Shown here: piece by piece, positions 1 through 64,000 of the stretch
Layout of the letters: each line of letters opens with the position of its first letter
Numbering within the stretch: the stretch's first letter is position 1
Assembly: GCF_014764505.1 (NCBI RefSeq)
Contig: NZ_JACXWX010000003.1
Coordinates: 62,001-126,000 of the forward strand
Reading direction: 5' to 3'
Length of the DNA: 64,000 nucleotides
Origin: Phormidium tenue FACHB-886
GTDB lineage: Bacteria; Cyanobacteriota; Cyanobacteriia; Elainellales; Elainellaceae
Position numbers and translations under genes: made by a program
The notes under the pieces: model-generated
The model's database searches: none
Told to the model about the DNA's origin: nothing
Seen by the model: the letters and a program-made list of their open reading frames with translations, nothing else

Positions 1-668
1 TTGGAGAACAGGAATTCGCTGGTTGTCTGTTGACCATCTTGCTCGGCTTGAATTGAACGACGGCTCAAAATATAGTAGCCGCCCACGTTCTCGTACTCAT
101 CTTCAAACACCTGTGAGCCTTTCTGCTCGCCCGTTTGAGCATCGTGATACACGGAGTCGTAGCGGTGCGATAGATAGCCCTGACCCGTTTGGTGGCTGCC
201 GAAGGTGTTGATCGTCACCACAACATTGTGAATATGACGATGCACTAAAGAAACTTCGTTATTACGGACTTTGTAGCGATCGCCCATCGCCTTCCCGCTC
301 ACAAAAATCTCCACTGCGCCTGTTTCATCCGTTTCGCCCAACGTGAAGCGGTTTTCGCCGTGGCTCTGCTCAAAGGTATTGCGGACACGGTGAATGGCAA
401 TTTCCCAGGCTTGCCCCATCAGTGCCTTTTTCGCTGCTTCGTCTGACACCTCAGTAACTTCGTGCGCTAAGTTGCCGTCGCCTTTCGGGTAAATCTTGAG
501 TTTGCCCTTGTAGGTTTGGTCTCCTTCCTTCAAGACGACATCTGCCGTGTAGCCCGGAAACTGCTCGTCCCAGGTATAGCGGTTCTCATATGCCGCCCGA
601 AACAACGATCGCGCCTCTGGCTGCTCGGTCACTTGCTCAACGGTTTTATCAATCAGTTGTTCAGACAT
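1..668 (-). CDS. DUF3386 family protein, 3' end outside window
   Basis: The minus-strand frame opens with ATG at 668 (MSEQLIDKTVEQ) and stays open to the window edge, about 222 codons. The text matches the cyanobacterial DUF3386 family as I remember it: ARSLFRAAYENRYTW near the N-terminus, then FPGYTADV, FTLGETDETGAVEI in the middle and FEDEYENVGGYYI near the end. The family is about 210-220 residues long, so only a few codons are probably missing. No signal peptide or membrane segment is seen. The function is unknown; it is probably a soluble cytoplasmic protein. An AAGGGA stretch just upstream of the ATG is a plausible ribosome binding site. Confidence 0.85.
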   Translation of the reverse strand, partial: MSEQLIDKTVEQVTEQPEARSLFRAAYENRYTWDEQFPGYTADVVLKEGDQTYKGKLKIYPKGDGNLAHEVTEVSDEAAKKALMGQAWEIAIHRVRNTFEQSHGENRFTLGETDETGAVEIFVSGKAMGDRYKVRNNEVSLVHRHIHNVVVTINTFGSHQTGQGYLSHRYDSVYHDAQTGEQKGSQVFEDEYENVGGYYILSRRSIQAEQDGQQTTSEFLFS

Positions 669-723
669 GCGTTTCCCTTGTTGACACCAGTTCTCAGTTT
701 AACGTGACTTCGACAGGGCTGTT

Positions 724-2766
724 TTAGCCACTCAACCTTGCTTTCGCCTCTCGACGCAGCTTTTGGGCATTTGCATCTTTGGGGTTTAGCTGGAGGGCTT
801 TGTCCAGCGCCACGACCGCCTCTTCATAGCGTTGGAGGTTCAGCAGCGCTGCTCCCCTAGTTTTCCAGGCTTCGGCAGAATTGCGCTGGATGCGGATTCC
901 CTCATCTAGAGCAGTCAAAGCTTCGGCAGAACGTCCTAGCATTTGCAGCGCCACGCCCCGTTTTACCCAACCGTTAGCAAAGTCCGGTTTGGAAAAGGTC
1001 ACTTCTTCATAAATTTTTAGCGCTTCGTAGGTGCGGTTTTGCTGAAGCAGCGCATTCCCTTTGCTCCAGAGGGCTTCTGGGTAGTCAGGTCGATAGGCAA
1101 GGGCATCATTGCAGGCAACAACCGCCTCTTCTGGACGCTTCAGCAGGTTTAGCGTTTCGCAGCGTCCGGCGTAAGCTTCGGCAGAGTTCACATTTAGCGC
1201 GATCGCTTGGTTATAAAGCGACAGGGCGTCTTGATACTGCCCTTTCTGCTGAAGCTGTCCGGCCCGATTCACAAAAAAGGCAGCTCTTTTGATCGGATCG
1301 CTTGGTGGAGGCAGGTCGGCTGCAACCGAGGGATCGACAGTGGGAGGGATGGAGGGATCAGAGCGCTCGCTCTGATATTGCACAACTTTTGTGGCTACCA
1401 ACGCTGCCCCGACTGCCAGCGCGATCGCCAGCAGCAACCCCCAGCGCCACCGAGCAGGACGCGAGCTGTTGACAGGCTGCTCTGCTGGTGGAGGTGGACG
1501 GCTAACAACCTGAGTGAAGCCAGTACCCATGGTGTTGCCAGTGCCGTTGGTATTGCCAGTGTTGCCAGTACCATTCCTAGTACCACTAGTGCCACTATAC
1601 GTACTGCTGTAAGCACCACTGTACGTGCCATTGTGAGCAGCGCCGCTATGATTGCCGGTGTGATTACCGTTATAGCCGCCATTGCTGGCAGTTCCGCCAT
1701 TTGAGCTAGATGAACTCCCCACCGGAGATTCTTCAAAATCCCAGAGCGCTGTGGGCGTTAAGTCATCGGCAGAGAGCGTAAAGTCTGCTTCACTAAAATC
1801 TGCGATTGGCAGCGGCAGACTACCCAACTGCCCCATTGGAGCAACTGTCGTTCCGGGCTCTACTGTGCCGTTAGTGGAGACGGGCAGCGGAAACAGCTCT
1901 AACGGATTGACAATGGCCAGCGGAATCATCTCAAGCGCTTCTAGAGCTTCGATCGCCGTATGGTACCGCTCCCGAAAGTCGTAGCGCACCATTCGATCCA
2001 ACACTTGAGCCAGCGTCGGGTGCAGGTTAGGAACATGGTGATGCCAGGCAATCTCGCCCTTGAGATCTTCACCCAAATGTCGAGGATGGATGCCCGTCAG
2101 AGCTTGAATTCCTAGAATTCCAACGGCATAAATATCGCTGCTGAAACGCGGCTTCCCGGCCAGCTGCTCGTTGGGCATATAGCCCTGCGTCCCGATCGAG
2201 ATAGTGATGTTGGTCTGTCCTTCTTCCGGTTCAACTCCTGGGCTGCTGACCTGTTTAACTGCGCCAAAGTCAATGAGAACAATGCGGCGATCGACAGTGC
2301 GGCGAATCAGGTTAGAGGGTTTTAGATCGCGGTGAATAACTTGGCTTTCATGCACAAATGCCAACACCTTCAGGATGTCTTTTAGAAAAAACACGACCTG
2401 ATTTTCTGACCAGAATTTGCCCTCTACTAGTTCTTTGGTGAGTGGCTGACCTTCGACAAATTCCTGAGCCAGATAAAATTCTTGCCGATCTTCAAAATGG
2501 GCAAGCAGCCGGGGGATCTGATCATGATTCCCAAGCTGATAAAGAACTTGCGCCTCAGTGTTGAAGCAGCGTCTTGCCATCTGCAGCGTGTCATCACTGC
2601 GGATCTGCGGTTTGAGCTGCTTGACTACACAGCGCGGATGACCAGGCAAATGCAAGTCTTCTGCGAGAAACGTCCGACCGAATCCGCCCACTCCTAGCTG
2701 GCTGATAACTTTATAGCGCCCGCCCAGAGGCTTGTCTGAGCTGATCGGGGAAGAGGAGCGACTCAT
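724..2766 (-). CDS. Membrane-anchored Ser/Thr protein kinase with C-terminal TPR repeats
   Basis: This 680-residue protein starts with a eukaryotic-type kinase domain (about residues 17-285). It shows the glycine loop LGVGGFGRTF, lysine K49, the catalytic loop HRDLKPSN (145-152), DFG (166-168) and an APE-like GYMPNEQ segment, so it should be active. An Asn/Gly/Thr-rich linker (about 355-420) follows, then a proline-rich patch, one membrane helix (GLLLAIALAVGAALVATKVV) and four or five TPR units in the last 170 residues. The topology puts the kinase in the cytoplasm and the TPRs in the periplasm or lumen. This architecture is common among cyanobacterial SPKs. The ligand and targets are unknown. 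It is transcribed alone. Confidence 0.93.
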   Translation of the reverse strand: MSRSSSPISSDKPLGGRYKVISQLGVGGFGRTFLAEDLHLPGHPRCVVKQLKPQIRSDDTLQMARRCFNTEAQVLYQLGNHDQIPRLLAHFEDRQEFYLAQEFVEGQPLTKELVEGKFWSENQVVFFLKDILKVLAFVHESQVIHRDLKPSNLIRRTVDRRIVLIDFGAVKQVSSPGVEPEEGQTNITISIGTQGYMPNEQLAGKPRFSSDIYAVGILGIQALTGIHPRHLGEDLKGEIAWHHHVPNLHPTLAQVLDRMVRYDFRERYHTAIEALEALEMIPLAIVNPLELFPLPVSTNGTVEPGTTVAPMGQLGSLPLPIADFSEADFTLSADDLTPTALWDFEESPVGSSSSSNGGTASNGGYNGNHTGNHSGAAHNGTYSGAYSSTYSGTSGTRNGTGNTGNTNGTGNTMGTGFTQVVSRPPPPAEQPVNSSRPARWRWGLLLAIALAVGAALVATKVVQYQSERSDPSIPPTVDPSVAADLPPPSDPIKRAAFFVNRAGQLQQKGQYQDALSLYNQAIALNVNSAEAYAGRCETLNLLKRPEEAVVACNDALAYRPDYPEALWSKGNALLQQNRTYEALKIYEEVTFSKPDFANGWVKRGVALQMLGRSAEALTALDEGIRIQRNSAEAWKTRGAALLNLQRYEEAVVALDKALQLNPKDANAQKLRREAKARLSG

Positions 2767-3514
2767 GATGAAATTGGCTTCGCGAAAGTTCAGTCACAAT
2801 CAAGCCTCAGAAAATGAAGCCATAAGAGGCAGAAGGCGTTTCAGAGTCTTGCCCAGAGGCAACCGATTAGAACAGATGGCTGTAGATGCGGGACGTAGAT
2901 GCGAACTGTAGATACGCGAGAGACAAGAAAGCCTTATAAATCTTACTTCAGCCTGAAGAAGTAAACCGGATTCATTCCCCTATCTCTGCCTAAACTTCAA
3001 CCCCCTGAATGTCAATAGGGTTGGTGATTGAGTTTCAACCTGTCGGTGGTGGGAGGCTTTTGCTCGCTGACCACCGCTCACACCACAAAATCTACACTGC
3101 ACCCAGCATTGACTAGAATCAAAGCTGTATTTTTGAAGCCTCATAGCGCTCTCAAAAACCAGTTTTTCCCCTGAAATGTGCCCTCTGCTGCTAATTTAAT
3201 AGCAGCTTGCTCGATGTCAACCTGACGTTCAACTTTTATCTTTCATCCTAATCTTAATGTATAGCCGAAGCAGTACACGGCAGAGGATTTTAAGGAAGGA
3301 TGCAGGATGCTACAGCAAAGCAGCCGTTAATCTATTGGAGATAAGTAGAACAACCTATTCAAATTGCTATTTAGTCGCTGTGATTCTGTTTTTCACAGCC
3401 CAAAAGCAAATGACGCAGTATTCAAAAAATCTCCACACCTGCTAAACCCCTGCGCCAGAAATGTAACAAGAAATTTAATAAAGTGCAAAGCGGTACGAAT
3501 CAGCCGCTAATTCA
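2767..3514. other. Intergenic region of about 750 bp, no gene supported
   Basis: This lies upstream of the kinase gene and downstream of the thioredoxin-like gene, both on the minus strand, so it should hold the kinase promoter. A short inverted repeat (CGGTGGT at 3044-3050, ACCACCG at 3070-3076) could be a weak hairpin. A 62-codon plus-strand frame at 3257-3445 has no recognisable features and is not called. Confidence 0.5.
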
Positions 3515-4186
3515 CTAGTTTTGCGTTGATACCTCGTTGGGGTGTCGCCGCTTAAGTTCTACCGATTCCGATCGCGGCAGCAAATCAAACACTTCCCGTA
3601 AGACATCATCAACGGTTTCATAGGCGATTGTTCCCTTCTCGTTGAAGACGACTTTGCCAGATTGATCGAGCACTACGGTTTGGGGTACATAGCCTTCATA
3701 GTAATAGCCTGGTTCGCTGGGGGTGTAGCTGGGTTTAGAAGGAATAGAATCGGCGCTAACAGGCACAAGGTTGGCAGCCCGACCGTAAAAAGCGTCGATC
3801 TGCGTTACAACCGAGGCATATTGCTTGCAGTCCTTGCTGTCGTCAATATAATAAACCAGCACAATTGGGCGTTGACCGCGAAGAGATTCGGCAAGCGTCA
3901 CTCTGGGCGGCACAAGCGACCCGTTGCCAGCATACAGCGGAAAAATATTGCCATCATAGCGATCGTCATCTATCCCTGCCCAAGCAGCAGGTGTTGCCAG
4001 CAGCAAACCCAGCAGCATAACGATGAGAACAGCCCCACCGCGGCTCGATAGCTGCCGTAATCGGTGTGAACGACAGATGACTTGGTAAAACAATGGAGCT
4101 TTTGCCAGAGACGCAGCCAGCCCTGCTGTTAAAAAGCAGCGCAACTGGGATAACTGCTTAATAATTAGAAATTTCTTGAAATTCAT
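3515..4186 (-). CDS. Thioredoxin-like thylakoid protein (PSI accumulation factor-like)
   Basis: The mature part (from GIDDDRYDGNIFPLYAGNGS) matches a cyanobacterial thioredoxin-fold family that databases often label thylakoid membrane photosystem I accumulation factor. A hydrophobic stretch (AVLIVMLLGLLLATPAAWA) ending in an AWA site directly before GIDDD indicates a signal peptide and a lumenal or periplasmic location. There is no CXXC: the redox position reads DDSKDCKQY with one cysteine. I place the start at the ATG at 4186 (MNFKKFLIIKQ), giving 223 residues. The frame is open to an ATG at 4306, but that would overlap the upstream gene by 23 bases and lengthen the leader beyond family size. 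It is last in a likely operon with the receiver-DUF3685 gene. Confidence 0.8.
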   Translation of the reverse strand: MNFKKFLIIKQLSQLRCFLTAGLAASLAKAPLFYQVICRSHRLRQLSSRGGAVLIVMLLGLLLATPAAWAGIDDDRYDGNIFPLYAGNGSLVPPRVTLAESLRGQRPIVLVYYIDDSKDCKQYASVVTQIDAFYGRAANLVPVSADSIPSKPSYTPSEPGYYYEGYVPQTVVLDQSGKVVFNEKGTIAYETVDDVLREVFDLLPRSESVELKRRHPNEVSTQN

Positions 4187-4283
4187 CGAACAGATCGTAA
4201 GTCGTGAGGAAGTACCTATGCCATTGTGCAGCATCAAGAGCCAGTCTTTGTGGTTTCTGGCAGAGTAATTAAGCTCTTGTTCC

Positions 4284-6116
4284 TCAGCGCCGCTCCTGCA
4301 GGGCATTGCCCAGTCCCTTTAGGATGCCTCGCCCAACCAAACCAATTCCCCGCCCTACCACTTCAGTCAAGACATAGATCACGCTATTCCCAACCAATGA
4401 AATGACCGATCGCAAGCGAGGGGCAATTGCATCACGAGTTTCCAGGGCAAGCGTTACGGCAAAAGGAATGCCAGAAAGCTGCTCTAGCTCTTGGTTGCGT
4501 GGCGCATAGATCGCAGTTCGCTTAATGCCTTTCCAGGAGAAGACAAACAGTCGATATTGGCTTTCAAAGATCGCCTGTGGATTATGGAAGTAGCGCTCCA
4601 CTCGATATTTCCAAGAAAGATTATTGCGGAACCGCTCGATCTCGCGGCTAGAGAGCAAACGACGGTGATAAAAGGCTTCTTTGATAAGTTCTACGTTGGC
4701 AAAACGATTGAGCAAGGGCTGAATCACTGCGTTTGCCAGCTGGATCAGCAAATTTTCGGTGAGTAACTCGGCGCGGGCTAGCGCCTCAGGATTGCCAGAG
4801 GCATAGGCAACACTATCCACAACAAGCGGCGTTTGAAACAGCAAATGGTTTAGCAGTTCCACGACACCCGGAATTCTATCGAGAATGGCAAGCTGGACGA
4901 TCGCTGTATCTGCCAGCAGGGTGTTTACGACTTCGACCTCCGCTCCCTTGAAGCTGATAGTGTAGTACTTGCCAAAAAAATCCACGACGATCGCCTGCCA
5001 CAGATCCACCAGGATGAGCGATCGCTTTTGGGCGAGCTGAGCAGGCTGCACCTCGGAATAGCGGAGTTCGCTGAGTAAGTCCTCTAGCTTGTGCAGCACC
5101 AAGTAGAACAGCTCTCGCTTCTTGTCTTCCCGCAGAATATCTGTTTCCATCGGTGTTTCTGTTTCGTTCTCTAGGTTGGTCTGCAGCTTTGCCAACACAG
5201 AATCGAACAGCACAGATTGGAGGGTACGGGTATCGGTAGGGGAGGAAGAGAGACTGGATGAGGGCACAAGCGCACTGGCGGAGGGAGCTGGGGCAGTAAG
5301 TTGCGGGGGGGAGGAAATGGGGGTTGGTGGTGATTCTTTAAGTGGCTGTGGTTCGGACGGCTGTGATTCAGATGGCTGTCGTTCAGCCAAGAGCCAGATT
5401 ACTAGCCGTCGGGAGGCTCGCAGTTCGCGTTGCTGTCCGGCGAGGAGGGCGCGATCGAGCAGCGAAAGCTCTAGGCGTTGTAGTTCAGCGTTAACTTGAG
5501 AGAGGGCAGCATCAATTTGCTGAATGCCAGAGTTTCGCAGAGAAGAGCGGAACTGACGGATAAAGGAACGCTGCCTCACGGAAACGGCAGGACGGCGCAA
5601 GATTGAATCAGCAGAATCAGCACTTAGAGCAAGCACGCTTCTGCGGCTCTGGGGTTCTGCACCCGCCTCTACAAAGCGGGATCGACCACGTGCTACCTGC
5701 CGAATCGCCGTTACCAGCTCACCTGCCGATAAGGATTTAGCACAATAGCCCGTTGCACCTACCTGCTGAGCGGCAGCGACCAATACAGGTTCTGCGGTAG
5801 CACCCAAAAAAAGGACGGGAAGTTGAGGATAAAGTGTCTTGATCTGCTGACAAAGCGTAAGCCCCTGCGGGCGAGTGGGCTGTGTTCGACCTAAACCGAT
5901 GTCAAGAATGACTAGATCGATTGCAGGCACAGCTCCTGTCGCTTGGTTTACCAAGTACTGCAGTGCCTCTTCTCCGTCTGCCGCTTCTGCCTCAATCTGC
6001 AATTCTGGATATCGCTCTAGCCAAACTCGCAGCCCCAGCCGAAATACTGCATCTTCATCAATTAACAGTAACCGAAAGCGGCGATCGGCAATTTGAGGCA
6101 AGGCACCAGCACTCAT
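4284..6116 (-). CDS. Response regulator receiver domain fused to DUF3685-type domain
   Basis: The 610-residue protein has an N-terminal receiver domain (about 13-145) with acidic residues D20-E21-D22, the phospho-acceptor D72 in DLVILDIG and lysine K127 in YCAKSLS. A Ser/Pro/Gln-rich linker (about 245-300) leads to a 300-residue C-terminal domain that resembles the cyanobacterial and plastid DUF3685 family (DILREDKKRELFYLVLHKLE, and a hydrophobic C-terminus rich in VVGRGIGLVGRG). There is no DNA-binding helix-turn-helix, so the output is not obviously transcriptional. A strong GAGGAG sits 4-5 bases before the ATG. It begins 26 bases after the stop of the upstream repeat-protein gene, so the two are probably co-transcribed. 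Confidence 0.85.
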   Translation of the reverse strand: MSAGALPQIADRRFRLLLIDEDAVFRLGLRVWLERYPELQIEAEAADGEEALQYLVNQATGAVPAIDLVILDIGLGRTQPTRPQGLTLCQQIKTLYPQLPVLFLGATAEPVLVAAAQQVGATGYCAKSLSAGELVTAIRQVARGRSRFVEAGAEPQSRRSVLALSADSADSILRRPAVSVRQRSFIRQFRSSLRNSGIQQIDAALSQVNAELQRLELSLLDRALLAGQQRELRASRRLVIWLLAERQPSESQPSEPQPLKESPPTPISSPPQLTAPAPSASALVPSSSLSSSPTDTRTLQSVLFDSVLAKLQTNLENETETPMETDILREDKKRELFYLVLHKLEDLLSELRYSEVQPAQLAQKRSLILVDLWQAIVVDFFGKYYTISFKGAEVEVVNTLLADTAIVQLAILDRIPGVVELLNHLLFQTPLVVDSVAYASGNPEALARAELLTENLLIQLANAVIQPLLNRFANVELIKEAFYHRRLLSSREIERFRNNLSWKYRVERYFHNPQAIFESQYRLFVFSWKGIKRTAIYAPRNQELEQLSGIPFAVTLALETRDAIAPRLRSVISLVGNSVIYVLTEVVGRGIGLVGRGILKGLGNALQERR

Positions 6117-6142
6117 AAGCTCCTCTAACTTATCTATCCCCC

Positions 6143-8455
6143 TTACTCATAGTACCGCTCGTCATAATACCCTTCGTAAGAGGCTCGGGGTCGCAGGGAA
6201 CGTTCTTCAACTGGGGGCGGAGGCGGGTTGTCGGAGGGGAGCGGGTCAGGTTCTACGATGATCGGCGGTTCGGGGTCAACAGGTTCAGGATCGATGGGTG
6301 CCTCAGGGCTGGTTTCAGCGGTGGGGCTGGGCGGTACAAGGTCAATACTGGGCAACGGTTCGGGGTCTGCCGAGAAAGGAGACTCTTCGGGTGAGTCCGT
6401 CGGCAAGTCGGGCGAGTTGGGGTCAACATCGAGATCGTAGGAGTCTAGATCGGGTAATGAAGGCTCTTCGATAGGGATAATTGGTTCTTGTGCTCGCCGC
6501 CAGCCGGCAATTGCCCCTTGAGCTTCGTTATAGAGTGCTCGCCCAGATGCGATCTGGCTGGCAGTGTTGATTGCCGCAGACAGATCGCCATTTCTGGCTT
6601 GGGCACGGGCACGTTCGAGAATCGGCTGATCGACAGCAAGCTGAGCCTTGATAATCTGCTGGGCTTGCCAATCAGCGATCAGCCCTTGAGCTTTTGCGTA
6701 GAGGGCACGACCCGATTGAATATTGGTGGCACGGGCGATCGCTGCGTCCAGATCACCCTGGCTAGCAAGCGCCACTGCTTGATCGAGGAATGGCTGGTCT
6801 TCGATCGCTTCAATCTGGTCTCGCCAAGTCGCAATCAAATCTTGCGATCGTCCCCTTAGAGCTCGTCCTTTAGCAATGTGGCTAGCTTGAGCAATCGCGG
6901 CTTGCAGGTCAGGTACTTTTCCAGATTTGGCGAGGGCTTCGGCGCGGGCTAAATAAGGCTGGTCTTCCATGCGCTCGATTTCGTCAACCCAGTAGGAAAT
7001 CAGCGTTTGCGCCTGTCTCCGTCGGGGGCGATCGGCTCCAATTTCTTTTGCCTGGGCGATGGCTAGCTGCAAACTCGATCGCTGCCCCAGACTAGCAGTA
7101 GTCGTTGCATACTGGAGCTGGATCATGTCTTGCAGCTGTGCCTGCCAGTTCTGCTGATGGATTTTGGCTTGCTTATAAAACGGGCTATCTGGCTTAATTT
7201 GTTTGATTGCTGCAACCGCCTCAGTCATATTCCATATTTGCGGCAGTGAGGGCAACCAACGCGAGTTAACCTGGCTAGCTAAACGGTAGGCGTTTCCAAA
7301 CTGGAGCAAATCGACAAGTTCAGGGCTGGGCTTAATATTATTTGGCAATTGCAGCAGTGTTGCCGCTGCCGTCGTGTCGCCTTGTTGCCATTTCTCAATG
7401 CCCATGCCCAGAAGCTTTTGGCTCCACTGCTGCACCTGCACTCGGGCATCAGCCTCGGCAAAGGTTTTTTGGGGTACTTGCTGCGCCAAGACGATCGCCT
7501 GAGTGAGCTGGGGGGCTGCACCACCCACCGCTGCTTTTTTAGCCTGGCTGAACACCTGCCACGCTTGCTTTTCAGCACCTAGCTGCTGCGCCAAAGCGCC
7601 TGCACGGGTGATGCGCCAATAGTCTTGGCTGAAGTCATCGAACTGGGTAATGTGCTGGTAGGCATCATTCCATCTCTGCTGCTTCATCGCAGCATGGGCT
7701 TTAGCGACGATCGCTTCTCCGGCTTGCCATTGCTTATTCCAGTAGGCAAGCGCTTCTTGGGCCTCGGCGTAGGTTTCGGTTGTTTTGGGGATGTGACTCA
7801 GGATGGCGATCGCGCTCTTGAGATCGCTCTGCAGCACTTTGTCGCGGGCGATCCGCAGCAGCTGCTTTGACCATTCTTCTTGAAGCCGTTTGGCTTCGCC
7901 CTGCAGCGGGTGGTCATTGTCCCAGCGTTTCACTAGGTTCAGCCCGGCGATAATTTTGTTTTGTTCACCCGATTGGGCAGCCTCACGAGCGCAGTAGAGC
8001 CGTTCGCCATCGAGCGTTAGCTCAGCCGGACTCCCGCAGTCAATCGGCGGCGGCAGCGTAACGAGCCACAGAACGGCAGCCGCTCCCATGCCCCCAAACA
8101 GCCCCAGTGCTGCTAGCCACAGCAGCGACCAGCGCCAAGGTTTCGAGCGGGGATCGGGTGGGGGAGGGGGTGAAGCAGGCGCTTTCGTAGGAGCAGGGCT
8201 AGCAGTGTCGTTGGCAGGGCTACTCGGTTGGGTAGAGGCTTGGACTTCAGAGGCTTGGACTTCAGAGGCTTGGACTTCAGACGCTTCGATATCGCTGGCA
8301 TGACTAATGGGCAGCTTCCCGGAAGCAGACTGAGGCGATCGTTCCTGCTTCGGGTGATCCAGGGGCGATCGGGTTTGCTGTAATTTGGTTTTACCTGCCA
8401 GAAATTTAGCAAATCGATTTTTGCCTATTCCAGAATTCAATTGCTGCTTTGTCAT
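6143..8455 (-). CDS. Single-pass membrane protein with degenerate alpha-helical repeats (paralogue A)
   Basis: The start is set at the ATG at 8455 (MTKQQLNSG) because GGGGAC lies a few bases upstream. An in-frame ATG at 8470 lacks such a site. The product is 770 residues: a cytoplasmic low-complexity head, one membrane helix (LLWLAALGLFGGMGAAAVLWL, about 120-140), then an extracytoplasmic repeat region with units of roughly 40-50 residues built on GRALYAKAQGLIADWQAQ-like helices, and an acidic Pro/Glu-rich tail. Relatives are often named chromosome segregation ATPase, but no Walker A or B motif is visible, so that name is not supported. It precedes the receiver-DUF3685 gene by 26 bases and has a paralogue immediately upstream at 8975-11062. 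Confidence 0.8.
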   Translation of the reverse strand: MTKQQLNSGIGKNRFAKFLAGKTKLQQTRSPLDHPKQERSPQSASGKLPISHASDIEASEVQASEVQASEVQASTQPSSPANDTASPAPTKAPASPPPPPDPRSKPWRWSLLWLAALGLFGGMGAAAVLWLVTLPPPIDCGSPAELTLDGERLYCAREAAQSGEQNKIIAGLNLVKRWDNDHPLQGEAKRLQEEWSKQLLRIARDKVLQSDLKSAIAILSHIPKTTETYAEAQEALAYWNKQWQAGEAIVAKAHAAMKQQRWNDAYQHITQFDDFSQDYWRITRAGALAQQLGAEKQAWQVFSQAKKAAVGGAAPQLTQAIVLAQQVPQKTFAEADARVQVQQWSQKLLGMGIEKWQQGDTTAAATLLQLPNNIKPSPELVDLLQFGNAYRLASQVNSRWLPSLPQIWNMTEAVAAIKQIKPDSPFYKQAKIHQQNWQAQLQDMIQLQYATTTASLGQRSSLQLAIAQAKEIGADRPRRRQAQTLISYWVDEIERMEDQPYLARAEALAKSGKVPDLQAAIAQASHIAKGRALRGRSQDLIATWRDQIEAIEDQPFLDQAVALASQGDLDAAIARATNIQSGRALYAKAQGLIADWQAQQIIKAQLAVDQPILERARAQARNGDLSAAINTASQIASGRALYNEAQGAIAGWRRAQEPIIPIEEPSLPDLDSYDLDVDPNSPDLPTDSPEESPFSADPEPLPSIDLVPPSPTAETSPEAPIDPEPVDPEPPIIVEPDPLPSDNPPPPPVEERSLRPRASYEGYYDERYYE
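8236..8280 (-). repeat. Three perfect 15-bp tandem repeats inside paralogue A
   Basis: The unit AGGCTTGGACTTCAG (plus strand) occurs three times without a mismatch. It encodes three copies of the pentapeptide EVQAS in the cytoplasmic head of the membrane protein. The length is a multiple of three, so copy-number change keeps the frame. Confidence 0.95.
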
Positions 8456-8744
8456 GAGTCCCCATCCCACACCGCACCATTCGGGCTAAATCAATCAACC
8501 GTTGCTAAAGGCTGTAGCGCTGCTATATTCGGTTTGCTGAGCTTGCTTGCAATCTTGCTGCTGAAGCTGCACTGCTATCTCTTACCCTTCATTATCTACA
8601 TCTACACAGGTAGTCAGCCTCGTCCAGCTCAAAATATTGAAGCCTGAAATGCTAAGAATTCAATATCTTCTTCAGCTCTCTTTCAGATCTCTGCCTTTTG
8701 ATGTCTGCTTAGAGCTGAGAAGTTGCTTTTTATGCTTTGAGGTT

Positions 8745-8936
8745 ATGCCTCCCCCTAACCCGTTTACAAAAGGGGGAACTGTTCAAAATTGCCCTTTCAC
8801 TTGAGGCTGTGGATACCCCAGTCTCTCTTAAAAAGGGGAAGCCGTTCGGTAACGTTGACTTAGCTACCCTGAAAAGGCTAACGCATCACCGTTCAAAATC
8901 ATCCTTCTCAAGTGGGGGCAAACCCCTTAACGGATG
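8745..8936. repeat. Dispersed intergenic repeat module, copy A
   Basis: The 519-base gap 8456-8974 contains no credible gene. Its second half carries a C-run/G-run module: CCCCCTAACCCGTTTACAAA, then AGGGGGAAC and GTTCAAAAT, with a second GTTCAAAATCATCC further on. The same order of motifs occurs at 26128-26230, and looser relatives lie at 13020-13285 and 57485-57615. This suggests a degenerate non-coding repeat family. The first half (8456-8740) should hold the promoter of paralogue A. Confidence 0.5.
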
Positions 8937-8974
8937 AAAATAGCTTTTTCAGATATCCTCTACAGCTGTGAAGC

Positions 8975-11062
8975 TTATTCGATTGGTGCTTCTTCACTCT
9001 CCCAGTCTTCAAATATTTCAGTTTCGTTTGTTTCAGTTTCGCTGGATTCTTCGATGGATTCAAAGCTGCCGTCTCGTTCCTCTAGCCAGGTTTTAATTGA
9101 CTGCTGCGCTTGGTCATACAGTTCCCGACCGGGCTGGATTCGGGCAGCAAGGTCGATCGCCATGGTCAGGTGTCCTTTGGCGGCAAGTGCGTTTGCCTGG
9201 GTCAGAATCGGTTGATCTTGAGCGATTTGGGCGTTGCGGATCTGTCCCTGCCAGGTTTGGATCTGTGCCTGCGCCTGCTCATGCAGGGCCCGACCAGGCT
9301 GGATTTTGCCTGCCGCTGCAATGGCATCATTCAGTTTGTTTTGTTTAGCGAGAGCGATCGCATCGTCCAGCAGCGGCTGGTCTTCGATGACTTCGATCTG
9401 TTTCTTCCAGTCAAGGATTTGGGTTTGCGCGGTTTGCCACAGGGGTTGATCTGTGGGGATCACTTGTGCTTGGGCGATCGCCTGCTGCAAATCAGCTTTT
9501 TCATTTGAGGCTGCCATTGCCTGCGCGCGAGCCAGATAAGGACGATCGCGCAGCTTTGCTAATTCTTCCTGCCAGCGAGCGATCAGCGATTGGGCAGTCA
9601 GGCGACCCGGACGATCCGGGGTGAGTTGGCTAGCCCGCTCTATCGCGGCTTCTAGAGAAGTCCGATCGCCTAAACTTGCCAGCACCTCAGCAAACTGCAG
9701 AGCAGTAATGTCTTGAAGCTGAGCAACCCAAGACTGCGATCGCGCCTGTGCTTCTGCATAGAAGGGGCTATCTGCGTTAATTTGCTGAATGGCTGCCGTG
9801 GCTTCCAGCAAATTCCATAGCTGCTGGGCGATCGGCAGATTGGCTAAGCCACTCGTTTGCTGCTGCGCTTGGCTAAATTGGATCAAATCTTTGCCTGCTG
9901 GCGGCAAGTTTGGATCAAAAGGAATTTTTTGGGCAGCGAGCAATGCAGCGTCGGTATTGCCCTGTTGCCACTGCTGCAGCGCCCAATTTAACAGAGTTTG
10001 GCTCCACTGCTGACGAGCAGCTTCGGCTTCTGGGGATGCCATTGTGCCAGGGGAAACAGCCTGAAGCAGGACGATCGCCTCTCCCAGTTTGGCAGGGTCG
10101 TTGCCCTTTGCTAGCTTCTGGGCCTGCGTTAGGGATTGCCGCGCCTCTTTTTCGCGTAGCACCCGCTTTCCCAGTGCATCTGCCTGCTGGAGGCGCCAGT
10201 AGTCATACTTCATGAAACCCATTTCTATGACCAGCGCTGAGGCTTCTTTCCAGTTTTGGGTTTGCATTGCCACTTCTGCCTTAGCATAGAGCACATCGCC
10301 CTTGTGCCACTCTGCTTTCCAGCTAGCGATCGCCTCTTGCGCCTGCTGGTAAACCCCGCTAGAAACAGGAATCTGCCCTGCTGCCTCCAAGCCGCCTGCC
10401 AGATCGTTTTGCTCAACTTTCTCGCGGGCATTTAGCAGCACCAATGCTGACCAATCATCTACAGACTGTCGCGCTTTTTCGTAAAAGGGCTGATCGGGCG
10501 ACCAGCCTTTGAGTAGCTCAATGCCCTGCAGCAAATCGGTGAGCTTGCCCGATCGGGCAATTTGCTGAGCGCAGTAGAGGCGCTGCATGGGCGATGAGTC
10601 AGATGCAGAAGGAGACACAGAGCGGCATTCAGGCAGCGGCGGCAAGCCAGTTAGCCACAGAAAGGCAGCCGTGCTCATGCCACCCAAGATGCAAAGGGTA
10701 CTCAACCAAACAATGAGCCAGTTCAAGGATTGCCGCGTCAGCCTGTATCTGGGCAGGTGCAATCGTGGAATGGGCGGAATCACCTCGATTACCAGTTGTT
10801 CGGTGAGTTTTGCCAAACGATTGGGAATCGGGGCAGCACCAGCCGAAATTACGGCTTCTGCCTCTGCCTGATCAAACGGAGGAGGCACGCTAGGCGACTC
10901 AGCGATGGGTGGGCTGATCGGCTGCTGCTGCCAAGCAGGGATCTTTAAGGGCTGAATGGGAGTAGAGCGCGATCGACGGCTCTGATCCATCAAATTGAAA
11001 GATAATGAGGCAATATCTTGAGATTCTTTAGAATTTGATGAGTTAAGCGACTCCTGTCCCAT
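8975..11062 (-). CDS. Single-pass membrane protein with degenerate alpha-helical repeats (paralogue B)
   Basis: This 695-residue protein shares its whole architecture with the downstream gene at 6143-8455: a cytoplasmic head, a membrane helix (LIVWLSTLCILGGMSTAAFLWL), a conserved cysteine pair region (LPECRS and RLYCAQQIARSG), and then repeats such as GRALHEQAQAQIQTWQGQIR and GRELYDQAQQSIKTWLEER. The motif DRPYLARAQAMAAS matches DQPYLARAEALAKS in paralogue A. It ends in an acidic tail. The two look like a tandem duplication that has diverged. The function is unknown; no catalytic motif is visible. A 519-base gap separates the genes, so they may be transcribed separately. Confidence 0.8.
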   Translation of the reverse strand: MGQESLNSSNSKESQDIASLSFNLMDQSRRSRSTPIQPLKIPAWQQQPISPPIAESPSVPPPFDQAEAEAVISAGAAPIPNRLAKLTEQLVIEVIPPIPRLHLPRYRLTRQSLNWLIVWLSTLCILGGMSTAAFLWLTGLPPLPECRSVSPSASDSSPMQRLYCAQQIARSGKLTDLLQGIELLKGWSPDQPFYEKARQSVDDWSALVLLNAREKVEQNDLAGGLEAAGQIPVSSGVYQQAQEAIASWKAEWHKGDVLYAKAEVAMQTQNWKEASALVIEMGFMKYDYWRLQQADALGKRVLREKEARQSLTQAQKLAKGNDPAKLGEAIVLLQAVSPGTMASPEAEAARQQWSQTLLNWALQQWQQGNTDAALLAAQKIPFDPNLPPAGKDLIQFSQAQQQTSGLANLPIAQQLWNLLEATAAIQQINADSPFYAEAQARSQSWVAQLQDITALQFAEVLASLGDRTSLEAAIERASQLTPDRPGRLTAQSLIARWQEELAKLRDRPYLARAQAMAASNEKADLQQAIAQAQVIPTDQPLWQTAQTQILDWKKQIEVIEDQPLLDDAIALAKQNKLNDAIAAAGKIQPGRALHEQAQAQIQTWQGQIRNAQIAQDQPILTQANALAAKGHLTMAIDLAARIQPGRELYDQAQQSIKTWLEERDGSFESIEESSETETNETEIFEDWESEEAPIE

Positions 11063-11258
11063 ATTTCGGCTCTGAAGTAATGTGAGTATCTGGGATATGC
11101 GTAGGCTAACCTGATGAAGCTAGTCCAGCTTACTCAGAAATTTCAGATTTAAACCATAAATGTGGATAAAGTTTAGCAAGTTGTGTCGCTTGCTACGCTA
11201 TGAGTAGCGCTAAGTAACAGCATCGAGATTAACGAGTCTTGCAACAGTCCTGCCCGAT

Positions 11259-12929
11259 CTAAGGCTCGCTGCCTTCAAGGGTCAGGAGCGAGAGCTGTAC
11301 GAAGTCGGAAGGGGGCTTAGCCCGAGTCGTGCGGGGCTTGCGCGGGCGCGATCGATGCGGCGGGATACTGACATGCGCCGTGAACCAAGTTCGGAGCGCT
11401 TGGGCCTGCACCAAATCGAGGCTATCTAGATCGAGCGGTGCGGGAAAGAGGGCGCGATTGCCGAGCAATGCCCAGCCAATTTCACTGCGGCGATCGGCAC
11501 CAAAGGGAACGATCGAGTCGGGCAATCTTGCTAGATGCGGCACGACGTTATCTTGATGTAAAAAAGTCTGGCGCTGCCGCTCTAGCTGAGCCACCCGACG
11601 CTGACGGGCAGCTTTATAGTTCAGGATCGGGGCGGGATAGTTTTTGAGACGAGGGGGTGCGCCCAGCTGGTCGGCTGGCAAATGCGCCACCTCAGGCACC
11701 CAACGCTTAATAAATAACCCATCCGGATCGCAGCGATCGACTGCTACCTGCTGGGGGTTATAAATCCTGGTCCAGGTTTTATCAACGCAGTGCGTTACCC
11801 CCGCCTGCATTGCCCACTGGTAATGGTCAATTGGGCAATCGCCGTCGATCAGATGCTGCATGAAGTGAAGCGCTCCATAGCGCCAATCCATGCAGAGCAG
11901 GTTACTGAGGAAGCTGGCATAGATAGCGCGGACGCGGAAATTGAGCTGCTGCCAGCCGCCTGTAGCCTGCAAACAGCGAGCGGCGGCATCCACGACTGGG
12001 AAGCCGGTTTGCCCAGTTTGCCATGCCTGATAAAGTTCTGCGTTGAAGTCCCAGCCATCTGCATCAAAAATGCTGTAGAGCGATCGCAACTCCAACTGCG
12101 GCAAGTAGCGAAATCGCTGGGCAAAGCCACTGCCCCAGCGCAGCCGAGAAATGAGCTGCTGGCGGCTGCGTTCGGCGCGGGGGTTAGTTAAGGGAGTGCG
12201 TTTGGCGATCTGAATGCATTCGCGGGTGGAAATAACGCCAAACTTGAGATGGGGACTCAACCCGGTTGTGGCTTCGGCACCTGGATAGGAGAGCTGCCAG
12301 TAGTAGCGATCGACTTTTTCTGACAGAAAAGCCTGCAAGATCTGCCGAGCGGCGGCGGTGCTAGCGGGCGGGATGGGCTTATTGTCGGCGATCAGCCCCA
12401 GATCGGCCAGTGAAGGCAACGGCTCACTATGAACTTCTGGCGGGACGAGCAGACGAGCCGGCGTGGGAGCGGGGCTGTCCTGCATATCGCTGTACCAAAA
12501 ATCTCGATAGTCTGGGTAGAACAGCAGATCGGCTGTGCCTGCGGCTGGCTCAAACCAGCGGATTTTCATCTGCTGATCGGCTAAAGCTTGGTTGAGGCGT
12601 GCATCACGGACGCGCCCATAGATGCGTTCGTAGTCAATGTGGGCGTAGATGCCTTCGGCTTGGGTTTCGCGCACAAGCTGCGGCAGCACCTCCACCGGAT
12701 CGCCGTAGCGCACGATCAAACGTCCGCCGTACGATCGCAAGTCCTGATCGAGACTCGCCAACGCTTCTAACATAAATGCAACCCGTGCTGGGGCCGTTTC
12801 AGGATGGTGCAGCAGGGCGCGATCGAACACAAAAACAGGAATAACGGCTCCCCGGAGTGCCGCTCGATACAGCGGCGCATGGTCGGCAATTCGCAAATCT
12901 CGTCGAAACCAGACGATCGTACGGTTCAT
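11259..12929 (-). CDS. Photolyase/cryptochrome superfamily FAD-binding protein, atypical active site
   Basis: The 556-residue protein has an N-terminal Rossmann domain (TIVWFRRDLRIADHAPLYRA) and a C-terminal FAD domain (QTGQTGFPVVDAAARCL, LCMDWRYGALHF, FIKRWVPEV). Set against E. coli PhrB from memory, W349 and W372 match two electron-transfer tryptophans. The residue facing flavin N5 is D368 (LIDGDCPIDHYQW) where CPD photolyases have Asn; plant cryptochromes have Asp. The usual WMHNRLRM segment reads WQQLNFRVRA, so the Asn and Met that contact the lesion are absent. A basic tail (RSRPRKPRTTRAK) could bind nucleic acid. Membership of the superfamily is clear; CPD repair activity is doubtful. 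Confidence 0.88.
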   Translation of the reverse strand: MNRTIVWFRRDLRIADHAPLYRAALRGAVIPVFVFDRALLHHPETAPARVAFMLEALASLDQDLRSYGGRLIVRYGDPVEVLPQLVRETQAEGIYAHIDYERIYGRVRDARLNQALADQQMKIRWFEPAAGTADLLFYPDYRDFWYSDMQDSPAPTPARLLVPPEVHSEPLPSLADLGLIADNKPIPPASTAAARQILQAFLSEKVDRYYWQLSYPGAEATTGLSPHLKFGVISTRECIQIAKRTPLTNPRAERSRQQLISRLRWGSGFAQRFRYLPQLELRSLYSIFDADGWDFNAELYQAWQTGQTGFPVVDAAARCLQATGGWQQLNFRVRAIYASFLSNLLCMDWRYGALHFMQHLIDGDCPIDHYQWAMQAGVTHCVDKTWTRIYNPQQVAVDRCDPDGLFIKRWVPEVAHLPADQLGAPPRLKNYPAPILNYKAARQRRVAQLERQRQTFLHQDNVVPHLARLPDSIVPFGADRRSEIGWALLGNRALFPAPLDLDSLDLVQAQALRTWFTAHVSIPPHRSRPRKPRTTRAKPPSDFVQLSLLTLEGSEP

Positions 12930-13522
12930 CCCATCTCAAGCGCGTAGATCCTGTTAACCACTGTAACGAAACCTCAAGGATTGTGTGGCTTGAGAGGATG
13001 TTTGAAAAGTGTTTTTTAATACCCCTATGTTGTTCGACTCCCCTAAATCCCTCTACCTTTCTAGGAGGCAAAGCCGGTGCTGCTGATTTCTGGGATGATT
13101 TTCAAGTGAGAAGGGCACGGAGCGCCCCTCACTTAAAAATCATTCCCCTGATAAGCAATGCCGCAAAGCCTAAGAAAAGAGGGACTTTGAATAGGTCGCT
13201 TCCCCTTTTTAAGGGGAGCCAGGGCGATCGACAGCGCTAAGGTGTAAAAAGGATTTTTCAAAAATCCTTAAGGCGGCAGGGGTGATCGAAGAAGCTGCAC
13301 GCTGCGCCACTCTTCTAGGAGATCGTTAGCTAAACGCTTCCAGGTTCAAGGCTTAACTGTATAATGGCTTGTCAGCTCTGAAGAATCGTTATCAAAAACG
13401 AACGCTTCAGATTCTCAAGCTTCCATAAAATCTCTATAATCGCCTCAAGGCTGCGCTGGTGCAGCAAGACTCGATCGAGCCGCTACGAGATTTAACGAGC
13501 AGCCCTTCTCCTAAATTCCATC
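12930..13522. repeat. Divergent intergenic region with strong hairpins (repeat copy B)
   Basis: No gene is supported here. It separates the divergent photolyase and coaD genes and must hold both promoters. A long inverted repeat (arms 13092-13110 and 13128-13147, one bulge and one mismatch) encloses a GGGC/GCCC inner pair. TCCCCTTTTTAAGGGGA at 13201-13217 and a perfect 10-bp palindrome at 13249-13269 (AAGGATTTTT with its complement) follow. The C-run, AAAG and GGGG style matches the dispersed modules at 8.8, 26.2 and 57.5 kb. Confidence 0.5.
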
Positions 13523-14119
13523 GTGATTGCACTTTATCCCGGCAGTTTTGACCCTATCACACGTGGACACCTAGACATCATTGAGCGGGGATGTCAGCTG
13601 TTTGAGCGAGTGGTCGTTGTGGTGTTTCGCAACTCCAACAAAACACCTTTGTTTAGCGTGGCGCAAAGGATGCAGCAAATTCGTAGCGCCACCCAGCATC
13701 TACCCAACATAGAAGTCGATAGCTTCGATGGTTTGACTGTCACCTATGCCCAAATGCGGCAAGCTAAAGTGCTGCTGCGCGGACTGCGAGCCGTCTCTGA
13801 CTTTGAGATGGAGCTGCAAATGGCGCATACCAATAAGACCTTGGCAACCGATATCGAAACCGTCTTTCTAGCGACTTCTACCGAATTCAGCTTCCTCAGC
13901 AGCAGCCATGTCAAAGAGATTGCCCGCTTCGGCGGACCGATTCATCATCTTGTTCCTCATACTGTCGCGTTAGATCTTCACCAATGCTACGCCAAAACTC
14001 CAATCGACCCGGCTCCAAAAAGCGATCGCCCAGCACTTCCGGCGGAGGCGGAGGAACCGACCGCCGCAACACATACGGAGAAACCCGCCTCGGAGGGGTC
14101 GATATTCAGCGGGAGCTAA
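13523..14119 (+). CDS. coaD: Pantetheine-phosphate adenylyltransferase (CoaD), GTG start
   Basis: CoaD transfers AMP from ATP to 4'-phosphopantetheine, the penultimate step of coenzyme A synthesis. The N-terminus [20 protein letters not shown] carries the T/HxGH nucleotidyltransferase motif. The segment [19 protein letters not shown] and the C-terminal motif [20 protein letters not shown] are also typical. The start codon is GTG; the family N-terminus begins exactly here. Bacterial CoaD is about 160 residues. This one has 198, and the extra 35-40 residues (Pro/Ala/Glu-rich) are encoded where the next gene already reads in another frame. That tail is probably dispensable. Confidence 0.97.
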
Positions 14120-14703
14120 ACAAGCTGGAGGAAATGATCCTCGACAGCATCCGAGTGCCGCTGAGCCGCTTGACGCTAGTGGATGAGGAGCAACTGCTTG
14201 ATCAGCTCGATTTGGTGCGGCTGAATCTGCCGACTGCCTTTCAGGAAGCGGTTGAGATCTCGACCCACCGAGAAGAAGTGCTGATAGAGGCAGAGCAAAT
14301 TGCCCAAGACATCATCGCTACCGCTGAGCAAAGAGCTGCCCAAATCCTAGATGAAATCAGTATTATTCGCCAAGCTGAAGCCGAAGCCCAGCGCATCCGC
14401 CAGCAGGTGCAGCAAGAATGCGAACTGATGGAGCAGCAAACCCTTGCAGATATCGAGCAAGTGCGGCGACGGGCACAGCAAGAGCTAGAAGAGATGCAGC
14501 GATCGGCGCTGGCAGAGTGCGAACAAATTCAACGTGGGGCAGACGACTACGCCGATCGCGTCCTGCGTGACATGGAAGAGCGTCTCAGCGAAATGATGCG
14601 GATTATCCGCAACGGGCGGCAGCAGGTGCAAGCCGCGCCACGCTCCCCCGACCCAGAAGGCTATCCCCCCGATCGGCTGCCGCCTGCAGGCGGGCGGTAT
14701 TGA
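13984..14703 (+). CDS. Coiled-coil protein downstream of coaD (DivIVA/ATP-synthase-b-like)
   Basis: The frame codes for 239 residues. The first 35 are basic and Gly-rich. A conserved-looking block ([19 protein letters not shown], then LIDEEQL-like [20 protein letters not shown]) leads into a long Glu/Gln/Ala-rich coiled coil (about 90-215) and a short Pro-rich tail. Related cyanobacterial proteins next to coaD are labelled DivIVA-like or F0F1 subunit b-like; neither name proves a role. The ATG at 13984 lies inside coaD, giving a 136-base overlap in a different frame. No later start before the GGVDIQREL block was found except non-ATG codons, so the overlap seems real, though the exact start is uncertain. 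Confidence 0.8.
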
Positions 14704-14765
14704 AACCCGCCCCTCATCCCCTCCCCCGCGCTGTACGATGGAACTAGAGTCCACTCAACCTACCT

Positions 14766-15230
14766 ATGGCTTTAGATAATCTGCGCGATCTCTATCAACA
14801 GGTGATTTTGGAGCGCTATAAAAAGCCCCGCAACCGTGGCAAAACAGACCCCGTCGATCGCTACCAGAAAGGACACAACCCCTCTTGCGGCGACACGATC
14901 GAGCTAACGCTAAAGCTAAACGGGCAGGGCAACCAGATCGAAGAGGTCAAATTTGAAGGCGAAGGCTGTGCGATCGCCATGGCATCTGTAGATCTCATGG
15001 CAGATGCTTTGCGCGGCAAAACGGTTTCTGAAGCGCTGGAGATGGTGCAGCGATTCCAAGCAATGATGCGCGGCGAAGCGGAATTTCCACCAGACCTCCG
15101 TAAGCTCAATGTTATGCGGGGCGTTGCTCAATTCCCTGTTCGCATCAAATGCGCTAATCTGTCTTGGCACACGCTGAAGGCAGCGATCGAGCAGGCTGCT
15201 CAGCCCGCCGGATTCGTCAGCAACGAGTAG
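14766..15230 (+). CDS. sufU: SufU-type iron-sulfur cluster assembly protein
   Basis: The 154-residue protein has the three conserved cysteines of U-type scaffolds and zinc-dependent sulfur acceptors: C41 in NPSCGD (with D43), C68 in EGEGCAIA and C129 in RIKCANLSWHTL. The spacing and the region between the second and third cysteines match SufU rather than IscU. It would accept sulfur from the SufS desulfurase for Fe-S cluster assembly in the cytoplasm. No suf partner gene is adjacent. It begins 62 bases after the coiled-coil gene on the same strand. SufU-like proteins coexist with the SufBCDS system in many cyanobacteria. Confidence 0.9.
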   Translation: MALDNLRDLYQQVILERYKKPRNRGKTDPVDRYQKGHNPSCGDTIELTLKLNGQGNQIEEVKFEGEGCAIAMASVDLMADALRGKTVSEALEMVQRFQAMMRGEAEFPPDLRKLNVMRGVAQFPVRIKCANLSWHTLKAAIEQAAQPAGFVSNE

Positions 15231-15283
15231 CACGCCTCTTAATCCCTCATCATCCCTCATCCCTTTTCACCCCTCATCCCCCC

Positions 15284-15835
15284 ATGTTTTCTCCTTCTAC
15301 CTTCCAAACTTACGCCCAGTGGGCGGGTATTGCTGCGCTGGCGTTTGCGGCACTCACAGGACTTGCTTTTTTGTTCAAGTGGGGCATCCGCTTCCGGCTG
15401 GTGGGCGCCACGGGGTTCACGATCGTGCTGATGGTGGGGCTATTTGCGCTGGGCGTAGTGCCCTTCACCCGGACGACGATTCCGGGTGCCGTTCGCTTTT
15501 TTACAGTGTTTGACTCTGGCGCCACACAGGCGGTCATTGCAGTTCCAGCAACAATTACCGAAACAGAGCTAACTGCCACCCTGAAGCAGGCTGCTAGCGA
15601 TCTCTTTTTAGTGGGTCGGCTGGGGCGGCGAGATGAACAGCTAACGATTCGGGCAAGGGCAGTGCTGCATCCCAGCGAGGGGGTGACGCAGCCGCTCTAT
15701 TTGGGACAAATCCGGCGATCGCTTGCTGTGCGGCAGGATGAGCAGATGGAGATTGAGATTTACCCGCAAGCGCTGGCACAGTTGCCGGCTGCGGCTAATG
15801 AGTCGCCCGTTGATGTCCAGACTTCTGAGAATTAA
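15284..15835 (+). CDS. Ycf51-family (DUF2518) membrane protein
   Basis: Starting at the ATG at 15284 (MFSPSTFQTYAQWAGIAALA) the protein has 183 residues. Two membrane helices (about 12-32 and 38-58) are followed by a soluble domain with FFTVFDSGATQAVIAVPA and a C-terminal segment of charged strands. This matches the Ycf51 family of cyanobacteria and red-algal plastids, whose function is unknown. The frame is open upstream to 15164, but that region overlaps sufU and lacks family similarity. It lies 53 bases downstream of sufU on the same strand and may be read through from it. Confidence 0.85.
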   Translation: MFSPSTFQTYAQWAGIAALAFAALTGLAFLFKWGIRFRLVGATGFTIVLMVGLFALGVVPFTRTTIPGAVRFFTVFDSGATQAVIAVPATITETELTATLKQAASDLFLVGRLGRRDEQLTIRARAVLHPSEGVTQPLYLGQIRRSLAVRQDEQMEIEIYPQALAQLPAAANESPVDVQTSEN

Positions 15836-15954
15836 GTCTGCATCTCCTGACAAGACACCCTCGAACGGTTAGCTAGAATACAAACGAGTGTAGTAAATTA
15901 ATCGTTACCTCACTGCAGGCTTTTTGTAGGTTGCGATAAGAAAATTCAAAGCAT

Positions 15955-17121
15955 ATGGCAGATTTAAGTTTGTCCCAGAATCAGGTGTCCGGTGTCGCAT
16001 CCCCTGTTGTTCTGCCGCTTGCCGTTGCACCTGCTCAGGTTGTGCGCGGCGCAGGCATTTTGGCACAGATGGGAGCGGCGATCGCCCGCTTGGGTCAGCG
16101 TCCGCTGGTGGTAGGAGGGTCTCGAACACTGAAAGTAGTGGAGTCCTTTCTGTATCCCCCGCTTGAGCAAGCTTGCCTCTCGGTGACTTCTGCTTCATAT
16201 GGGCTGGACTGCAGTGAACCAGGGCTAGAGGCACTGCGGCAGGCAGCACAGCAGCATAGCGCTGATGTGATCATTGGCGTAGGCGGCGGCAAGGCACTGG
16301 ATGCCGCCAAGCTGCTGGCGTATCAGTGCCAGCTACCCGTCGTCACCGTCCCGACGTCGGCTGCTACCTGTGCCGCCTGGACGGCGCTGTCGAATGTCTA
16401 TTCTGAGCAGGGAGCCTTTCGCTATGATGTCGGCTTGCCCACTTGCCCAAATCTGCTGATTCTAGACTATAACCTGGTGCAAACAGCGCCCCGCCGCACA
16501 CTAGTGGCGGGCATTGGGGATGCGATCGCTAAGTGGTATGAAGCCTCGATCAGCAGCGGACATTTGGAGCAAACGCTGATTGTGGCGGCAGTTCAGCAGG
16601 CGCGAGTCTTGCGGGATCTGCTGTTTCAAAAGTCGGCGGCAGCGCTTCAGGCTCCGGGCAGTGCCGTTTGGCGCGATGTGGTGGATGCGTCCGTACTGAT
16701 GGCAGGTGTGATTGGTGGGATGGGCGGTGCGCAATGTCGTACGGTGGCAGCCCATGCGGTTCACAACGGGTTGACCCAGCTGCTGCAAAGCCACGGAACA
16801 CTGCACGGCGAAAAAGTGGCATACGGTATTCTGGTACAGCTCCGTTTAGAAGAGATTATGCAGGGAAACCGGCTTGCCGAAACTGCCCGCCAGCAGCTGC
16901 TCAAGTTCTACAGCGAGATTGGCTTGCCTCAAAGCCTGGAAGACTTAGGGCTAACCACGGTCACCCTAGCCGATTTGCAAGCAGCAGCCGAATTTGCCTG
17001 CCGCTCTGGCTCAGACATCCATCATTTGCCGTTTGAAGTGACACCCTCTCATTTGATGGCCGCCATGGTTTCCACAACAGCTCCTGGGGTCACTTCTTCT
17101 GTAGAATCAAAAGATCGCTAA
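15955..17121 (+). CDS. Glycerol dehydrogenase-like iron-type alcohol dehydrogenase
   Basis: The 388-residue protein belongs to the metal-dependent alcohol dehydrogenase family. It shows the NAD-binding GVGGGKALDAAK (108-119), the segment VPTSAATCAAWTALSNVYSE (132-151), and metal ligands at D189 (GIGDAIAKW), H267 (AAHAVHNGL) and H284 (TLHGEKVAYG). It resembles GldA-type glycerol dehydrogenases; a substrate other than glycerol is possible. It stands on the plus strand between the ycf51-like gene and an aminotransferase gene, 67 bases before the latter, so the two could be co-transcribed. The ATG at 15955 opens the conserved frame. Confidence 0.88.
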   Translation: MADLSLSQNQVSGVASPVVLPLAVAPAQVVRGAGILAQMGAAIARLGQRPLVVGGSRTLKVVESFLYPPLEQACLSVTSASYGLDCSEPGLEALRQAAQQHSADVIIGVGGGKALDAAKLLAYQCQLPVVTVPTSAATCAAWTALSNVYSEQGAFRYDVGLPTCPNLLILDYNLVQTAPRRTLVAGIGDAIAKWYEASISSGHLEQTLIVAAVQQARVLRDLLFQKSAAALQAPGSAVWRDVVDASVLMAGVIGGMGGAQCRTVAAHAVHNGLTQLLQSHGTLHGEKVAYGILVQLRLEEIMQGNRLAETARQQLLKFYSEIGLPQSLEDLGLTTVTLADLQAAAEFACRSGSDIHHLPFEVTPSHLMAAMVSTTAPGVTSSVESKDR

Positions 17122-17188
17122 TTTTGAGGACTGGCAAGACATTCTTTTATTGCGCCTCCTCACCCTGCACTCCATTCCACCTTGAAAC

Positions 17189-18388
17189 ATGAAGCCTGAC
17201 TGGATTACCCCCGCCGATCGCCTCTCTGCTCTGCCCCCTTATGTATTTGCTCGTCTGGATGAGCTGAAGGCGCGAGCGCGGGAGCAAGGGCTAGATTTGA
17301 TTGATCTCGGCATGGGCAACCCAGACGGGGCAACGCCGCAGCCTGTGGTAGAAGCGGCGATCGCTGCCCTGCAGGATTCTGCAAACCATGGCTATCCGCC
17401 CTTTGAAGGCACTGCCAATTTCCGCAAAGCCATCACCGACTGGTACTACCGGCGTTACAATGTGCGGCTTGACCCAGATGGAGAAGCGCTGCCGCTGCTG
17501 GGGTCGAAAGAGGGGCTAGCGCATTTGTCGATCGCTTATGTCAATCCGGGCGATCTGGTTCTGGTTCCCAGCCCGGCCTATCCCGCTCACTTCCGGGCCC
17601 CAGTGATTGCAGGCGGCAAAATTCACCCTATTGTTCTGAAGCCGGAACAAGATTGGCTGATCGATCTGAGTACAATTCCTGATGCGGTAGCTGAGCGAGC
17701 CAAAATCCTCTATTTCAACTATCCCAGCAACCCGACGGCAGCCGTTGCTCCGCGTGAATTTTTTGAGGATGTGGTTGCCTTTGCCCGCAAGTACGAGATC
17801 ATGCTGGTGCATGACCTTTGCTATGCAGAACTGGCGTTTGATGGCTACCAGCCCACCAGCCTTTTGGAGATTCCTGGCGCCAAGGAGATCGGCGTGGAGT
17901 TCCACACCCTTTCAAAAACCTACAACATGGCAGGCTGGCGCGTTGGCTTTGTGGTGGGCAATCGCCATATTATCCAGGGCTTACGGACGCTGAAAACCAA
18001 CCTGGATTATGGCATTTTTGCTGCCCTGCAAACGGCAGCCGAGACGGCATTGGGTCTGCCAGATGTCTATTTGCACGAGGTGCAAGCCCGCTACCGTACC
18101 CGCCGCGATTTTCTAATCCGAGGCTTGGGCGAACTGGGCTGGAGCATTCCCAAAACCAAAGCGACGATGTATCTCTGGGTGCCTTGCCCGCCGGGCAGCA
18201 GCTCTACGGATTTTGCGCTGTCTGTGCTGCAGCAAACGGGCGTGGTGGTAACGCCGGGGAATGCCTTTGGTGCAGGCGGCGAGGGCTACGTGCGGATTAG
18301 CCTCATCGCCGAGTGCGATCGTCTTCAGCAGGCGCTCGATCGGCTGAAACAGGCAGGCATCCGCTACGAGTCGGCGCTAGTGTCTTGA
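17189..18388 (+). CDS. PLP-dependent class I aminotransferase (aspartate/LL-diaminopimelate type)
   Basis: The 399-residue protein has fold-type I aminotransferase motifs: N181 in NYPSNPT, D209 and Y212 in VHDLCYAEL, the PLP lysine K243 in LSKTYNMAGWRVGF, and a C-terminal arginine in GEGYVRISL. The N-terminal text DLGMGNPDGATPQPV is the form seen in a cyanobacterial group annotated as aspartate aminotransferase or LL-diaminopimelate aminotransferase. It is not the longer DapL with a KLGIGDVTEPL motif, so a role in alanine or aspartate transamination is at least as likely as lysine synthesis. The gene ends inside an imperfect tandem repeat. Confidence 0.9.
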   Translation: MKPDWITPADRLSALPPYVFARLDELKARAREQGLDLIDLGMGNPDGATPQPVVEAAIAALQDSANHGYPPFEGTANFRKAITDWYYRRYNVRLDPDGEALPLLGSKEGLAHLSIAYVNPGDLVLVPSPAYPAHFRAPVIAGGKIHPIVLKPEQDWLIDLSTIPDAVAERAKILYFNYPSNPTAAVAPREFFEDVVAFARKYEIMLVHDLCYAELAFDGYQPTSLLEIPGAKEIGVEFHTLSKTYNMAGWRVGFVVGNRHIIQGLRTLKTNLDYGIFAALQTAAETALGLPDVYLHEVQARYRTRRDFLIRGLGELGWSIPKTKATMYLWVPCPPGSSSTDFALSVLQQTGVVVTPGNAFGAGGEGYVRISLIAECDRLQQALDRLKQAGIRYESALVS

Positions 18389-18462
18389 GCTTATCTAGCG
18401 TCTTGCACTTACTGGCGTCTTGCACTTATTGGCGTCTTAGCTTACTAGCGTCTTGAAATTAC
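18375..18462. repeat. Imperfect 16-19 bp tandem repeats between convergent genes
   Basis: About five copies of a CTAGCGTCTTGCACTTACT-like unit run from the last codons of the aminotransferase gene into the stop codon of era. The first copy supplies the Leu-Val-Ser end and the stop of the aminotransferase. The region has no hairpin with a T-run, so it is not an obvious terminator. Confidence 0.85.
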
Positions 18463-19403
18463 TCTTCGACCCTGTAGCCCAGCTCTGCCAAGCGGGTGCG
18501 GGACTGCCGCCACTTTGGCTGCACTTTGACGAAGAGTTCAAGGTAAACCTTGCCCATCACCAGCTTTTGAATCTGCTGGCGGGCATCTGTGCCGATCGCC
18601 TTCAGCATCCGTCCCCCTTTGCCGATCAAAATGCCTTTCTGCGAGTCCCGCTCGACATGGATAGTGGCAAGGATGTGGGTGATGTCGGGGTCTTCTTCAA
18701 CGCGATCGATGGCGATTGCTACAGAATGCGGCACTTCTTCGTGGGTTTGCAGCAAAATTTGTTCGCGGATCAGTTCACCCATAATGAAGCGCTCTGGCTG
18801 GTCGGTGACGAGGTCGGGCGGGTAGTAGTACGGGCCGACCTCGAGCCGATCGATCAGCAGCGTTTGCAGCGTCTCCAAGCCCTCGCCTGTGAGGGCAGAA
18901 AATTTGGTGGTCGTCCAGCCTTGAGCATCGGCAAGCTGGAGGTAGGTTGGGTCGATCGTAGTTGCATCAGACTGCTGATCGGCTTTGTTGATGCCTAAAA
19001 TAATTGGGGCTTGCGTCCGCTGCAGCAGCTCCGTAATGAAGCGATCGCCACCGCCTGCTGCGGCTGTGCCATCCACCACAAACAGCAGCAGATCGACCGA
19101 GTCGATCGCAATGCGGGCATTTTTCACCAGCACTTCGCCGAGCTGATGATGCGGCTTGTGGATGCCTGGCGTATCTACAAAAATAATTTGCGCGGCGGGT
19201 GTCGTCAAAATGCCGCGGAGCCGATTGCGAGTCGTCTGGGCAACGGGTGAGGTAATGGCGATTTTCTGCCCCACCAGCTGATTCATCAGCGTTGATTTGC
19301 CCACATTGGGACGACCAATAATGCCCACAAAACCAGATTTGAAGTGAGGTGGGGCCACTGGGATAGGCGGCTGGTCGGTGTAATCAGCGTAATCAAGGGA
19401 CAT
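18459..19403 (-). CDS. era: GTPase Era
   Basis: Era is a membrane-associated GTPase that binds 16S rRNA and helps 30S maturation. The 314-residue protein shows G1 GRPNVGKS, G2/G3 (ITSPVAQTTRNRLRGI, FVDTPGIHKPHH) and G4 NKAD, then a C-terminal KH domain (HVERDSQKGILIGKGGRMLK, GKVYLELFVKVQPKWR). Its length is normal for the family. The ATG at 19403 gives a 25-residue N-terminal extension before the G domain, common in cyanobacteria. The next minus-strand gene upstream starts at 20603. Confidence 0.97.
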   Translation of the reverse strand: MSLDYADYTDQPPIPVAPPHFKSGFVGIIGRPNVGKSTLMNQLVGQKIAITSPVAQTTRNRLRGILTTPAAQIIFVDTPGIHKPHHQLGEVLVKNARIAIDSVDLLLFVVDGTAAAGGGDRFITELLQRTQAPIILGINKADQQSDATTIDPTYLQLADAQGWTTTKFSALTGEGLETLQTLLIDRLEVGPYYYPPDLVTDQPERFIMGELIREQILLQTHEEVPHSVAIAIDRVEEDPDITHILATIHVERDSQKGILIGKGGRMLKAIGTDARQQIQKLVMGKVYLELFVKVQPKWRQSRTRLAELGYRVEE

Positions 19404-19463
19404 GGGGTGAGGAGGGGAGTGAGGGAATGAGGCAGCGGAGATGCCACCGAGATAAGTACATGC

Positions 19464-20603
19464 TTACAGGATACCTAAGACATACTCGCCTTGATTGACT
19501 GCCGCATTGATAGACAGATCGTAGACAATGCCCGATCGCTCCGCACAAACCTCTGTCACAGCGGGTAGCTGTCCCTCTTTATTGAAGGTAAGAAGCTGGT
19601 AGAGCAACTGTCCGGCTTCTACCATTTTGCCGAGCGGCACCCGGTTTTGCACCATACCGCCAACAGGCGCGTAGTATTTGTGTAAATCGGTGACACAGAC
19701 TAGCTTCATAGCCGCGATCGAGGGCATTGCTGTTGGAGTGGCAGGAACGCGCAGAATCCCCTTCTGCAGCAGGTAGTTTTTCACTGCCTGGAAGCCGCGG
19801 TCGACGGCTTGCGGATCGATCTGCATAGCACTGCCCAGCTCCAGCGTCCAGGCTTCCAGGTCAAACTGGAGCTTGCGTCCAAGCTGGGTAAAGCAGTCTT
19901 CTAAAGCCAGCCAGGGCTTGAGGAAGGCTTCATCGAATGCGCCGCCTGCATATTCATTCAGCAAAATGCCGATCGGCAGCATAAACAGTTTGGCACTGGC
20001 TTGGCGATCGCGGAAGTAGTACAGATACGTTAGCCCCTGATCGCCGGACGTATGCAGATCGATCACATACTGAGCATCTAGGCAAAGCGACTGGAGCTGA
20101 GTGCGATAGTGTTCGCAGAAGGGAGCAAACCGAGCTGATCGGAGAGCTTGGCGCTGCTCTGCAAAGCTGGCTTGCATCTGCTGCCGAAAGGCTTGCTCGA
20201 TGGTGGACCGATCGGCTTCAAGATGCGTTTTGGCAAATGCCAGTAGCGCCTCGGCGGTGGGCTGGTATTCCCAAAAAATTCGATTCCAATTTTCCCCATC
20301 GTATGGGTTGAAGCGTCCGGGATTGAAGTGATGAGCGCGATGATTTGTGCCAATCGGGTTGCAGGCAGGCACCAGCCAAATCTGACCTGTTAGCTGGGTT
20401 GGCTCTAGCGTGGTCAGCCAGTCGATCAGCCGATGAATGACGGCGTTACCCGTAATTTCTGACCCGTGCAGGTTGGATTGGATATACACTTTGCGTCCTG
20501 GTTTGGCAGCCCGGTTTACCCCAAGAAACTTGTAGACCTGCAGCGAAAGGCGATCGCCAGAGGCTAGGTGTATCAATGGAAGCGTTTCAATTTCTGGAAT
20601 CAT
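19464..20603 (-). CDS. Succinylglutamate desuccinylase/aspartoacylase-family zinc hydrolase
   Basis: Starting at the ATG at 20603 (MIPEIETLPLIHLASG) the protein is 379 residues. It shows the zinc-binding pattern of the M14-like AstE/AspA family: H and E in SNLHGSEITGN, a downstream His in YVIDLHTSGDQG, and the substrate-binding NPIGTNHRAHHFNPGRFNP. The last 80 residues form the barrel-like domain typical of this group (GIVYDLSINAAVNQGEYVLG). The frame is open to 20819, but that stretch covers decayed sequence on the other strand and has no family similarity. The enzyme should be a cytoplasmic deacylase; the substrate is unknown. Confidence 0.87.
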   Translation of the reverse strand: MIPEIETLPLIHLASGDRLSLQVYKFLGVNRAAKPGRKVYIQSNLHGSEITGNAVIHRLIDWLTTLEPTQLTGQIWLVPACNPIGTNHRAHHFNPGRFNPYDGENWNRIFWEYQPTAEALLAFAKTHLEADRSTIEQAFRQQMQASFAEQRQALRSARFAPFCEHYRTQLQSLCLDAQYVIDLHTSGDQGLTYLYYFRDRQASAKLFMLPIGILLNEYAGGAFDEAFLKPWLALEDCFTQLGRKLQFDLEAWTLELGSAMQIDPQAVDRGFQAVKNYLLQKGILRVPATPTAMPSIAAMKLVCVTDLHKYYAPVGGMVQNRVPLGKMVEAGQLLYQLLTFNKEGQLPAVTEVCAERSGIVYDLSINAAVNQGEYVLGIL

Positions 20604-20821
20604 AAAAACCTGCACCAAGAAAAATCTCAAACGGGTAAAGCCGCTGATTGCACAAGACTCATCCGTTAAAAATAGTTGATTCTGGGAGATATTTGATCCT
20701 GACTTTTTGCGGCTGCTCTTATGCTTAGGATTGGCGAACTGCCGCTCCGCAGCAACATTCCTCGCCCGGAGGTAGAAGCGGTGACGCATCCGGCGATCGG
20801 ACTGGTGGGGCAGTTGCACCG

Positions 20822-21073
20822 AGGCACGTGGAAGCGGTGATTCCGATGGTAATTCTCGATTCGCTCTATCGATCGCTTGCCCTGCCGCTGCTGGATTTCA
20901 TCCAGAAATACGAAGCGTAATATCCTTGCGTGTTCTCTACGGTAATTATTACAGGATCTGTGACGCGCAACTGGTGGGGAGCCTTTCTACACAACCAAAC
21001 GTCATTGTTTTTGCGATTGGGATTGCGATCGAAGCGGAGCCACGTTATGACCACGGTGTATGACCACGGTGAG
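20822..21073 (+). pseudogene. Decayed C-terminal fragment of an amino-acid permease
   Basis: Read in one plus-strand frame (codon 20837 = GTG), the text gives HVEAVIPMVILDSLYRSLAL followed by PLLDFIQKYEA, an in-frame TAA, then STVIITGSVTRNWWGAFLHN and QTSLFLRLGLRSKRSH. This is the end of the cytoplasmic domain of cyanobacterial APC-family permeases, where I recall a pattern like TVIIPEFVTRNWW, LHNQTSLFLR and VVTTVRYYL. There is no membrane part and no start, and a 13-bp tandem duplication (21046-21071) disrupts the last residues. The intact gene would have extended left into DNA now occupied by the upstream end of the aspartoacylase-like gene. Confidence 0.75.
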
Positions 21074-21092
21074 ATATTATCTGTAACCCGGA

Positions 21093-21740
21093 TTATCTGT
21101 AGCTCAGCCGTTCTTTTTCCAGTGTGGCAGCTGCAAGCCAATCTTGTAGATTTGGCAGCGTCCACAGAATATCAACGTAAGCAGAGGCGATCGGATCTAA
21201 TGGCACGTTGTAGGTCACAAAGCGGGACACTACAGGCGCAAACATCGCATCGGCGATTGTGAAGTGTCCAAACAGGAAATCGCCACCCGTCCCGTACGTT
21301 TGCCGACAGCTACGCCAAAGTTCGCAGATACGATCGATATCTGCCTGTAGCTCTGGTGAATCACCGTTCCAGGGATAGCGAGCGCGACAATCCATCGGGC
21401 ATTGCTGCCGCAGGGGCAAGAAGCCACTGTGCATCTCGGCGCTCGCCGCCCGACAAATTGCCCGCACCTCAGGATCGGCAGGCAGCAGCCGACTGTCGGG
21501 AAACAGCTCAGCAATATACTCACAGATAGCGATCGACTCCCAGATCACCAGATCGCCATGCACTAGCACCGGCACCTTACCCGTCGGCGAGTACCGGAGA
21601 ATTTGCGATCGGGTGTCTGGTGTATCCAGCGGAATCCGAATTTCGGCAAACGGTGTGCCCGTCTGCTTCAGCGCTAGCCAAGGACGCAGCGACCAAGAGG
21701 AGTAGTTTTTATTGCCGATCACGAGAGAGAGAGGAAGCAT
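21093..21740 (-). CDS. Glutathione S-transferase family protein
   Basis: The start is placed at the ATG at 21740 (MLPLSLVIGNKNYSSWSLRP), giving 215 residues and a thioredoxin-like domain from the first residues. The SWSLRP segment, the cis-proline motif TGKVPVL and WESIAICEYIAE identify the GST N-terminal domain. An all-helical C-terminal domain follows (FTIADAMFAPVVSRF). The catalytic position looks like the Ser of SSWS rather than a Cys. The substrate is unknown; detoxification or redox work in the cytoplasm is the family's usual role. The frame is open to 21806 without family similarity. Confidence 0.9.
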   Translation of the reverse strand: MLPLSLVIGNKNYSSWSLRPWLALKQTGTPFAEIRIPLDTPDTRSQILRYSPTGKVPVLVHGDLVIWESIAICEYIAELFPDSRLLPADPEVRAICRAASAEMHSGFLPLRQQCPMDCRARYPWNGDSPELQADIDRICELWRSCRQTYGTGGDFLFGHFTIADAMFAPVVSRFVTYNVPLDPIASAYVDILWTLPNLQDWLAAATLEKERLSYR

Positions 21741-21862
21741 AAAAGAAGACGTATAGCTGTAGCCAAATAGCTTAGGGCATTTTTGGAGGTACGCAAAGTA
21801 CGCCATCGCTATTGCGCCATTACTATCGCCATCCCTATAAAGTACGCCATCACTATGAGGGT

Positions 21863-22582
21863 CTACGCTCGCCCACCTCCGCCCAAATAGAGCGCTCCTA
21901 CTTTGGGGTCATCCAACAGGTCTGCACCCCGCCCTTCGACGCGATCGCGCCCTGCCTCCAGCACATAGCCGCGATCTGCCAGCGCTAATGCTTTGCGGGC
22001 GTTCTGCTCAACCAAAATGATCGACGTACCGGTGCGGTTAATTTGCTGAATCAGCTCAAATACGCTGTTGACCAACTGCGGCGACAATGCAGCAGAAGGC
22101 TCATCCAGAATCAGCAGTTTGGGCTGTAGCATCAGCGCTCGTCCCATCGCCAATTGCTGCCGTTCGCCGCCCGATAGCGTACCTGCTTTTTGCTTGCGCC
22201 GCTCCACCAAACGCGGAAACAAAGCAAATACCTGGTCTTTCAACTCTTTCAGCGAACCACTGCGGGTAAACGCCCCCATTTCCAGATTCTCTTCAATGGT
22301 TAGCGCTGGAAACACGTTGGCGATCTGCGGCACGTAGCACATGCCCCGCAGCACAATTTGATTGGGCTTTAGCCCGGTAATGTTTTCATCTTGAAACACA
22401 ATCTTGCCCCGGTGCGGCGCTAGCAGCCCAAAGATCGTTTTTGCCAGGGTAGATTTCCCGGCTCCGTTGGGACCGATCACCACAACCAGTTCGCCAGACT
22501 CAATCCGAAAATTGACTCCCTGGAGGATATCCAGATCTTTAACGTAGCCAGCGTAGACGTCTTCGACTTGAAGGAGAGGCAT
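21863..22582 (-). CDS. natE: Branched-chain/neutral amino-acid ABC transporter ATPase (NatE/LivF type)
   Basis: The 239-residue ATPase has Walker A GPNGAGKST, the Q-loop in YVPQIANVFP, signature LSGGERQQLA and Walker B LLILDEPSAAL, with LVEQNARKALALADRGYVLE typical of the LivF group. The opening VEDVYAGYVKDLDILQGVNF is very close to cyanobacterial NatE, the second ATPase of the N-I neutral amino-acid permease. The other nat genes are not in this window; in cyanobacteria they are often scattered. LivF of another branched-chain system is the alternative. The ferredoxin gene lies just upstream on the same strand, separated by a 14-bp perfect hairpin. Confidence 0.88.
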   Translation of the reverse strand: MPLLQVEDVYAGYVKDLDILQGVNFRIESGELVVVIGPNGAGKSTLAKTIFGLLAPHRGKIVFQDENITGLKPNQIVLRGMCYVPQIANVFPALTIEENLEMGAFTRSGSLKELKDQVFALFPRLVERRKQKAGTLSGGERQQLAMGRALMLQPKLLILDEPSAALSPQLVNSVFELIQQINRTGTSIILVEQNARKALALADRGYVLEAGRDRVEGRGADLLDDPKVGALYLGGGGRA

Positions 22583-22597
22583 ACAAATACTTATGGA

Positions 22598-22630
22598 TTA
22601 ATGAGGCTGCACCTGCTGCAGCCTCATTAA
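22598..22630 (-). terminator. Perfect 14-bp hairpin between ferredoxin and natE-like genes
   Basis: Arms at 22598-22611 and 22617-22630 (TTAATGAGGCTGCA and its exact complement) enclose a 5-base loop, 7 bases past the ferredoxin stop codon. No clear T-run follows on the minus strand, so it may act as an mRNA 3'-end stabiliser or processing site instead of a true terminator. Confidence 0.55.
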
Positions 22631-22636
22631 ATACTA

Positions 22637-22861
22637 TTACGGTGTGTTCTGCAGGTCTGGTCGTTCTTCAGGGACGATCGCCCCTTCCACAGGGCAAACC
22701 TGAAGACAAATTCCACAGTCGATGCAGGTAGAAAAATCGATCCAATACCAGTCTGTACCTTTGGTATTTTTGCCAGGGCCTTCGTGAATGCAGGCAACGG
22801 GGCAGGCATCTACGCAATCAGCAATGCCCTCACAGGTGTTTGTAACGATCGTATGCGGCAT
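22637..22861 (-). CDS. Small bacterial-type di-cluster ferredoxin
   Basis: From the ATG at 22861 (MPHTIVTNTCEGIADC) the protein is 74 residues with eight cluster cysteines. The C-terminal set CIDCGICLQVCP is a standard CX2CX2CX3CP [4Fe-4S] site. The N-terminal set CEGIADCVDACPVACI has CX5CX3CX3C spacing, similar to the first site of 7Fe/8Fe ferredoxins but without the CX2C start. It should be a soluble low-potential electron carrier. It is a well-conserved small cyanobacterial protein as I recall (GTDWYWIDFSTCIDCG). The frame is open to 22936 but the extra 25 residues are not family-like. Confidence 0.93.
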   Translation of the reverse strand: MPHTIVTNTCEGIADCVDACPVACIHEGPGKNTKGTDWYWIDFSTCIDCGICLQVCPVEGAIVPEERPDLQNTP

Positions 22862-23130
22862 AGTGTTCTCGTTCTCTTTAGAAAGTCGCTCCGTTTCTAA
22901 GGGTATCAGGAAGGATGGGTAGGAGTGTTTTAACACCCCACTGAATGAAATATCGCCTCAAGAGATCAATAAACCTAAACACAGCAACGAAAGACTCAAA
23001 AGCAGCGTTTGCAAGCCTAATGGAGTAAGTGGAGCAATAGGCTGACCACTGCTTATTCACTACATCCGCTGCTAACAGATTTCTCAGCATTTTTTGAAAT
23101 AGCTGGCTCACGCCTGTGCCTGAGCGCCGC

Positions 23131-24429
23131 TCATTCGATCGTCTGGCTCCGTCTCTGCTGGGGCATTAGCTTCGCCAGAACCGAGTAGAGCACCGCAGCC
23201 GCAATAATGCCGTTGATCGGTTTAATGCCCGGCGAGTAGTAGGCGATCGCCGAAGCAATTGCGTAAGCAATAATGCCAGCCCAGTTAAATGCGGGTTGAG
23301 GCTCGTCCAACGAGGGGAACTGTCCGCGTCGATGCAGCCAAAAATCTGCCATCACCACACCTCCGATCGGCGGGATAAACGTTCCCAGCAGAATTAAGAA
23401 ATTAATGAACTGCTCGCTGCCGTAGATGCCGCCCCAAGTTAGCGCCAAGGCGATCGTTGCTCCCAATAGCACAAAGAATGTCCGCTTCTGGGTGCGGAAC
23501 ATGTGGCAAAAGGCGATCGAAAATGCGTAGATGGTGTTGTCCTGCGTACTCCACATATTAAGGAACAGCAGGATAAAACCAGGAATGAGCAATCCTTGCT
23601 TTGCCATCACCGAAACCATATCAAAATCCTGATACACCAGCGCACAGAAAGCGCCACCAAAGACCACAAAGCCATTGGCAATGAAAAAAGCCGCTAGGGT
23701 AGCGAGCGTTGCAGTGCGGGGAGAGTTGGCAAATCGGCTCCAGTTAGTGGCTTGAGTGCCGCCCGAAATAAACGTGCCAACAATGATCGTCAAGGCTGCA
23801 CCAATGGGCATTGAGGTAGTGGGCTGAATTGCCTGCGCGCCAGCCAATCCACCCACCTGATCTACAGAAATGGATAGGCTCCAGAGCATCAAAATAATGA
23901 TGGCAGGAACCGCAATGCGACTGTACCAATCCATTGCCCGGTAGCCGATATAGGCCGTGATGCAGAAAAAGTAAGTAAAAAACAAAATGATTAGCCAGTT
24001 CCAAGATTCTGGAATGCCTGCCAATTTATTCAACAAATCAGCAATCAATCCCGATCCCCACGCATACCAGCCAATCTGCGTGAATCCTAGAAGAAAATCT
24101 ACCCAGCGTGACCCAACGCTGCCAAAGCTAAAGCGAGCCATTAGCACCGTAGACAATCCAGTTTTGGAAGCGATATAGCCCAGAGCAGCGGCATAGCCTC
24201 CCAAAATTAAATTGCCAATCACCAGCAGCACAACCAAATCCGGGAAAAAGCGGAATGACGGACCCACTAATCCACCTGCAAAAAACGTCCCTGAATAGAG
24301 CGTGAAGCCAAGCAGCATAAACGCCATCGACAGCAGCGATCGTCGAGCTTCTAGGGGTACAACGGTGAGCGGATAGTCTTCGTTAGCTTGCGACTGAACA
24401 GCCGCTTGAGATTCACTAATGCTACTCAT
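23131..24429 (-). CDS. codB: Cytosine permease-like NCS1 transporter (CodB family)
   Basis: The start is the ATG at 24429 (MSSISESQAAVQSQ), giving 432 residues. Eleven or twelve membrane helices are apparent. Family motifs include VPLEARRSLLSMAFMLLGFT, RFSFGSVGSRWVDFLLGFTQ, SGGTQATNWSRFA and NMWSTQDNTIYAFS, which match CodB nucleobase permeases. It would import cytosine or a related base with H+ or Na+. No cytosine deaminase gene lies nearby, so the substrate is inferred. GAGGC lies about 12 bases before the ATG. The frame is open to 24606 without a hydrophobic or family-like extension. Confidence 0.92.
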   Translation of the reverse strand: MSSISESQAAVQSQANEDYPLTVVPLEARRSLLSMAFMLLGFTLYSGTFFAGGLVGPSFRFFPDLVVLLVIGNLILGGYAAALGYIASKTGLSTVLMARFSFGSVGSRWVDFLLGFTQIGWYAWGSGLIADLLNKLAGIPESWNWLIILFFTYFFCITAYIGYRAMDWYSRIAVPAIIILMLWSLSISVDQVGGLAGAQAIQPTTSMPIGAALTIIVGTFISGGTQATNWSRFANSPRTATLATLAAFFIANGFVVFGGAFCALVYQDFDMVSVMAKQGLLIPGFILLFLNMWSTQDNTIYAFSIAFCHMFRTQKRTFFVLLGATIALALTWGGIYGSEQFINFLILLGTFIPPIGGVVMADFWLHRRGQFPSLDEPQPAFNWAGIIAYAIASAIAYYSPGIKPINGIIAAAVLYSVLAKLMPQQRRSQTIE

Positions 24430-24589
24430 TTCAGGTATCTGCCTCCCCAACCCAGTTTGTAGTGTTAATGAGGCATATTCTGCGGGGTGGGCAACGCAAC
24501 AAACGGTATAGTAAGGCACGATCTGCTTGGCAATCTGCGACAGATCGCTGCACCATGGGCAGACCGCCCAATCAGCCGCACTGCACGGT

Positions 24590-24762
24590 TGACTGAGCGA
24601 TCGCAATCTTGTACCTCATCTTCCTTGAATACCGTTTTTTGGGGCGGTACGGCACACCGAAAACTTAGTCACGCTGCCCGTTGCTGTTAGCAGCAGCAGA
24701 CGCGCAGCTAACCGCCACCCTGGGACTAGCAGCCTGGAGGCTGAGGGGAATTTTAGCTCTTT
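24590..24762 (+). ncRNA. Possible structured RNA ending at the 24.8-kb terminator
   Basis: No gene precedes the strong plus-strand terminator at 24763-24804. The stretch upstream can form short helices: TACCG/CGGTA around 24630-24650, GTTAGC/GCTAAC around 24685-24710 and CAGCC/GGCTG around 24730-24743. This could be a small RNA divergent from codB, or the remains of a lost gene's 3' end. The 5' end is a guess; no promoter was identified with confidence. Confidence 0.25.
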
Positions 24763-24804
24763 TAGCCACCCTGCGTCATGCTGTTGCAGGGTGGCTAGTT
24801 TTTT
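24763..24804 (+). terminator. Strong rho-independent terminator without an upstream gene
   Basis: A perfect 12-bp stem (TAGCCACCCTGC at 24763-24774, complement at 24786-24797) with an 11-base loop is followed directly by GTTTTTT on the plus strand. There is no plus-strand coding sequence upstream within the 330 bases back to the codB start. Confidence 0.75.
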
Positions 24805-24866
24805 GGCTTTCCTTCAACAGTCCAAAAACCAAGAGAAATATCATGACTTAGATAGATCTCGATGGG

Positions 24867-25131
24867 ATGCGCGATCGTTCATCCTCTAGTTCACGTTTGG
24901 ATGCGCTCCTGTCTGCGTTAACTCATTCCCCGCAAACAGGACGATCGCGAACCCGCCTAATCGCGATCGGCACTCCCGAAGATGTCTTGCAGCAAATTCA
25001 TCGGCTGCATCGTTGCGGGCTAGAAGTGCCCCAATAGAGCCCATCCCAGCTCATCCCCAGCACTGATCAAGTGGTGCGGGTGTACATCCAGAATAGCCAG
25101 CGTTACTTCATTGTTTTGAGCCTGAGGTTAT
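24867..25131 (+). pseudogene. Small cyanobacterial ORF interrupted by TAG at a likely Trp codon
   Basis: From ATG at 24867 the frame gives MRDRSSSSSRLDALLSALTH, then TGRSRTRLIAIGTPEDVLQQ and IHRLHRCGLEVPQ, a TAG at 25035-25037, then SPSQLIPSTDQVVRVYIQ in the same frame. Many short cyanobacterial proteins have an IHxLHxxGFAEVxxWSPxxPTPxPGEVMSI-like segment (from memory). The TAG stands where that W is expected (TGG to TAG). The frame then runs into the GC-rich inverted repeat at 25137, which seems to have cut off the end. It has nothing recognisable as a catalytic domain. Confidence 0.55.
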
Positions 25132-25136
25132 TAGAT

Positions 25137-25449
25137 CCGGACCATGGGGGGGAAGCCTTCCCCCCCACACCCCCCCTGCTGGAGGACGGGCGCGTCCCCC
25201 AGACCCCCTCCGCAAGGAAATGTTGGTGCGATTGCATAAGTCGCTTCGCATTACCTCCTCGCTGGAGGTTGTAGGTCAAGCAGAGCATCTTGAAAAGATT
25301 TGCAATTCTCCTCTACCCATACACCTCCCCTTCTCCCGTCTAATGCGAAGCGACCTCTCCCTCCCATCATCCACCTCCTCTGGAGGGGGTGTCGGGGGAC
25401 GCAGCCGTCCCCTGACAGGGGGTGTGGGGGTCTCCCCCCACGGTTCGGA
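25137..25449. repeat. Large GC-rich imperfect inverted repeat (two head-to-head elements)
   Basis: Arm 1 runs 25137-25253 and arm 2 25341-25449 in the opposite orientation. Both contain the same order of blocks: an ACCATGGGGGG/ACCGTGGGGGG start, CCCCCACACCCCC, GGACGG-GCGTCCCCC, ACCCCCTCC, then about 27 unrelated bases and GTCGCTTCGCATTA. The arms are separated by about 87 bases. No ORF with transposase features lies inside. It looks like two copies of a non-coding repeat element, or a fold-back element, inserted into decaying DNA. Confidence 0.75.
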
Positions 25450-25694
25450 TGCAAAAACAATTACCTCCATTCAGACACTTGTATACACAGTAGCCTTCAT
25501 CCGTTCTTCATCCTGTATCCGTCCATAATCCATCTTGTTCCGTTCTTTTCGTCTGACCTTTTCCGGCTTTCTCAGACTGATGATTTGATTACACCTGCTT
25601 ATTGTGGAAGTGTGCCGAAGAAAGACTCGTTTTTCTCCAAAAAACAGCCCCTCTGGCAGTTCTCACATCACTTCCATCAATCCAAGAGATTATT

Positions 25695-26084
25695 ATGGCT
25701 ATTGTCGTTCCTACTGGATTTGGACGTTTATCACCTGGTGAAATCAACGACTTTAAACGACTTTAATGGATTCCTGAACCCCAACCGCACTAGAGAAGCG
25801 GTACATTTTAGAACGGGAAATATTGCCGAAACAGCAAATATCTTATCCGCTCCCCGTGGTAATGCTAGGGCAAAGCTAACATCCGCATTGTGCGCGATCT
25901 AGATGCTGATAGCGCAGTAGATAGAAACGAAGTGATTGCGAAAGACCTTAGTAATAAGAGCGGGCTTGACAAGGTTTCGGTGAGCGGCAGGGGCGACTAG
26001 ATTCTGCAAGTTTGCCAATCGCAGGGAACTGCGAGATATCAAGCAGCCTTTGATATAACCAACACTGCCGCACTCAAAATTTAG
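25695..26084 (+). pseudogene. Unidentified ORF broken by a 10-bp duplication, a frameshift and a nonsense codon
   Basis: ATG at 25695 follows an AAGAGA ribosome-site-like stretch and reads MAIVVPTGFGRLSPGEINDF, then stops. ACGACTTTAA is tandemly duplicated at 25747-25766. Removing one copy continues the frame: FNGFLNPNRTREAVHFRTGN, IAETANILSAPRGNARA. A second indel near 25868 is needed to reach NIRIVRDLDADSAVDRNEVI and AKDLSNKSGLDKVSVSGRGD. A TAG at 25998 then precedes QGTARYQAAFDITNTAALKI and a final stop at 26082. The pieces read like one protein of about 125 residues. I do not recognise the family. Confidence 0.65.
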
Positions 26085-26127
26085 AGCGAGTATCTGAGAA
26101 GTTCCTTTTTACTGCTTGGCGTTGTCG

Positions 26128-26230
26128 ATCCCCCTTAGCCCCTTTGCGAAAGAGAAAAAGAGAACCGTTCAAAATCTCTCATTTCTGGAGGATTTGGGAG
26201 GCAATGCAAAACCTTTGATTGCAAACATCC
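26128..26230. repeat. Dispersed intergenic repeat module, copy C
   Basis: CCCCCTTAGCCCCTTTGCG, AAAGAG, GAACCGTTCAAAATC and TGGAGGATTTGGGAGGCAA occur in the same order as the motifs at 8745-8936. It lies between the broken ORF and a hypothetical gene on the other strand. No coding potential is seen. Confidence 0.5.
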
Positions 26231-26284
26231 TCTTAGGAGAGATCGAACAACCTAGCAGTGTAAAGAAGCTTTCTTAAATCTTCT

Positions 26285-26659
26285 CTAATGATTGGCGCTC
26301 GTTAGCCGATTCCAAAGCTCATAGCTCACTTCTGTTTTGGGAACATAGTAATGCCCCGCATCAGCCTCCATATTGCCCATAGCGGTGAATTCTTGCCGGG
26401 TAGAATCCATCAGGTCAAGGTAGGTTGCGCCCTGCTTTAAGCGCTCGCCATGCGCAAGAACAGTAATGTCCTTAAGTTCATCTGAGGCAAAATCCTTCAG
26501 CGTTTCGTGCAGTTCTTCAATCTCGTAAGCGTTCAGAGCTGCTTTCTCTGACTGTGCCTCGTTGGCTCCATGATTTTGGCCTGCGTCTGGGTTCGGGTTC
26601 AGGTCGTTTTGCCATTCGTCCTGCCGACGATCGTTTGGTGTTCCAACTTTTTCCGTCAT
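26285..26659 (-). CDS. Conserved cyanobacterial hypothetical protein, small and acidic
   Basis: From ATG at 26659 the product is 124 residues; AAAGGA lies 3-4 bases upstream. The frame can be extended six codons to a TTG, which is less likely. The N-terminal third is polar and disordered (Asn/Asp/Gln-rich). The C-terminal part, YEIEELHETLKDFASDELKD to GATYLDLMDSTRQEFTAMGN and HYYVPKTEVSYELWNRL, matches a family of short cyanobacterial proteins of unknown function that I recall. There is no signal peptide or membrane helix. It stands alone with decayed DNA upstream of it on the right-hand side of the 24-26 kb region. Confidence 0.8.
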   Translation of the reverse strand: MTEKVGTPNDRRQDEWQNDLNPNPDAGQNHGANEAQSEKAALNAYEIEELHETLKDFASDELKDITVLAHGERLKQGATYLDLMDSTRQEFTAMGNMEADAGHYYVPKTEVSYELWNRLTSANH

Positions 26660-26741
26660 AATTCCTTTAAGCGTCAAGAGCCATCCCTTTCACCCTAAAG
26701 TCATGTCCTTTAGAAAAGCCCTATCTTCAGGCTTAGATCCA

Positions 26742-27383
26742 CTAATTCAGGGCAGTGGTTACCAGTCGATATGAGCCATTCTCAATCAGAATATACAGTC
26801 CCAGCCCGATGAGTACCCACGGAACCAGTCGATCGCCATAGCGCGAAAGCAAGCGAGCGATCCCAGGCTGCTGAGCGAGCCGCTGCGCCACATAGCACCA
26901 AACGCCGATCAGCACAAAATATACTGCTAAAATAACCCCCAGTTCAGCGGCACTGCTGCCTGCAAACAGCGGCACATAGATGCCAATATTGTCGCCGCCA
27001 TTGGCGACCGTCACGGCTACCACGCTGTAGGTTTGGGGAGACAGCTTGAGAAAGCGGAACCACTTATGCGATTGCAAAAACTGTTCTGAAACCGTCTGAA
27101 TTTCTTCCTCTTCGTCTTCCGGCTTGATGAGCTTGAGGATGCCAATGGCGATCGGCATCAGCCCCAGCAGCCCAATCCAAGCCTCGTCGATTAGCAAACC
27201 GCCCAAAAACCCCGGCAGGCTCAGCAAAATCAGCAAGGCAAATCCGAGATACTGCCCCACAACAATCTGACGTGTTTGCAGATTTGCCCCGACCTGCCCA
27301 AAAAACAGCATCAGGATGAAGATGTCGTCAATATTCGTAGCCGCGAATGAGGTTATTCCGGCAATTAGCGCTTGAATCAGCAA
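26742..27383 (-). CDS. CadD-like cadmium resistance/membrane transporter, TTG start
   Basis: The 213-residue protein has five or six membrane helices and an acidic central loop (KPEDEEEEIQ). TNIDDIFILMLFFGQV near the N-terminus and VTVANGGDNIGIYVPLFAG in the middle match the CadD family of cation exporters. An in-frame TAA two codons upstream forces a TTG start at 27383, preceded by GGAGGG at about 10 bases. The vipp1 stop is 18 bases upstream, so the two genes are very likely co-transcribed and perhaps translationally linked. The metal specificity cannot be read from the sequence. Confidence 0.87.
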   Translation of the reverse strand: MLIQALIAGITSFAATNIDDIFILMLFFGQVGANLQTRQIVVGQYLGFALLILLSLPGFLGGLLIDEAWIGLLGLMPIAIGILKLIKPEDEEEEIQTVSEQFLQSHKWFRFLKLSPQTYSVVAVTVANGGDNIGIYVPLFAGSSAAELGVILAVYFVLIGVWCYVAQRLAQQPGIARLLSRYGDRLVPWVLIGLGLYILIENGSYRLVTTALN

Positions 27384-27401
27384 GGCTTAGGAACCCTCCA
27401 C

Positions 27402-28157
27402 CTACGATTCCTCTAGCTTGGCACGTAGCTGCTCTAGTTCTTCATCCACTTTGGCACTAGCTGGTCTGTTGGCAGGCAGGCTAGCTTTTGGTGCATCTCC
27501 GGAAGCGAGCTGTGCCCGCAGTGTCGCCATCTCATCCTCCACATTGCCGCTCTCCAGCGCCTTGAACTGCTGCTCGACCACATCACCCGTGTTTAGCTCC
27601 GCGATCGCCTCCGACTGCGCCTCTAGCTGAACAACTTTTTCCTCCATCCGCTCAAACGCTGCCATTGCTCGGCTTGTCCCCACCCGATCTAGCATTTCGT
27701 TGAGCTGCTGCGAGGCTTTAGCAGAGCGGGCGCGAGCAATATACATATCTTTCTTCGTTTTTGCCTCAGACAGCTTGCTCTCCAGCTTGCTCATGTTCTG
27801 CTTGAGCTGCACCACCACAGTGCTTTGCTGCTGGATCTGGGACTGCAGCGCATTGGCAGTGTCTTGGTAAGACTGGCGGCGAGTCAGCGCTTCCCGTGCC
27901 AGATTTTCGTCACCCTTCTCCATAGCGAGCTGCGCCCGTCGATACCATTCTTCAGCAGTAGAGCGGGCTTGCGAGGCTTGCCGCTCTGTGCGCTTTTGGG
28001 TGGCGATCGCCTGTGCCACTGCCTGCCGCACCTGAATCAGGTCGTTCTGCATTTCTAGGACTACCTGTTCCAGTATTTTTTCTGGGTCTTCGGCTTGGTT
28101 GACCAGACTATTGAGATTGGCGCGAACCACTCGTCCAATGCGATCGAATAATCCCAT
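27402..28157 (-). CDS. vipp1: Vipp1 (PspA/IM30 family) membrane-shaping protein
   Basis: Vipp1 assembles into rings and rods on membranes and supports thylakoid formation and repair. The 251-residue protein begins with the amphipathic helix MGLFDRIGRVVRANLNSLVN, followed by long coiled-coil helices (LVLEMQNDLIQVRQAVAQAI, ARSAKASQQLNEMLDRV). It has the extra C-terminal segment (DEELEQLRAKLEES) that distinguishes Vipp1 from PspA. It is divergent from ndhD across 260 bases and followed at 18 bases by a cadD-like gene. Confidence 0.95.
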   Translation of the reverse strand: MGLFDRIGRVVRANLNSLVNQAEDPEKILEQVVLEMQNDLIQVRQAVAQAIATQKRTERQASQARSTAEEWYRRAQLAMEKGDENLAREALTRRQSYQDTANALQSQIQQQSTVVVQLKQNMSKLESKLSEAKTKKDMYIARARSAKASQQLNEMLDRVGTSRAMAAFERMEEKVVQLEAQSEAIAELNTGDVVEQQFKALESGNVEDEMATLRAQLASGDAPKASLPANRPASAKVDEELEQLRAKLEES

Positions 28158-28417
28158 AGCAGCAACTCCGGCAAGGCGGCAAGGTCTTTGTTTTATCGTA
28201 GCGGGTTGGGGGGGGAAGGAGAAGATCGGCGGCGGCGGGATGGCAGGATGACTAGCTGAATTGGAAGCTTAAAATGATTAACCATAGAGCTAAATCAATG
28301 AAACAAGAGTTTGATATAGATTGCACTATGGTTAGCTTGAGTAAAGTTCGATGAATGAATCTACACAAAGCTTAGTAAAATGACTGTATTCATCGATAGG
28401 TATTTATTCTTATTGCC

Positions 28418-30100
28418 ATGATAGCCACCCCATTTCCCTGGCTGAGCGCGATCGTTCTGTTGCCGCTCATTGCAGCCTTCTTCATTCCCCTCCTGCCCGA
28501 CAAAAACGGCAAGCAGGTGCGCTGGTATGCTTTCAGCGTTGGCGTTGCAGACTTTATGTTGATGTGCTACGCCTTCTGGACTCATTACGATCGCAGCAGC
28601 GCCTCTTTTCAACTAGTAGAAGACTTTGCCTGGATTCCCCAGATCGGACTGCACTGGGCGCTCTCGGTGGATGGTTTGTCGGTGCCGCTGGTACTGCTGG
28701 CAGGGTTAGTCACAACGCTAGCCACCTTTGCCGCATGGCAGGTCGATCGCAAGCCCCGTCTCTTCTATTTCCTGCTGCTGGTGCTGTATTCAGCGCAGAT
28801 TGGGGTATTTGTTGCGAAGGATTTGGTGCTGCTGTTCATCATGTGGGAAGTGGAACTGATCCCGGTCTACCTGCTGGTTTCGATTTGGGGTGGGCAAAAA
28901 CGACGCTATGCCGCCACAAAATTCTTGCTATATACAGCGTTGTCTTCCATCTTTATCCTGGTAGCGGCGCTGGCAATGGGTTTATATGGCGATGGGGCTG
29001 TCACGTTTGATATGGCAGCGCTGGCGCTGAAGCAGTATCCGATCGGACTAGAGTTGCTGCTATATGCTGGATTGCTGATTGCCTTTGGAGTGAAGCTGGC
29101 AGTTTTTCCGTTGCACACCTGGCTCCCCGATGCCCATGGTGAAGCCTCTGCCCCGGTTTCCATGATTTTGGCGGGTGTGTTGCTAAAGATGGGTGGCTAT
29201 GGGCTGATTCGCCTCAACTTGGAACTGCTGCCCCAGGCCCATGTCTACTTTGCGCCGATCTTGGCAATTCTCGGCATTGTCAACATTATTTATGGTGCGT
29301 TTAGCTCGTTCGGGCAAACCAACATGAAGCGACGCCTAGCATATTCCTCGGTTTCGCACATGGGGTTTGTGCTGCTGGGCATTGCTTCCTTTACCGAGGT
29401 GGGCATCAGCGGGGCGATGCTGCAAATGATCTCGCACGGGTTGATCGCGGCAGCGCTGTTCTTCCTGGCAGGCGTGACCTACGATCGCACCCATACGCTG
29501 TCGCTTGAAGCAATGGGCGGCATTGGCAAGGTGATGCCTAGAGTATTTGCGCTGTTTACAGCGGCGGCAATGGCATCACTGGCGCTGCCGGGCATGAGCG
29601 GGTTTGTCAGCGAGATTTCAGTGTTTGTGGGCGTGACGACCAGCGATCTATATAGCTCGTCGTTCCGGATTGCGATGGTGGGGTTGGCAGCAGTAGGGCT
29701 GATCTTGACCCCGATCTATCTACTGTCAATGCTGCGGCAGGTTTTTTACGGAGCTGCGCCCACCTGTGAGCTACCAGGCGGACAGAGCCCCGACACTCAA
29801 GAAGCCGTCTGCTTTGGCACGAATTGCGTTCTGCCTGCCGATGCCGACTACAGCGATGCCAAGCCGCGCGAGGTCTTCATCGCTATCTGTTTCCTAGCGC
29901 TGATCGTTGGCATTGGCTTTTATCCTAAGCTGGCAACGCAGCTATACGACGTGAAAACGGTGGCAATCAACGCAGAGGTGCGGCAAGCCCACACCCAAAT
30001 TGCCCAATCCCATCCCCAGATCTACGCGGGCTTGCCGTCCAAGCTCTTCCCTCACGTGGCAGAGGTAGAAGTGGAGCCAGTGTTGGGGCTTGTTGAATAG
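28418..30100 (+). CDS. ndhD: NAD(P)H-quinone oxidoreductase subunit 4 (NdhD)
   Basis: NdhD is a proton-pumping antiporter-like subunit of the thylakoid NDH-1 complex. The 560-residue protein has about 14 membrane helices. The conserved glutamate of helix 5 is seen in [20 protein letters not shown], and the helix 7-8 lysine in [20 protein letters not shown]. The N-terminus [20 protein letters not shown] and the loop YAFWTHYD resemble NdhD1, the respiratory/cyclic form, more than the CO2-uptake forms NdhD3/D4 as I recall. It is transcribed alone, divergent from vipp1. A 10-bp hairpin lies downstream. Confidence 0.96.
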
Positions 30101-30131
30101 GTTGTTGAGCAGGTTCTTGAATAGCAGTGCG

Positions 30132-30161
30132 AAACACAGGATTTGCAACAGTCCTGTGTTT
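30132..30161. terminator. 10-bp hairpin between convergent ndhD and the next gene
   Basis: Perfect arms AAACACAGGA (30132-30141) and its complement (30152-30161) enclose a 10-base loop. Lying between convergent genes, it could serve both strands; the flanking T-runs are short. Confidence 0.55.
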
Positions 30162-30167
30162 GCTGCT

Positions 30168-31046
30168 TTAAACGCGATCGGCTTCTAGCAGCTTCACCCG
30201 TTCTAGCACCAGCATCGAAGCCCCCACAACCGGACTGCGGGCAAGCAGCACACCTTCTGCATCCGTTAGCTCTAGCCGATCGAATTTGAGTTTGTGCGAT
30301 CGCTTCAACACATCGTTGGCTAGCTTGTCCTGTTGGTCTGGCGGCAGCGTATACCAGCTATCGTTAACAATCACTTGTAATCGATCTCGGCTGCTGGCGT
30401 CGACCGACTGCACCAAGCCCACTGCATAGGGATCTGTGACTGCTATCAGTTGGTCTTGAATTTTCGCAAGTTTGGCGGCATCCACCGAGGGAGATTTGGG
30501 TGACTCAACTGGGAGCGCCGGCTCATCAGTCCGGGCAATCTCAGCAGGCTCATCAGGCGCCAGCCAAGACGGCACCGATAGAATGAGCAGCAGCAGCAGC
30601 AGGGCGATCGCCGTAAAGACCTGGTTTGGCAGTCGAGTTTTCCAGGGTTCTGGCAGCAGAGCACGAATTCTGGGCAGCACAGCGTTCCAGGTTGTCCATA
30701 CCCATTTCAGCACTTTGATCAGCAGGTTCAGCACCAGCGGCACGGCGGTCGTCACAATACCCAGAAGCTGACGGGTCATCTGAAGCAAGGCTTGCCCCCT
30801 ACCGCGGCTCTCGGCAGTGGCTGCGGCAGGCTTGGACTTGGGTTGAGTAGCGGGCTGAGTAACGGGTTGAGGCTGGCGCTGGGATTGAGGCTGGGACTCA
30901 GCGATGGGCTGAGTAGTCGGCTGAGTAGTGGACTGGCTCTCAGGCGAAGCATCGGGATGAGTAGTGGGTGGCTCCGATGTCACAGGCTCAATTGAGGGTT
31001 GAGGTAGTTCTGATTGGGATTCTGGCGGTTGAGGTTCAGTTGACAT
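30168..31046 (-). CDS. Hypothetical membrane protein with Pro/Gln/Ser-rich head
   Basis: The product is 292 residues. The first 80 are low-complexity (Pro, Gln, Ser, Thr with QPTTQPIAESQPQSQRQPQP). Two hydrophobic stretches follow: TTAVPLVLNLLIKVLKWVW and VFTAIALLLLLLILSVPSWL. The C-terminal 120 residues form a soluble domain (KIQDQLIAVTDPYAVGLVQS, QVIVNDSWYTLPPDQQDKLA) that I recognise only as a type seen in other cyanobacterial hypotheticals. No enzyme motif is visible. It is convergent with ndhD and divergent from the phosphoesterase gene. Confidence 0.75.
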   Translation of the reverse strand: MSTEPQPPESQSELPQPSIEPVTSEPPTTHPDASPESQSTTQPTTQPIAESQPQSQRQPQPVTQPATQPKSKPAAATAESRGRGQALLQMTRQLLGIVTTAVPLVLNLLIKVLKWVWTTWNAVLPRIRALLPEPWKTRLPNQVFTAIALLLLLLILSVPSWLAPDEPAEIARTDEPALPVESPKSPSVDAAKLAKIQDQLIAVTDPYAVGLVQSVDASSRDRLQVIVNDSWYTLPPDQQDKLANDVLKRSHKLKFDRLELTDAEGVLLARSPVVGASMLVLERVKLLEADRV

Positions 31047-31196
31047 GGCATGTGCCTCGACGATCGGCGATAGCGTTTTGAGTTAGCGTTTTGAGTTAAA
31101 GCTTAGACCTTCCCTGCCGATCTTGCACTGGGCAGATGGGAATACACGTTAAGATTTGAGGCGGTAAAAGTTTAGCCAATTCAAACAAGCACCGCT

Positions 31197-32369
31197 ATGA
31201 ACTTAAACCGTCGGCAGTTCCTCATTTTGGGAGGTGCGTTTGGAGGGGTGGGGCTGTCGATCGCCACGCACCGCCTCTGGGCAACCCAACAGGTCGATGC
31301 CCAGCAGCTCGATCAGCCGCCCAGTCCTGCCGCTAGTCCCTCGACCGAACCGGGCGGGATGGTGGAAGTTGTGGGCGTGGGGGAGGTCTTCAACCCGCCC
31401 AGAGGGGATGTGCGAATTGTGACGATTAGCGATCTCAACAGCCAGTACGGTTCCACAGAGTATGAGCCAGAAGTCGACAAGGCGATCGCTCTTCTGCCCG
31501 TTTGGCAACCTGATATTGTGCTGTGTGGTGGCGATATGGTAGCTGGACAAGCGCCATCGCTGACCACGTCCGAAATCCAGGCGATGTGGGCAGCTTTTGA
31601 TCGGCATGTCAGCGCACCGCTGCGGCAAGCAGGCATTCCTTACGGCTTCACGCTAGGCAATCATGATGCATCCAGCGCTCGGTCGATCGATGGCGGCTAT
31701 TTGTTTGCCAACGAGCGCGACCAAGCTGCAGCCTACTGGAACAATCCAGCCCATGAGCCAGGGCTGTCATTTGTCGATCGGGCTCAGTTTCCCTTCTACT
31801 ACACGTTTCAGCACAAGGGAATTTTCGGTTTAGTGTGGGATGCCTCTAGCGCTCAGATTTCAGCCGAGCAATTAGCATGGGTGGAGCGCAGCTTGGCAAG
31901 CGAAATGGCACAGTCCGCCAAACTGCGGCTAGCGATCGGACACCTGCCCCTCTATGCCATCACTGTGGGACGGGAAGACCCCGGTGAATATTTGGAAAAC
32001 GCCGAAGCGCTGCGATCTCTTTTGGAGCGCTACCAGGTTCACACCTACATCAGCGGACATGACCATGCTTATTATCCCGGGCACAAAGGCAAGCTAGAAC
32101 TGCTGCAGTGCGGCATCCTGGGGTCTGGCGTTCGTCCCTTGCTGAACGGGGAGGTCGTGCCGATGAAGACGCTGACGATCGTTGATGTGGCGCTGGATCA
32201 AGCAGAAACCACCTACACCACCTTCAATATGAAGACAATGGAGCTGGTGAACCTGCAGCAGCTCCCCCGCCTGATTGCCAGCCCCACGGGCAAAGTCCTC
32301 CGCCGCGATCTGCAAGAAGCAGACCTCACCCCAGCCGAGCAGGCGATCGAGTATGAGCCATCGGCGTGA
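31197..32369 (+). CDS. Tat-exported calcineurin-like metallophosphoesterase
   Basis: The 390-residue protein begins MNLNRRQFLILGGAFGGVGL, a twin-arginine signal with RRQFL, so export across the plasma or thylakoid membrane in folded form is likely. The metal-binding motifs of calcineurin-like phosphoesterases appear in order: SDLNSQYGS (replacing the usual D-x-H with D-x-N), GGDMVAGQ, LGNHDAS, GHLPLYA and SGHDHAYYPG. It could hydrolyse phosphomono- or diesters in the periplasm. No pho-type operator was looked for with certainty. It is convergent with the HAD gene, with 15 bases between the stops. Confidence 0.9.
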   Translation: MNLNRRQFLILGGAFGGVGLSIATHRLWATQQVDAQQLDQPPSPAASPSTEPGGMVEVVGVGEVFNPPRGDVRIVTISDLNSQYGSTEYEPEVDKAIALLPVWQPDIVLCGGDMVAGQAPSLTTSEIQAMWAAFDRHVSAPLRQAGIPYGFTLGNHDASSARSIDGGYLFANERDQAAAYWNNPAHEPGLSFVDRAQFPFYYTFQHKGIFGLVWDASSAQISAEQLAWVERSLASEMAQSAKLRLAIGHLPLYAITVGREDPGEYLENAEALRSLLERYQVHTYISGHDHAYYPGHKGKLELLQCGILGSGVRPLLNGEVVPMKTLTIVDVALDQAETTYTTFNMKTMELVNLQQLPRLIASPTGKVLRRDLQEADLTPAEQAIEYEPSA

Positions 32370-32384
32370 GCCTTCAGACGACCC

Positions 32385-33038
32385 TCACCGCTCCAGCAAA
32401 ATTGCCCGCATGCCGAGCGCCTGTGCGCCCTCATAGTCCTCTTTGAGGCTATCGCCAACGTGCCATGCGGCATCGGGCAAGCAAGCATGTTTTGCTAAGG
32501 CAGACTGAAAAATTAGCGGGCTGGGCTTAGCGGCGCCCACTTCGGTGGAGATCGTCACCGAGGCGAAGTAATCGGTTAGGTTGAGCGATCGCAGCACGCC
32601 ATGAATCCGCGTGTCAAAGTTTGACAGCACCCCCAGCGTTACGCCCTGCCTGCGCCAGTAGTTGAGAAACGGCAGCGTATCCGGGTAAATGAACCAGGGA
32701 TCGGGGCTGGCAAAGTAGCGGTAGAGATCGGCAAAGAAGGCAGAAAAATCGGCAAACTGGTCGTAAATGCCAGCCTGCTGGAAGGTGTCATAGGCGATCG
32801 CCTCCCACCATTCATACTCTTTGCGGGGAACCTCTTCGATCGGCACGCCCGGAAACGCCATGGGAAACGGCGAACTGGTAAAGCTCCGATAAAACGCTCT
32901 ATCCAGCACAGCCGGGTCAACTTCTACCCCAAAGCGGCGGGTCACGTTGAGATACATCTCACCGACGCTGCCCCGCACGCCAAACAATGTCCCTACCGCA
33001 TCCAGAAAGATGACCTGCGGTCGCTCTTCACTCCTCAC
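32385..33038 (-). CDS. HAD-superfamily hydrolase-like protein with atypical motif I
   Basis: The 217-residue protein resembles the HDHD3-like group of HAD hydrolases. Motif I reads VIFLDAVGTLFG: D13 is the nucleophile position, but the general acid two residues on is V15 instead of Asp. Motif II is LSNFDTR, motif III includes GAAKPSPLIF and motif IV is WHVGDSLKEDYEGA. The loss of the second Asp of DxD is also seen in relatives (LDAVGTL) and usually means weak or no phosphatase activity. It overlaps the end of the ndbB-like gene by 4 bases (ATGA), so the two are translationally coupled. Confidence 0.87.
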   Translation of the reverse strand: MRSEERPQVIFLDAVGTLFGVRGSVGEMYLNVTRRFGVEVDPAVLDRAFYRSFTSSPFPMAFPGVPIEEVPRKEYEWWEAIAYDTFQQAGIYDQFADFSAFFADLYRYFASPDPWFIYPDTLPFLNYWRRQGVTLGVLSNFDTRIHGVLRSLNLTDYFASVTISTEVGAAKPSPLIFQSALAKHACLPDAAWHVGDSLKEDYEGAQALGMRAILLER

Positions 33039-34231
33039 GGCAACAACAGCTCCCGAATTGGTTGCACAATCCAGTTCAGCCCCACTTTAATCTGGTGGTC
33101 TAGCGTCGGCATCCGGTACAGGTAGAGCAAGCGGCGGGCAATGTGGGCAAACGGCCCGTCTAGCTTCACGCCCAGTCCGGCGAGGGTGGCGTTGTCTTTG
33201 CCCAGGGTCATTATTTCGCCCAGCGCCTGATAGCGGAAGGGCAGCAGGGGCTTACCGACGATCGATGCCCACAAATTCCAGCCTGCATATTCGGATTGCT
33301 GGAAGGCAGCTTGCGCAGTGCCAGGCACTCTTTGCCCATCGGCATCAATACATTCCGCCAAATCGCCCAGCGCAAAAACTTCTGGATGATCTACTACCTG
33401 CAAAGTCGGCGTGAGCACGAGCTGTTCTCGCTCGTTGTGCTTCAGCGGCAAGTCCCGTACAATCGGTGCGACTCGCGTGCCCACCGTCCACAGCACCACA
33501 TCGACTGGAATCGTGTCGACCTGCCCTCGGAACTCTAGCGAGATCGTATCAGCCTCGATCGACTGCACCTTTGTCTCTAGGTCAAGCCAAACTTTGAACT
33601 TTTGCAGCGCTTCATCCGCCGATTTGCGGTTGAACTCAGGCGAGGTGCGTAAAATCTGATCGGTCGCTTCCACCAGCCGGATGCGTCCACGATCGCCTAG
33701 CCGCTCTGCTAGCTTGCAAGCCAGCTCTACGCCGCTATAGCCACCGCCCACGATGGCAACCCGAATTTTGTCTCGCTCAGACTGCTCCAGCAGCCGCAGC
33801 CGTTCTTCCAATCGGTAGGCATCGGCGATCGACCGGAACGGAATGGCATGTTCGGCAGCTCCCGGCACCAGATCGAGCGGCGTTTCGCCGCCCATCGCCA
33901 GCACCAGGTAGTCGTAAGGCAGGGCAGTGGCAGCGTCTTGGATATGGACGTGCTTTGAGTCAAGGTCAATGCCTGCAACTTCCGCCTGCACAAATTGAAT
34001 GTCTGTATTAGCCAGCAGTTCGGCGTAGGGCGGGGCGATCTCCCAGGTTTCTAGCTCACCTGTGAGCAGTTCGTAAAGCAGGGGCGAGAACAAAAAGCGA
34101 TCGCGCTGATCGACCAGCACGATCTGTGGTTTTTCTGGCTTTGTCCAGGGCAACTGGCTGAGGCGAAGTGCAGTATATAGCCCCCCAAAGCCTCCCCCCA
34201 GAATGCAGATACGAGCTGATGGTTGGGTCAT
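33035..34231 (-). CDS. ndbB: Type II NAD(P)H dehydrogenase, NdbB-like
   Basis: The 398-residue flavoprotein has the FAD-binding ICILGGGFGGLYTALRLS at the N-terminus, the NAD(P)-binding VAIVGGGYSGVELACKLAER in the middle and the second FAD motif VFALGDLAEC. Text such as RDRFLFSPLLYELLTGELET and LLPFRYQALGEIMTLG is close to Synechocystis Slr1743 (NdbB), a non-pumping dehydrogenase implicated in demethylphylloquinone reduction for vitamin K1 synthesis. It acts at the membrane surface. It is the first gene of a two-gene overlapping unit with the HAD gene. Confidence 0.9.
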   Translation of the reverse strand: MTQPSARICILGGGFGGLYTALRLSQLPWTKPEKPQIVLVDQRDRFLFSPLLYELLTGELETWEIAPPYAELLANTDIQFVQAEVAGIDLDSKHVHIQDAATALPYDYLVLAMGGETPLDLVPGAAEHAIPFRSIADAYRLEERLRLLEQSERDKIRVAIVGGGYSGVELACKLAERLGDRGRIRLVEATDQILRTSPEFNRKSADEALQKFKVWLDLETKVQSIEADTISLEFRGQVDTIPVDVVLWTVGTRVAPIVRDLPLKHNEREQLVLTPTLQVVDHPEVFALGDLAECIDADGQRVPGTAQAAFQQSEYAGWNLWASIVGKPLLPFRYQALGEIMTLGKDNATLAGLGVKLDGPFAHIARRLLYLYRMPTLDHQIKVGLNWIVQPIRELLLP

Positions 34232-34479
34232 GGTTTAGGCGCAGAACGGTAACACCTATTAGGATAGCAACTCTGAAATAGCACGATCGCCAGTTCGGAT
34301 AACCGCTTGCTGCCCCACAGCTCATCCTCAGAGCCAAGTGATACGATGAACGTATTGCGATGTCAATAACAATAGAGATATAGAGATATTGGTTCAATGT
34401 CTCTATTGACAATGAACAAAGCTAGAATTATTGACGCCTCTGTTTGCCCTATTTCATCGAAACTTCTGCCGATTTTGCC

Positions 34480-37293
34480 ATGCTAAAGACTCTGCTGGGC
34501 GATCCAAACGCTCGTAAGCTTAAGAAATATAAGAACGACATCGTTGAAATTAACCTTCTAGAAGAAGAAATTCAAGCCCTCAGCGACGAGCAGCTCACCG
34601 GCAAAACTGCAGAATTCCGGCAGCGTCTCGAAAAAGGTGAATCTCTCGATGACATTCTGCCAGAAGCTTTTGCCGTAGTGCGAGAGGCAGGTAAGCGAGT
34701 TTTGGGGATGCGTCACTTTGATGTCCAGCTGATTGGTGGCATGGTGCTGCACGATGGGCAGATCGCCGAGATGAAGACGGGAGAAGGCAAAACGCTAGTT
34801 TCTACGCTGCCTGCCTACCTCAACGCCATCTCTGGTAAAGGAGTGCATGTCGTGACGGTGAACGACTACCTTGCTCGCCGTGATGCCGAGTGGATGGGAC
34901 AAGTCCACCGCTTCTTGGGCTTGAGCGTGGGGCTGATTCAGCAGGGCATGAGTCCAGACGAGCGCAAAAAGAACTACGCCTGCGACATCACCTACAGCAC
35001 CAACAGCGAACTCGGCTTCGACTATCTGCGCGACAACATGGCAACCCACATGAACGATGTGGTGCAGCGCCCGTTTAACTATTGCGTCATTGACGAAGTA
35101 GACTCAGTACTGATCGACGAAGCCCGCACGCCGCTGATTATCTCCGGGCAAGTCGATCGCCCCAGCGAGAAATACACCAAAGCCGCTCAGATCGCCAACG
35201 CTCTCGTCAAGAAGAAAAACGAAGATGACCCAGAAGGACACTACGAGGTAGACGAAAAGCAGCGGAACGTCATTTTGGCAGACGAAGGCTTCATTGCCGC
35301 CGAGCAGATGCTAGAGGTGACTGACCTGTTCGACCCGCAAGACCCTTGGGCGCACTATATCTTCAACGCCATCAAAGCCAGAGAGTTATTCACCAAGGAT
35401 GTCAACTACATCGTCCGTAACAACGAGATTGTAATTGTAGACGAGTTTACAGGTCGCGTAATGGTGGGTCGTCGCTGGAGTGATGGCTTACACCAGGCGA
35501 TCGAAGCTAAAGAAGGGGTAGAAATTCAGCCGGAAACCCAAACGCTAGCCTCGATCACCTACCAAAACTTCTTCTTGCTCTATCCCAAGCTGGCAGGCAT
35601 GACAGGTACCGCCAAGACGGAAGAAGCCGAGTTTGAGAAGATCTACAAGCTAGAAGTAACGATCATCCCTACCAACCGCCCTACCGGACGGACGGATCTG
35701 TCAGATGTGGTTTACAAAACTGAAGCTGCTAAGTGGAAGGCGATCGCCCAAGAGTGCGCCGAATTCTATGAAGCAGGCCGTCCGGTGCTGGTCGGCACTA
35801 CGAGTGTTGAAAAATCTGAAGTGCTGTCGCGGCTGCTGGCGGAGCTAAAGATTCCCCACAACCTGCTGAACGCGAAGCCAGAAAACGTGGAGCGTGAATC
35901 GGAAATCATTGCCCAAGCGGGACGCAAGCAGGCAGTGACGATCGCCACCAACATGGCAGGACGCGGTACAGATATCATCCTGGGCGGCAACGCGGACTAC
36001 ATGGCTCGCCTAAAGGTGCGCGAGTACTTTATGCCACGCCTGGTACAGCCCGAAGATGAAGACGGCTTCGCAGTCACCAAGGTGATGGATGGGACAGGCG
36101 GACGCAGCGGCGGCAAAGGGTTTGCCCAAGCCACAGGCAAGGTGAAAACCTGGAAAGCCTCACCGCAAATCTTCCCCACCGAGCTTTCGAAGGAGACTGA
36201 AAAGCAGCTCAAGGAAGCGGTAGAGTTTGCTGTGAAGCAATATGGGGAGCGATCGCTGCCCGAACTCTCTGCCGAAGATAAAGTAGCAACGGCAGCCGAA
36301 AAAGCGCCCACTAGCGACCCTGCTATTCAAAGGCTACGGGATGTCTACAACCTGCTTCTCAAAGAATATGAGCAGTTCACCCACGCAGAACACGAAGAAG
36401 TGGTGCAGCTAGGCGGCTTGCATGTCATCGGCACGGAACGCCATGAATCCCGCCGGATTGACAACCAGCTCCGTGGACGTGCCGGACGGCAGGGCGACCC
36501 TGGCTCGACTCGCTTTTTCCTCAGCCTGGAAGATAACCTGCTGCGGATCTTTGGCGGCGATCGCGTTGCTAATATGATGAACCTGTTCCGCGTGGAAGAA
36601 GACATGCCGATTGAGTCGGGGATGCTGACGCGATCGCTGGAAGGCGCACAGCGGAAAGTGGAAACCTACTACTACGACATCCGGAAGCAGGTGTTTGAGT
36701 ACGATGAGGTGATGAACAACCAGCGGCGAGCAATCTACGCCGAGCGGCGGCGGGTGCTGGAAGAGCTTGACCTGAAAGAGCAGGTGATCAAGTACATCGA
36801 GAAAACGATGGATGACATCGTAGATGCCTACATCAATCCAGAGCTGCCGTCGGAAGAGTGGGAGCTAGACAAGGTGCTGGGCAAGGTGAAAGAGTTCATC
36901 TACCTGCTGCAAGACTTGGAGCCAGAGCAGCTAGCTGATTTGTCGGTGGGCGAAATTAAAACCTTCCTGCATGAGCAAGCCCGGATCGCCTACGACATGA
37001 AGGAAGCCCAGATCGACCAAATCCAACCAGGATTGATGCGGCAAGCAGAGCGCTTCTTTACGCTGCAGCAAATTGATACCCTCTGGCGCGAACACCTGCA
37101 GCAGATGGAAGCGCTGCGGGAGGCGATCGGTCTGCGGGGCTATGGGCAAAAAGACCCGCTGATTGAGTACAAGAGCGAAGGATATGAGCTGTTCCTGGAG
37201 ATGATGACGAACATTCGCCGGAATGTGGTCTACTCACTATTCCAGTTCCAGCCGCAGCCGCAGCCGATGGTGCAGTCGCAAAGCGCAGTTTAA
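34480..37293 (+). CDS. secA: Preprotein translocase ATPase SecA
   Basis: SecA drives protein export through SecYEG at plasma and thylakoid membranes. From ATG at 34480 ([20 protein letters not shown]) the protein is 937 residues. Walker A is MKTGEGKT with K104 and Walker B lies in [19 protein letters not shown]. The second nucleotide domain has [20 protein letters not shown] and [20 protein letters not shown]. The cyanobacterial/plastid insert ([18 protein letters not shown]) is present. The C-terminal cysteine-rich zinc/SecB-binding motif is absent, as usual in this phylum. The open frame starts earlier at a TTG (34444), which is not favoured. Confidence 0.98.
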
Positions 37294-37315
37294 GCTCAAG
37301 ACTAGATTGAATGAG

Positions 37316-37349
37316 AAAGGGGGTGGTGACACCCCCTTTTCTAATTTTT
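37316..37349 (+). terminator. Rho-independent terminator of secA
   Basis: A perfect 10-bp stem (AAAGGGGGTG and complement) with a GTGA loop starts 23 bases after the secA stop and is followed by TCTAATTTTT. Confidence 0.9.
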
Positions 37350-37419
37350 GATGCCCCTATCAATCGCCTCAAGCCAAAAACGGTAAGATTCCCTATAGCG
37401 CTCTCACTCCTTCTGCCGC

Positions 37420-38262
37420 ATGCTCTCCTTCCTCCTCGATCCCTTCAACTACGACTTCATGAAAAACGCGATCGCCGCTGGGGTGCTGGTGGGGATTCTG
37501 TGTCCGGTGGTGGGGACGTTTCTGATTGTGCAGCGGATGGCGTTATTGGGTGATGTGATTGCTCACGCCATTTTGCCAGGGCTGGCGATCGCCAACTTCT
37601 TGGGTATTGACCTGCTGATTGGGGCATTTGCCTTCGGCATGGTGAGTACGGCAGTCATTCATTGGATTCAGTCACAGTCTCGCGTCAAAATTGACGCGGC
37701 GATGGCGCTGACGTTTGCCAGCTTTTTTGCTTTCGGCGTGACGCTGCTAACGCTGCTCAAGAGCCGCCTTGATCTGCATGAGCTGCTGTTTGGTGACATT
37801 CTCAGCGTTACCCCTGCAGACGTTTGGCGAACAGGCATCCTGGCGGTGCTTATTTTGGGGCTGGTGGCGCTGTCCTTTAAAGAGCTACTGTTCTACACGT
37901 TCGATCGCACGGGGGCAGAAGCTTCTGGCTTGCCGGTGGGTGTGATTAATTTTTGTTTAATGGCGGCCATTACGCTCACGCTGATTGTCGGGATGCGGAT
38001 TGTCGGGGTGATTCTGGTGGTGTCGCTGATGGTGGGTCCGGCGATCGCCGCTTATCTGCTGGTCAAAGAGTTGCACTGGATGATGGTAGTTGGCTCAGTG
38101 TTGGGCGTAGTTTCAAGTGTCACAGGCATGTACGCTAGTTATTACTTGAACCTGCCGTCGGGTCCGGCGATCGCGCTGGTGGTGTTTGGCTTGTTTTTGC
38201 TTGCCCTGCTGTTTAGCCCCACCCAGGGGATCCTCACCCGCGCTCGGTTCCAACATCGGTGA
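37420..38262 (+). CDS. Metal (Mn/Zn-type) ABC transporter permease, orphan
   Basis: The 280-residue protein has about eight or nine membrane helices and the ABC-3 permease pattern: FDRTGAEASGLPVG with its EAA-like loop, ALLGDVIAHAILPGLAIA near the N-terminus, and VGVILVVSLMVGPAIAAYLL. It belongs to the ZnuB/MntB/PsaC group that imports Mn2+, Zn2+ or Fe2+. Such permeases are normally encoded with an ATPase and a substrate-binding protein; neither is adjacent here, so partners must be elsewhere or upstream genes were lost. It starts just after the secA terminator. Confidence 0.9.
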   Translation: MLSFLLDPFNYDFMKNAIAAGVLVGILCPVVGTFLIVQRMALLGDVIAHAILPGLAIANFLGIDLLIGAFAFGMVSTAVIHWIQSQSRVKIDAAMALTFASFFAFGVTLLTLLKSRLDLHELLFGDILSVTPADVWRTGILAVLILGLVALSFKELLFYTFDRTGAEASGLPVGVINFCLMAAITLTLIVGMRIVGVILVVSLMVGPAIAAYLLVKELHWMMVVGSVLGVVSSVTGMYASYYLNLPSGPAIALVVFGLFLLALLFSPTQGILTRARFQHR

Positions 38263-38295
38263 ACTTCACCAGCCCCCTATCTTTCCTAAAACTGC

Positions 38296-39252
38296 ATGAC
38301 TGGCGGCACATTACCTAATAGCACTCTCCAAGAATTTACCTGGAGCTGGCAGAAAAAGCCAATCACCGTAGTCTACGAAGTGATTGGCAGCGGTCAGCCA
38401 ATTTTGCTGCTGCCTGCTTTCAGCAGCATCTCTAGCCGTAGCGAAATGTACGGTTTGGCAAGCGAGTTGGCGCAATACTACCAAGTAGTGATTCCAGACT
38501 GGGTTGGCTTTGGCGACTCTTCCCGTCCCCGGCTGGACTATCGCCCTGCTCTGTATCACAACTTCTTGAAGGATTTCGTGCGTACCGTTTTTGATGAACC
38601 TGTGGTAGTCATCGCTGCTGGACATGCGGCAGGCTATGCCATGCAGCTATCAAACAATGGCCATGGCGGCCTGTGCCCTTGGTCATGGGTTGTGCTAGTG
38701 GCTCCCACGTGGCGCGGTCCACTGCCGACTATGATGGGCGATCGGCGTCGTGTTTTTCGGGCGCTGCGATCGCTAATCTACCTGCCGCTGATGGGGCAGT
38801 TCCTCTATTGGCTCAATACAACACCTATTTTTTTGCGCTGGATGGCAGGGCGGCATGTGTTAACAGAGCGTGCCCACCTGACGCGCGACTGGGTGAATCA
38901 AAAGTGGCGCACCACGCAGAAGAAAGGCGCTCGGTTTGGCTCGGCGGCGTTTGTCACAGGTAGCATTGACCCGGTACACAAGCGATCGCACTTCTTCGAT
39001 TTCTTTCAGCCGCCGCTCAAAGCACCTGTGCTGGTTGTGATTGGTGAGCAGGCTCCCCCCAAATCTCTTGAAGAAATGGAGATGCTGGTGCATTTTTCGG
39101 GGGTGGGCTTGCAGCAGCATCGGATGCCCGGTTCGCTAGGGCTACATGAAGAATATCCAGAAAAGCTAACGGCAGCGCTTTTACCGTTTTTGAGGAAGTA
39201 TCTATCTGGAGGAACCTCAGGAGGCACAAAAAGCAATCGACCAATTCTTTAA
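38296..39252 (+). CDS. Alpha/beta-hydrolase-fold protein lacking the nucleophilic serine
   Basis: The 318-residue protein has the fold's landmarks: oxyanion-side SGQPILLLPAFSSIS, PDWVGFGDSSRP after strand beta4, VVLVAPTWRGP, VLVVIGEQAPP and a late His in GSLGLHEEYP. The nucleophile elbow, however, reads A-G-H-A-A-G (109-113), with Ala at position 111 where Ser is expected in GHSxG. Hydrolysis by the usual triad is therefore not possible; a non-catalytic, binding or divergent role is inferred. It begins 33 bases after the metal permease and 86 bases before the formamidase gene, all on the plus strand. Confidence 0.85.
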   Translation: MTGGTLPNSTLQEFTWSWQKKPITVVYEVIGSGQPILLLPAFSSISSRSEMYGLASELAQYYQVVIPDWVGFGDSSRPRLDYRPALYHNFLKDFVRTVFDEPVVVIAAGHAAGYAMQLSNNGHGGLCPWSWVVLVAPTWRGPLPTMMGDRRRVFRALRSLIYLPLMGQFLYWLNTTPIFLRWMAGRHVLTERAHLTRDWVNQKWRTTQKKGARFGSAAFVTGSIDPVHKRSHFFDFFQPPLKAPVLVVIGEQAPPKSLEEMEMLVHFSGVGLQQHRMPGSLGLHEEYPEKLTAALLPFLRKYLSGGTSGGTKSNRPIL

Positions 39253-39338
39253 TTTTCCAACGAATAACTTTAACAAACCGCCAGGCAATGGCATTCTGGC
39301 ATCCAACCCCCTTATCAACCCTCTATTAGGAAAATCCC

Positions 39339-40361
39339 ATGAGCGGACTCGGCGGACTCAACAAATCTCCCAACGGCGTTGTGCTTGGACTCGTTCAGCT
39401 CCAGTTACCTAATGTGGTAACGCCCGACGATCTAGCAGCGCAAACGCAGCGAATTTGTCAGATGGTGGGCAAGGCGCGGCGCAACATGCCGACAATGGAT
39501 TTGGTGGTGTTCCCGGAATACTCTCTACATGGGCTGTCGATGGACACCAACCCAGAGATTATGTGCCGGCTGGATGGAGCCGAGGTCACAGCCTTCCAGC
39601 AAGCCTGCCGCGATCACCACATCTGGGGCTGCTTTTCGATCATGGAATACAACCCCAACGGTAATCCCTACAACAGCGGCATCATCATTGACGACAAAGG
39701 TGAACTGAAGCTGTATTACCGCAAGCTGCATCCTTGGGTGCCGGTAGAGCCGTGGGAACCAGGTAATTTAGGAATTCCCGTTTGCGAAGGACCCAACGGC
39801 AGCACGATCGCCCTGATCATCTGTCACGACGGCATGTTCCCCGAAATGGCGCGAGAGTCTGCCTACAAGGGCGCCGAGATCATGATCCGTACAGCAGGCT
39901 ACACGGCGCCGATTCGCCACTCCTGGCAAATCACAAATCAGGCGAATGCGTTTTGCAACCTCATGTATACTGCCTCAGTTTGTATGTGTGGCACAGATGG
40001 TTCGTTTGACTCGATGGGCGAAGGAATGTTTGTTAACTATGACGGCGTGCCGCTGGTAATGGGTAGCCACCGTCCGGATGAAATTATTACGGCTGAGCTG
40101 CGTCCAGATCTGGTACGCGAAGCTCGCAAACACTGGAGCGTTGAAAATAACATCTATCAGTTGGGACACCGGGGCTATGTGGCGGTGAAAAGCGGTGCTC
40201 AAGACTGCCCCTATACCTATATGAAAGATATGGTGCAGGGAAATTATCGACTGCCCTGGGAAGATGAAGTGGTGTACAAAGACGGAACTTCTTGCGGCTT
40301 CCCAGAACCGACGCGATCGTACCAGGGAGAGGAACTGCAGATCGTTGATGTAATCGGCTGA
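39339..40361 (+). CDS. amiF: Formamidase (AmiF-type nitrilase-superfamily amidase)
   Basis: The 340-residue cytoplasmic enzyme matches AmiF, which splits formamide into formate and ammonia. The nitrilase triad is seen: E60 in [11 protein letters not shown]129 in YYRKLHPW and C162 in [48 protein letters not shown] and [12 protein letters not shown] are characteristic of AmiF and the close paralogue AmiE; the short C-terminus (no extra 10-12 residues) favours AmiF. TTAGGA lies about 11 bases before the ATG. The next gene, a biuret-hydrolase-like enzyme, starts 20 bases after the stop, so they form an operon. Confidence 0.88.
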
Positions 40362-40381
40362 TCAAGGTTTTGAAGTGCTAT

Positions 40382-41077
40382 ATGCCTTATATTTCTGCTG
40401 ACCCCTACAAGTATCCGTTCAATGGCGATCTGCGTCCCGAGAACACAGTGCTGCTCATCATCGACATGCAGACTGATTTCTGTGGCAAGGGGGGCTATGT
40501 CGATCAGATGGGCTACGACCTTTCGCTAACCCGGGCGCCGATCGCCCCGCTGCAAAAGCTGCTAGCACTGATGCGCCAGCAGAACTTTCACATCATCCAC
40601 ACCCGGGAAGGACACCGCCCGGATTTAGCAGATCTGCCAGAAAATAAGCGATGGCGATCGCGGCAGATTGGCGCTGGCATTGGCGATGTGGGCCCTTGCG
40701 GCAAAATTTTGGTGCGCGGCGAACCGGGCTGGGAGATTATTCCAGAACTCGCGCCGCGACCCGGAGAGCCAATCATTGATAAACCGGGCAAAGGCTCTTT
40801 TTACGCTACCGATCTCGATCTACTGCTCAGAGGCAGAGGCATCCAAAACATCATCCTGACCGGCATCACCACTGATGTTTGTGTCCACACCACTATGCGA
40901 GATGCCAACGATCGGGGCTACGAATGCCTCCTGCTTTCCGACTGCACTGCCGCAACAGACTACGGCAACCACCTTGCCGCCCTCAAAATGGTGACGATGC
41001 AAGGCGGTGTATTCGGCGCAATTGCTGACTCGCAGGCGGTGATAGAGGTGATTGAAGGAATGAAGGGCGAGGGATAA
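40382..41077 (+). CDS. biuH: Biuret amidohydrolase-like cysteine hydrolase (isochorismatase fold)
   Basis: The 231-residue enzyme has the isochorismatase-superfamily triad D28 (IIDMQTDF), K134 ([10 protein letters not shown]) and C167 (TTDVCVHTT). The text is very close to BiuH of Rhizobium leguminosarum as I remember it ([33 protein letters not shown]). The triad and Q207 fall at a constant 8-residue offset from the BiuH residues D36, K142, C175 and Q215 I recall. BiuH converts biuret to allophanate and ammonia. RutB-type ureidoacrylate hydrolysis is the alternative. No allophanate hydrolase or urease gene is in the window. The ATG at 40382 is chosen over a TTG four codons earlier. Confidence 0.82.
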
Positions 41078-41178
41078 AGCAATTTGCTTCCATTTCTGCT
41101 CGTTTCGCGTCTCATTCACCCAACCCAACGACCCCACAATCTTTTTTAACCCCCTTTGCCTTCCTTTATCCCCCTGCC

Positions 41179-42726
41179 ATGACCTCTACCATTACGACCC
41201 AACCGATCGTTGAAGTTGATGCTCCGCCTGAGCTGGAAATCATCAACATGACAAAGCAGTTTGGCAACCTTGTAGCGCTCGACAATGTTTCCATGCTGCT
41301 AAAGCCCGGTACCTTTCATGCGCTGCTCGGTGAGAATGGGGCAGGCAAAAGCACGCTGGTAAAGTGCATCATGGGGTTTTATAAAGCCGATCATGGGGAT
41401 GTGCTGATCAACAAACATGCCCACGAAATCAACAGCCCCCGCGATGCTCAGCGCTATGGGGTGGGGATGGTGTATCAGCATTTCACCTCAGTTCCGGCCA
41501 TGACGGTTGCTGAGAACTTGGTGCTGTCGCGCATTGACAGCCCAACGCTGATCAACTGGAAAGAAGAGTACGATCGGCTGAGTGCCTTTATGTCGATCGC
41601 GCCGTTCCAAGTGCCGTTGGATGCGCTAATTTCACAGCTTGCTGCGGGACAAAAGCAAAAGCTGGAGATTCTCAAGCAGCTCTACCTGAAAAACAAAATT
41701 TTGATTTTAGATGAACCAACCTCAGTCCTAACGCCTGACGAGGCAGATGAGGTGCTGGGACTGGTGCGGCAGCAGGTGACGGCGGGTCACTTGAGTGTGC
41801 TGATCATCACCCACAAGTTTCGGGAGGTGACGGCGTTTGCCGATGAGGTGACGGTACTCCGCAAAGGCAAATTTGCAGGGCATGGGTCGGTCAAAGACTT
41901 GAGCATCGCAGATATGGCAGAAATGATGATGGGCGAACGACGCGAGCCCCAGCCCGTCCCCAAAGTGGCGCAGCCAGAACTCAAGCCTGTGCTGGAAGTG
42001 CGCGATCTCCACGCCGACAAAGACAACGGGCTAGAAGCCGTAAGCGGTATCAATCTAACCGTACACAGCGGCGAAATTGTGGGAATTGCCGGCATCTCTG
42101 GCAACGGACAAAAAGAACTGGTGGAAGTGCTGGCGGGCCAGCGATCGCCCACTTCTGGGCAAGTGCAGGTCAATGGCGAACGCTACAGCGCAACTCGGGC
42201 AGAGATGTTTAGGCACAAAGTTTTTGCCTTGCCCGAAGAACCGCTGCGGAATGCCTGCGTACCCCACATGAGCGTGGCGGAGAATATGGCTTTGCGAACG
42301 TTCGATCGTCCGCCCCAAGCCAAAGGAATCCTGCTGTTGCTTAATGCAATCCGCCAGGTAGCGCAAGGGCTCATCCAACAGTTCTCGGTCAAAACGCCAT
42401 CGCCTGAAACCCCGATTCACAATCTTTCTGGCGGCAATGTCCAACGGACTGTTCTGGCGCGAGAGCTATCGGCGGATCACATCAACCTGCTGATTGCGGC
42501 CAACCCTTGCTTTGGTCTAGACTTCAACGCAGTCGAATTCATCCATGCTCAAATCATTGAAGCGCGTAACCGGGGGGTGGCAGTGTTGCTGGTTAGCGAA
42601 GACCTAGACGAGCTATTGAAACTTTCCGATCGCCTCATCGTGATTAGCGGCGGCAAGTTTGCCTATGAAAGTGCGATCGAATCAGCAGATTTTAGCGAAA
42701 TCAGCCACAGTATGGCAGGACATTGA
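41179..42726 (+). CDS. Nucleoside-type (BMP-linked) ABC transporter ATPase with two ABC domains
   Basis: The 515-residue protein has two ATPase domains. The first is complete: Walker A GENGAGKST, Q-loop MVYQHF, signature-like LAAGQKQKLEI and Walker B ILILDEPTS. The second has a degenerate Walker A (GISGNGQKEL) but a normal signature LSGGNVQR, as usual in the nucleoside/simple-sugar importer group (YufO-like). Partners (two permeases, a BMP-type binding protein) are not in the window. It follows the biuret-hydrolase-like gene by 101 bases, suggesting uptake of a nitrogen compound, though the substrate is unproven. The stop codon leads straight into a 29-bp perfect hairpin. Confidence 0.9.
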   Translation: MTSTITTQPIVEVDAPPELEIINMTKQFGNLVALDNVSMLLKPGTFHALLGENGAGKSTLVKCIMGFYKADHGDVLINKHAHEINSPRDAQRYGVGMVYQHFTSVPAMTVAENLVLSRIDSPTLINWKEEYDRLSAFMSIAPFQVPLDALISQLAAGQKQKLEILKQLYLKNKILILDEPTSVLTPDEADEVLGLVRQQVTAGHLSVLIITHKFREVTAFADEVTVLRKGKFAGHGSVKDLSIADMAEMMMGERREPQPVPKVAQPELKPVLEVRDLHADKDNGLEAVSGINLTVHSGEIVGIAGISGNGQKELVEVLAGQRSPTSGQVQVNGERYSATRAEMFRHKVFALPEEPLRNACVPHMSVAENMALRTFDRPPQAKGILLLLNAIRQVAQGLIQQFSVKTPSPETPIHNLSGGNVQRTVLARELSADHINLLIAANPCFGLDFNAVEFIHAQIIEARNRGVAVLLVSEDLDELLKLSDRLIVISGGKFAYESAIESADFSEISHSMAGH

Positions 42727-42795
42727 TTGAGAAATGAGGCTAAGGCTAGCGGTTTAGTTTTACATGAACCGCTAGCCTTAGCCTCATTTCTCAAT
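42726..42795. terminator. 29-bp perfect inverted repeat at the ABC ATPase stop codon
   Basis: The arms 42726-42754 and 42767-42795 pair over 29 bases without a mismatch, around a 12-base loop (TAGTTTTACATG). The first arm begins at the last base of the TGA. There is no T-run after it, only TTAAATATTC. It may be a strong terminator, an RNase III-type processing site or a recently formed inverted duplication. Confidence 0.85.
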
Positions 42796-42833
42796 TAAAT
42801 ATTCTGTCTTATCCTTTATCCCCTCCCCCCCGT

Positions 42834-43472
42834 ATGCCGCTTCCAGATGCTTCTACCTTACTCGTCTTTGTTCTGGCGACGATCGCCTTTTTGCTGCTGC
42901 CGGGTCCTGCAGTGCTCTATGTCGTGACTCGCAGCATTAGTCAGGGGCGGTTAGCGGGGGTGCTGTCGGCGCTGGGCGTTGAGACGGGTAACCTGGTTCA
43001 TGTGTTGGCAGCGGCGCTGGGGCTGTCGGCGGTGCTAGTGTCATCGGCGCTCGCCTTTAGCATTGTTAAGTATCTGGGCGCAGCATATCTGATATACCTG
43101 GGTGTGCAAAAGCTGCTCACCCCCGAAGATACACCACAGATGGTTGCAGCGCAGACTAAATTGGGACGTACCTTTCGCCAAGGCGTTCTCGTTGGCGCTC
43201 TCAATCCAAAAACTGCTCTATTCTTTTTGGCGTTTCTGCCGCAGTTTGTAGATGTGAGCAAGGGTGGTGTGGTAATTCAGCTGGTGCTGCTGGGGCTGCT
43301 CTTTGATCTGCTGGCAGTTGTGATTGATTGCTCCTATGCGTTGCTGGCAGGAACGATCGGGCAATGGCTACGAACGAACCGCACCTTTTGGCGGTCGCAG
43401 CGCTACTTCAGCGGCAGCGTTTACATCGGGCTGGGTCTCTCGACTGCCTTTGCCGCCGGACATGAACAGTGA
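42834..43472 (+). CDS. LysE-family (RhtB) exporter
   Basis: The 212-residue protein has six membrane helices and the LysE/RhtB pattern: [25 protein letters not shown] near the N-terminus, [16 protein letters not shown], and [25 protein letters not shown] in the second half. These exporters remove amino acids or homoserine lactones from the cytoplasm using proton motive force. It lies inside the amide-nitrogen cluster: its stop is 8 bases from the second cysteine hydrolase start, so the two are co-translated. The natural substrate cannot be read. Confidence 0.9.
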
Positions 43473-43480
43473 GGCACATT

Positions 43481-44173
43481 ATGACCGCGATCGTTGCTCT
43501 TCCCTATGACTACGACTTGCCGGATGATCTAACCCGCTTGGCGCTGGTAATCATCGATATGCAGCGCGATTTTCTAGAGCCTGGTGGCTTTGGCGATGCG
43601 TTGGGCAATGATGTGGAGCGGCTGCAAGCCATTGTCCCGACGCTGAAACAGCTCCTGGAATTTTTTCGGCTGCACAAGTTGCCCGTTTTCCACACGATCG
43701 AATGTCATGCACCCGACCTGTCTGATTGTCCTCCTGCCAAGCTGAAGCGTGGCAATAGCAGCCTTAAGATTGGCGATGCGGGAGGCATGGGGCGAATCTT
43801 AGTGCGGGGTGAAGTCGGTAATGATATCATTCCAGAGCTGCAGCCTCTACCCGGTGAAATCCTGATTCCAAAACCCGGTAAAGGAGCGTTCTATAATACA
43901 GAGCTTGAAAAGCATTTAACAGAAAAACGCATTACTCATTTGCTCATCACCGGTGTGACAACTGAGGTATGTGTGCAAACGACGATGCGCGAAGCAAACG
44001 ATCGTGGCTATGAATGCCTGATGGTGGAAGACTGCACTGAGAGCTATTTCCCATCATTCAAGCAAGCAACGCTAGAGATGGTGCGAGCGCAGGGCGGCAT
44101 TGTGGGTTGGACGGCAACGGCAGCAGCGGTAATGGCAGGCATAGAGGCGGCGATCGGCGTGGCTGTGCCCTGA
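43481..44173 (+). CDS. Second isochorismatase-fold cysteine hydrolase
   Basis: From ATG at 43481 ([17 protein letters not shown]), preceded by TGAGGC, the product is 230 residues; a GTG at 43469 overlapping the upstream stop is the alternative. The triad is visible in [23 protein letters not shown] and [20 protein letters not shown]. It is related to the BiuH-like protein encoded 2.4 kb upstream but clearly divergent ([17 protein letters not shown] in place of [15 protein letters not shown]). It should cleave an amide or ureido bond. A triuret- or carboxybiuret-type hydrolase would suit the neighbourhood, but that is inference. Confidence 0.85.
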
Positions 44174-44293
44174 AACTTTGCTTGAATGATTCCGTCTAGA
44201 CATTTCCCTGTCTCTCCTGTTATTCTCTGGGTCTCATGGCTGACCTGGAATCAATTCCAGCGGAGTCAATCTACACTTTTCAGAAATTTATTT

Positions 44294-45589
44294 ATGTCGG
44301 TGCATCCAGGGGCGATCGAATCTGAACGCACAAGACTCGCGCAGCATCCTCTCCGCGAGGCAATGCTGTTTGCCACGCTTATGTGGGGGTTGAGCCGTTT
44401 GGTGGTGCTGTTGGGGCTGCTGGTAATTGCGCCGATCGGTCATGATCTAGATTCATCCATTACCACAACACCGGGATGGGAAGCTTTTGTCCAGTGGGAC
44501 GGCGAGCATTACCAGCAGATCGTTTCTCAGGGCTACCAGTTCAAAGACGACGGCAAAGGCTATAACGTGGCATTTTTCCCGCTGTATCCACTGCTGATTC
44601 GCGGCATGATGCAGCTAGGTTTGCCGATTGCGGCAGCAGGAGTGCTAATCAACACGGTGGCATTTTGGGGAGCGCTAGTGATGCTGTACCTCTGGGTGAA
44701 GCAGCGGCACGGGCAGCGGGCAGCCCGGTGGGCAACGGCAGTGCTGGCGTGGTGCCCGTTTTCCCTGTTTGGCACCGTGGTTTATACCGAAGGCTTATTT
44801 CTGCTGGGCAGTACGGCAGCACTGCGGGCGTTTGACAACCGCCGCTATGGGCAGGCCATGCTGTGGGGAGCGCTGACGACTGCCATCCGTCCGCCGGCAA
44901 TGGCGCTAGTGCCCACATTTTTGATTGTGGCATGGCGCGAGAAGCGGGGGGCGATCGCTTATCTAACGGCGATCGTCTCTAGCACGGGTCTCTTGCTCTA
45001 TATGCTCTACTGTGGGCTACGGTTTCAGCAGCCGCTGGCGTTTTTGCTGACGCAGCGGGGCTGGCAAACGCCGCAGGAGTTTTACGGGGGTGCGTGGCTA
45101 GATTTGCTGCTGACTGTGCTGCTGGGCGCAGCCAACGAAGACGAGAGCTACATTGTCAATCCGCTGTATCCGCTGACCATGCTGCTGATTGTGGCAATTG
45201 GCGTGGGGTTATGGCGCTTCCGACAGACGATCGGCACAACACGAGCAGGCTATGGCTTTTGTGTGTTGGCTGTGCTGCTGTGGCTGGTGGGCGGTTCACC
45301 GCTGATTACGCTGGTCATGGTGGTGGGCGGTGGCTTCTTACTGTGGCAATCGCGGCATCTGTTAGGACGAACCGCCTTTGTCTACGGCTGCAGCAGCTGG
45401 GCGCTGCTGCTGAGTCCAGGCAAAACGATGTCGACCGATCGCTATGCCTATGGGGTGGTGGTGTTGGCGATCGCGTTTGGGCTGTTGCTGAGCCGTTCTA
45501 CCCGCTGGGGCTACTGGACGCTAGCCTTTTTTGCGGTTTTGCTGGGCAATTTGTCGGTGCGGTTTGCCCAAGGGCTGTGGGCGGGCTAA
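44294..45589 (+). CDS. Multi-pass mannosyltransferase-like (PIG-V type) membrane protein
   Basis: The ATG at 44294 (MSVHPGAIESERTR) gives 431 residues; an ATG at 44186 is in frame but adds a Trp/Arg-rich stretch without family look. About ten membrane helices are present. The first loop has FVQWDGEHYQQIVSQGY, the acidic catalytic-loop pattern of GT-C glycosyltransferases and of PIG-V relatives, followed by FFPLYPLLIRG. TEGLFLLGSTAALRAF and TAIRPPAMALVPTF are typical too. It probably transfers a sugar from a lipid carrier on the outer face of the membrane. The acceptor is unknown. Confidence 0.8.
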   Translation: MSVHPGAIESERTRLAQHPLREAMLFATLMWGLSRLVVLLGLLVIAPIGHDLDSSITTTPGWEAFVQWDGEHYQQIVSQGYQFKDDGKGYNVAFFPLYPLLIRGMMQLGLPIAAAGVLINTVAFWGALVMLYLWVKQRHGQRAARWATAVLAWCPFSLFGTVVYTEGLFLLGSTAALRAFDNRRYGQAMLWGALTTAIRPPAMALVPTFLIVAWREKRGAIAYLTAIVSSTGLLLYMLYCGLRFQQPLAFLLTQRGWQTPQEFYGGAWLDLLLTVLLGAANEDESYIVNPLYPLTMLLIVAIGVGLWRFRQTIGTTRAGYGFCVLAVLLWLVGGSPLITLVMVVGGGFLLWQSRHLLGRTAFVYGCSSWALLLSPGKTMSTDRYAYGVVVLAIAFGLLLSRSTRWGYWTLAFFAVLLGNLSVRFAQGLWAG

Positions 45590-45596
45590 AAATTGG

Positions 45597-45628
45597 CAAA
45601 AAAAATCCCCAGCCTTTTGGGCTGGGGA
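45597..45628 (-). terminator. Rho-independent terminator on the minus strand
   Basis: A 9-bp perfect stem TCCCCAGCC/GGCTGGGGA (45606-45628) with a 5-base loop is flanked on its left by eight A (T-run on the minus strand). It terminates the DUF1400 hydrolase transcript, which ends 146 bases upstream. Confidence 0.85.
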
Positions 45629-45773
45629 GTAATCAGGGTGCATCTACCATTCCCTTATCCATAGATATCTGTGCTGTTTCTGGAGAAAGCAGATGAGGGA
45701 ATGATGAAGAGAAAGGAGATTTACTTGGAGTTTTTGCAAACCCCTAGAAAGTTGCCCGCTTGGACGAGTCTTT

Positions 45774-47477
45774 CTAGGGCTGCTGCCCTGACCAACTGTT
45801 GGGGTCATTGTTGGGGTCAGCGATCGGCAGGCTGGCTTCGGTGGGCGGACGGTACACTTTAGCGAGCTGGGCAGCAGTGAGCGATCGCACTAAGCTAACC
45901 GGCAGCAGCGCTTGGCTGAGCAGGCGGGTGTAGGAGGCAGTCAGGTAGGGGCGATAGCCCGGCTCGTTGGCAACATAGGTTGTAAAGAAGGCAACGCCAA
46001 CCGCCCTCAGATAGGTTTGGGCGAGGACGGGATCCGGGCCAACGACCTCGGACGGGATGGGTACGGCTTGGTCTTCCGGAGCAGGCGGCGCGATCGTAGA
46101 AAAGTGGGTGCCGCGCGCAAGCACCATCAGATATTTGTCGGGCGTTTGTAGCCAGGTGAAGGGCTGGAGCTGCTCCAAGAGCGCTGGCGCAACCGTATCA
46201 GCGCCACTACTGACGATCATGGCTGGAACCTGAATGTTTGCAAAACTGGTCTGCCCAAACAGACTGCTGCCGATCGGGTTGATAGCGATGATAGCTTTGA
46301 CGCGATCGTCCTTTAGATCTGGAATAGGCTGTGACAGCTCCAATGCTCGGCATTGCAGCAGCAGCGACAGGTTGAAGGTATCGTTTAACCTAGTGCAGCC
46401 GGACTGAAGCTGCTGAATGTTGATTTTGGCTCCAGCCAGCGCCAGTGCCGTATAGCCACCAAACGATTGACCCACAACGCCAACCTGCTGTAGATCGAGC
46501 CGTCCAACAAAGCGCGGATCATTGCGCGATCGCCGCTCTAGGGTATTCAGCAAGAATTTGATGTCCAGGGGGCGATCGACAAATTCTGCAGGTTCCGTGA
46601 CCTGGCTGGCTCTGCCAGAGATTAAGGCTTGCAGCTGCTCGGCGTTGCTGCCGGGATGTTCTGGCACTGCCACTGCAAAGCCATAGGAGGCAAGCTGCTG
46701 CGCTAAGTAGACGAAGGAGTCTCGATCAGACCCCAACCCATGAGAGATGACGATGACTGGTGCGTTAGGCAGGGGTTGTTGATCTGGAGTGAGCGGCAGG
46801 TACAGGTCAGCCGGAAAAATGCGGTCTCGCTGTCGATCGCGCAGTTGGATCGTGTACTTGTCCCACGTAAAGCGACCCCGCAATCGCAAATCTGGCAGGG
46901 CCGCAAACTCAATCGGGGAGATCGCTTGTGCTTCTAGGTCTGCCTGCTGCTCAATCAGCGCGATCGCCTCTTGAGTTTGCCGAATCAGCGTTTCTAGATC
47001 ACCAAAAATCCGCAGGGCACGGCTAAGATCAAGCCGAATTGTGCTGATGGGAAATTGTTCGAGCGTGTTGATTACGGTCAAGCCATCTGGCTGGGCCGCC
47101 GCCTGAATCAACGCCGATCGCATGGCATAAAAGCCAGATAAATTAGACTCGGTGCGAATGACTTCTCCCAGCCGATTCAGCAAAACTTCGCCTTGATCGG
47201 TATAGAGGAACTGCGAAACCGCCACGGGCGATAGTGCAGCTTTGGTTTGCAGCACTTGCCGCAGCTGGCGCAGTTGCTCATCGTTCAGGTAGCGAGTATA
47301 TCGTTCTAAATCCTCTGAAATTTTGCCTTGCTGGGCGTAGACCTCTAGCGATTCAATGGAGATTGACCGCTCCAACAGCCCATAAGACAAAGTGATGCGA
47401 TCGGCTGCCCATGCAGAGCCGCCAGTAACCAAAACTGAGGCGATCGACAAGAAACTCGCTCTCCAAAACGCCTTCAT
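45774..47477 (-). CDS. Secreted DUF1400/alpha-beta hydrolase
   Basis: The 567-residue protein has a signal peptide (FLSIASVLVTGGSAWAAD) and then a DUF1400 domain (ITLSYGLLERSISIESLEVY to RLDLSRALRIFGDL), which in cyanobacteria precedes an alpha/beta-hydrolase domain. The second part holds VIVISHGLGSDRDSFVYLAQ, the nucleophile elbow GVVGQSFGGYTAL, an acid in VSSGADTVAPALLEQ and a late His in ARGTHFSTIAPP. It should act in the periplasm as an esterase or lipase-like enzyme. The substrate is unknown. It is monocistronic with its own terminator. Confidence 0.9.
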   Translation of the reverse strand: MKAFWRASFLSIASVLVTGGSAWAADRITLSYGLLERSISIESLEVYAQQGKISEDLERYTRYLNDEQLRQLRQVLQTKAALSPVAVSQFLYTDQGEVLLNRLGEVIRTESNLSGFYAMRSALIQAAAQPDGLTVINTLEQFPISTIRLDLSRALRIFGDLETLIRQTQEAIALIEQQADLEAQAISPIEFAALPDLRLRGRFTWDKYTIQLRDRQRDRIFPADLYLPLTPDQQPLPNAPVIVISHGLGSDRDSFVYLAQQLASYGFAVAVPEHPGSNAEQLQALISGRASQVTEPAEFVDRPLDIKFLLNTLERRSRNDPRFVGRLDLQQVGVVGQSFGGYTALALAGAKINIQQLQSGCTRLNDTFNLSLLLQCRALELSQPIPDLKDDRVKAIIAINPIGSSLFGQTSFANIQVPAMIVSSGADTVAPALLEQLQPFTWLQTPDKYLMVLARGTHFSTIAPPAPEDQAVPIPSEVVGPDPVLAQTYLRAVGVAFFTTYVANEPGYRPYLTASYTRLLSQALLPVSLVRSLTAAQLAKVYRPPTEASLPIADPNNDPNSWSGQQP

Positions 47478-47593
47478 AATGCTCTGGGGATAAAAGGCAA
47501 AAGGTGACTACACATGTTCTGTGTAGATTTACATGCTTCTTTACTTGTATCAGGCGATTAGAGTTGCCGAATCAGTCAAATGGTTGCTTATGG

Positions 47594-49726
<2,133 letters not shown>

Positions 49727-49904
49727 TCAAACTAGCGAAATTTTAGTTCGATTGTACTTACTTTTCCGAATCTCGATCACCTTGCTGCAAAACTCACTGG
49801 ATCAAGATGCACCTTGTCAGTGTATTCTCCTTTTGTGATATTGCTATACCTTTCGAAAGTGGCGATCGGCTGGCAATCAGGCTGTGCATTTTCAAAGTTA
49901 TCAA

Positions 49905-51524
49905 ATGGGTCTAAAATACAGTCAGTTTCGTCTTCAAAAACAGTGGCTGATTTATGCATTGGCTTGTGTAGTAGCGTTGGGTGTCTTGCTGCGGCTGAGC
50001 AATCTTGATCAAAAGCCCTACTGGTTTGATGAAACCTATAGCCTGCTGCGGGTGTCTGGCTACTCAGAAAAAGAGGTGATGCAAGCGCTGTTTACAGGAG
50101 AGCCGATCAAAGCAGGTGATTTTCTGAAGTACCAGTCTCCCGCCTCGGAGAAATCGGCAGCTAGCACGATCGTCGGCTTAGCCCAAGAAGAACCGCAGCT
50201 ACCACCACTCTATTTTCTGCTGGCAAAAGGCTGGGCATCAGGGTTTGGCAGTTCCAAACTGGCGATGCGAGGTTTGTCTGCGATCGTCAGTCTGTTGAGC
50301 TTTCCAGCGCTGTATTGGCTCTGCTTGGAGCTGTTTGCGGCTCCCTTAGTTGGGTGGATGGCGATGGCGCTGTTTGCCGTTTCTCCAATTGGCTTGCGAT
50401 ATGCCCAAGAGATTCGACAGTACAGCTTGTGGATGGCGCTGATCCTTTGCGCTAGTGCGCTGTTGCTTCGAGCTATTCGCAGGCCAACGACGTTGAATTG
50501 GGGACTGTATACGGCAGCAATCGGCGTAGCGCTCTACACGCATCTACTCAGCGGTTTAGTGATTCTGGCTCACGGCGTATATGTCTTAGCGATCGCATCT
50601 TTAGCAACTACATCAGGACGGCGATTAAGGTTCAACAAACCACTCATAGGCTACGGATGTTCCGTCTGCATCAGCCTCTTATGTTTTCTGCCTTGGCTCT
50701 GGATGGTGGTAGTAAATCGGGTGGCTGTTGCTCGCATGACGGCTTGGGCTGCCTTGCCTTTGTCGCTGTCTGAGTTAGTTCAAGGTGCAGGTGCATCGCT
50801 GTGTCACGCATTTATAGCCTGGCATCTGAGGTATCACGGTTTTTTGATTTACTCGAGCATTCCAATCTTTGCACTCATTCTGTATGCAAGCTATTTTCTT
50901 TATCGTTATACGCCAATGCGTATCTGGATATTTATTTTGAGCCTGATAAGCGTCACGGTTCTGCCTTTCCTGCTTGCCGATTTGTGCCTAGGTGGAAGGC
51001 GTATGTTTAGCGAGCGATACTTTTTTGCTTGCTATGTAGCGATCTACCTGGCTGTTGCTTATCTGGTAGTCTCGAAGATTACCGATCGATCGGCTCCATT
51101 TCAAGCTAGGCTCTGGAGCTTATTAACGGCTCTTTTGCTCTCAGGCGGTATTCTCTCTTGTGTGATGGGCTCTTTTGGCAAAACCTGGTGGGGCTGGTCT
51201 GAGTTCGATCAGGAAATTCCAGCAATCGTGCAAAAATCTTCCCATCCCTTGGTAATCTCTGATATGCCTTTAGGTATGGTGATGCCACTGGCGCGGGAAT
51301 TGCCACCTGATGTTGAAATGATGCTGTTTAGCGGATCGCCTCAGCAGGTCGATCGTCTAAAATTGCCGGACGGATTTAGCGACTTTTTTTTGTACCTGCC
51401 AAGCGATCGCTTACTGGCTGCCGTACGGCAAAATAACGCTACAGATCTAGTGTATTTCTTTAGAGATCCTGCTACTACTAATCAGTTTTCTTTTTATCAG
51501 GTTAAGCAAGGCGATGCAAGCTGA
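49905..51524 (+). CDS. GT39-like dolichyl-phosphate-mannose-type glycosyltransferase
   Basis: The ATG at 49905 gives a 539-residue integral membrane protein; a GTG at 49884 is also in frame. It has 11 or more helices. The first loop has KPYWFDETYSLLRVSGYS with the Asp-Glu pair of GT-C enzymes, and EEPQLPPLYFLLAKGWASGF has the HPPLY-like motif. LRYAQEIRQYSLWMALILCA resembles the second conserved region of GT39/ArnT-like enzymes. The C-terminal 130 residues form a soluble extracytoplasmic domain. It probably adds sugar from a lipid carrier to an envelope glycan or protein. It is convergent with crtW, 14 bases apart. Confidence 0.82.
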   Translation: MGLKYSQFRLQKQWLIYALACVVALGVLLRLSNLDQKPYWFDETYSLLRVSGYSEKEVMQALFTGEPIKAGDFLKYQSPASEKSAASTIVGLAQEEPQLPPLYFLLAKGWASGFGSSKLAMRGLSAIVSLLSFPALYWLCLELFAAPLVGWMAMALFAVSPIGLRYAQEIRQYSLWMALILCASALLLRAIRRPTTLNWGLYTAAIGVALYTHLLSGLVILAHGVYVLAIASLATTSGRRLRFNKPLIGYGCSVCISLLCFLPWLWMVVVNRVAVARMTAWAALPLSLSELVQGAGASLCHAFIAWHLRYHGFLIYSSIPIFALILYASYFLYRYTPMRIWIFILSLISVTVLPFLLADLCLGGRRMFSERYFFACYVAIYLAVAYLVVSKITDRSAPFQARLWSLLTALLLSGGILSCVMGSFGKTWWGWSEFDQEIPAIVQKSSHPLVISDMPLGMVMPLARELPPDVEMMLFSGSPQQVDRLKLPDGFSDFFLYLPSDRLLAAVRQNNATDLVYFFRDPATTNQFSFYQVKQGDAS

Positions 51525-51538
51525 TCCAGACGGTTGCT

Positions 51539-52390
51539 CTACCGACTCAGGGTTGCAACTGGAGCTGCATCTTTTGATATTGGTGTATCTTCGAGCGACT
51601 TCAAAGCAGAGTTCTCCAAATTAGGATCGCTTAAACGCTGTTTTCGTACTGTAGGTAATCGCCACCAGGAAACATAAGGATATTCATGGTGTTCTTCATG
51701 GTATCCAAAGTGGTAGCAGGTTACAAAGGATAAGAAGAACGAAAAATTACTGCTTTGAGTCCGATGAGGATGGTGGTATCCGCCATCAGGTTCCCTATGG
51801 GTTAGAAAAGTACCAAAGTAAAATAGCTGAATAGAGCTTAATACTAGTGGAACAATCCAAAATAAAATTAGGTTAACGTTGGGGACATGGAATAGATATT
51901 TGATTCCAGAAAATACCACCGTAAACCCAAAAAATTGCGTCCAGCCCCAGTACCTCTTCATGAAAGAAAAGTACCATAGCCACGGTTTTTGAGATGAATT
52001 AGCGTGGAAATCTGGATCAAGCGCGCTTGCAGGATAGCGGTGGTGCAAGCTATGCTTTTCAAACATTTTTTGGTATGAGAGAAAAGCATAGACAAATAGC
52101 GCAACTGCCCCGATCGCATCATTCACTTTAACGTTTTGCGGAAAAACCGATCGATGCATAGCATCATGAGCGGTTACAAACAGCCCCGTAAAAAGAAAGG
52201 CTTGAACTACCACTGCTACAGGAATCCAAACTAACTGAATGCTCGAAAGATGCAGCGAAAATAAATAGATTAAGCTACTTGCCCACAGTCCAAGCAGAGT
52301 GAGGGCAATCAAAAGCCCTTTAAAGGTTGGCTTGGTTTGTATAACTTTCGTCGCCCTTTTAGACTGTAAAGTCGATATAACTAAGTTCAC
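51539..52390 (-). CDS. crtW: Beta-carotene ketolase CrtW
   Basis: CrtW adds keto groups at C4/C4' of beta-ionone rings, giving echinenone and canthaxanthin. The 283-residue membrane di-iron enzyme shows the histidine clusters AHDAMHRS, KHSLHHRYPASALDPDFH and FGYHEEHHEYPYVSWWRLP, and FGTFLTHREPDGGYHHPHR. The start is GTG at 52390 with GGAG 9 bases upstream; no ATG lies early enough. The histidine-rich loops are intact, so activity is expected. Echinenone is the ligand of orange carotenoid proteins. No other carotenoid gene is adjacent. Confidence 0.95.
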   Translation of the reverse strand: MNLVISTLQSKRATKVIQTKPTFKGLLIALTLLGLWASSLIYLFSLHLSSIQLVWIPVAVVVQAFLFTGLFVTAHDAMHRSVFPQNVKVNDAIGAVALFVYAFLSYQKMFEKHSLHHRYPASALDPDFHANSSQKPWLWYFSFMKRYWGWTQFFGFTVVFSGIKYLFHVPNVNLILFWIVPLVLSSIQLFYFGTFLTHREPDGGYHHPHRTQSSNFSFFLSFVTCYHFGYHEEHHEYPYVSWWRLPTVRKQRLSDPNLENSALKSLEDTPISKDAAPVATLSR

Positions 52391-52949
52391 CGCTTTCGCT
52401 CCACAAGATTCGTTCAGATAGTAAACAAGCGATTTCCAACGCTAGCGATCGCTCAGCGCTGCCTTACTCAAGTGCAAATCCAGTTATCCTTCGGCTCTGG
52501 CAATTGCTGACCGAGCAGGCTGTCAGGAGGCAACCTGAGCGGATGAGCTCTGTACACCTAATAACTTGATTTAAGAAACTGGCTTATATGCTTTGAAGCT
52601 GTCTTAATAAGCGCTTCACAGGGCTTTATCAGTGCAAGCTTTAAAGGTTAAGTCCTAAGAGATCTGTAGCAGCGCTACATTTCTTAACGTTATTTAATGA
52701 TCACATCCTAAATGATTTACCTGTTTACTGAGGTCCATCTATGGATTTAATTTTTAAGCAAGCCTGAAGTTTGAGGCTGAACAAAGCCTTGCCTATCAAT
52801 CGATATAACCATCGCTAAGACGCCGTTAAGACATCACTAAGACGTTCACGACAGAGACATCTGCCCGTGCGGAAGCGCACCCGCAAAAGGTTCTAAGCTT
52901 GCTCTAAGCTACTGGGCTACGGCTATACTACATCCAAAGATCTGCTCGA
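52391..52949. other. Intergenic region of about 560 bp upstream of crtW
   Basis: No gene, terminator or strong inverted repeat was found. Three copies of a short TAAGAC element lie around 52817-52842. The crtW promoter should be at the left end. AT-rich stretches (52670-52770) are the only other feature. Confidence 0.4.
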
Positions 52950-53690
52950 CTAGCTCAATCGGGCAGTACATTCTAAAATCAGTCGTTGATTCATCAGCGC
53001 GTAGGGCTGGATCTCTAGGGCGCGGCGGAAAGCTTGGATGGCAGCCCGATAATCTTCTAGCGCAGCGTAGCATAGCCCCATGCCATGCAATGCGCCAAAA
53101 TGAACGGGATTAAGCACAACAACACGCTGACAGTCCGACAGTGACGATCGATAGCTATGCTGAAGATAGCGAAGCACCGCCCGACGATTCCACGCTTCAG
53201 CGAAGTCTGGCTGGTCTTCGATTAAGTCAGTCAGAAGAATTTCAGCCTCTTCTAACTGCCCAGCTTCTAGCAGCATCTGACTTTTGCGGAGGATTTCTAA
53301 GCCGTAGGTTCCCTTCTGCTGAAACCAGATCTGCCAGAGGCTCTGAGTTGCTTGCTCCCGAATGGTTTCGTCAGGATTTTTCAGGTCTTCTAGAAGGACT
53401 TCGATCGCAGAATTATCCATGCATTCTTTAGTAGGGCAAACGCTTCCAATGTGAACTAGGAGGCTTCTAACCTTTGCGGCTTCCTGGACCTCAGTCTTAA
53501 CCCCAGTCTTGACCCCGGTAAGGTTCAACAACGCCAGCGCAATCCCCTTTATAATCGCAAATTTTTCTAGGTATGACCACTGAAGCAATTCTTGATTGCA
53601 TGAAGGGCCGCACACTTTTTTGAGAGTGATGTGAAGCGCTGCAGCAAAAACAAAAATTAGCGAAAACAAAATCAGGGTGAGGTTGCCCAC
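52950..53690 (-). CDS. Membrane-anchored TPR protein, start uncertain
   Basis: The frame begins with GTG at 53690 and gives 246 residues: a hydrophobic N-terminus (NLTLILFSLIFVFAAALHI), two cysteine-containing segments (KVCGPSCNQELL and GSVCPTKECMDNSAIE), a HEAT-like helical pair (LLEDLKNPDETIREQATQSL) and three TPR units (AGQLEEAEILLTDLIEDQPD, AEAWNRRAVLRYLQHSYRSS, ALHGMGLCYAALEDYRAAIQ). A similar TPR protein with a signal peptide occurs in other cyanobacteria as I recall. The GTG and first codons lie in the chlN terminator hairpin, so the true start may be different. Confidence 0.75.
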   Translation of the reverse strand: MGNLTLILFSLIFVFAAALHITLKKVCGPSCNQELLQWSYLEKFAIIKGIALALLNLTGVKTGVKTEVQEAAKVRSLLVHIGSVCPTKECMDNSAIEVLLEDLKNPDETIREQATQSLWQIWFQQKGTYGLEILRKSQMLLEAGQLEEAEILLTDLIEDQPDFAEAWNRRAVLRYLQHSYRSSLSDCQRVVVLNPVHFGALHGMGLCYAALEDYRAAIQAFRRALEIQPYALMNQRLILECTARLS

Positions 53691-53697
53691 CCTGACT
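53660..53697 (-). terminator. Rho-independent terminator after chlN, overlapping the TPR gene start
   Basis: On the minus strand TCAGGGTG (53695-53688) and CACCCTGA (53679-53672) pair with an 8-base loop and are followed by TTTTGTTTTC. It sits 30 bases after the chlN stop. Its T-run is also the first hydrophobic codons of the TPR gene. Confidence 0.75.
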
Positions 53698-53725
53698 GCA
53701 GAAGAATTTTTGGTTGCAGAAGCAA

Positions 53726-55934
<2,209 letters not shown>

Positions 55935-56098
55935 AGGGTGCGGAAATCGAAATCATAGAGTGCATCAGTTATGAATTTTGAATTTTGAATCGATCGATTC
56001 AACTTAAAGTTCAAAACTTGTAACTCAAATCTCGATTTCCTAATGGCTACAAGGCAGTGATAAGCATTAAAGCCGATCGCCAAACGATCGCTTTGGCG

Positions 56099-56962
56099 CT
56101 AAACCATCATTAGATCTAGCTCTTCTTCTGCTCTGGGCTGCGGCTGGGCAGGGTTGAGGTAGAAGTCTGACAGGAGGCTGAACAGTTCGCGATCGGGGGC
56201 ATCGTTAGGAACCACGCCTTCCGGACGCGCCAAGATTTGATCGGCGATATTCAAGTAATAGTCGCAGACGTAGTTGAGCGAGGGGTCTTTTTCAGCCATC
56301 TCAAACAACGTCTTGCCTTTGACGCGAGACACGCGAATGTCTTCAATCAGCGGCAGCACTTCCAGCACGGGCATCGGCACTGTTTCAATGTATTTGTTAA
56401 TCAGGTCGCGCTTGGCCGTGCGGTTGCCGATCAAGCCAGCTAGCCGCAGCGGGTGCGTCCGGGCTTTCTCGCGCACTGAGGCAGCAATCCGGTTGGCCGC
56501 AAACAGCGCATCAAAGCCGTTGTCGGTGACGATCATGCAGTAGTCGGCATAGTTCAGCGGAGCCGCAAAGCCACCGCAGACCACATCGCCCAACACATCG
56601 AACAGAATCACATCATACTCATCGAAGGCGTTCAACTCTTTTAGCAGCTTCACGGTTTCGCCCACCACATAGCCACCGCAGCCTGCGCCTGCTGGAGGCC
56701 CACCTGCCTCAACGCAGTCCACACCACCATAGCCTTTGTAGATTACATCTTCTGCCCACACATCTTCGTAGTGGTAGTTCTTTTCCTGCAGCGTATCGAT
56801 GATGGTGGGGATCAGGAAGCCCGTAAGGGTAAAGGTGCTGTCGTGCTTCGGATCGCAGCCAATTTGCAGGACCTTTTTACCGCGTCGCGCTAAGGCAACG
56901 GAGATGTTGCAGCTTGTCGTGGATTTGCCAATTCCGCCTTTCCCGTAAACTGCTAATTTCAC
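56099..56962 (-). CDS. chlL: Light-independent protochlorophyllide reductase iron-sulfur ATP-binding subunit
   Basis: ChlL is the NifH-like homodimeric reductase of DPOR; it carries one [4Fe-4S] cluster between its subunits and spends ATP to pass electrons to ChlN-ChlB. The 287-residue protein has the P-loop [19 protein letters not shown], switch regions [13 protein letters not shown] and [20 protein letters not shown], and the cluster cysteines in [11 protein letters not shown] and VVCGGF. The Mrp/NifH-type GVDCVEAGG segment is present. Length is normal. It is first in the chl set. Confidence 0.98.
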
Positions 56963-58052
56963 AGAAGGTTCTCCTAAACGTTCGTTTCAAACCTGGACTA
57001 CTGATAGAAGTAGTTTTTATCTAGAGAGGGGCCGTGCTGACGACCAAGTTGTCTCTGCTCAAGCCACGATCGAATAATAACGATCGCCTCAGTCACGACC
57101 CTCAGCCTTAATCTCAAGCCTCACTTGGTCAATGCCTGCATTATTGTCTAATTCTCACAGCAAATAAAGCCTGCTGGAAAACAATAAGGATAGCTTCGCT
57201 TTGCTAGAACTATAGAAAAAGGTATTTCCAGAGCAAAAGTATTCTAATCAATTCTCAGGTCTAAAAAACTTACCTCAATCAAATTTAACTATCCAAATTT
57301 AGATAAATCAGAACAAAAGACAAACAGCAGAAAAATTCTCTAATCAAGCTCTGTAGCTAGTTTCCTAACACTGGGTAAGACTTGATAAAAACTGTATGCG
57401 ATAGGGGTGTTGCCGTACCGCTGCTGCCTTTCTCTCAGCACAGACTGCAGGAGTTAGCGCCCTAAAACTGAACTGAACTGGCTCGATCCTCTAAATTCCC
57501 CTATGCTTTCCAGAAAGCAAAATCTAGAAAAGAGGAGCTTGGAGTAGCTCAGTTCCGCCTTTTTGAGGGGGACAGGGAGAACCAGCAACCTCAGGAAGTT
57601 AAAAAATAGCCTTTAAACACTCCCCAAATCAGGGCTTTGTTAAAAATGATAAATTTTTGAATTGCTTATCCTTTTGTCTCTTTCAATCTATTTCAATTAC
57701 TCCAGGGGTTTGAATTGCTCAACAGCTTAATCAAATAGATCTTCTAAATAGTTTTGGCGATACGAAAATCGGCGCAGCCAAACCATAGACGATTCACCCA
57801 CAGAATTAGTAGACGCACTTAAACTTCCTAAGATAAAGTGGTAGTGAGTATGATTTAGAAATAGGGAATCGGGTCAGTTTAAGCTTCAACTTATTAACGG
57901 TGACTATTCTGCTCAACTGCTCCAATCCCACTGAGCTTTTATTGATATCAGTATCAACCTACACACCGCACATCGATAAATCCTCCTATTAGAATAGAAA
58001 GTAGAGATTTATATGAAAAGCCGTATCGCAAACATCCTGGAGGGTGGCAGCC
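56963..58052. other. Divergent 1.1-kb intergenic region between chlL and the Fur-family gene
   Basis: No gene is supported. The left half (to about 57400) is AT-rich and should hold the chlL operon promoter. At 57485-57615 lies a C-run/G-run module (CCTCTAAATTCCCCTATGC, AGAAAAGAGGAGC, CGCCTTTTTGAGGGGGACAGG) resembling the dispersed repeats at 8.8, 13.1 and 26.2 kb. An inverted repeat at 57942-57957 is close to the regulator gene. The size is large for this genome's spacing. Confidence 0.5.
57942..57957. promoter_or_regulatory. Palindrome TTGATATCAGTATCAA upstream of the Fur-family gene
   Basis: TTGATA and TATCAA pair perfectly around TCAG, 95 bases before the regulator's ATG. Fur/PerR operators are AT-rich palindromes of about this size, and these regulators often control themselves. 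The link is inference. Confidence 0.35.
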
Positions 58053-58502
58053 ATGCAAATTAAAGCAGCTGGGAAAAAACCTGTTCGCTCTCTGGAAGAT
58101 GCGATCGATCAATGCCAAACGCTAGGAATGCGGCTGAGCAAGCAGCGCCGCTTCATTCTGGAACTGCTCTGGCAAGAGAAAGATCATCTATCTGCCCGCG
58201 AAATTTACGATCGTCTTAACCAGCAGGGCAAAGACATCGGGCATACCTCGGTTTACCAGAATTTGGAAGCTCTGTCGGCTCAGGGCGTGATTGAGTGTAT
58301 CGAGCGGTCGGACGGACGGCTTTATGGCAACATCAGCGATCCACACAGCCATGTGAACTGTCTGGACACTCAAAAGATTATGGATGTTCATATCGAGCTG
58401 CCCGAAGAGCTGCTGCGCCAAGTGGAAGCACAGACAGGCGTGCGGATCACAGACTACAGCATCAATTTCTATGGCTATCAGGCGGCAGACGCCGAAGCTT
58501 AA
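58053..58502 (+). CDS. perR: Fur-family regulator, PerR/FurC-like
   Basis: The start is ATG at 58053, 9 bases after a GGAGG; a GTG at 58044 would sit on that site. The 149-residue protein has a winged helix (MRLSKQRRFILELLWQEKDH, IGHTSVYQNLEALSAQGVIE) and a dimer/metal domain with H98, H100, C103 and D111 (ISDPHSHVNCLDTQKIMDVH). The two CXXC pairs that bind structural zinc in many Fur proteins are absent, as in cyanobacterial FurC/PerR types. A peroxiredoxin gene lies next to it, convergent, supporting a peroxide-stress role. Zur or another Fur paralogue is less likely. Confidence 0.82.
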   Translation: MQIKAAGKKPVRSLEDAIDQCQTLGMRLSKQRRFILELLWQEKDHLSAREIYDRLNQQGKDIGHTSVYQNLEALSAQGVIECIERSDGRLYGNISDPHSHVNCLDTQKIMDVHIELPEELLRQVEAQTGVRITDYSINFYGYQAADAEA

Positions 58503-58527
58503 AAATGAGGTCTAGAAGCATTGAATC

Positions 58528-58556
58528 TCTACCGCTGTCCAATGGATAGCGGTAGA
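58528..58556. terminator. Bidirectional hairpin between convergent perR and peroxiredoxin genes
   Basis: A 13-bp stem with one G-T wobble (TCTACCGCTGTCC and GGATAGCGGTAGA) and a 3-base loop lies 25 bases after the regulator stop and 22 bases from the peroxiredoxin stop. TGTTT follows on the plus strand. Confidence 0.7.
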
Positions 58557-58577
58557 TGTTTAAAGGGCTGAACTGAA

Positions 58578-59168
58578 TTAAAGGGCTGAACTAACTGCCC
58601 CTGTTGCTTGTAATTCGTCAAGCTTTGCCAAAACTTCTGTGCTGTGGATCGCAGGCCGCACACCTAGAAAGCGCTCTCGCAAAATCCCGTCGGGATCTAC
58701 TAGGTAGGTATGCCGCAGCGAGCTGTAGCCCATCCAAGACCCGTACGCCTTGCTGACTTTGCCCTCTACATCGGCAAGCAGCGGAAACTTAAGTCCTTCA
58801 GAGTCACAGAATTCGGCGTGAGAGTCTGTATCATCGGTGCTGATGCCCAAAATCTGCGTGTTGCGATCGAGATACTTGGGCAGGTCTTTCTGAAAGCGCT
58901 GTGCCTCTAGCGTGCAACCGGGCGTAAAGTCTTTGGGGTAGAAATACACCACTACCCATTTGCCTCGATAGTCCGAAAGGGAAACTTTGCCATCGCTGCT
59001 AGGCAAGGTAAATTCTGGTGCGGGCTGATCGATCGGCGGTTGAGTACCCCCTAGAGCAATTGCGCTGGGTGCAACACTCAGCGAAGTGAGCCAGATACAG
59101 CAAAGAACCCACAAAACTTTGAACAAAGCGCGGCGAGAGATCATCATTACGAGAGAGATTGAACCCAT
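58578..59168 (-). CDS. BCP/PrxQ-type peroxiredoxin, exported
   Basis: The 196-residue protein has a signal sequence with a twin-arginine-like start (MISRRALFKVLWVLCCIWLT), so it should be lumenal or periplasmic. The thiol-peroxidase domain shows DQPAPEFTLPSSDGKVSLSD and the peroxidatic Cys in FTPGCTLEAQRF. The resolving Cys usually five residues later is Gln; another Cys in HAEFCDSEG may do that job, or an external thiol. SWMGYSSLRHTYLVDPDGIL is typical of the family. ATG codons at 59147 and 59144 are alternative starts. It removes hydrogen peroxide and alkyl hydroperoxides. Confidence 0.9.
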   Translation of the reverse strand: MGSISLVMMISRRALFKVLWVLCCIWLTSLSVAPSAIALGGTQPPIDQPAPEFTLPSSDGKVSLSDYRGKWVVVYFYPKDFTPGCTLEAQRFQKDLPKYLDRNTQILGISTDDTDSHAEFCDSEGLKFPLLADVEGKVSKAYGSWMGYSSLRHTYLVDPDGILRERFLGVRPAIHSTEVLAKLDELQATGAVSSAL

Positions 59169-59301
59169 AAGATAGCTTTAATATAAGTTTACAGAGATAA
59201 GTCCCTGTTTTTCTCGCTTTGCCAAAAAGCGAATCCAATCTTAGCTGTCTGCTAAGCCATAGAGATGCATTCTGAAAACTGAAGCCTATCGGGAGGTCTT
59301 T

Positions 59302-60093
59302 ATGCTAGAGCTTTATCAGTTTGAACCTTCCCACTACTGCGAAAAGGTTCGTTTGATTCTGGATTACAAAGGCTTGGAGTATCGCAAGGTAGAAGTAACG
59401 CCTGGATTAGGGCAGTTTGACTTGTACCAGATGTCGGGGCAGCGTAAAGTTCCTGTTTTGAAAGACGGCGTCGAAGTGATCGCTGATTCAACTGCGATCG
59501 CCCTTCACCTGGATAAGAAACACCCCGACCGCCCGATTCTGCCAACCGACCCAGAACAGCGTGCCCTCTGCCTGCTCATGGAAGAATGGGCAGATGAATC
59601 GATCGGCGCAAACAGCGAGAAAGTGATGCTGGGAGCACTCAACCAAGATCCAGCCTTTCGGACTGCGATGCTGCCTTCTTCCACCCCTGGCTTCCTGAAG
59701 ACGATCGTAGAGGCTGTTCCTGGAGAAGCACTCAGCCTGTTGGGAACCGGTGTTGGTTTGGGATCAGATGCCGTGAAGTTGGCTCGTAAGGCAATGCAGC
59801 AAAACCTGGAAGCGCTGAGCGTGCTGTTAGCCCATCGCCCTTACCTCATTACCGACCACCCAACGCTGGCAGATTTTGCCGTAGCAGCGTTAACCATGTA
59901 CGTGAAGTTTCCGACCGGTGCGTACTTGGATCTACCTGCCGCACTGAAAGGAAAAGGCGTACCGGGGCTAGCAGATAACCCAGCTTATGAACCCTTCTGG
60001 ACATGGCGCGATCGTCTCTATGCCGATTACCGCAAGTTCTCTATGGCAACCGCTTCCACGTCATCTTCTCCAAAGTCGATCAGCATTGACTGA
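59302..60093 (+). CDS. Glutathione S-transferase family protein
   Basis: A strong GGGAGG lies 5-7 bases before ATG 59302. The 263-residue protein has the thioredoxin-like domain with the catalytic-type YQFEPSHYCEKVRLILDYKG, the cis-Pro motif RKVPVL, DSTAIALHLDKKHP, and a helical C-terminal domain with an insertion (LSLLGTGVGLGSDAVKLARK) before HPTLADFAVAALTMYVKFPT. It is probably a soluble thiol transferase; the CEK Cys could form a mixed disulfide with glutathione as in Omega/DHAR-like GSTs. Its position next to the peroxiredoxin and PerR-like genes fits oxidative stress. Confidence 0.88.
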   Translation: MLELYQFEPSHYCEKVRLILDYKGLEYRKVEVTPGLGQFDLYQMSGQRKVPVLKDGVEVIADSTAIALHLDKKHPDRPILPTDPEQRALCLLMEEWADESIGANSEKVMLGALNQDPAFRTAMLPSSTPGFLKTIVEAVPGEALSLLGTGVGLGSDAVKLARKAMQQNLEALSVLLAHRPYLITDHPTLADFAVAALTMYVKFPTGAYLDLPAALKGKGVPGLADNPAYEPFWTWRDRLYADYRKFSMATASTSSSPKSISID

Positions 60094-60126
60094 TGTAATT
60101 AACTAGTGCTGTAGGCTGGCTCTGCC

Positions 60127-61383
60127 TTAGGCTGTTGTCGCTTGCAGCGCCAGCACAGCACTACCATAGGCTGCCTCTGTTTGAGGAGAGGGTAGCACGG
60201 GTGTTTGCAAACGGCGCGATCGAATCTTTGCCCAAGCTAGATTTTTCGCGCCGCCTCCTGCTGTATAAACTCGCGCCAGCGGAGTTGCGCCTAGCTGTTG
60301 CAGCAAACTGTAGCCTTTTGCTTCGATTTGCGCCATGCTCTCTAGCAAACCCTGCAGAAACTCAACTGGATCATCTGGGCGAGGTAATAGACGGGGCAGC
60401 AGGGTTGGATCGTTGATGGGAAACCGTTCGCCTGGTTTCAGCAAGGGATAATAGTTCAGCAAACTGGGTCGAGTGGGATCGATCTGCTGGCTTAGCATTG
60501 CCAGCTCTGCTTCGCTAAAGAACTGCCGCAGCACTGCCCCGCCCGTATTAGAAGCGCCGCCGACCAGCCACAGATCGCCCAATCGATGGCTGTATATGCC
60601 ATACTGTGCCGCATCTACCCGTATTTCACTTAGCAGCTTCAGCACAAGCGTAGACCCTAACGAAGTGACTGCCTCACCCGGAACTTGGACACCACTTGCC
60701 AAAAATGCAGCGATACTATCCGTTGTGCCTGTACAAACCCAGCATTCCGGCATGTCTAACTCCGCTGCGATCGCTGGCTTCACAGGCGCGATCGGCGTTC
60801 CTGGAGCCACCACTTGCGGCAGCTTAAACGGCAACGTCAGAGAAGAAAGCCAGTCAGGATAACGCAGCTCACCCACGTCATAGCCTAGCTTCAGCGCATT
60901 GTGATAATCGCTGATGCCCAATCTGCCGTGCAGCAAAAAAGCCAGCCAATCAGCCTGATGCAAAAAATAGCCGTTAGCTACATTGGGTTGATTTGCCCAC
61001 CAGAGCAGCTTGGCAAGGCTAGAAGTGGCGCTAATAACCGTGTGATCAGCAGGCGCAATCGCCTTGACGCGATCTAAAACTGCAGCACCCCGATCGTCGT
61101 TGTAGAGAATCGGCTGTTCCAGGGGATTGCCCGCTCCGTCGCAAATCAGGACAGTTGAAGAAGTGCCATTAATCACGATCGCCCGGGAGACCTGCCGCAA
61201 AGCTAAAGGAATGCTGCCCAGAAGCGCAAACAGCGTATTTTTCCAGGTCATCGCCCAGTTTTCAGGAGCAGGTTCAAAAGAGAGGCTGTAGCTAGCCTGA
61301 ATCTGGCGATCGCTACTAATAACAATAGCTCTGGCTCCAGAGGTTCCAAAGTCAATGCCAATAAAAGTTTCTGTTTCAGTCAT
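60127..61383 (-). CDS. FGGY-family sugar kinase, D-ribulose kinase-like
   Basis: The 418-residue kinase has the N-terminal ATPase motif FIGIDFGTSGARAIVI with D11, the catalytic Asp in VCTGTTDSIAAFLASGVQ and the second phosphate motif EAVTSLGSTLVLKLLSE. VYTAGGGAKNLAWAKIRSRR is the adenine-binding part. It resembles the cyanobacterial/plant group including the Synechococcus sugar kinase and Arabidopsis XK-1, for which D-ribulose kinase activity has been described. It would return D-ribulose to the pentose phosphate pool. Its start overlaps the stop of the upstream SGNH gene by 4 bases (ATGA), so the two are coupled. Confidence 0.9.
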   Translation of the reverse strand: MTETETFIGIDFGTSGARAIVISSDRQIQASYSLSFEPAPENWAMTWKNTLFALLGSIPLALRQVSRAIVINGTSSTVLICDGAGNPLEQPILYNDDRGAAVLDRVKAIAPADHTVISATSSLAKLLWWANQPNVANGYFLHQADWLAFLLHGRLGISDYHNALKLGYDVGELRYPDWLSSLTLPFKLPQVVAPGTPIAPVKPAIAAELDMPECWVCTGTTDSIAAFLASGVQVPGEAVTSLGSTLVLKLLSEIRVDAAQYGIYSHRLGDLWLVGGASNTGGAVLRQFFSEAELAMLSQQIDPTRPSLLNYYPLLKPGERFPINDPTLLPRLLPRPDDPVEFLQGLLESMAQIEAKGYSLLQQLGATPLARVYTAGGGAKNLAWAKIRSRRLQTPVLPSPQTEAAYGSAVLALQATTA

Positions 61384-62339
61384 AAATCTGTATCTATCTG
61401 CTGAATCTCCTGGCTGATTTGTTGAACGACCTGTAAGTTTCCGGTTTGGCTAAGGTGAATTGAGTCGATGTAATGTGCTTTGAAATTGGGGTCATCCACA
61501 AAGGTCGGCAGGATATCGATAAAGGGAATCTGCTGCTGCTGTGTAAAGTTGCTGAGTCGCTCTCTAGCCGTTCTTTCGTAGCTGCGGGAGCCGTTTTCTA
61601 CTTCGCGTAGCAGCGGTGTGATCACCAGCAGCAGTTGGGCATTGTTTTGGGCCGCGATCGCCTGAGTTTGCCGAATAGCTTCCAGATTAGCAGCGACACG
61701 ATCACCGCCTTCTTGCTGAAGCTGATTGAGTTCTGGAATGGCTACTGGTTTGCTGAGATAGCGGCTCAACACTTCAGCAATAGCAAGCGGTGGTTTGCGA
61801 TCAGGATAGTTTGGGTCACGTCCCACGACAACAGAATAGGGCGCGATGCCAAACAAATCATCAGTATTAATCACCTGTACAACTATTTGGGATTCAAACG
61901 TGCCAAATCGCTGAAGATACGCAAGTTCGTTTCGGGGTGACCAAGAGTTTGCAGATGCATTCAGCACTTCTACGCGATCAAATATTTTTTCTGTATCCTG
62001 GAGCTGACGCTGCAGTAATGTAGAAAGAGTCTTATCTTGATCTGTCCACCAGCCTCCATTCACGATCGAATCGCCAATTAGCAGAATTCGCAGCGTTTTA
62101 GCAGCGCGGGTTGGTGCAACATCAGGACTCCGCATGGAATACTGATTGATGGAGATCAACTTACCGAACCGGCGCGTAGTTTGGTTGGGAGATAGCAAAT
62201 AGCCGATTTCTGGATCGGCAAGATAGGTGAGCGGGTTGCCAAACCCAAATAGCGATCGCAGCACTGCTTCCAGAATTGCCAGCGCTGCCACAGCGCCAAC
62301 TGCGATCAATCCCAGCCAATTAAGCCAAACCCTCTCCAT
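61380..62339 (-). CDS. Membrane-anchored SGNH/GDSL-like hydrolase
   Basis: The 319-residue protein has one N-terminal membrane helix (LIAVGAVAALAILEAVLRSL) and a periplasmic SGNH domain: block I GDSIVNGGWW, an Asn in NASANSWSPRN and block V DSIHLSQTGN with Asp and His. It could be an O-acetyl esterase or lipase-like enzyme for envelope polymers. It is first in a two-gene coupled unit with the FGGY kinase and follows the EamA transporter gene at 4 bases, so all three minus-strand genes may be one transcript. Confidence 0.85.
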   Translation of the reverse strand: MERVWLNWLGLIAVGAVAALAILEAVLRSLFGFGNPLTYLADPEIGYLLSPNQTTRRFGKLISINQYSMRSPDVAPTRAAKTLRILLIGDSIVNGGWWTDQDKTLSTLLQRQLQDTEKIFDRVEVLNASANSWSPRNELAYLQRFGTFESQIVVQVINTDDLFGIAPYSVVVGRDPNYPDRKPPLAIAEVLSRYLSKPVAIPELNQLQQEGGDRVAANLEAIRQTQAIAAQNNAQLLLVITPLLREVENGSRSYERTARERLSNFTQQQQIPFIDILPTFVDDPNFKAHYIDSIHLSQTGNLQVVQQISQEIQQIDTDL

Positions 62340-62343
62340 TCAC

Positions 62344-63249
62344 TCAGCCTTCTTTATACAACAGCGATATGCCAGTCATTGATAACAAAATTAGCCCTGC
62401 TCCAATCCATTGAGCGTTTGACAAAGTTTCATTCAAAAACAAGGACGCACCACTAATAGTAAAAAGAGGAATCAAAATCAGGAACAATGCAGCGAAGCTA
62501 GCAGGCATATTTTGAAGAACAATCGTGTGAAGCCAGAAGGGTAAAGCATGAAGCATGATTCCAGAAAGCGATGCAACTGCTAGCGTGATGGGCGTAAACC
62601 GAGCCAATCCTGAGCTGAACCAAACTAAGCTTACCCCCCAAACCAGCAAAACGCCCAGCAAGCCGATCGCCTGGTTCAATGCTGTAATGAGCAGCGGACT
62701 AGCATAAGCAACTCTGTCACGCACCAGCACGGTGTACAGAGCCGCGCAAAAAGTGCCAATGAGGATTAGCAAGTTACCCAAAGCTGAATTACTACCTGCT
62801 GCTGTGGTGCTACCTGTTACCGTCACCAGTGCCACCCCAGAAACACCTAACAGCGCCAGCAACAGCAGCGGCACCCTCACTCGCTCACCCAGAATCACCC
62901 ACGCTAGCGCCATAATCAAAATTGTTTCTAGCGACCAGATCAGCGCTTCCACGCTAGCAGAGATCAGCACTAACCCTGCGATCGCGGTTGTAAACGAAAG
63001 CCCGGGCTGCAGCAAGCCTGGTAAGCCGAGCTGCCATGATTCCGCAAGGGGCGGCAGCGGCGATCGCCGTCCTACTATGATGATCCACAGCAGTAAATTG
63101 CTGCATAGCAACTGCACCAGCAGTAGCGTCAAAGGTGGCACAAACTCCAGCACCCCTTTTGTCATCACGGTTGCGATGCCCCAACAGGCAGCTGCCGCAA
63201 CCCCAGCCACAATACTTTTCCGACGCAATAAAATAGGAGAGTCTGCCAC
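62344..63249 (-). CDS. EamA-family (drug/metabolite) transporter, GTG start
   Basis: The 301-residue protein has ten membrane helices in two repeats, the EamA signature: AACWGIATVMTKGVLEFVPP and the second-half LRDRVAY then HTIVLQNMPASFAALFLILI and FLNETLSNAQWIGAGLILLS. It starts with GTG at 63249 (MADSPILLRRK). EamA proteins export amino acids, nucleotides or drugs; the substrate is unknown. The stop is 4 bases before the SGNH gene's ATG, so they are probably co-transcribed with the FGGY kinase gene. Confidence 0.9.
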   Translation of the reverse strand: MADSPILLRRKSIVAGVAAAACWGIATVMTKGVLEFVPPLTLLLVQLLCSNLLLWIIIVGRRSPLPPLAESWQLGLPGLLQPGLSFTTAIAGLVLISASVEALIWSLETILIMALAWVILGERVRVPLLLLALLGVSGVALVTVTGSTTAAGSNSALGNLLILIGTFCAALYTVLVRDRVAYASPLLITALNQAIGLLGVLLVWGVSLVWFSSGLARFTPITLAVASLSGIMLHALPFWLHTIVLQNMPASFAALFLILIPLFTISGASLFLNETLSNAQWIGAGLILLSMTGISLLYKEG

Positions 63250-63584
63250 TTTAACAGCCCAAATATGGCGATTGAGATAATATCACTCTGCTGCAGATTG
63301 AGTTAATGCCCCCAACGTATGAAAAGGAGCTGCGGTTCTGATTCTGCCAGAAGTTATAAAAATTCTTAAAAGTATGTGTTTAGACCCAGGGTTTCTGTGA
63401 AGTATGGCTAGAATTAAACTGTTTTATTTTCAACTTGGCTTCTAGCCTTAAATCCATAGTGTTTCTCAACTTTTATAGCCATACTCACCCTCAGAACGAA
63501 CCGCTATTCGCTTCTGCAGGCGTACCATGTTTGGTTGAGAACAACTATAGTCCACCACTTGCAAAACCAGCAGGAGAATACGTT
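63250..63584 (+). promoter_or_regulatory. Upstream region of the small membrane protein gene and EamA promoter
   Basis: This 335-base divergent region contains no other gene. An AT-rich stretch with TATGGCTAGAATTAAAC (63402-63420) is a possible extended -10 region for the plus-strand gene, leaving a leader of about 160 bases. No riboswitch motif was recognised. Confidence 0.35.
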
Positions 63585-63722
63585 ATGACTGACTTCAACC
63601 GAGGCATCATGAAATTTAAGGGAGCAGACAGCCCGATTGCCGTTGTCCTCTCCGGGACATTAATCATCGGCTCGATCGCCTTTCTCATTCTTTGGGCGCT
63701 CCGCTCAGCTTATGCCGTTTAG
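63585..63722 (+). CDS. 45-residue single-pass membrane protein
   Basis: ATG 63585 is preceded by AGGAG at an ideal 8 bases. The product is MTDFNRGIMKFKGADSPIAV followed by a membrane helix (VVLSGTLIIGSIAFLILWAL) and a short RSAYAV tail. The size, N-terminal polar part and helix resemble the small subunits of photosynthetic membrane complexes, but I cannot name the family with certainty. A strong hairpin 14 bases after the stop closes the transcript. Expression is probably robust given the ribosome site. The longer frame from 63435 has no such signal. Confidence 0.75.
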   Translation: MTDFNRGIMKFKGADSPIAVVLSGTLIIGSIAFLILWALRSAYAV

Positions 63723-63736
63723 ACGCGACGTTGGGA

Positions 63737-63783
63737 ATAATTTTGTGTGTTCCACAGTTGTATAATGGAATACACAAAATTAT
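63737..63783. terminator. 18-bp hairpin between convergent genes
   Basis: Arms 63737-63754 (ATAATTTTGTGTGTTCCA) and 63766-63783 pair with a single G-T wobble around an 11-base loop. AT-rich flanks on both sides suit termination in both directions. The right arm overlaps the stop codon of the minus-strand gene. Confidence 0.75.
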
Positions 63784-64000
63784 CTTATTGATACCTCATT
63801 ACAGTGGTAAAGCCGGTAATCGTATCCGTGCATTTTGGGGCGATCGACTGTATCCAACGTACAGCCTTCTAAATCAGGTTGCACCACTGGCAAGAAATTA
63901 ACTGTCCATAGATCAAAGGGGCGAGGCAGCCGTAATACAGTTTGTTGAAGCGCTTCCACGGCAGTATTAGAGCGGGGTGCAAGATGCGCCAGAAAAAATT
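63780..64000 (-). CDS. C-terminal part of an unrecognised protein, 5' end outside window
   Basis: The minus-strand frame is open from the right edge and stops at 63780-63782 (TAA), 73 codons. It reads LAHLAPRSNTAVEALQQTVL, RLPRPFDLWTVNFLPVVQPD, LEGCTLDTVDRPKMHGYDYR, LYHCNEVSIR. The composition and proline/tryptophan content look like a real protein end. I do not recognise the family. A competing plus-strand frame in the same place (63692-63901) lacks a ribosome site and overlaps the small gene. Confidence 0.6.
   Translation of the reverse strand, partial: FFLAHLAPRSNTAVEALQQTVLRLPRPFDLWTVNFLPVVQPDLEGCTLDTVDRPKMHGYDYRLYHCNEVSIR

Follow-up and report, generated by a model that had tools for sequence, protein, structure and literature searches.

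Photolyases are usually thought to reach their lesions by diffusion, and in CPD photolyases a glutamate of the lesion site is important. Plant cryptochromes (plant CRY) belong to the same family and have a C-terminal extension. For all aligned positions discussed here, we take the residue roles, lesion contacts and electron chain alike, to be those of E. coli photolyase. The beta-clamp-binding motif was reportedly first surveyed by Dalrymple (2001) and Wijffels (2004). As defined in the accessible text of a clamp review, it reads Q-aliphatic-x-[L/M]-[F/L], or the same pattern with an additional residue ahead of the final one (PMC11139829). The available part of this review never mentions photolyase, and a literature search that covered few subscription papers and drew largely on abstracts found none linking photolyase to clamp-binding. 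Among described photolyase relatives, phr1 of marine Synechococcus RS9916 increased survival of UV-C, and not of UV-B, in an E. coli strain lacking phr and SOS, and its full effect on survival required light (PMC9426592). According to the accessible portion of that paper, Phr1 is a proposed CPD photolyase, a phr1-like protein of Vibrio cholerae is cited as an MTHF-type cryptochrome, and UV-C is said to yield a greater (6-4) product to CPD ratio.

We analysed a window of 64,000 nucleotides, the whole stretch of Phormidium tenue FACHB-886 DNA considered here. A complete ORF of 556 aa occupies 11259-12929 on the minus strand (12929 to 11259). Both Pfam domains of the photolyase/cryptochrome family, PF00875 and PF03441, scored above their curated cut-offs (113.2 and 159.8 bits), and together with the predicted photolyase fold they place the protein in this family. 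The preliminary description of a photolyase homologue was thus borne out, the ORF filling exactly the span then proposed. Five NCBIfam photolyase/cryptochrome models matched and none reached its cut-off: TIGR03556 was far below (245.6 versus 884.6 bits), and the CRY-DASH model TIGR02765 gave 154.2 versus 317.05 bits. The DPRP N-terminal domain PF04244, a mark of FeS-BCP and prokaryotic (6-4) proteins, was absent among the Pfam families of the 556-aa protein. Three further relatives are encoded in the same 8.9-Mb genome, namely a class I homologue, a DASH homologue and a DPRP/FeS-type protein; the gene is therefore a fourth member and not the organism's sole photolyase.

The AlphaFold2 model (mean pLDDT 86.7) was compared with solved structures. 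VIA-align matched model residues 2-456 to 1owl with Z 37.2 and rmsd 2.2 over 444 aligned residues at 32% identity, a comparison that tests the photolyase core and barely covers residues past 459. Arabidopsis CRY1 (1u3c) matched with Z 34.1. Within residues 1-456, the pLDDT of ten-residue blocks was mostly 84-97, and lower at 211-220 and 361-390. Values fell below 50 at residues 364-367, beside D368, and at 519-556. The flavin loop, modelled at low confidence, is a weak point of any mechanism. Coordinates of all features are collected in Table 1.

Table 1. Features of the 556-aa photolyase homologue, with positions in the window
Feature	Position	Strand	Basis
Photolyase homology region, residues 1-456	11562..12929	minus	VIA-align to 1owl; AlphaFold2
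R262, replaces lesion-contacting Glu of class I	12144..12146	minus	profile and L-INS-i alignments
W293, aligned with distal Trp of electron chain	12051..12053	minus	profile alignment; in 8/12 family rows
Lesion site N330-F331-R332-V333-R334-A335	11925..11942	minus	F331, A335 replace class I Asn, Met
W349, aligned with middle Trp of electron chain	11883..11885	minus	invariant; both alignments
D368, flavin N5 position	11826..11828	minus	invariant in 42/42; profile and L-INS-i alignments
C-terminal extension past photolyase fold, residues 457-518	11376..11561	minus	conserved in family; pLDDT blocks 76-94
Predicted disordered tail with basic linker, residues 519-556	11262..11375	minus	pLDDT <50; linker charge
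QLSLL, Q545-L549, beta-clamp-binding motif match	11283..11297	minus	motif search
Stop codon	11259-11261	minus	ORF call

D368 follows LIDGD and CPI and was placed opposite the E. coli PhrB Asn by both the profile and the L-INS-i alignments; in the latter, plant CRY1 and CRY2 have Asp in this column. The earlier alignment of D368 opposite the PhrB Asn and the CRY1 Asp is therefore upheld. A 42-row alignment of the family revealed D368, N330, F331, R332, R334, A335, R262, W265, W349 and W372 to be invariant. Where class I has Glu/Asn/Met, all 12 family rows examined have R262/F331/A335, and three extra residues surround the Trp preceding the lesion site. The altered lesion site claimed from the sequence was accordingly confirmed and is now more exactly defined. 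Two additions to that first account are the Glu-to-Arg change at 262 and a C-terminal tail motif described below. It had also proposed that two tryptophans of the electron chain are kept; W349 and W293 do align with the middle and distal Trp, the second in 8 of the 12 rows. The flavin-proximal Trp is ambiguous, falling on Y370 in the profile alignment and on W372 in a gapless one; the sequence WQW in three sister proteins (L094, L096, L100) favours Y370. At a substrate-recognition position, Met has been assigned to CPD, His to (6-4), Gln to DASH and Val to plant CRY proteins in the accessible text of PMC7560933. Judged from its letters, this position appears to be that of A335, and Ala would be none of the listed residues.

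In order to place the protein, we built a tree of 60 rows. The family of the window's gene (12 rows) received a support of 100/100, and the 16 known-class rows (class I, class III, DASH and plant CRY) were split from the other 44, also with 100/100. Removal of five long rows left this split with an SH-aLRT of 100 (42 versus 13 rows); the trees are unrooted and do not include animal CRY, class II and FeS-type rows. The phylogenetic check proposed in the preliminary description thus gave no clustering with class I or class III photolyases. A single clade of the family and plant CRY was rejected (88 log units worse, p-AU 8.2e-5 in a quick tree). Outside the family, 32 sister-clade rows kept R262 in 31, F331 in 30 and A335 in 31 cases, while at N5 they had mostly His (19 rows), with Asn (7) or Asp (6) in the rest. 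The proteins with the Arg/Phe/Ala pocket form a distinct branch, here named the R-F-A branch. Since a class I-like protein of Natrinema (L128), with Gln for the lesion Glu, also has Asp at the flavin N5 position, Asp near N5 alone is not the mark of a cryptochrome and should not serve for calling one.

The protein ends in FVQLSLLTLEGSEP, with QLSLL at residues 545-549 in an accessible tail (pLDDT <50). Within the last 35 residues, the strict clamp motif was found in 70 of the 80 complete family ORFs, a count set apart from second copies (L004, L005, L006, L088, L090, L093) and from five family ORFs whose locus contains no stop, and shuffling, which ignores kinship, expects 1.17. Allowing a terminal Trp raised the number to 74 (1.31 expected on the same basis). 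The six ORFs lacking even the relaxed motif comprise three that end early (L058, L065, L085), one with QLSLK (L037) and two with QLDFL (L043, L047). The motif was present in none of L094, L095 and the short piece of L074, counted apart (0/3). As a background from the same loci, 435 ORFs with a length of 250 residues or more had the motif in 9 cases for the last 35 residues and in 5 for the last 15, against 63/71 photolyase ORFs for either length. The 30-residue segment ahead of the motif is basic, with a mean net charge of +5.1, and shows little conservation (mean pairwise identity 0.08-0.15); for the motif 4-mer, mean pairwise identity is 0.86, high partly by construction.

Controls of known class (27 class I-like, one class III and one DASH), all carrying class I/III or DASH lesion-site letters, showed no beta-type motif (0/29). 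In a first control count, made before the tree, 1/22 had matched; the matching protein, L096, now counts as a sister on the strength of its position in the tree and its R/F/A residues, and this move, like that of L100, came after the first motif count. The same genome encodes DnaN, a DinB ending in QLALNL, which is a strict match, and a MutS with QLDIF near its end, a near match. The DinB-like endings QLALNL or QLVLNL are also found in three family members (L089, L038, L039).

We then considered the tails of the sister clades, whose rows come from 26 plasmid regions among 192 to 205 matching records per search. Complete bacterial sister rows carried the strict motif in 10 of 23 cases (0.17 expected), some of these rows being near relatives (L131/L132, L137/L138, L100/L118) and the count being set apart from L130, L133, L134 and L135 (stretch without a stop) and from L144 and L145 (doubtful ends). 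A Duffyella protein, for instance, ends in QLDLF, and L135 has QLCLDF at the edge of its stretch. The 13 without the motif include Vibrio/Salinivibrio and Nostoc/Tolypothrix types. The beta-type motif was found in none of seven haloarchaeal sister rows. Instead, a C-terminal PIP-type Q..L..[FY] was present in 6/7 of them (L121, L152, L153, L122, L117 and L155; 0.04 expected), three with Phe and three with Tyr, e.g., GQASLDAFE; all seven rows come from plasmids, three from one genus, and they are partly close relatives, the matches H31, H46 and H58 lying outside the sample. The three Phe tails agree with QxxLxxF, the definition of the PIP motif given for Haloferax in the accessible part of its source. 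PIP-type matches among known-class controls were 1/29, below the 1.64 expected. The case for a putative sliding-clamp tail is made most strongly by this apparent switch of motif type between domains of life.

Two Deinococcus plasmid sisters (L116 and L157; 752 and 757 aa) are photolyases fused to uracil-DNA glycosylase (UDG), and the plasmid search returned seven Deinococcus rows with a uracil-DNA glycosylase label under the match. In Salinivibrio (L119) and Tritonibacter (L120), the sister photolyase gene has a small DUF2256 gene overlapping it or immediately after it. The Halorubrum gene L122 of the R-F-A branch has one internal stop and is annotated as two genes.

The C-terminus of RS9916 Phr1 can be read from published primers, since translation of the phr1 reverse primer gives DQQLQLEL-stop; the phr3 primer gives LYATIRS-stop (accessible text of PMC9426592). 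DQQLQLEL resembles picocyanobacterial C-termini of the R-F-A branch (QQLSLEF, QQLTLEL), while LYATIRS resembles those of class I. Phr1 thus probably belongs to the R-F-A branch, as a sister, an assignment drawn from this C-terminus alone. A search for the phr1 primer in 121 genomes of one family gave one match, with 2 mismatches and no photolyase ORF there.

To determine how widespread the family is, genome contigs were scanned and 96 relatives were confirmed. The best 80 of these 96 are all titled cyanobacteria, many Leptolyngbya-like and others of Pseudanabaena and Cyanobium/Synechococcus types. In a sample of 386 genomes of the phylum, a match of >560 bits was present in 8; two further genomes had, respectively, a 228-residue fragment and a 40% relative. 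Within the order, 27 of 36 genomes had a family match (E <1e-90), which in one (G495) is a fragment with stops and in two (G490, G505) is split in two pieces. No adjoining gene was common to most loci in 81 stretches scanned; the commonest immediate neighbour recurred in 15/81 and does not adjoin the window's gene. Searches for viral relatives gave 8 pattern matches, none confirmed, no defence-system model matched, and a promoter/terminator scan of 11000-13500 gave no clear excess above shuffles. Also on the minus strand of the window, 4287-6116 encodes a response-regulator receiver domain joined to DUF3685, and 6146-8470 and 8978-11062 encode two adjoining long proteins, similar by eye, each with a sub-cut-off Pfam match to one repeat family and possibly tandem paralogues.

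By computation, the protein has a photolyase fold, a place on a distinct branch, changed pocket residues and a conserved clamp-type motif. The best-supported reading, which we consider moderately probable, is that of a photolyase whose lesion pocket has changed and which is held on the replication clamp by a tether. The flexible C-terminal tail would dock on the DnaN sliding clamp via QLSLL, and from the motif we infer that it binds DnaN. Once tethered, the enzyme would scan DNA at the replication fork or where gaps are filled behind it, and flip out a UV photoproduct. This would be reversed by electron transfer from light-excited reduced FAD, presumably bound and catalytic, with recharging through W349 and W293. 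The lesion may be other than, or go beyond, the classic double-stranded CPD. More tentatively, the whole R-F-A branch of bacteria and haloarchaea may have been recruited to replication by beta-type and PIP-type motifs, respectively, which would couple photorepair to the replisome, the pocket handling lesions met at the fork; this broader proposal is plausible to us without commanding belief. Candidate lesions for an Arg/Phe/Ala pocket with Asp, His or Asn at N5 would be, for example, those in template or gapped DNA and deaminated dimers. The Deinococcus UDG fusions would fit deaminated dimers, because reversal of a deaminated dimer leaves uracil.

The Asp at the N5 position, the 100-residue C-terminal extension with its disordered end and the loss of the CPD-contact residues would also suit a cryptochrome-like blue-light sensor, in which D368, as in plant CRY, would protonate the flavin radical, while the tail would be a signalling extension. 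The V. cholerae protein, cited in the accessible text of PMC9426592 as a cryptochrome, favours the same view. Yet this Asp is shared by a class I-like protein, and most sister rows have His or Asn; furthermore, the tail carries a motif of the clamp type, uracil-DNA glycosylase forms part of two sister proteins, and no neighbour gene is common to most loci. With a joint clade rejected (p-AU 8e-5) and the Asp not diagnostic, we hold a sensor to be quite improbable, and the plant-cryptochrome-like, light-sensing role suggested at the outset is not supported. What stands of the altered role then envisaged is the non-standard lesion site, Arg/Phe/Ala being found across a branch outside class I/III. 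Taken together, the tail motif, the UDG fusions of sisters and the published survival of a probable sister point to DNA repair.

Within repair, QLSLL might serve a non-clamp purpose in a photolyase that acts on a different lesion or DNA state, such as (6-4) products, Dewar isomers or single-stranded CPDs. The R/F/A pocket would agree with this, as would the protection of E. coli against UV-C and not UV-B by Phr1, probably of the same branch (accessible text of PMC9426592). We nevertheless find a non-clamp tail unlikely, given that bacterial tails have the beta-type motif and haloarchaeal tails the PIP-type, each matching the clamp of its domain, and that no other partner explains this simply. 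The idea that the family fills a missing (6-4) activity is also weakened: PF04244, and with it a DPRP/FeS-type homologue, the kind usual for prokaryotic (6-4) proteins, occurs in 7/8 phylum-sample genomes with a >560-bit match, the genome studied here included. As this genome already has class I, DASH and FeS-type homologues, an extra repair enzyme is not obviously needed. The Glu-to-Arg change removes a residue important in CPD photolyases and could therefore mean lost catalysis; with three lesion contacts lost and the flavin loop modelled at low confidence, the protein might be a redundant or catalytically inactive derivative of class I in which DNA binding was retained. Many core residues are, however, invariant across 42 orthologues, and the family match extends to 27/36 genomes of the order, so that we regard such a derivative as very improbable.

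What is new here is a clamp-type tail motif on a photolyase relative. If the clamp-tethered reading is true, direct light repair would be coordinated by the clamp, as translesion synthesis and mismatch repair are, with one solution shared by two domains of life. This reading would also give a reason why Phr1 acts against UV-C only, an effect judged inconsistent with a CPD photolyase in the accessible text of PMC9426592, and provide a candidate class for unassigned photolyase genes of cyanobacteria and haloarchaea.

Compared with known systems, the closest solved fold is that of the class I CPD photolyase of the 8-HDF type from Anacystis nidulans (1owl/1qnf), which shares the two domains and the W349/W293 Trp pair. 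In contrast to it, the protein described here has Arg/Phe/Ala for Glu/Asn/Met, Asp for Asn near N5, three extra residues, a C-terminal extension and the clamp-type motif. Plant CRY1 and CRY2 share the Asp at the flavin N5 position and resemble it in having a C-terminal extension, but stand on a separate branch, with Leu at the position of W265 and Val at that of A335. The tail of RS9916 Phr1 is like those of picocyanobacterial proteins that lie on the R-F-A side of the split and have the R/F/A pocket; these Phr1-like relatives form a sister clade with His, not Asp, near N5. Haloarchaeal proteins named photo-lyase/FAD-binding domain proteins (L117, L121, L122, L152-L155) belong to the same branch and have the same pocket, whereas they differ by Asn near N5 and a PIP-type tail in 6/7. 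Finally, DinB and MutS are unrelated enzymes, of which the DinB of the same genome carries a strict clamp motif and the MutS a near match.
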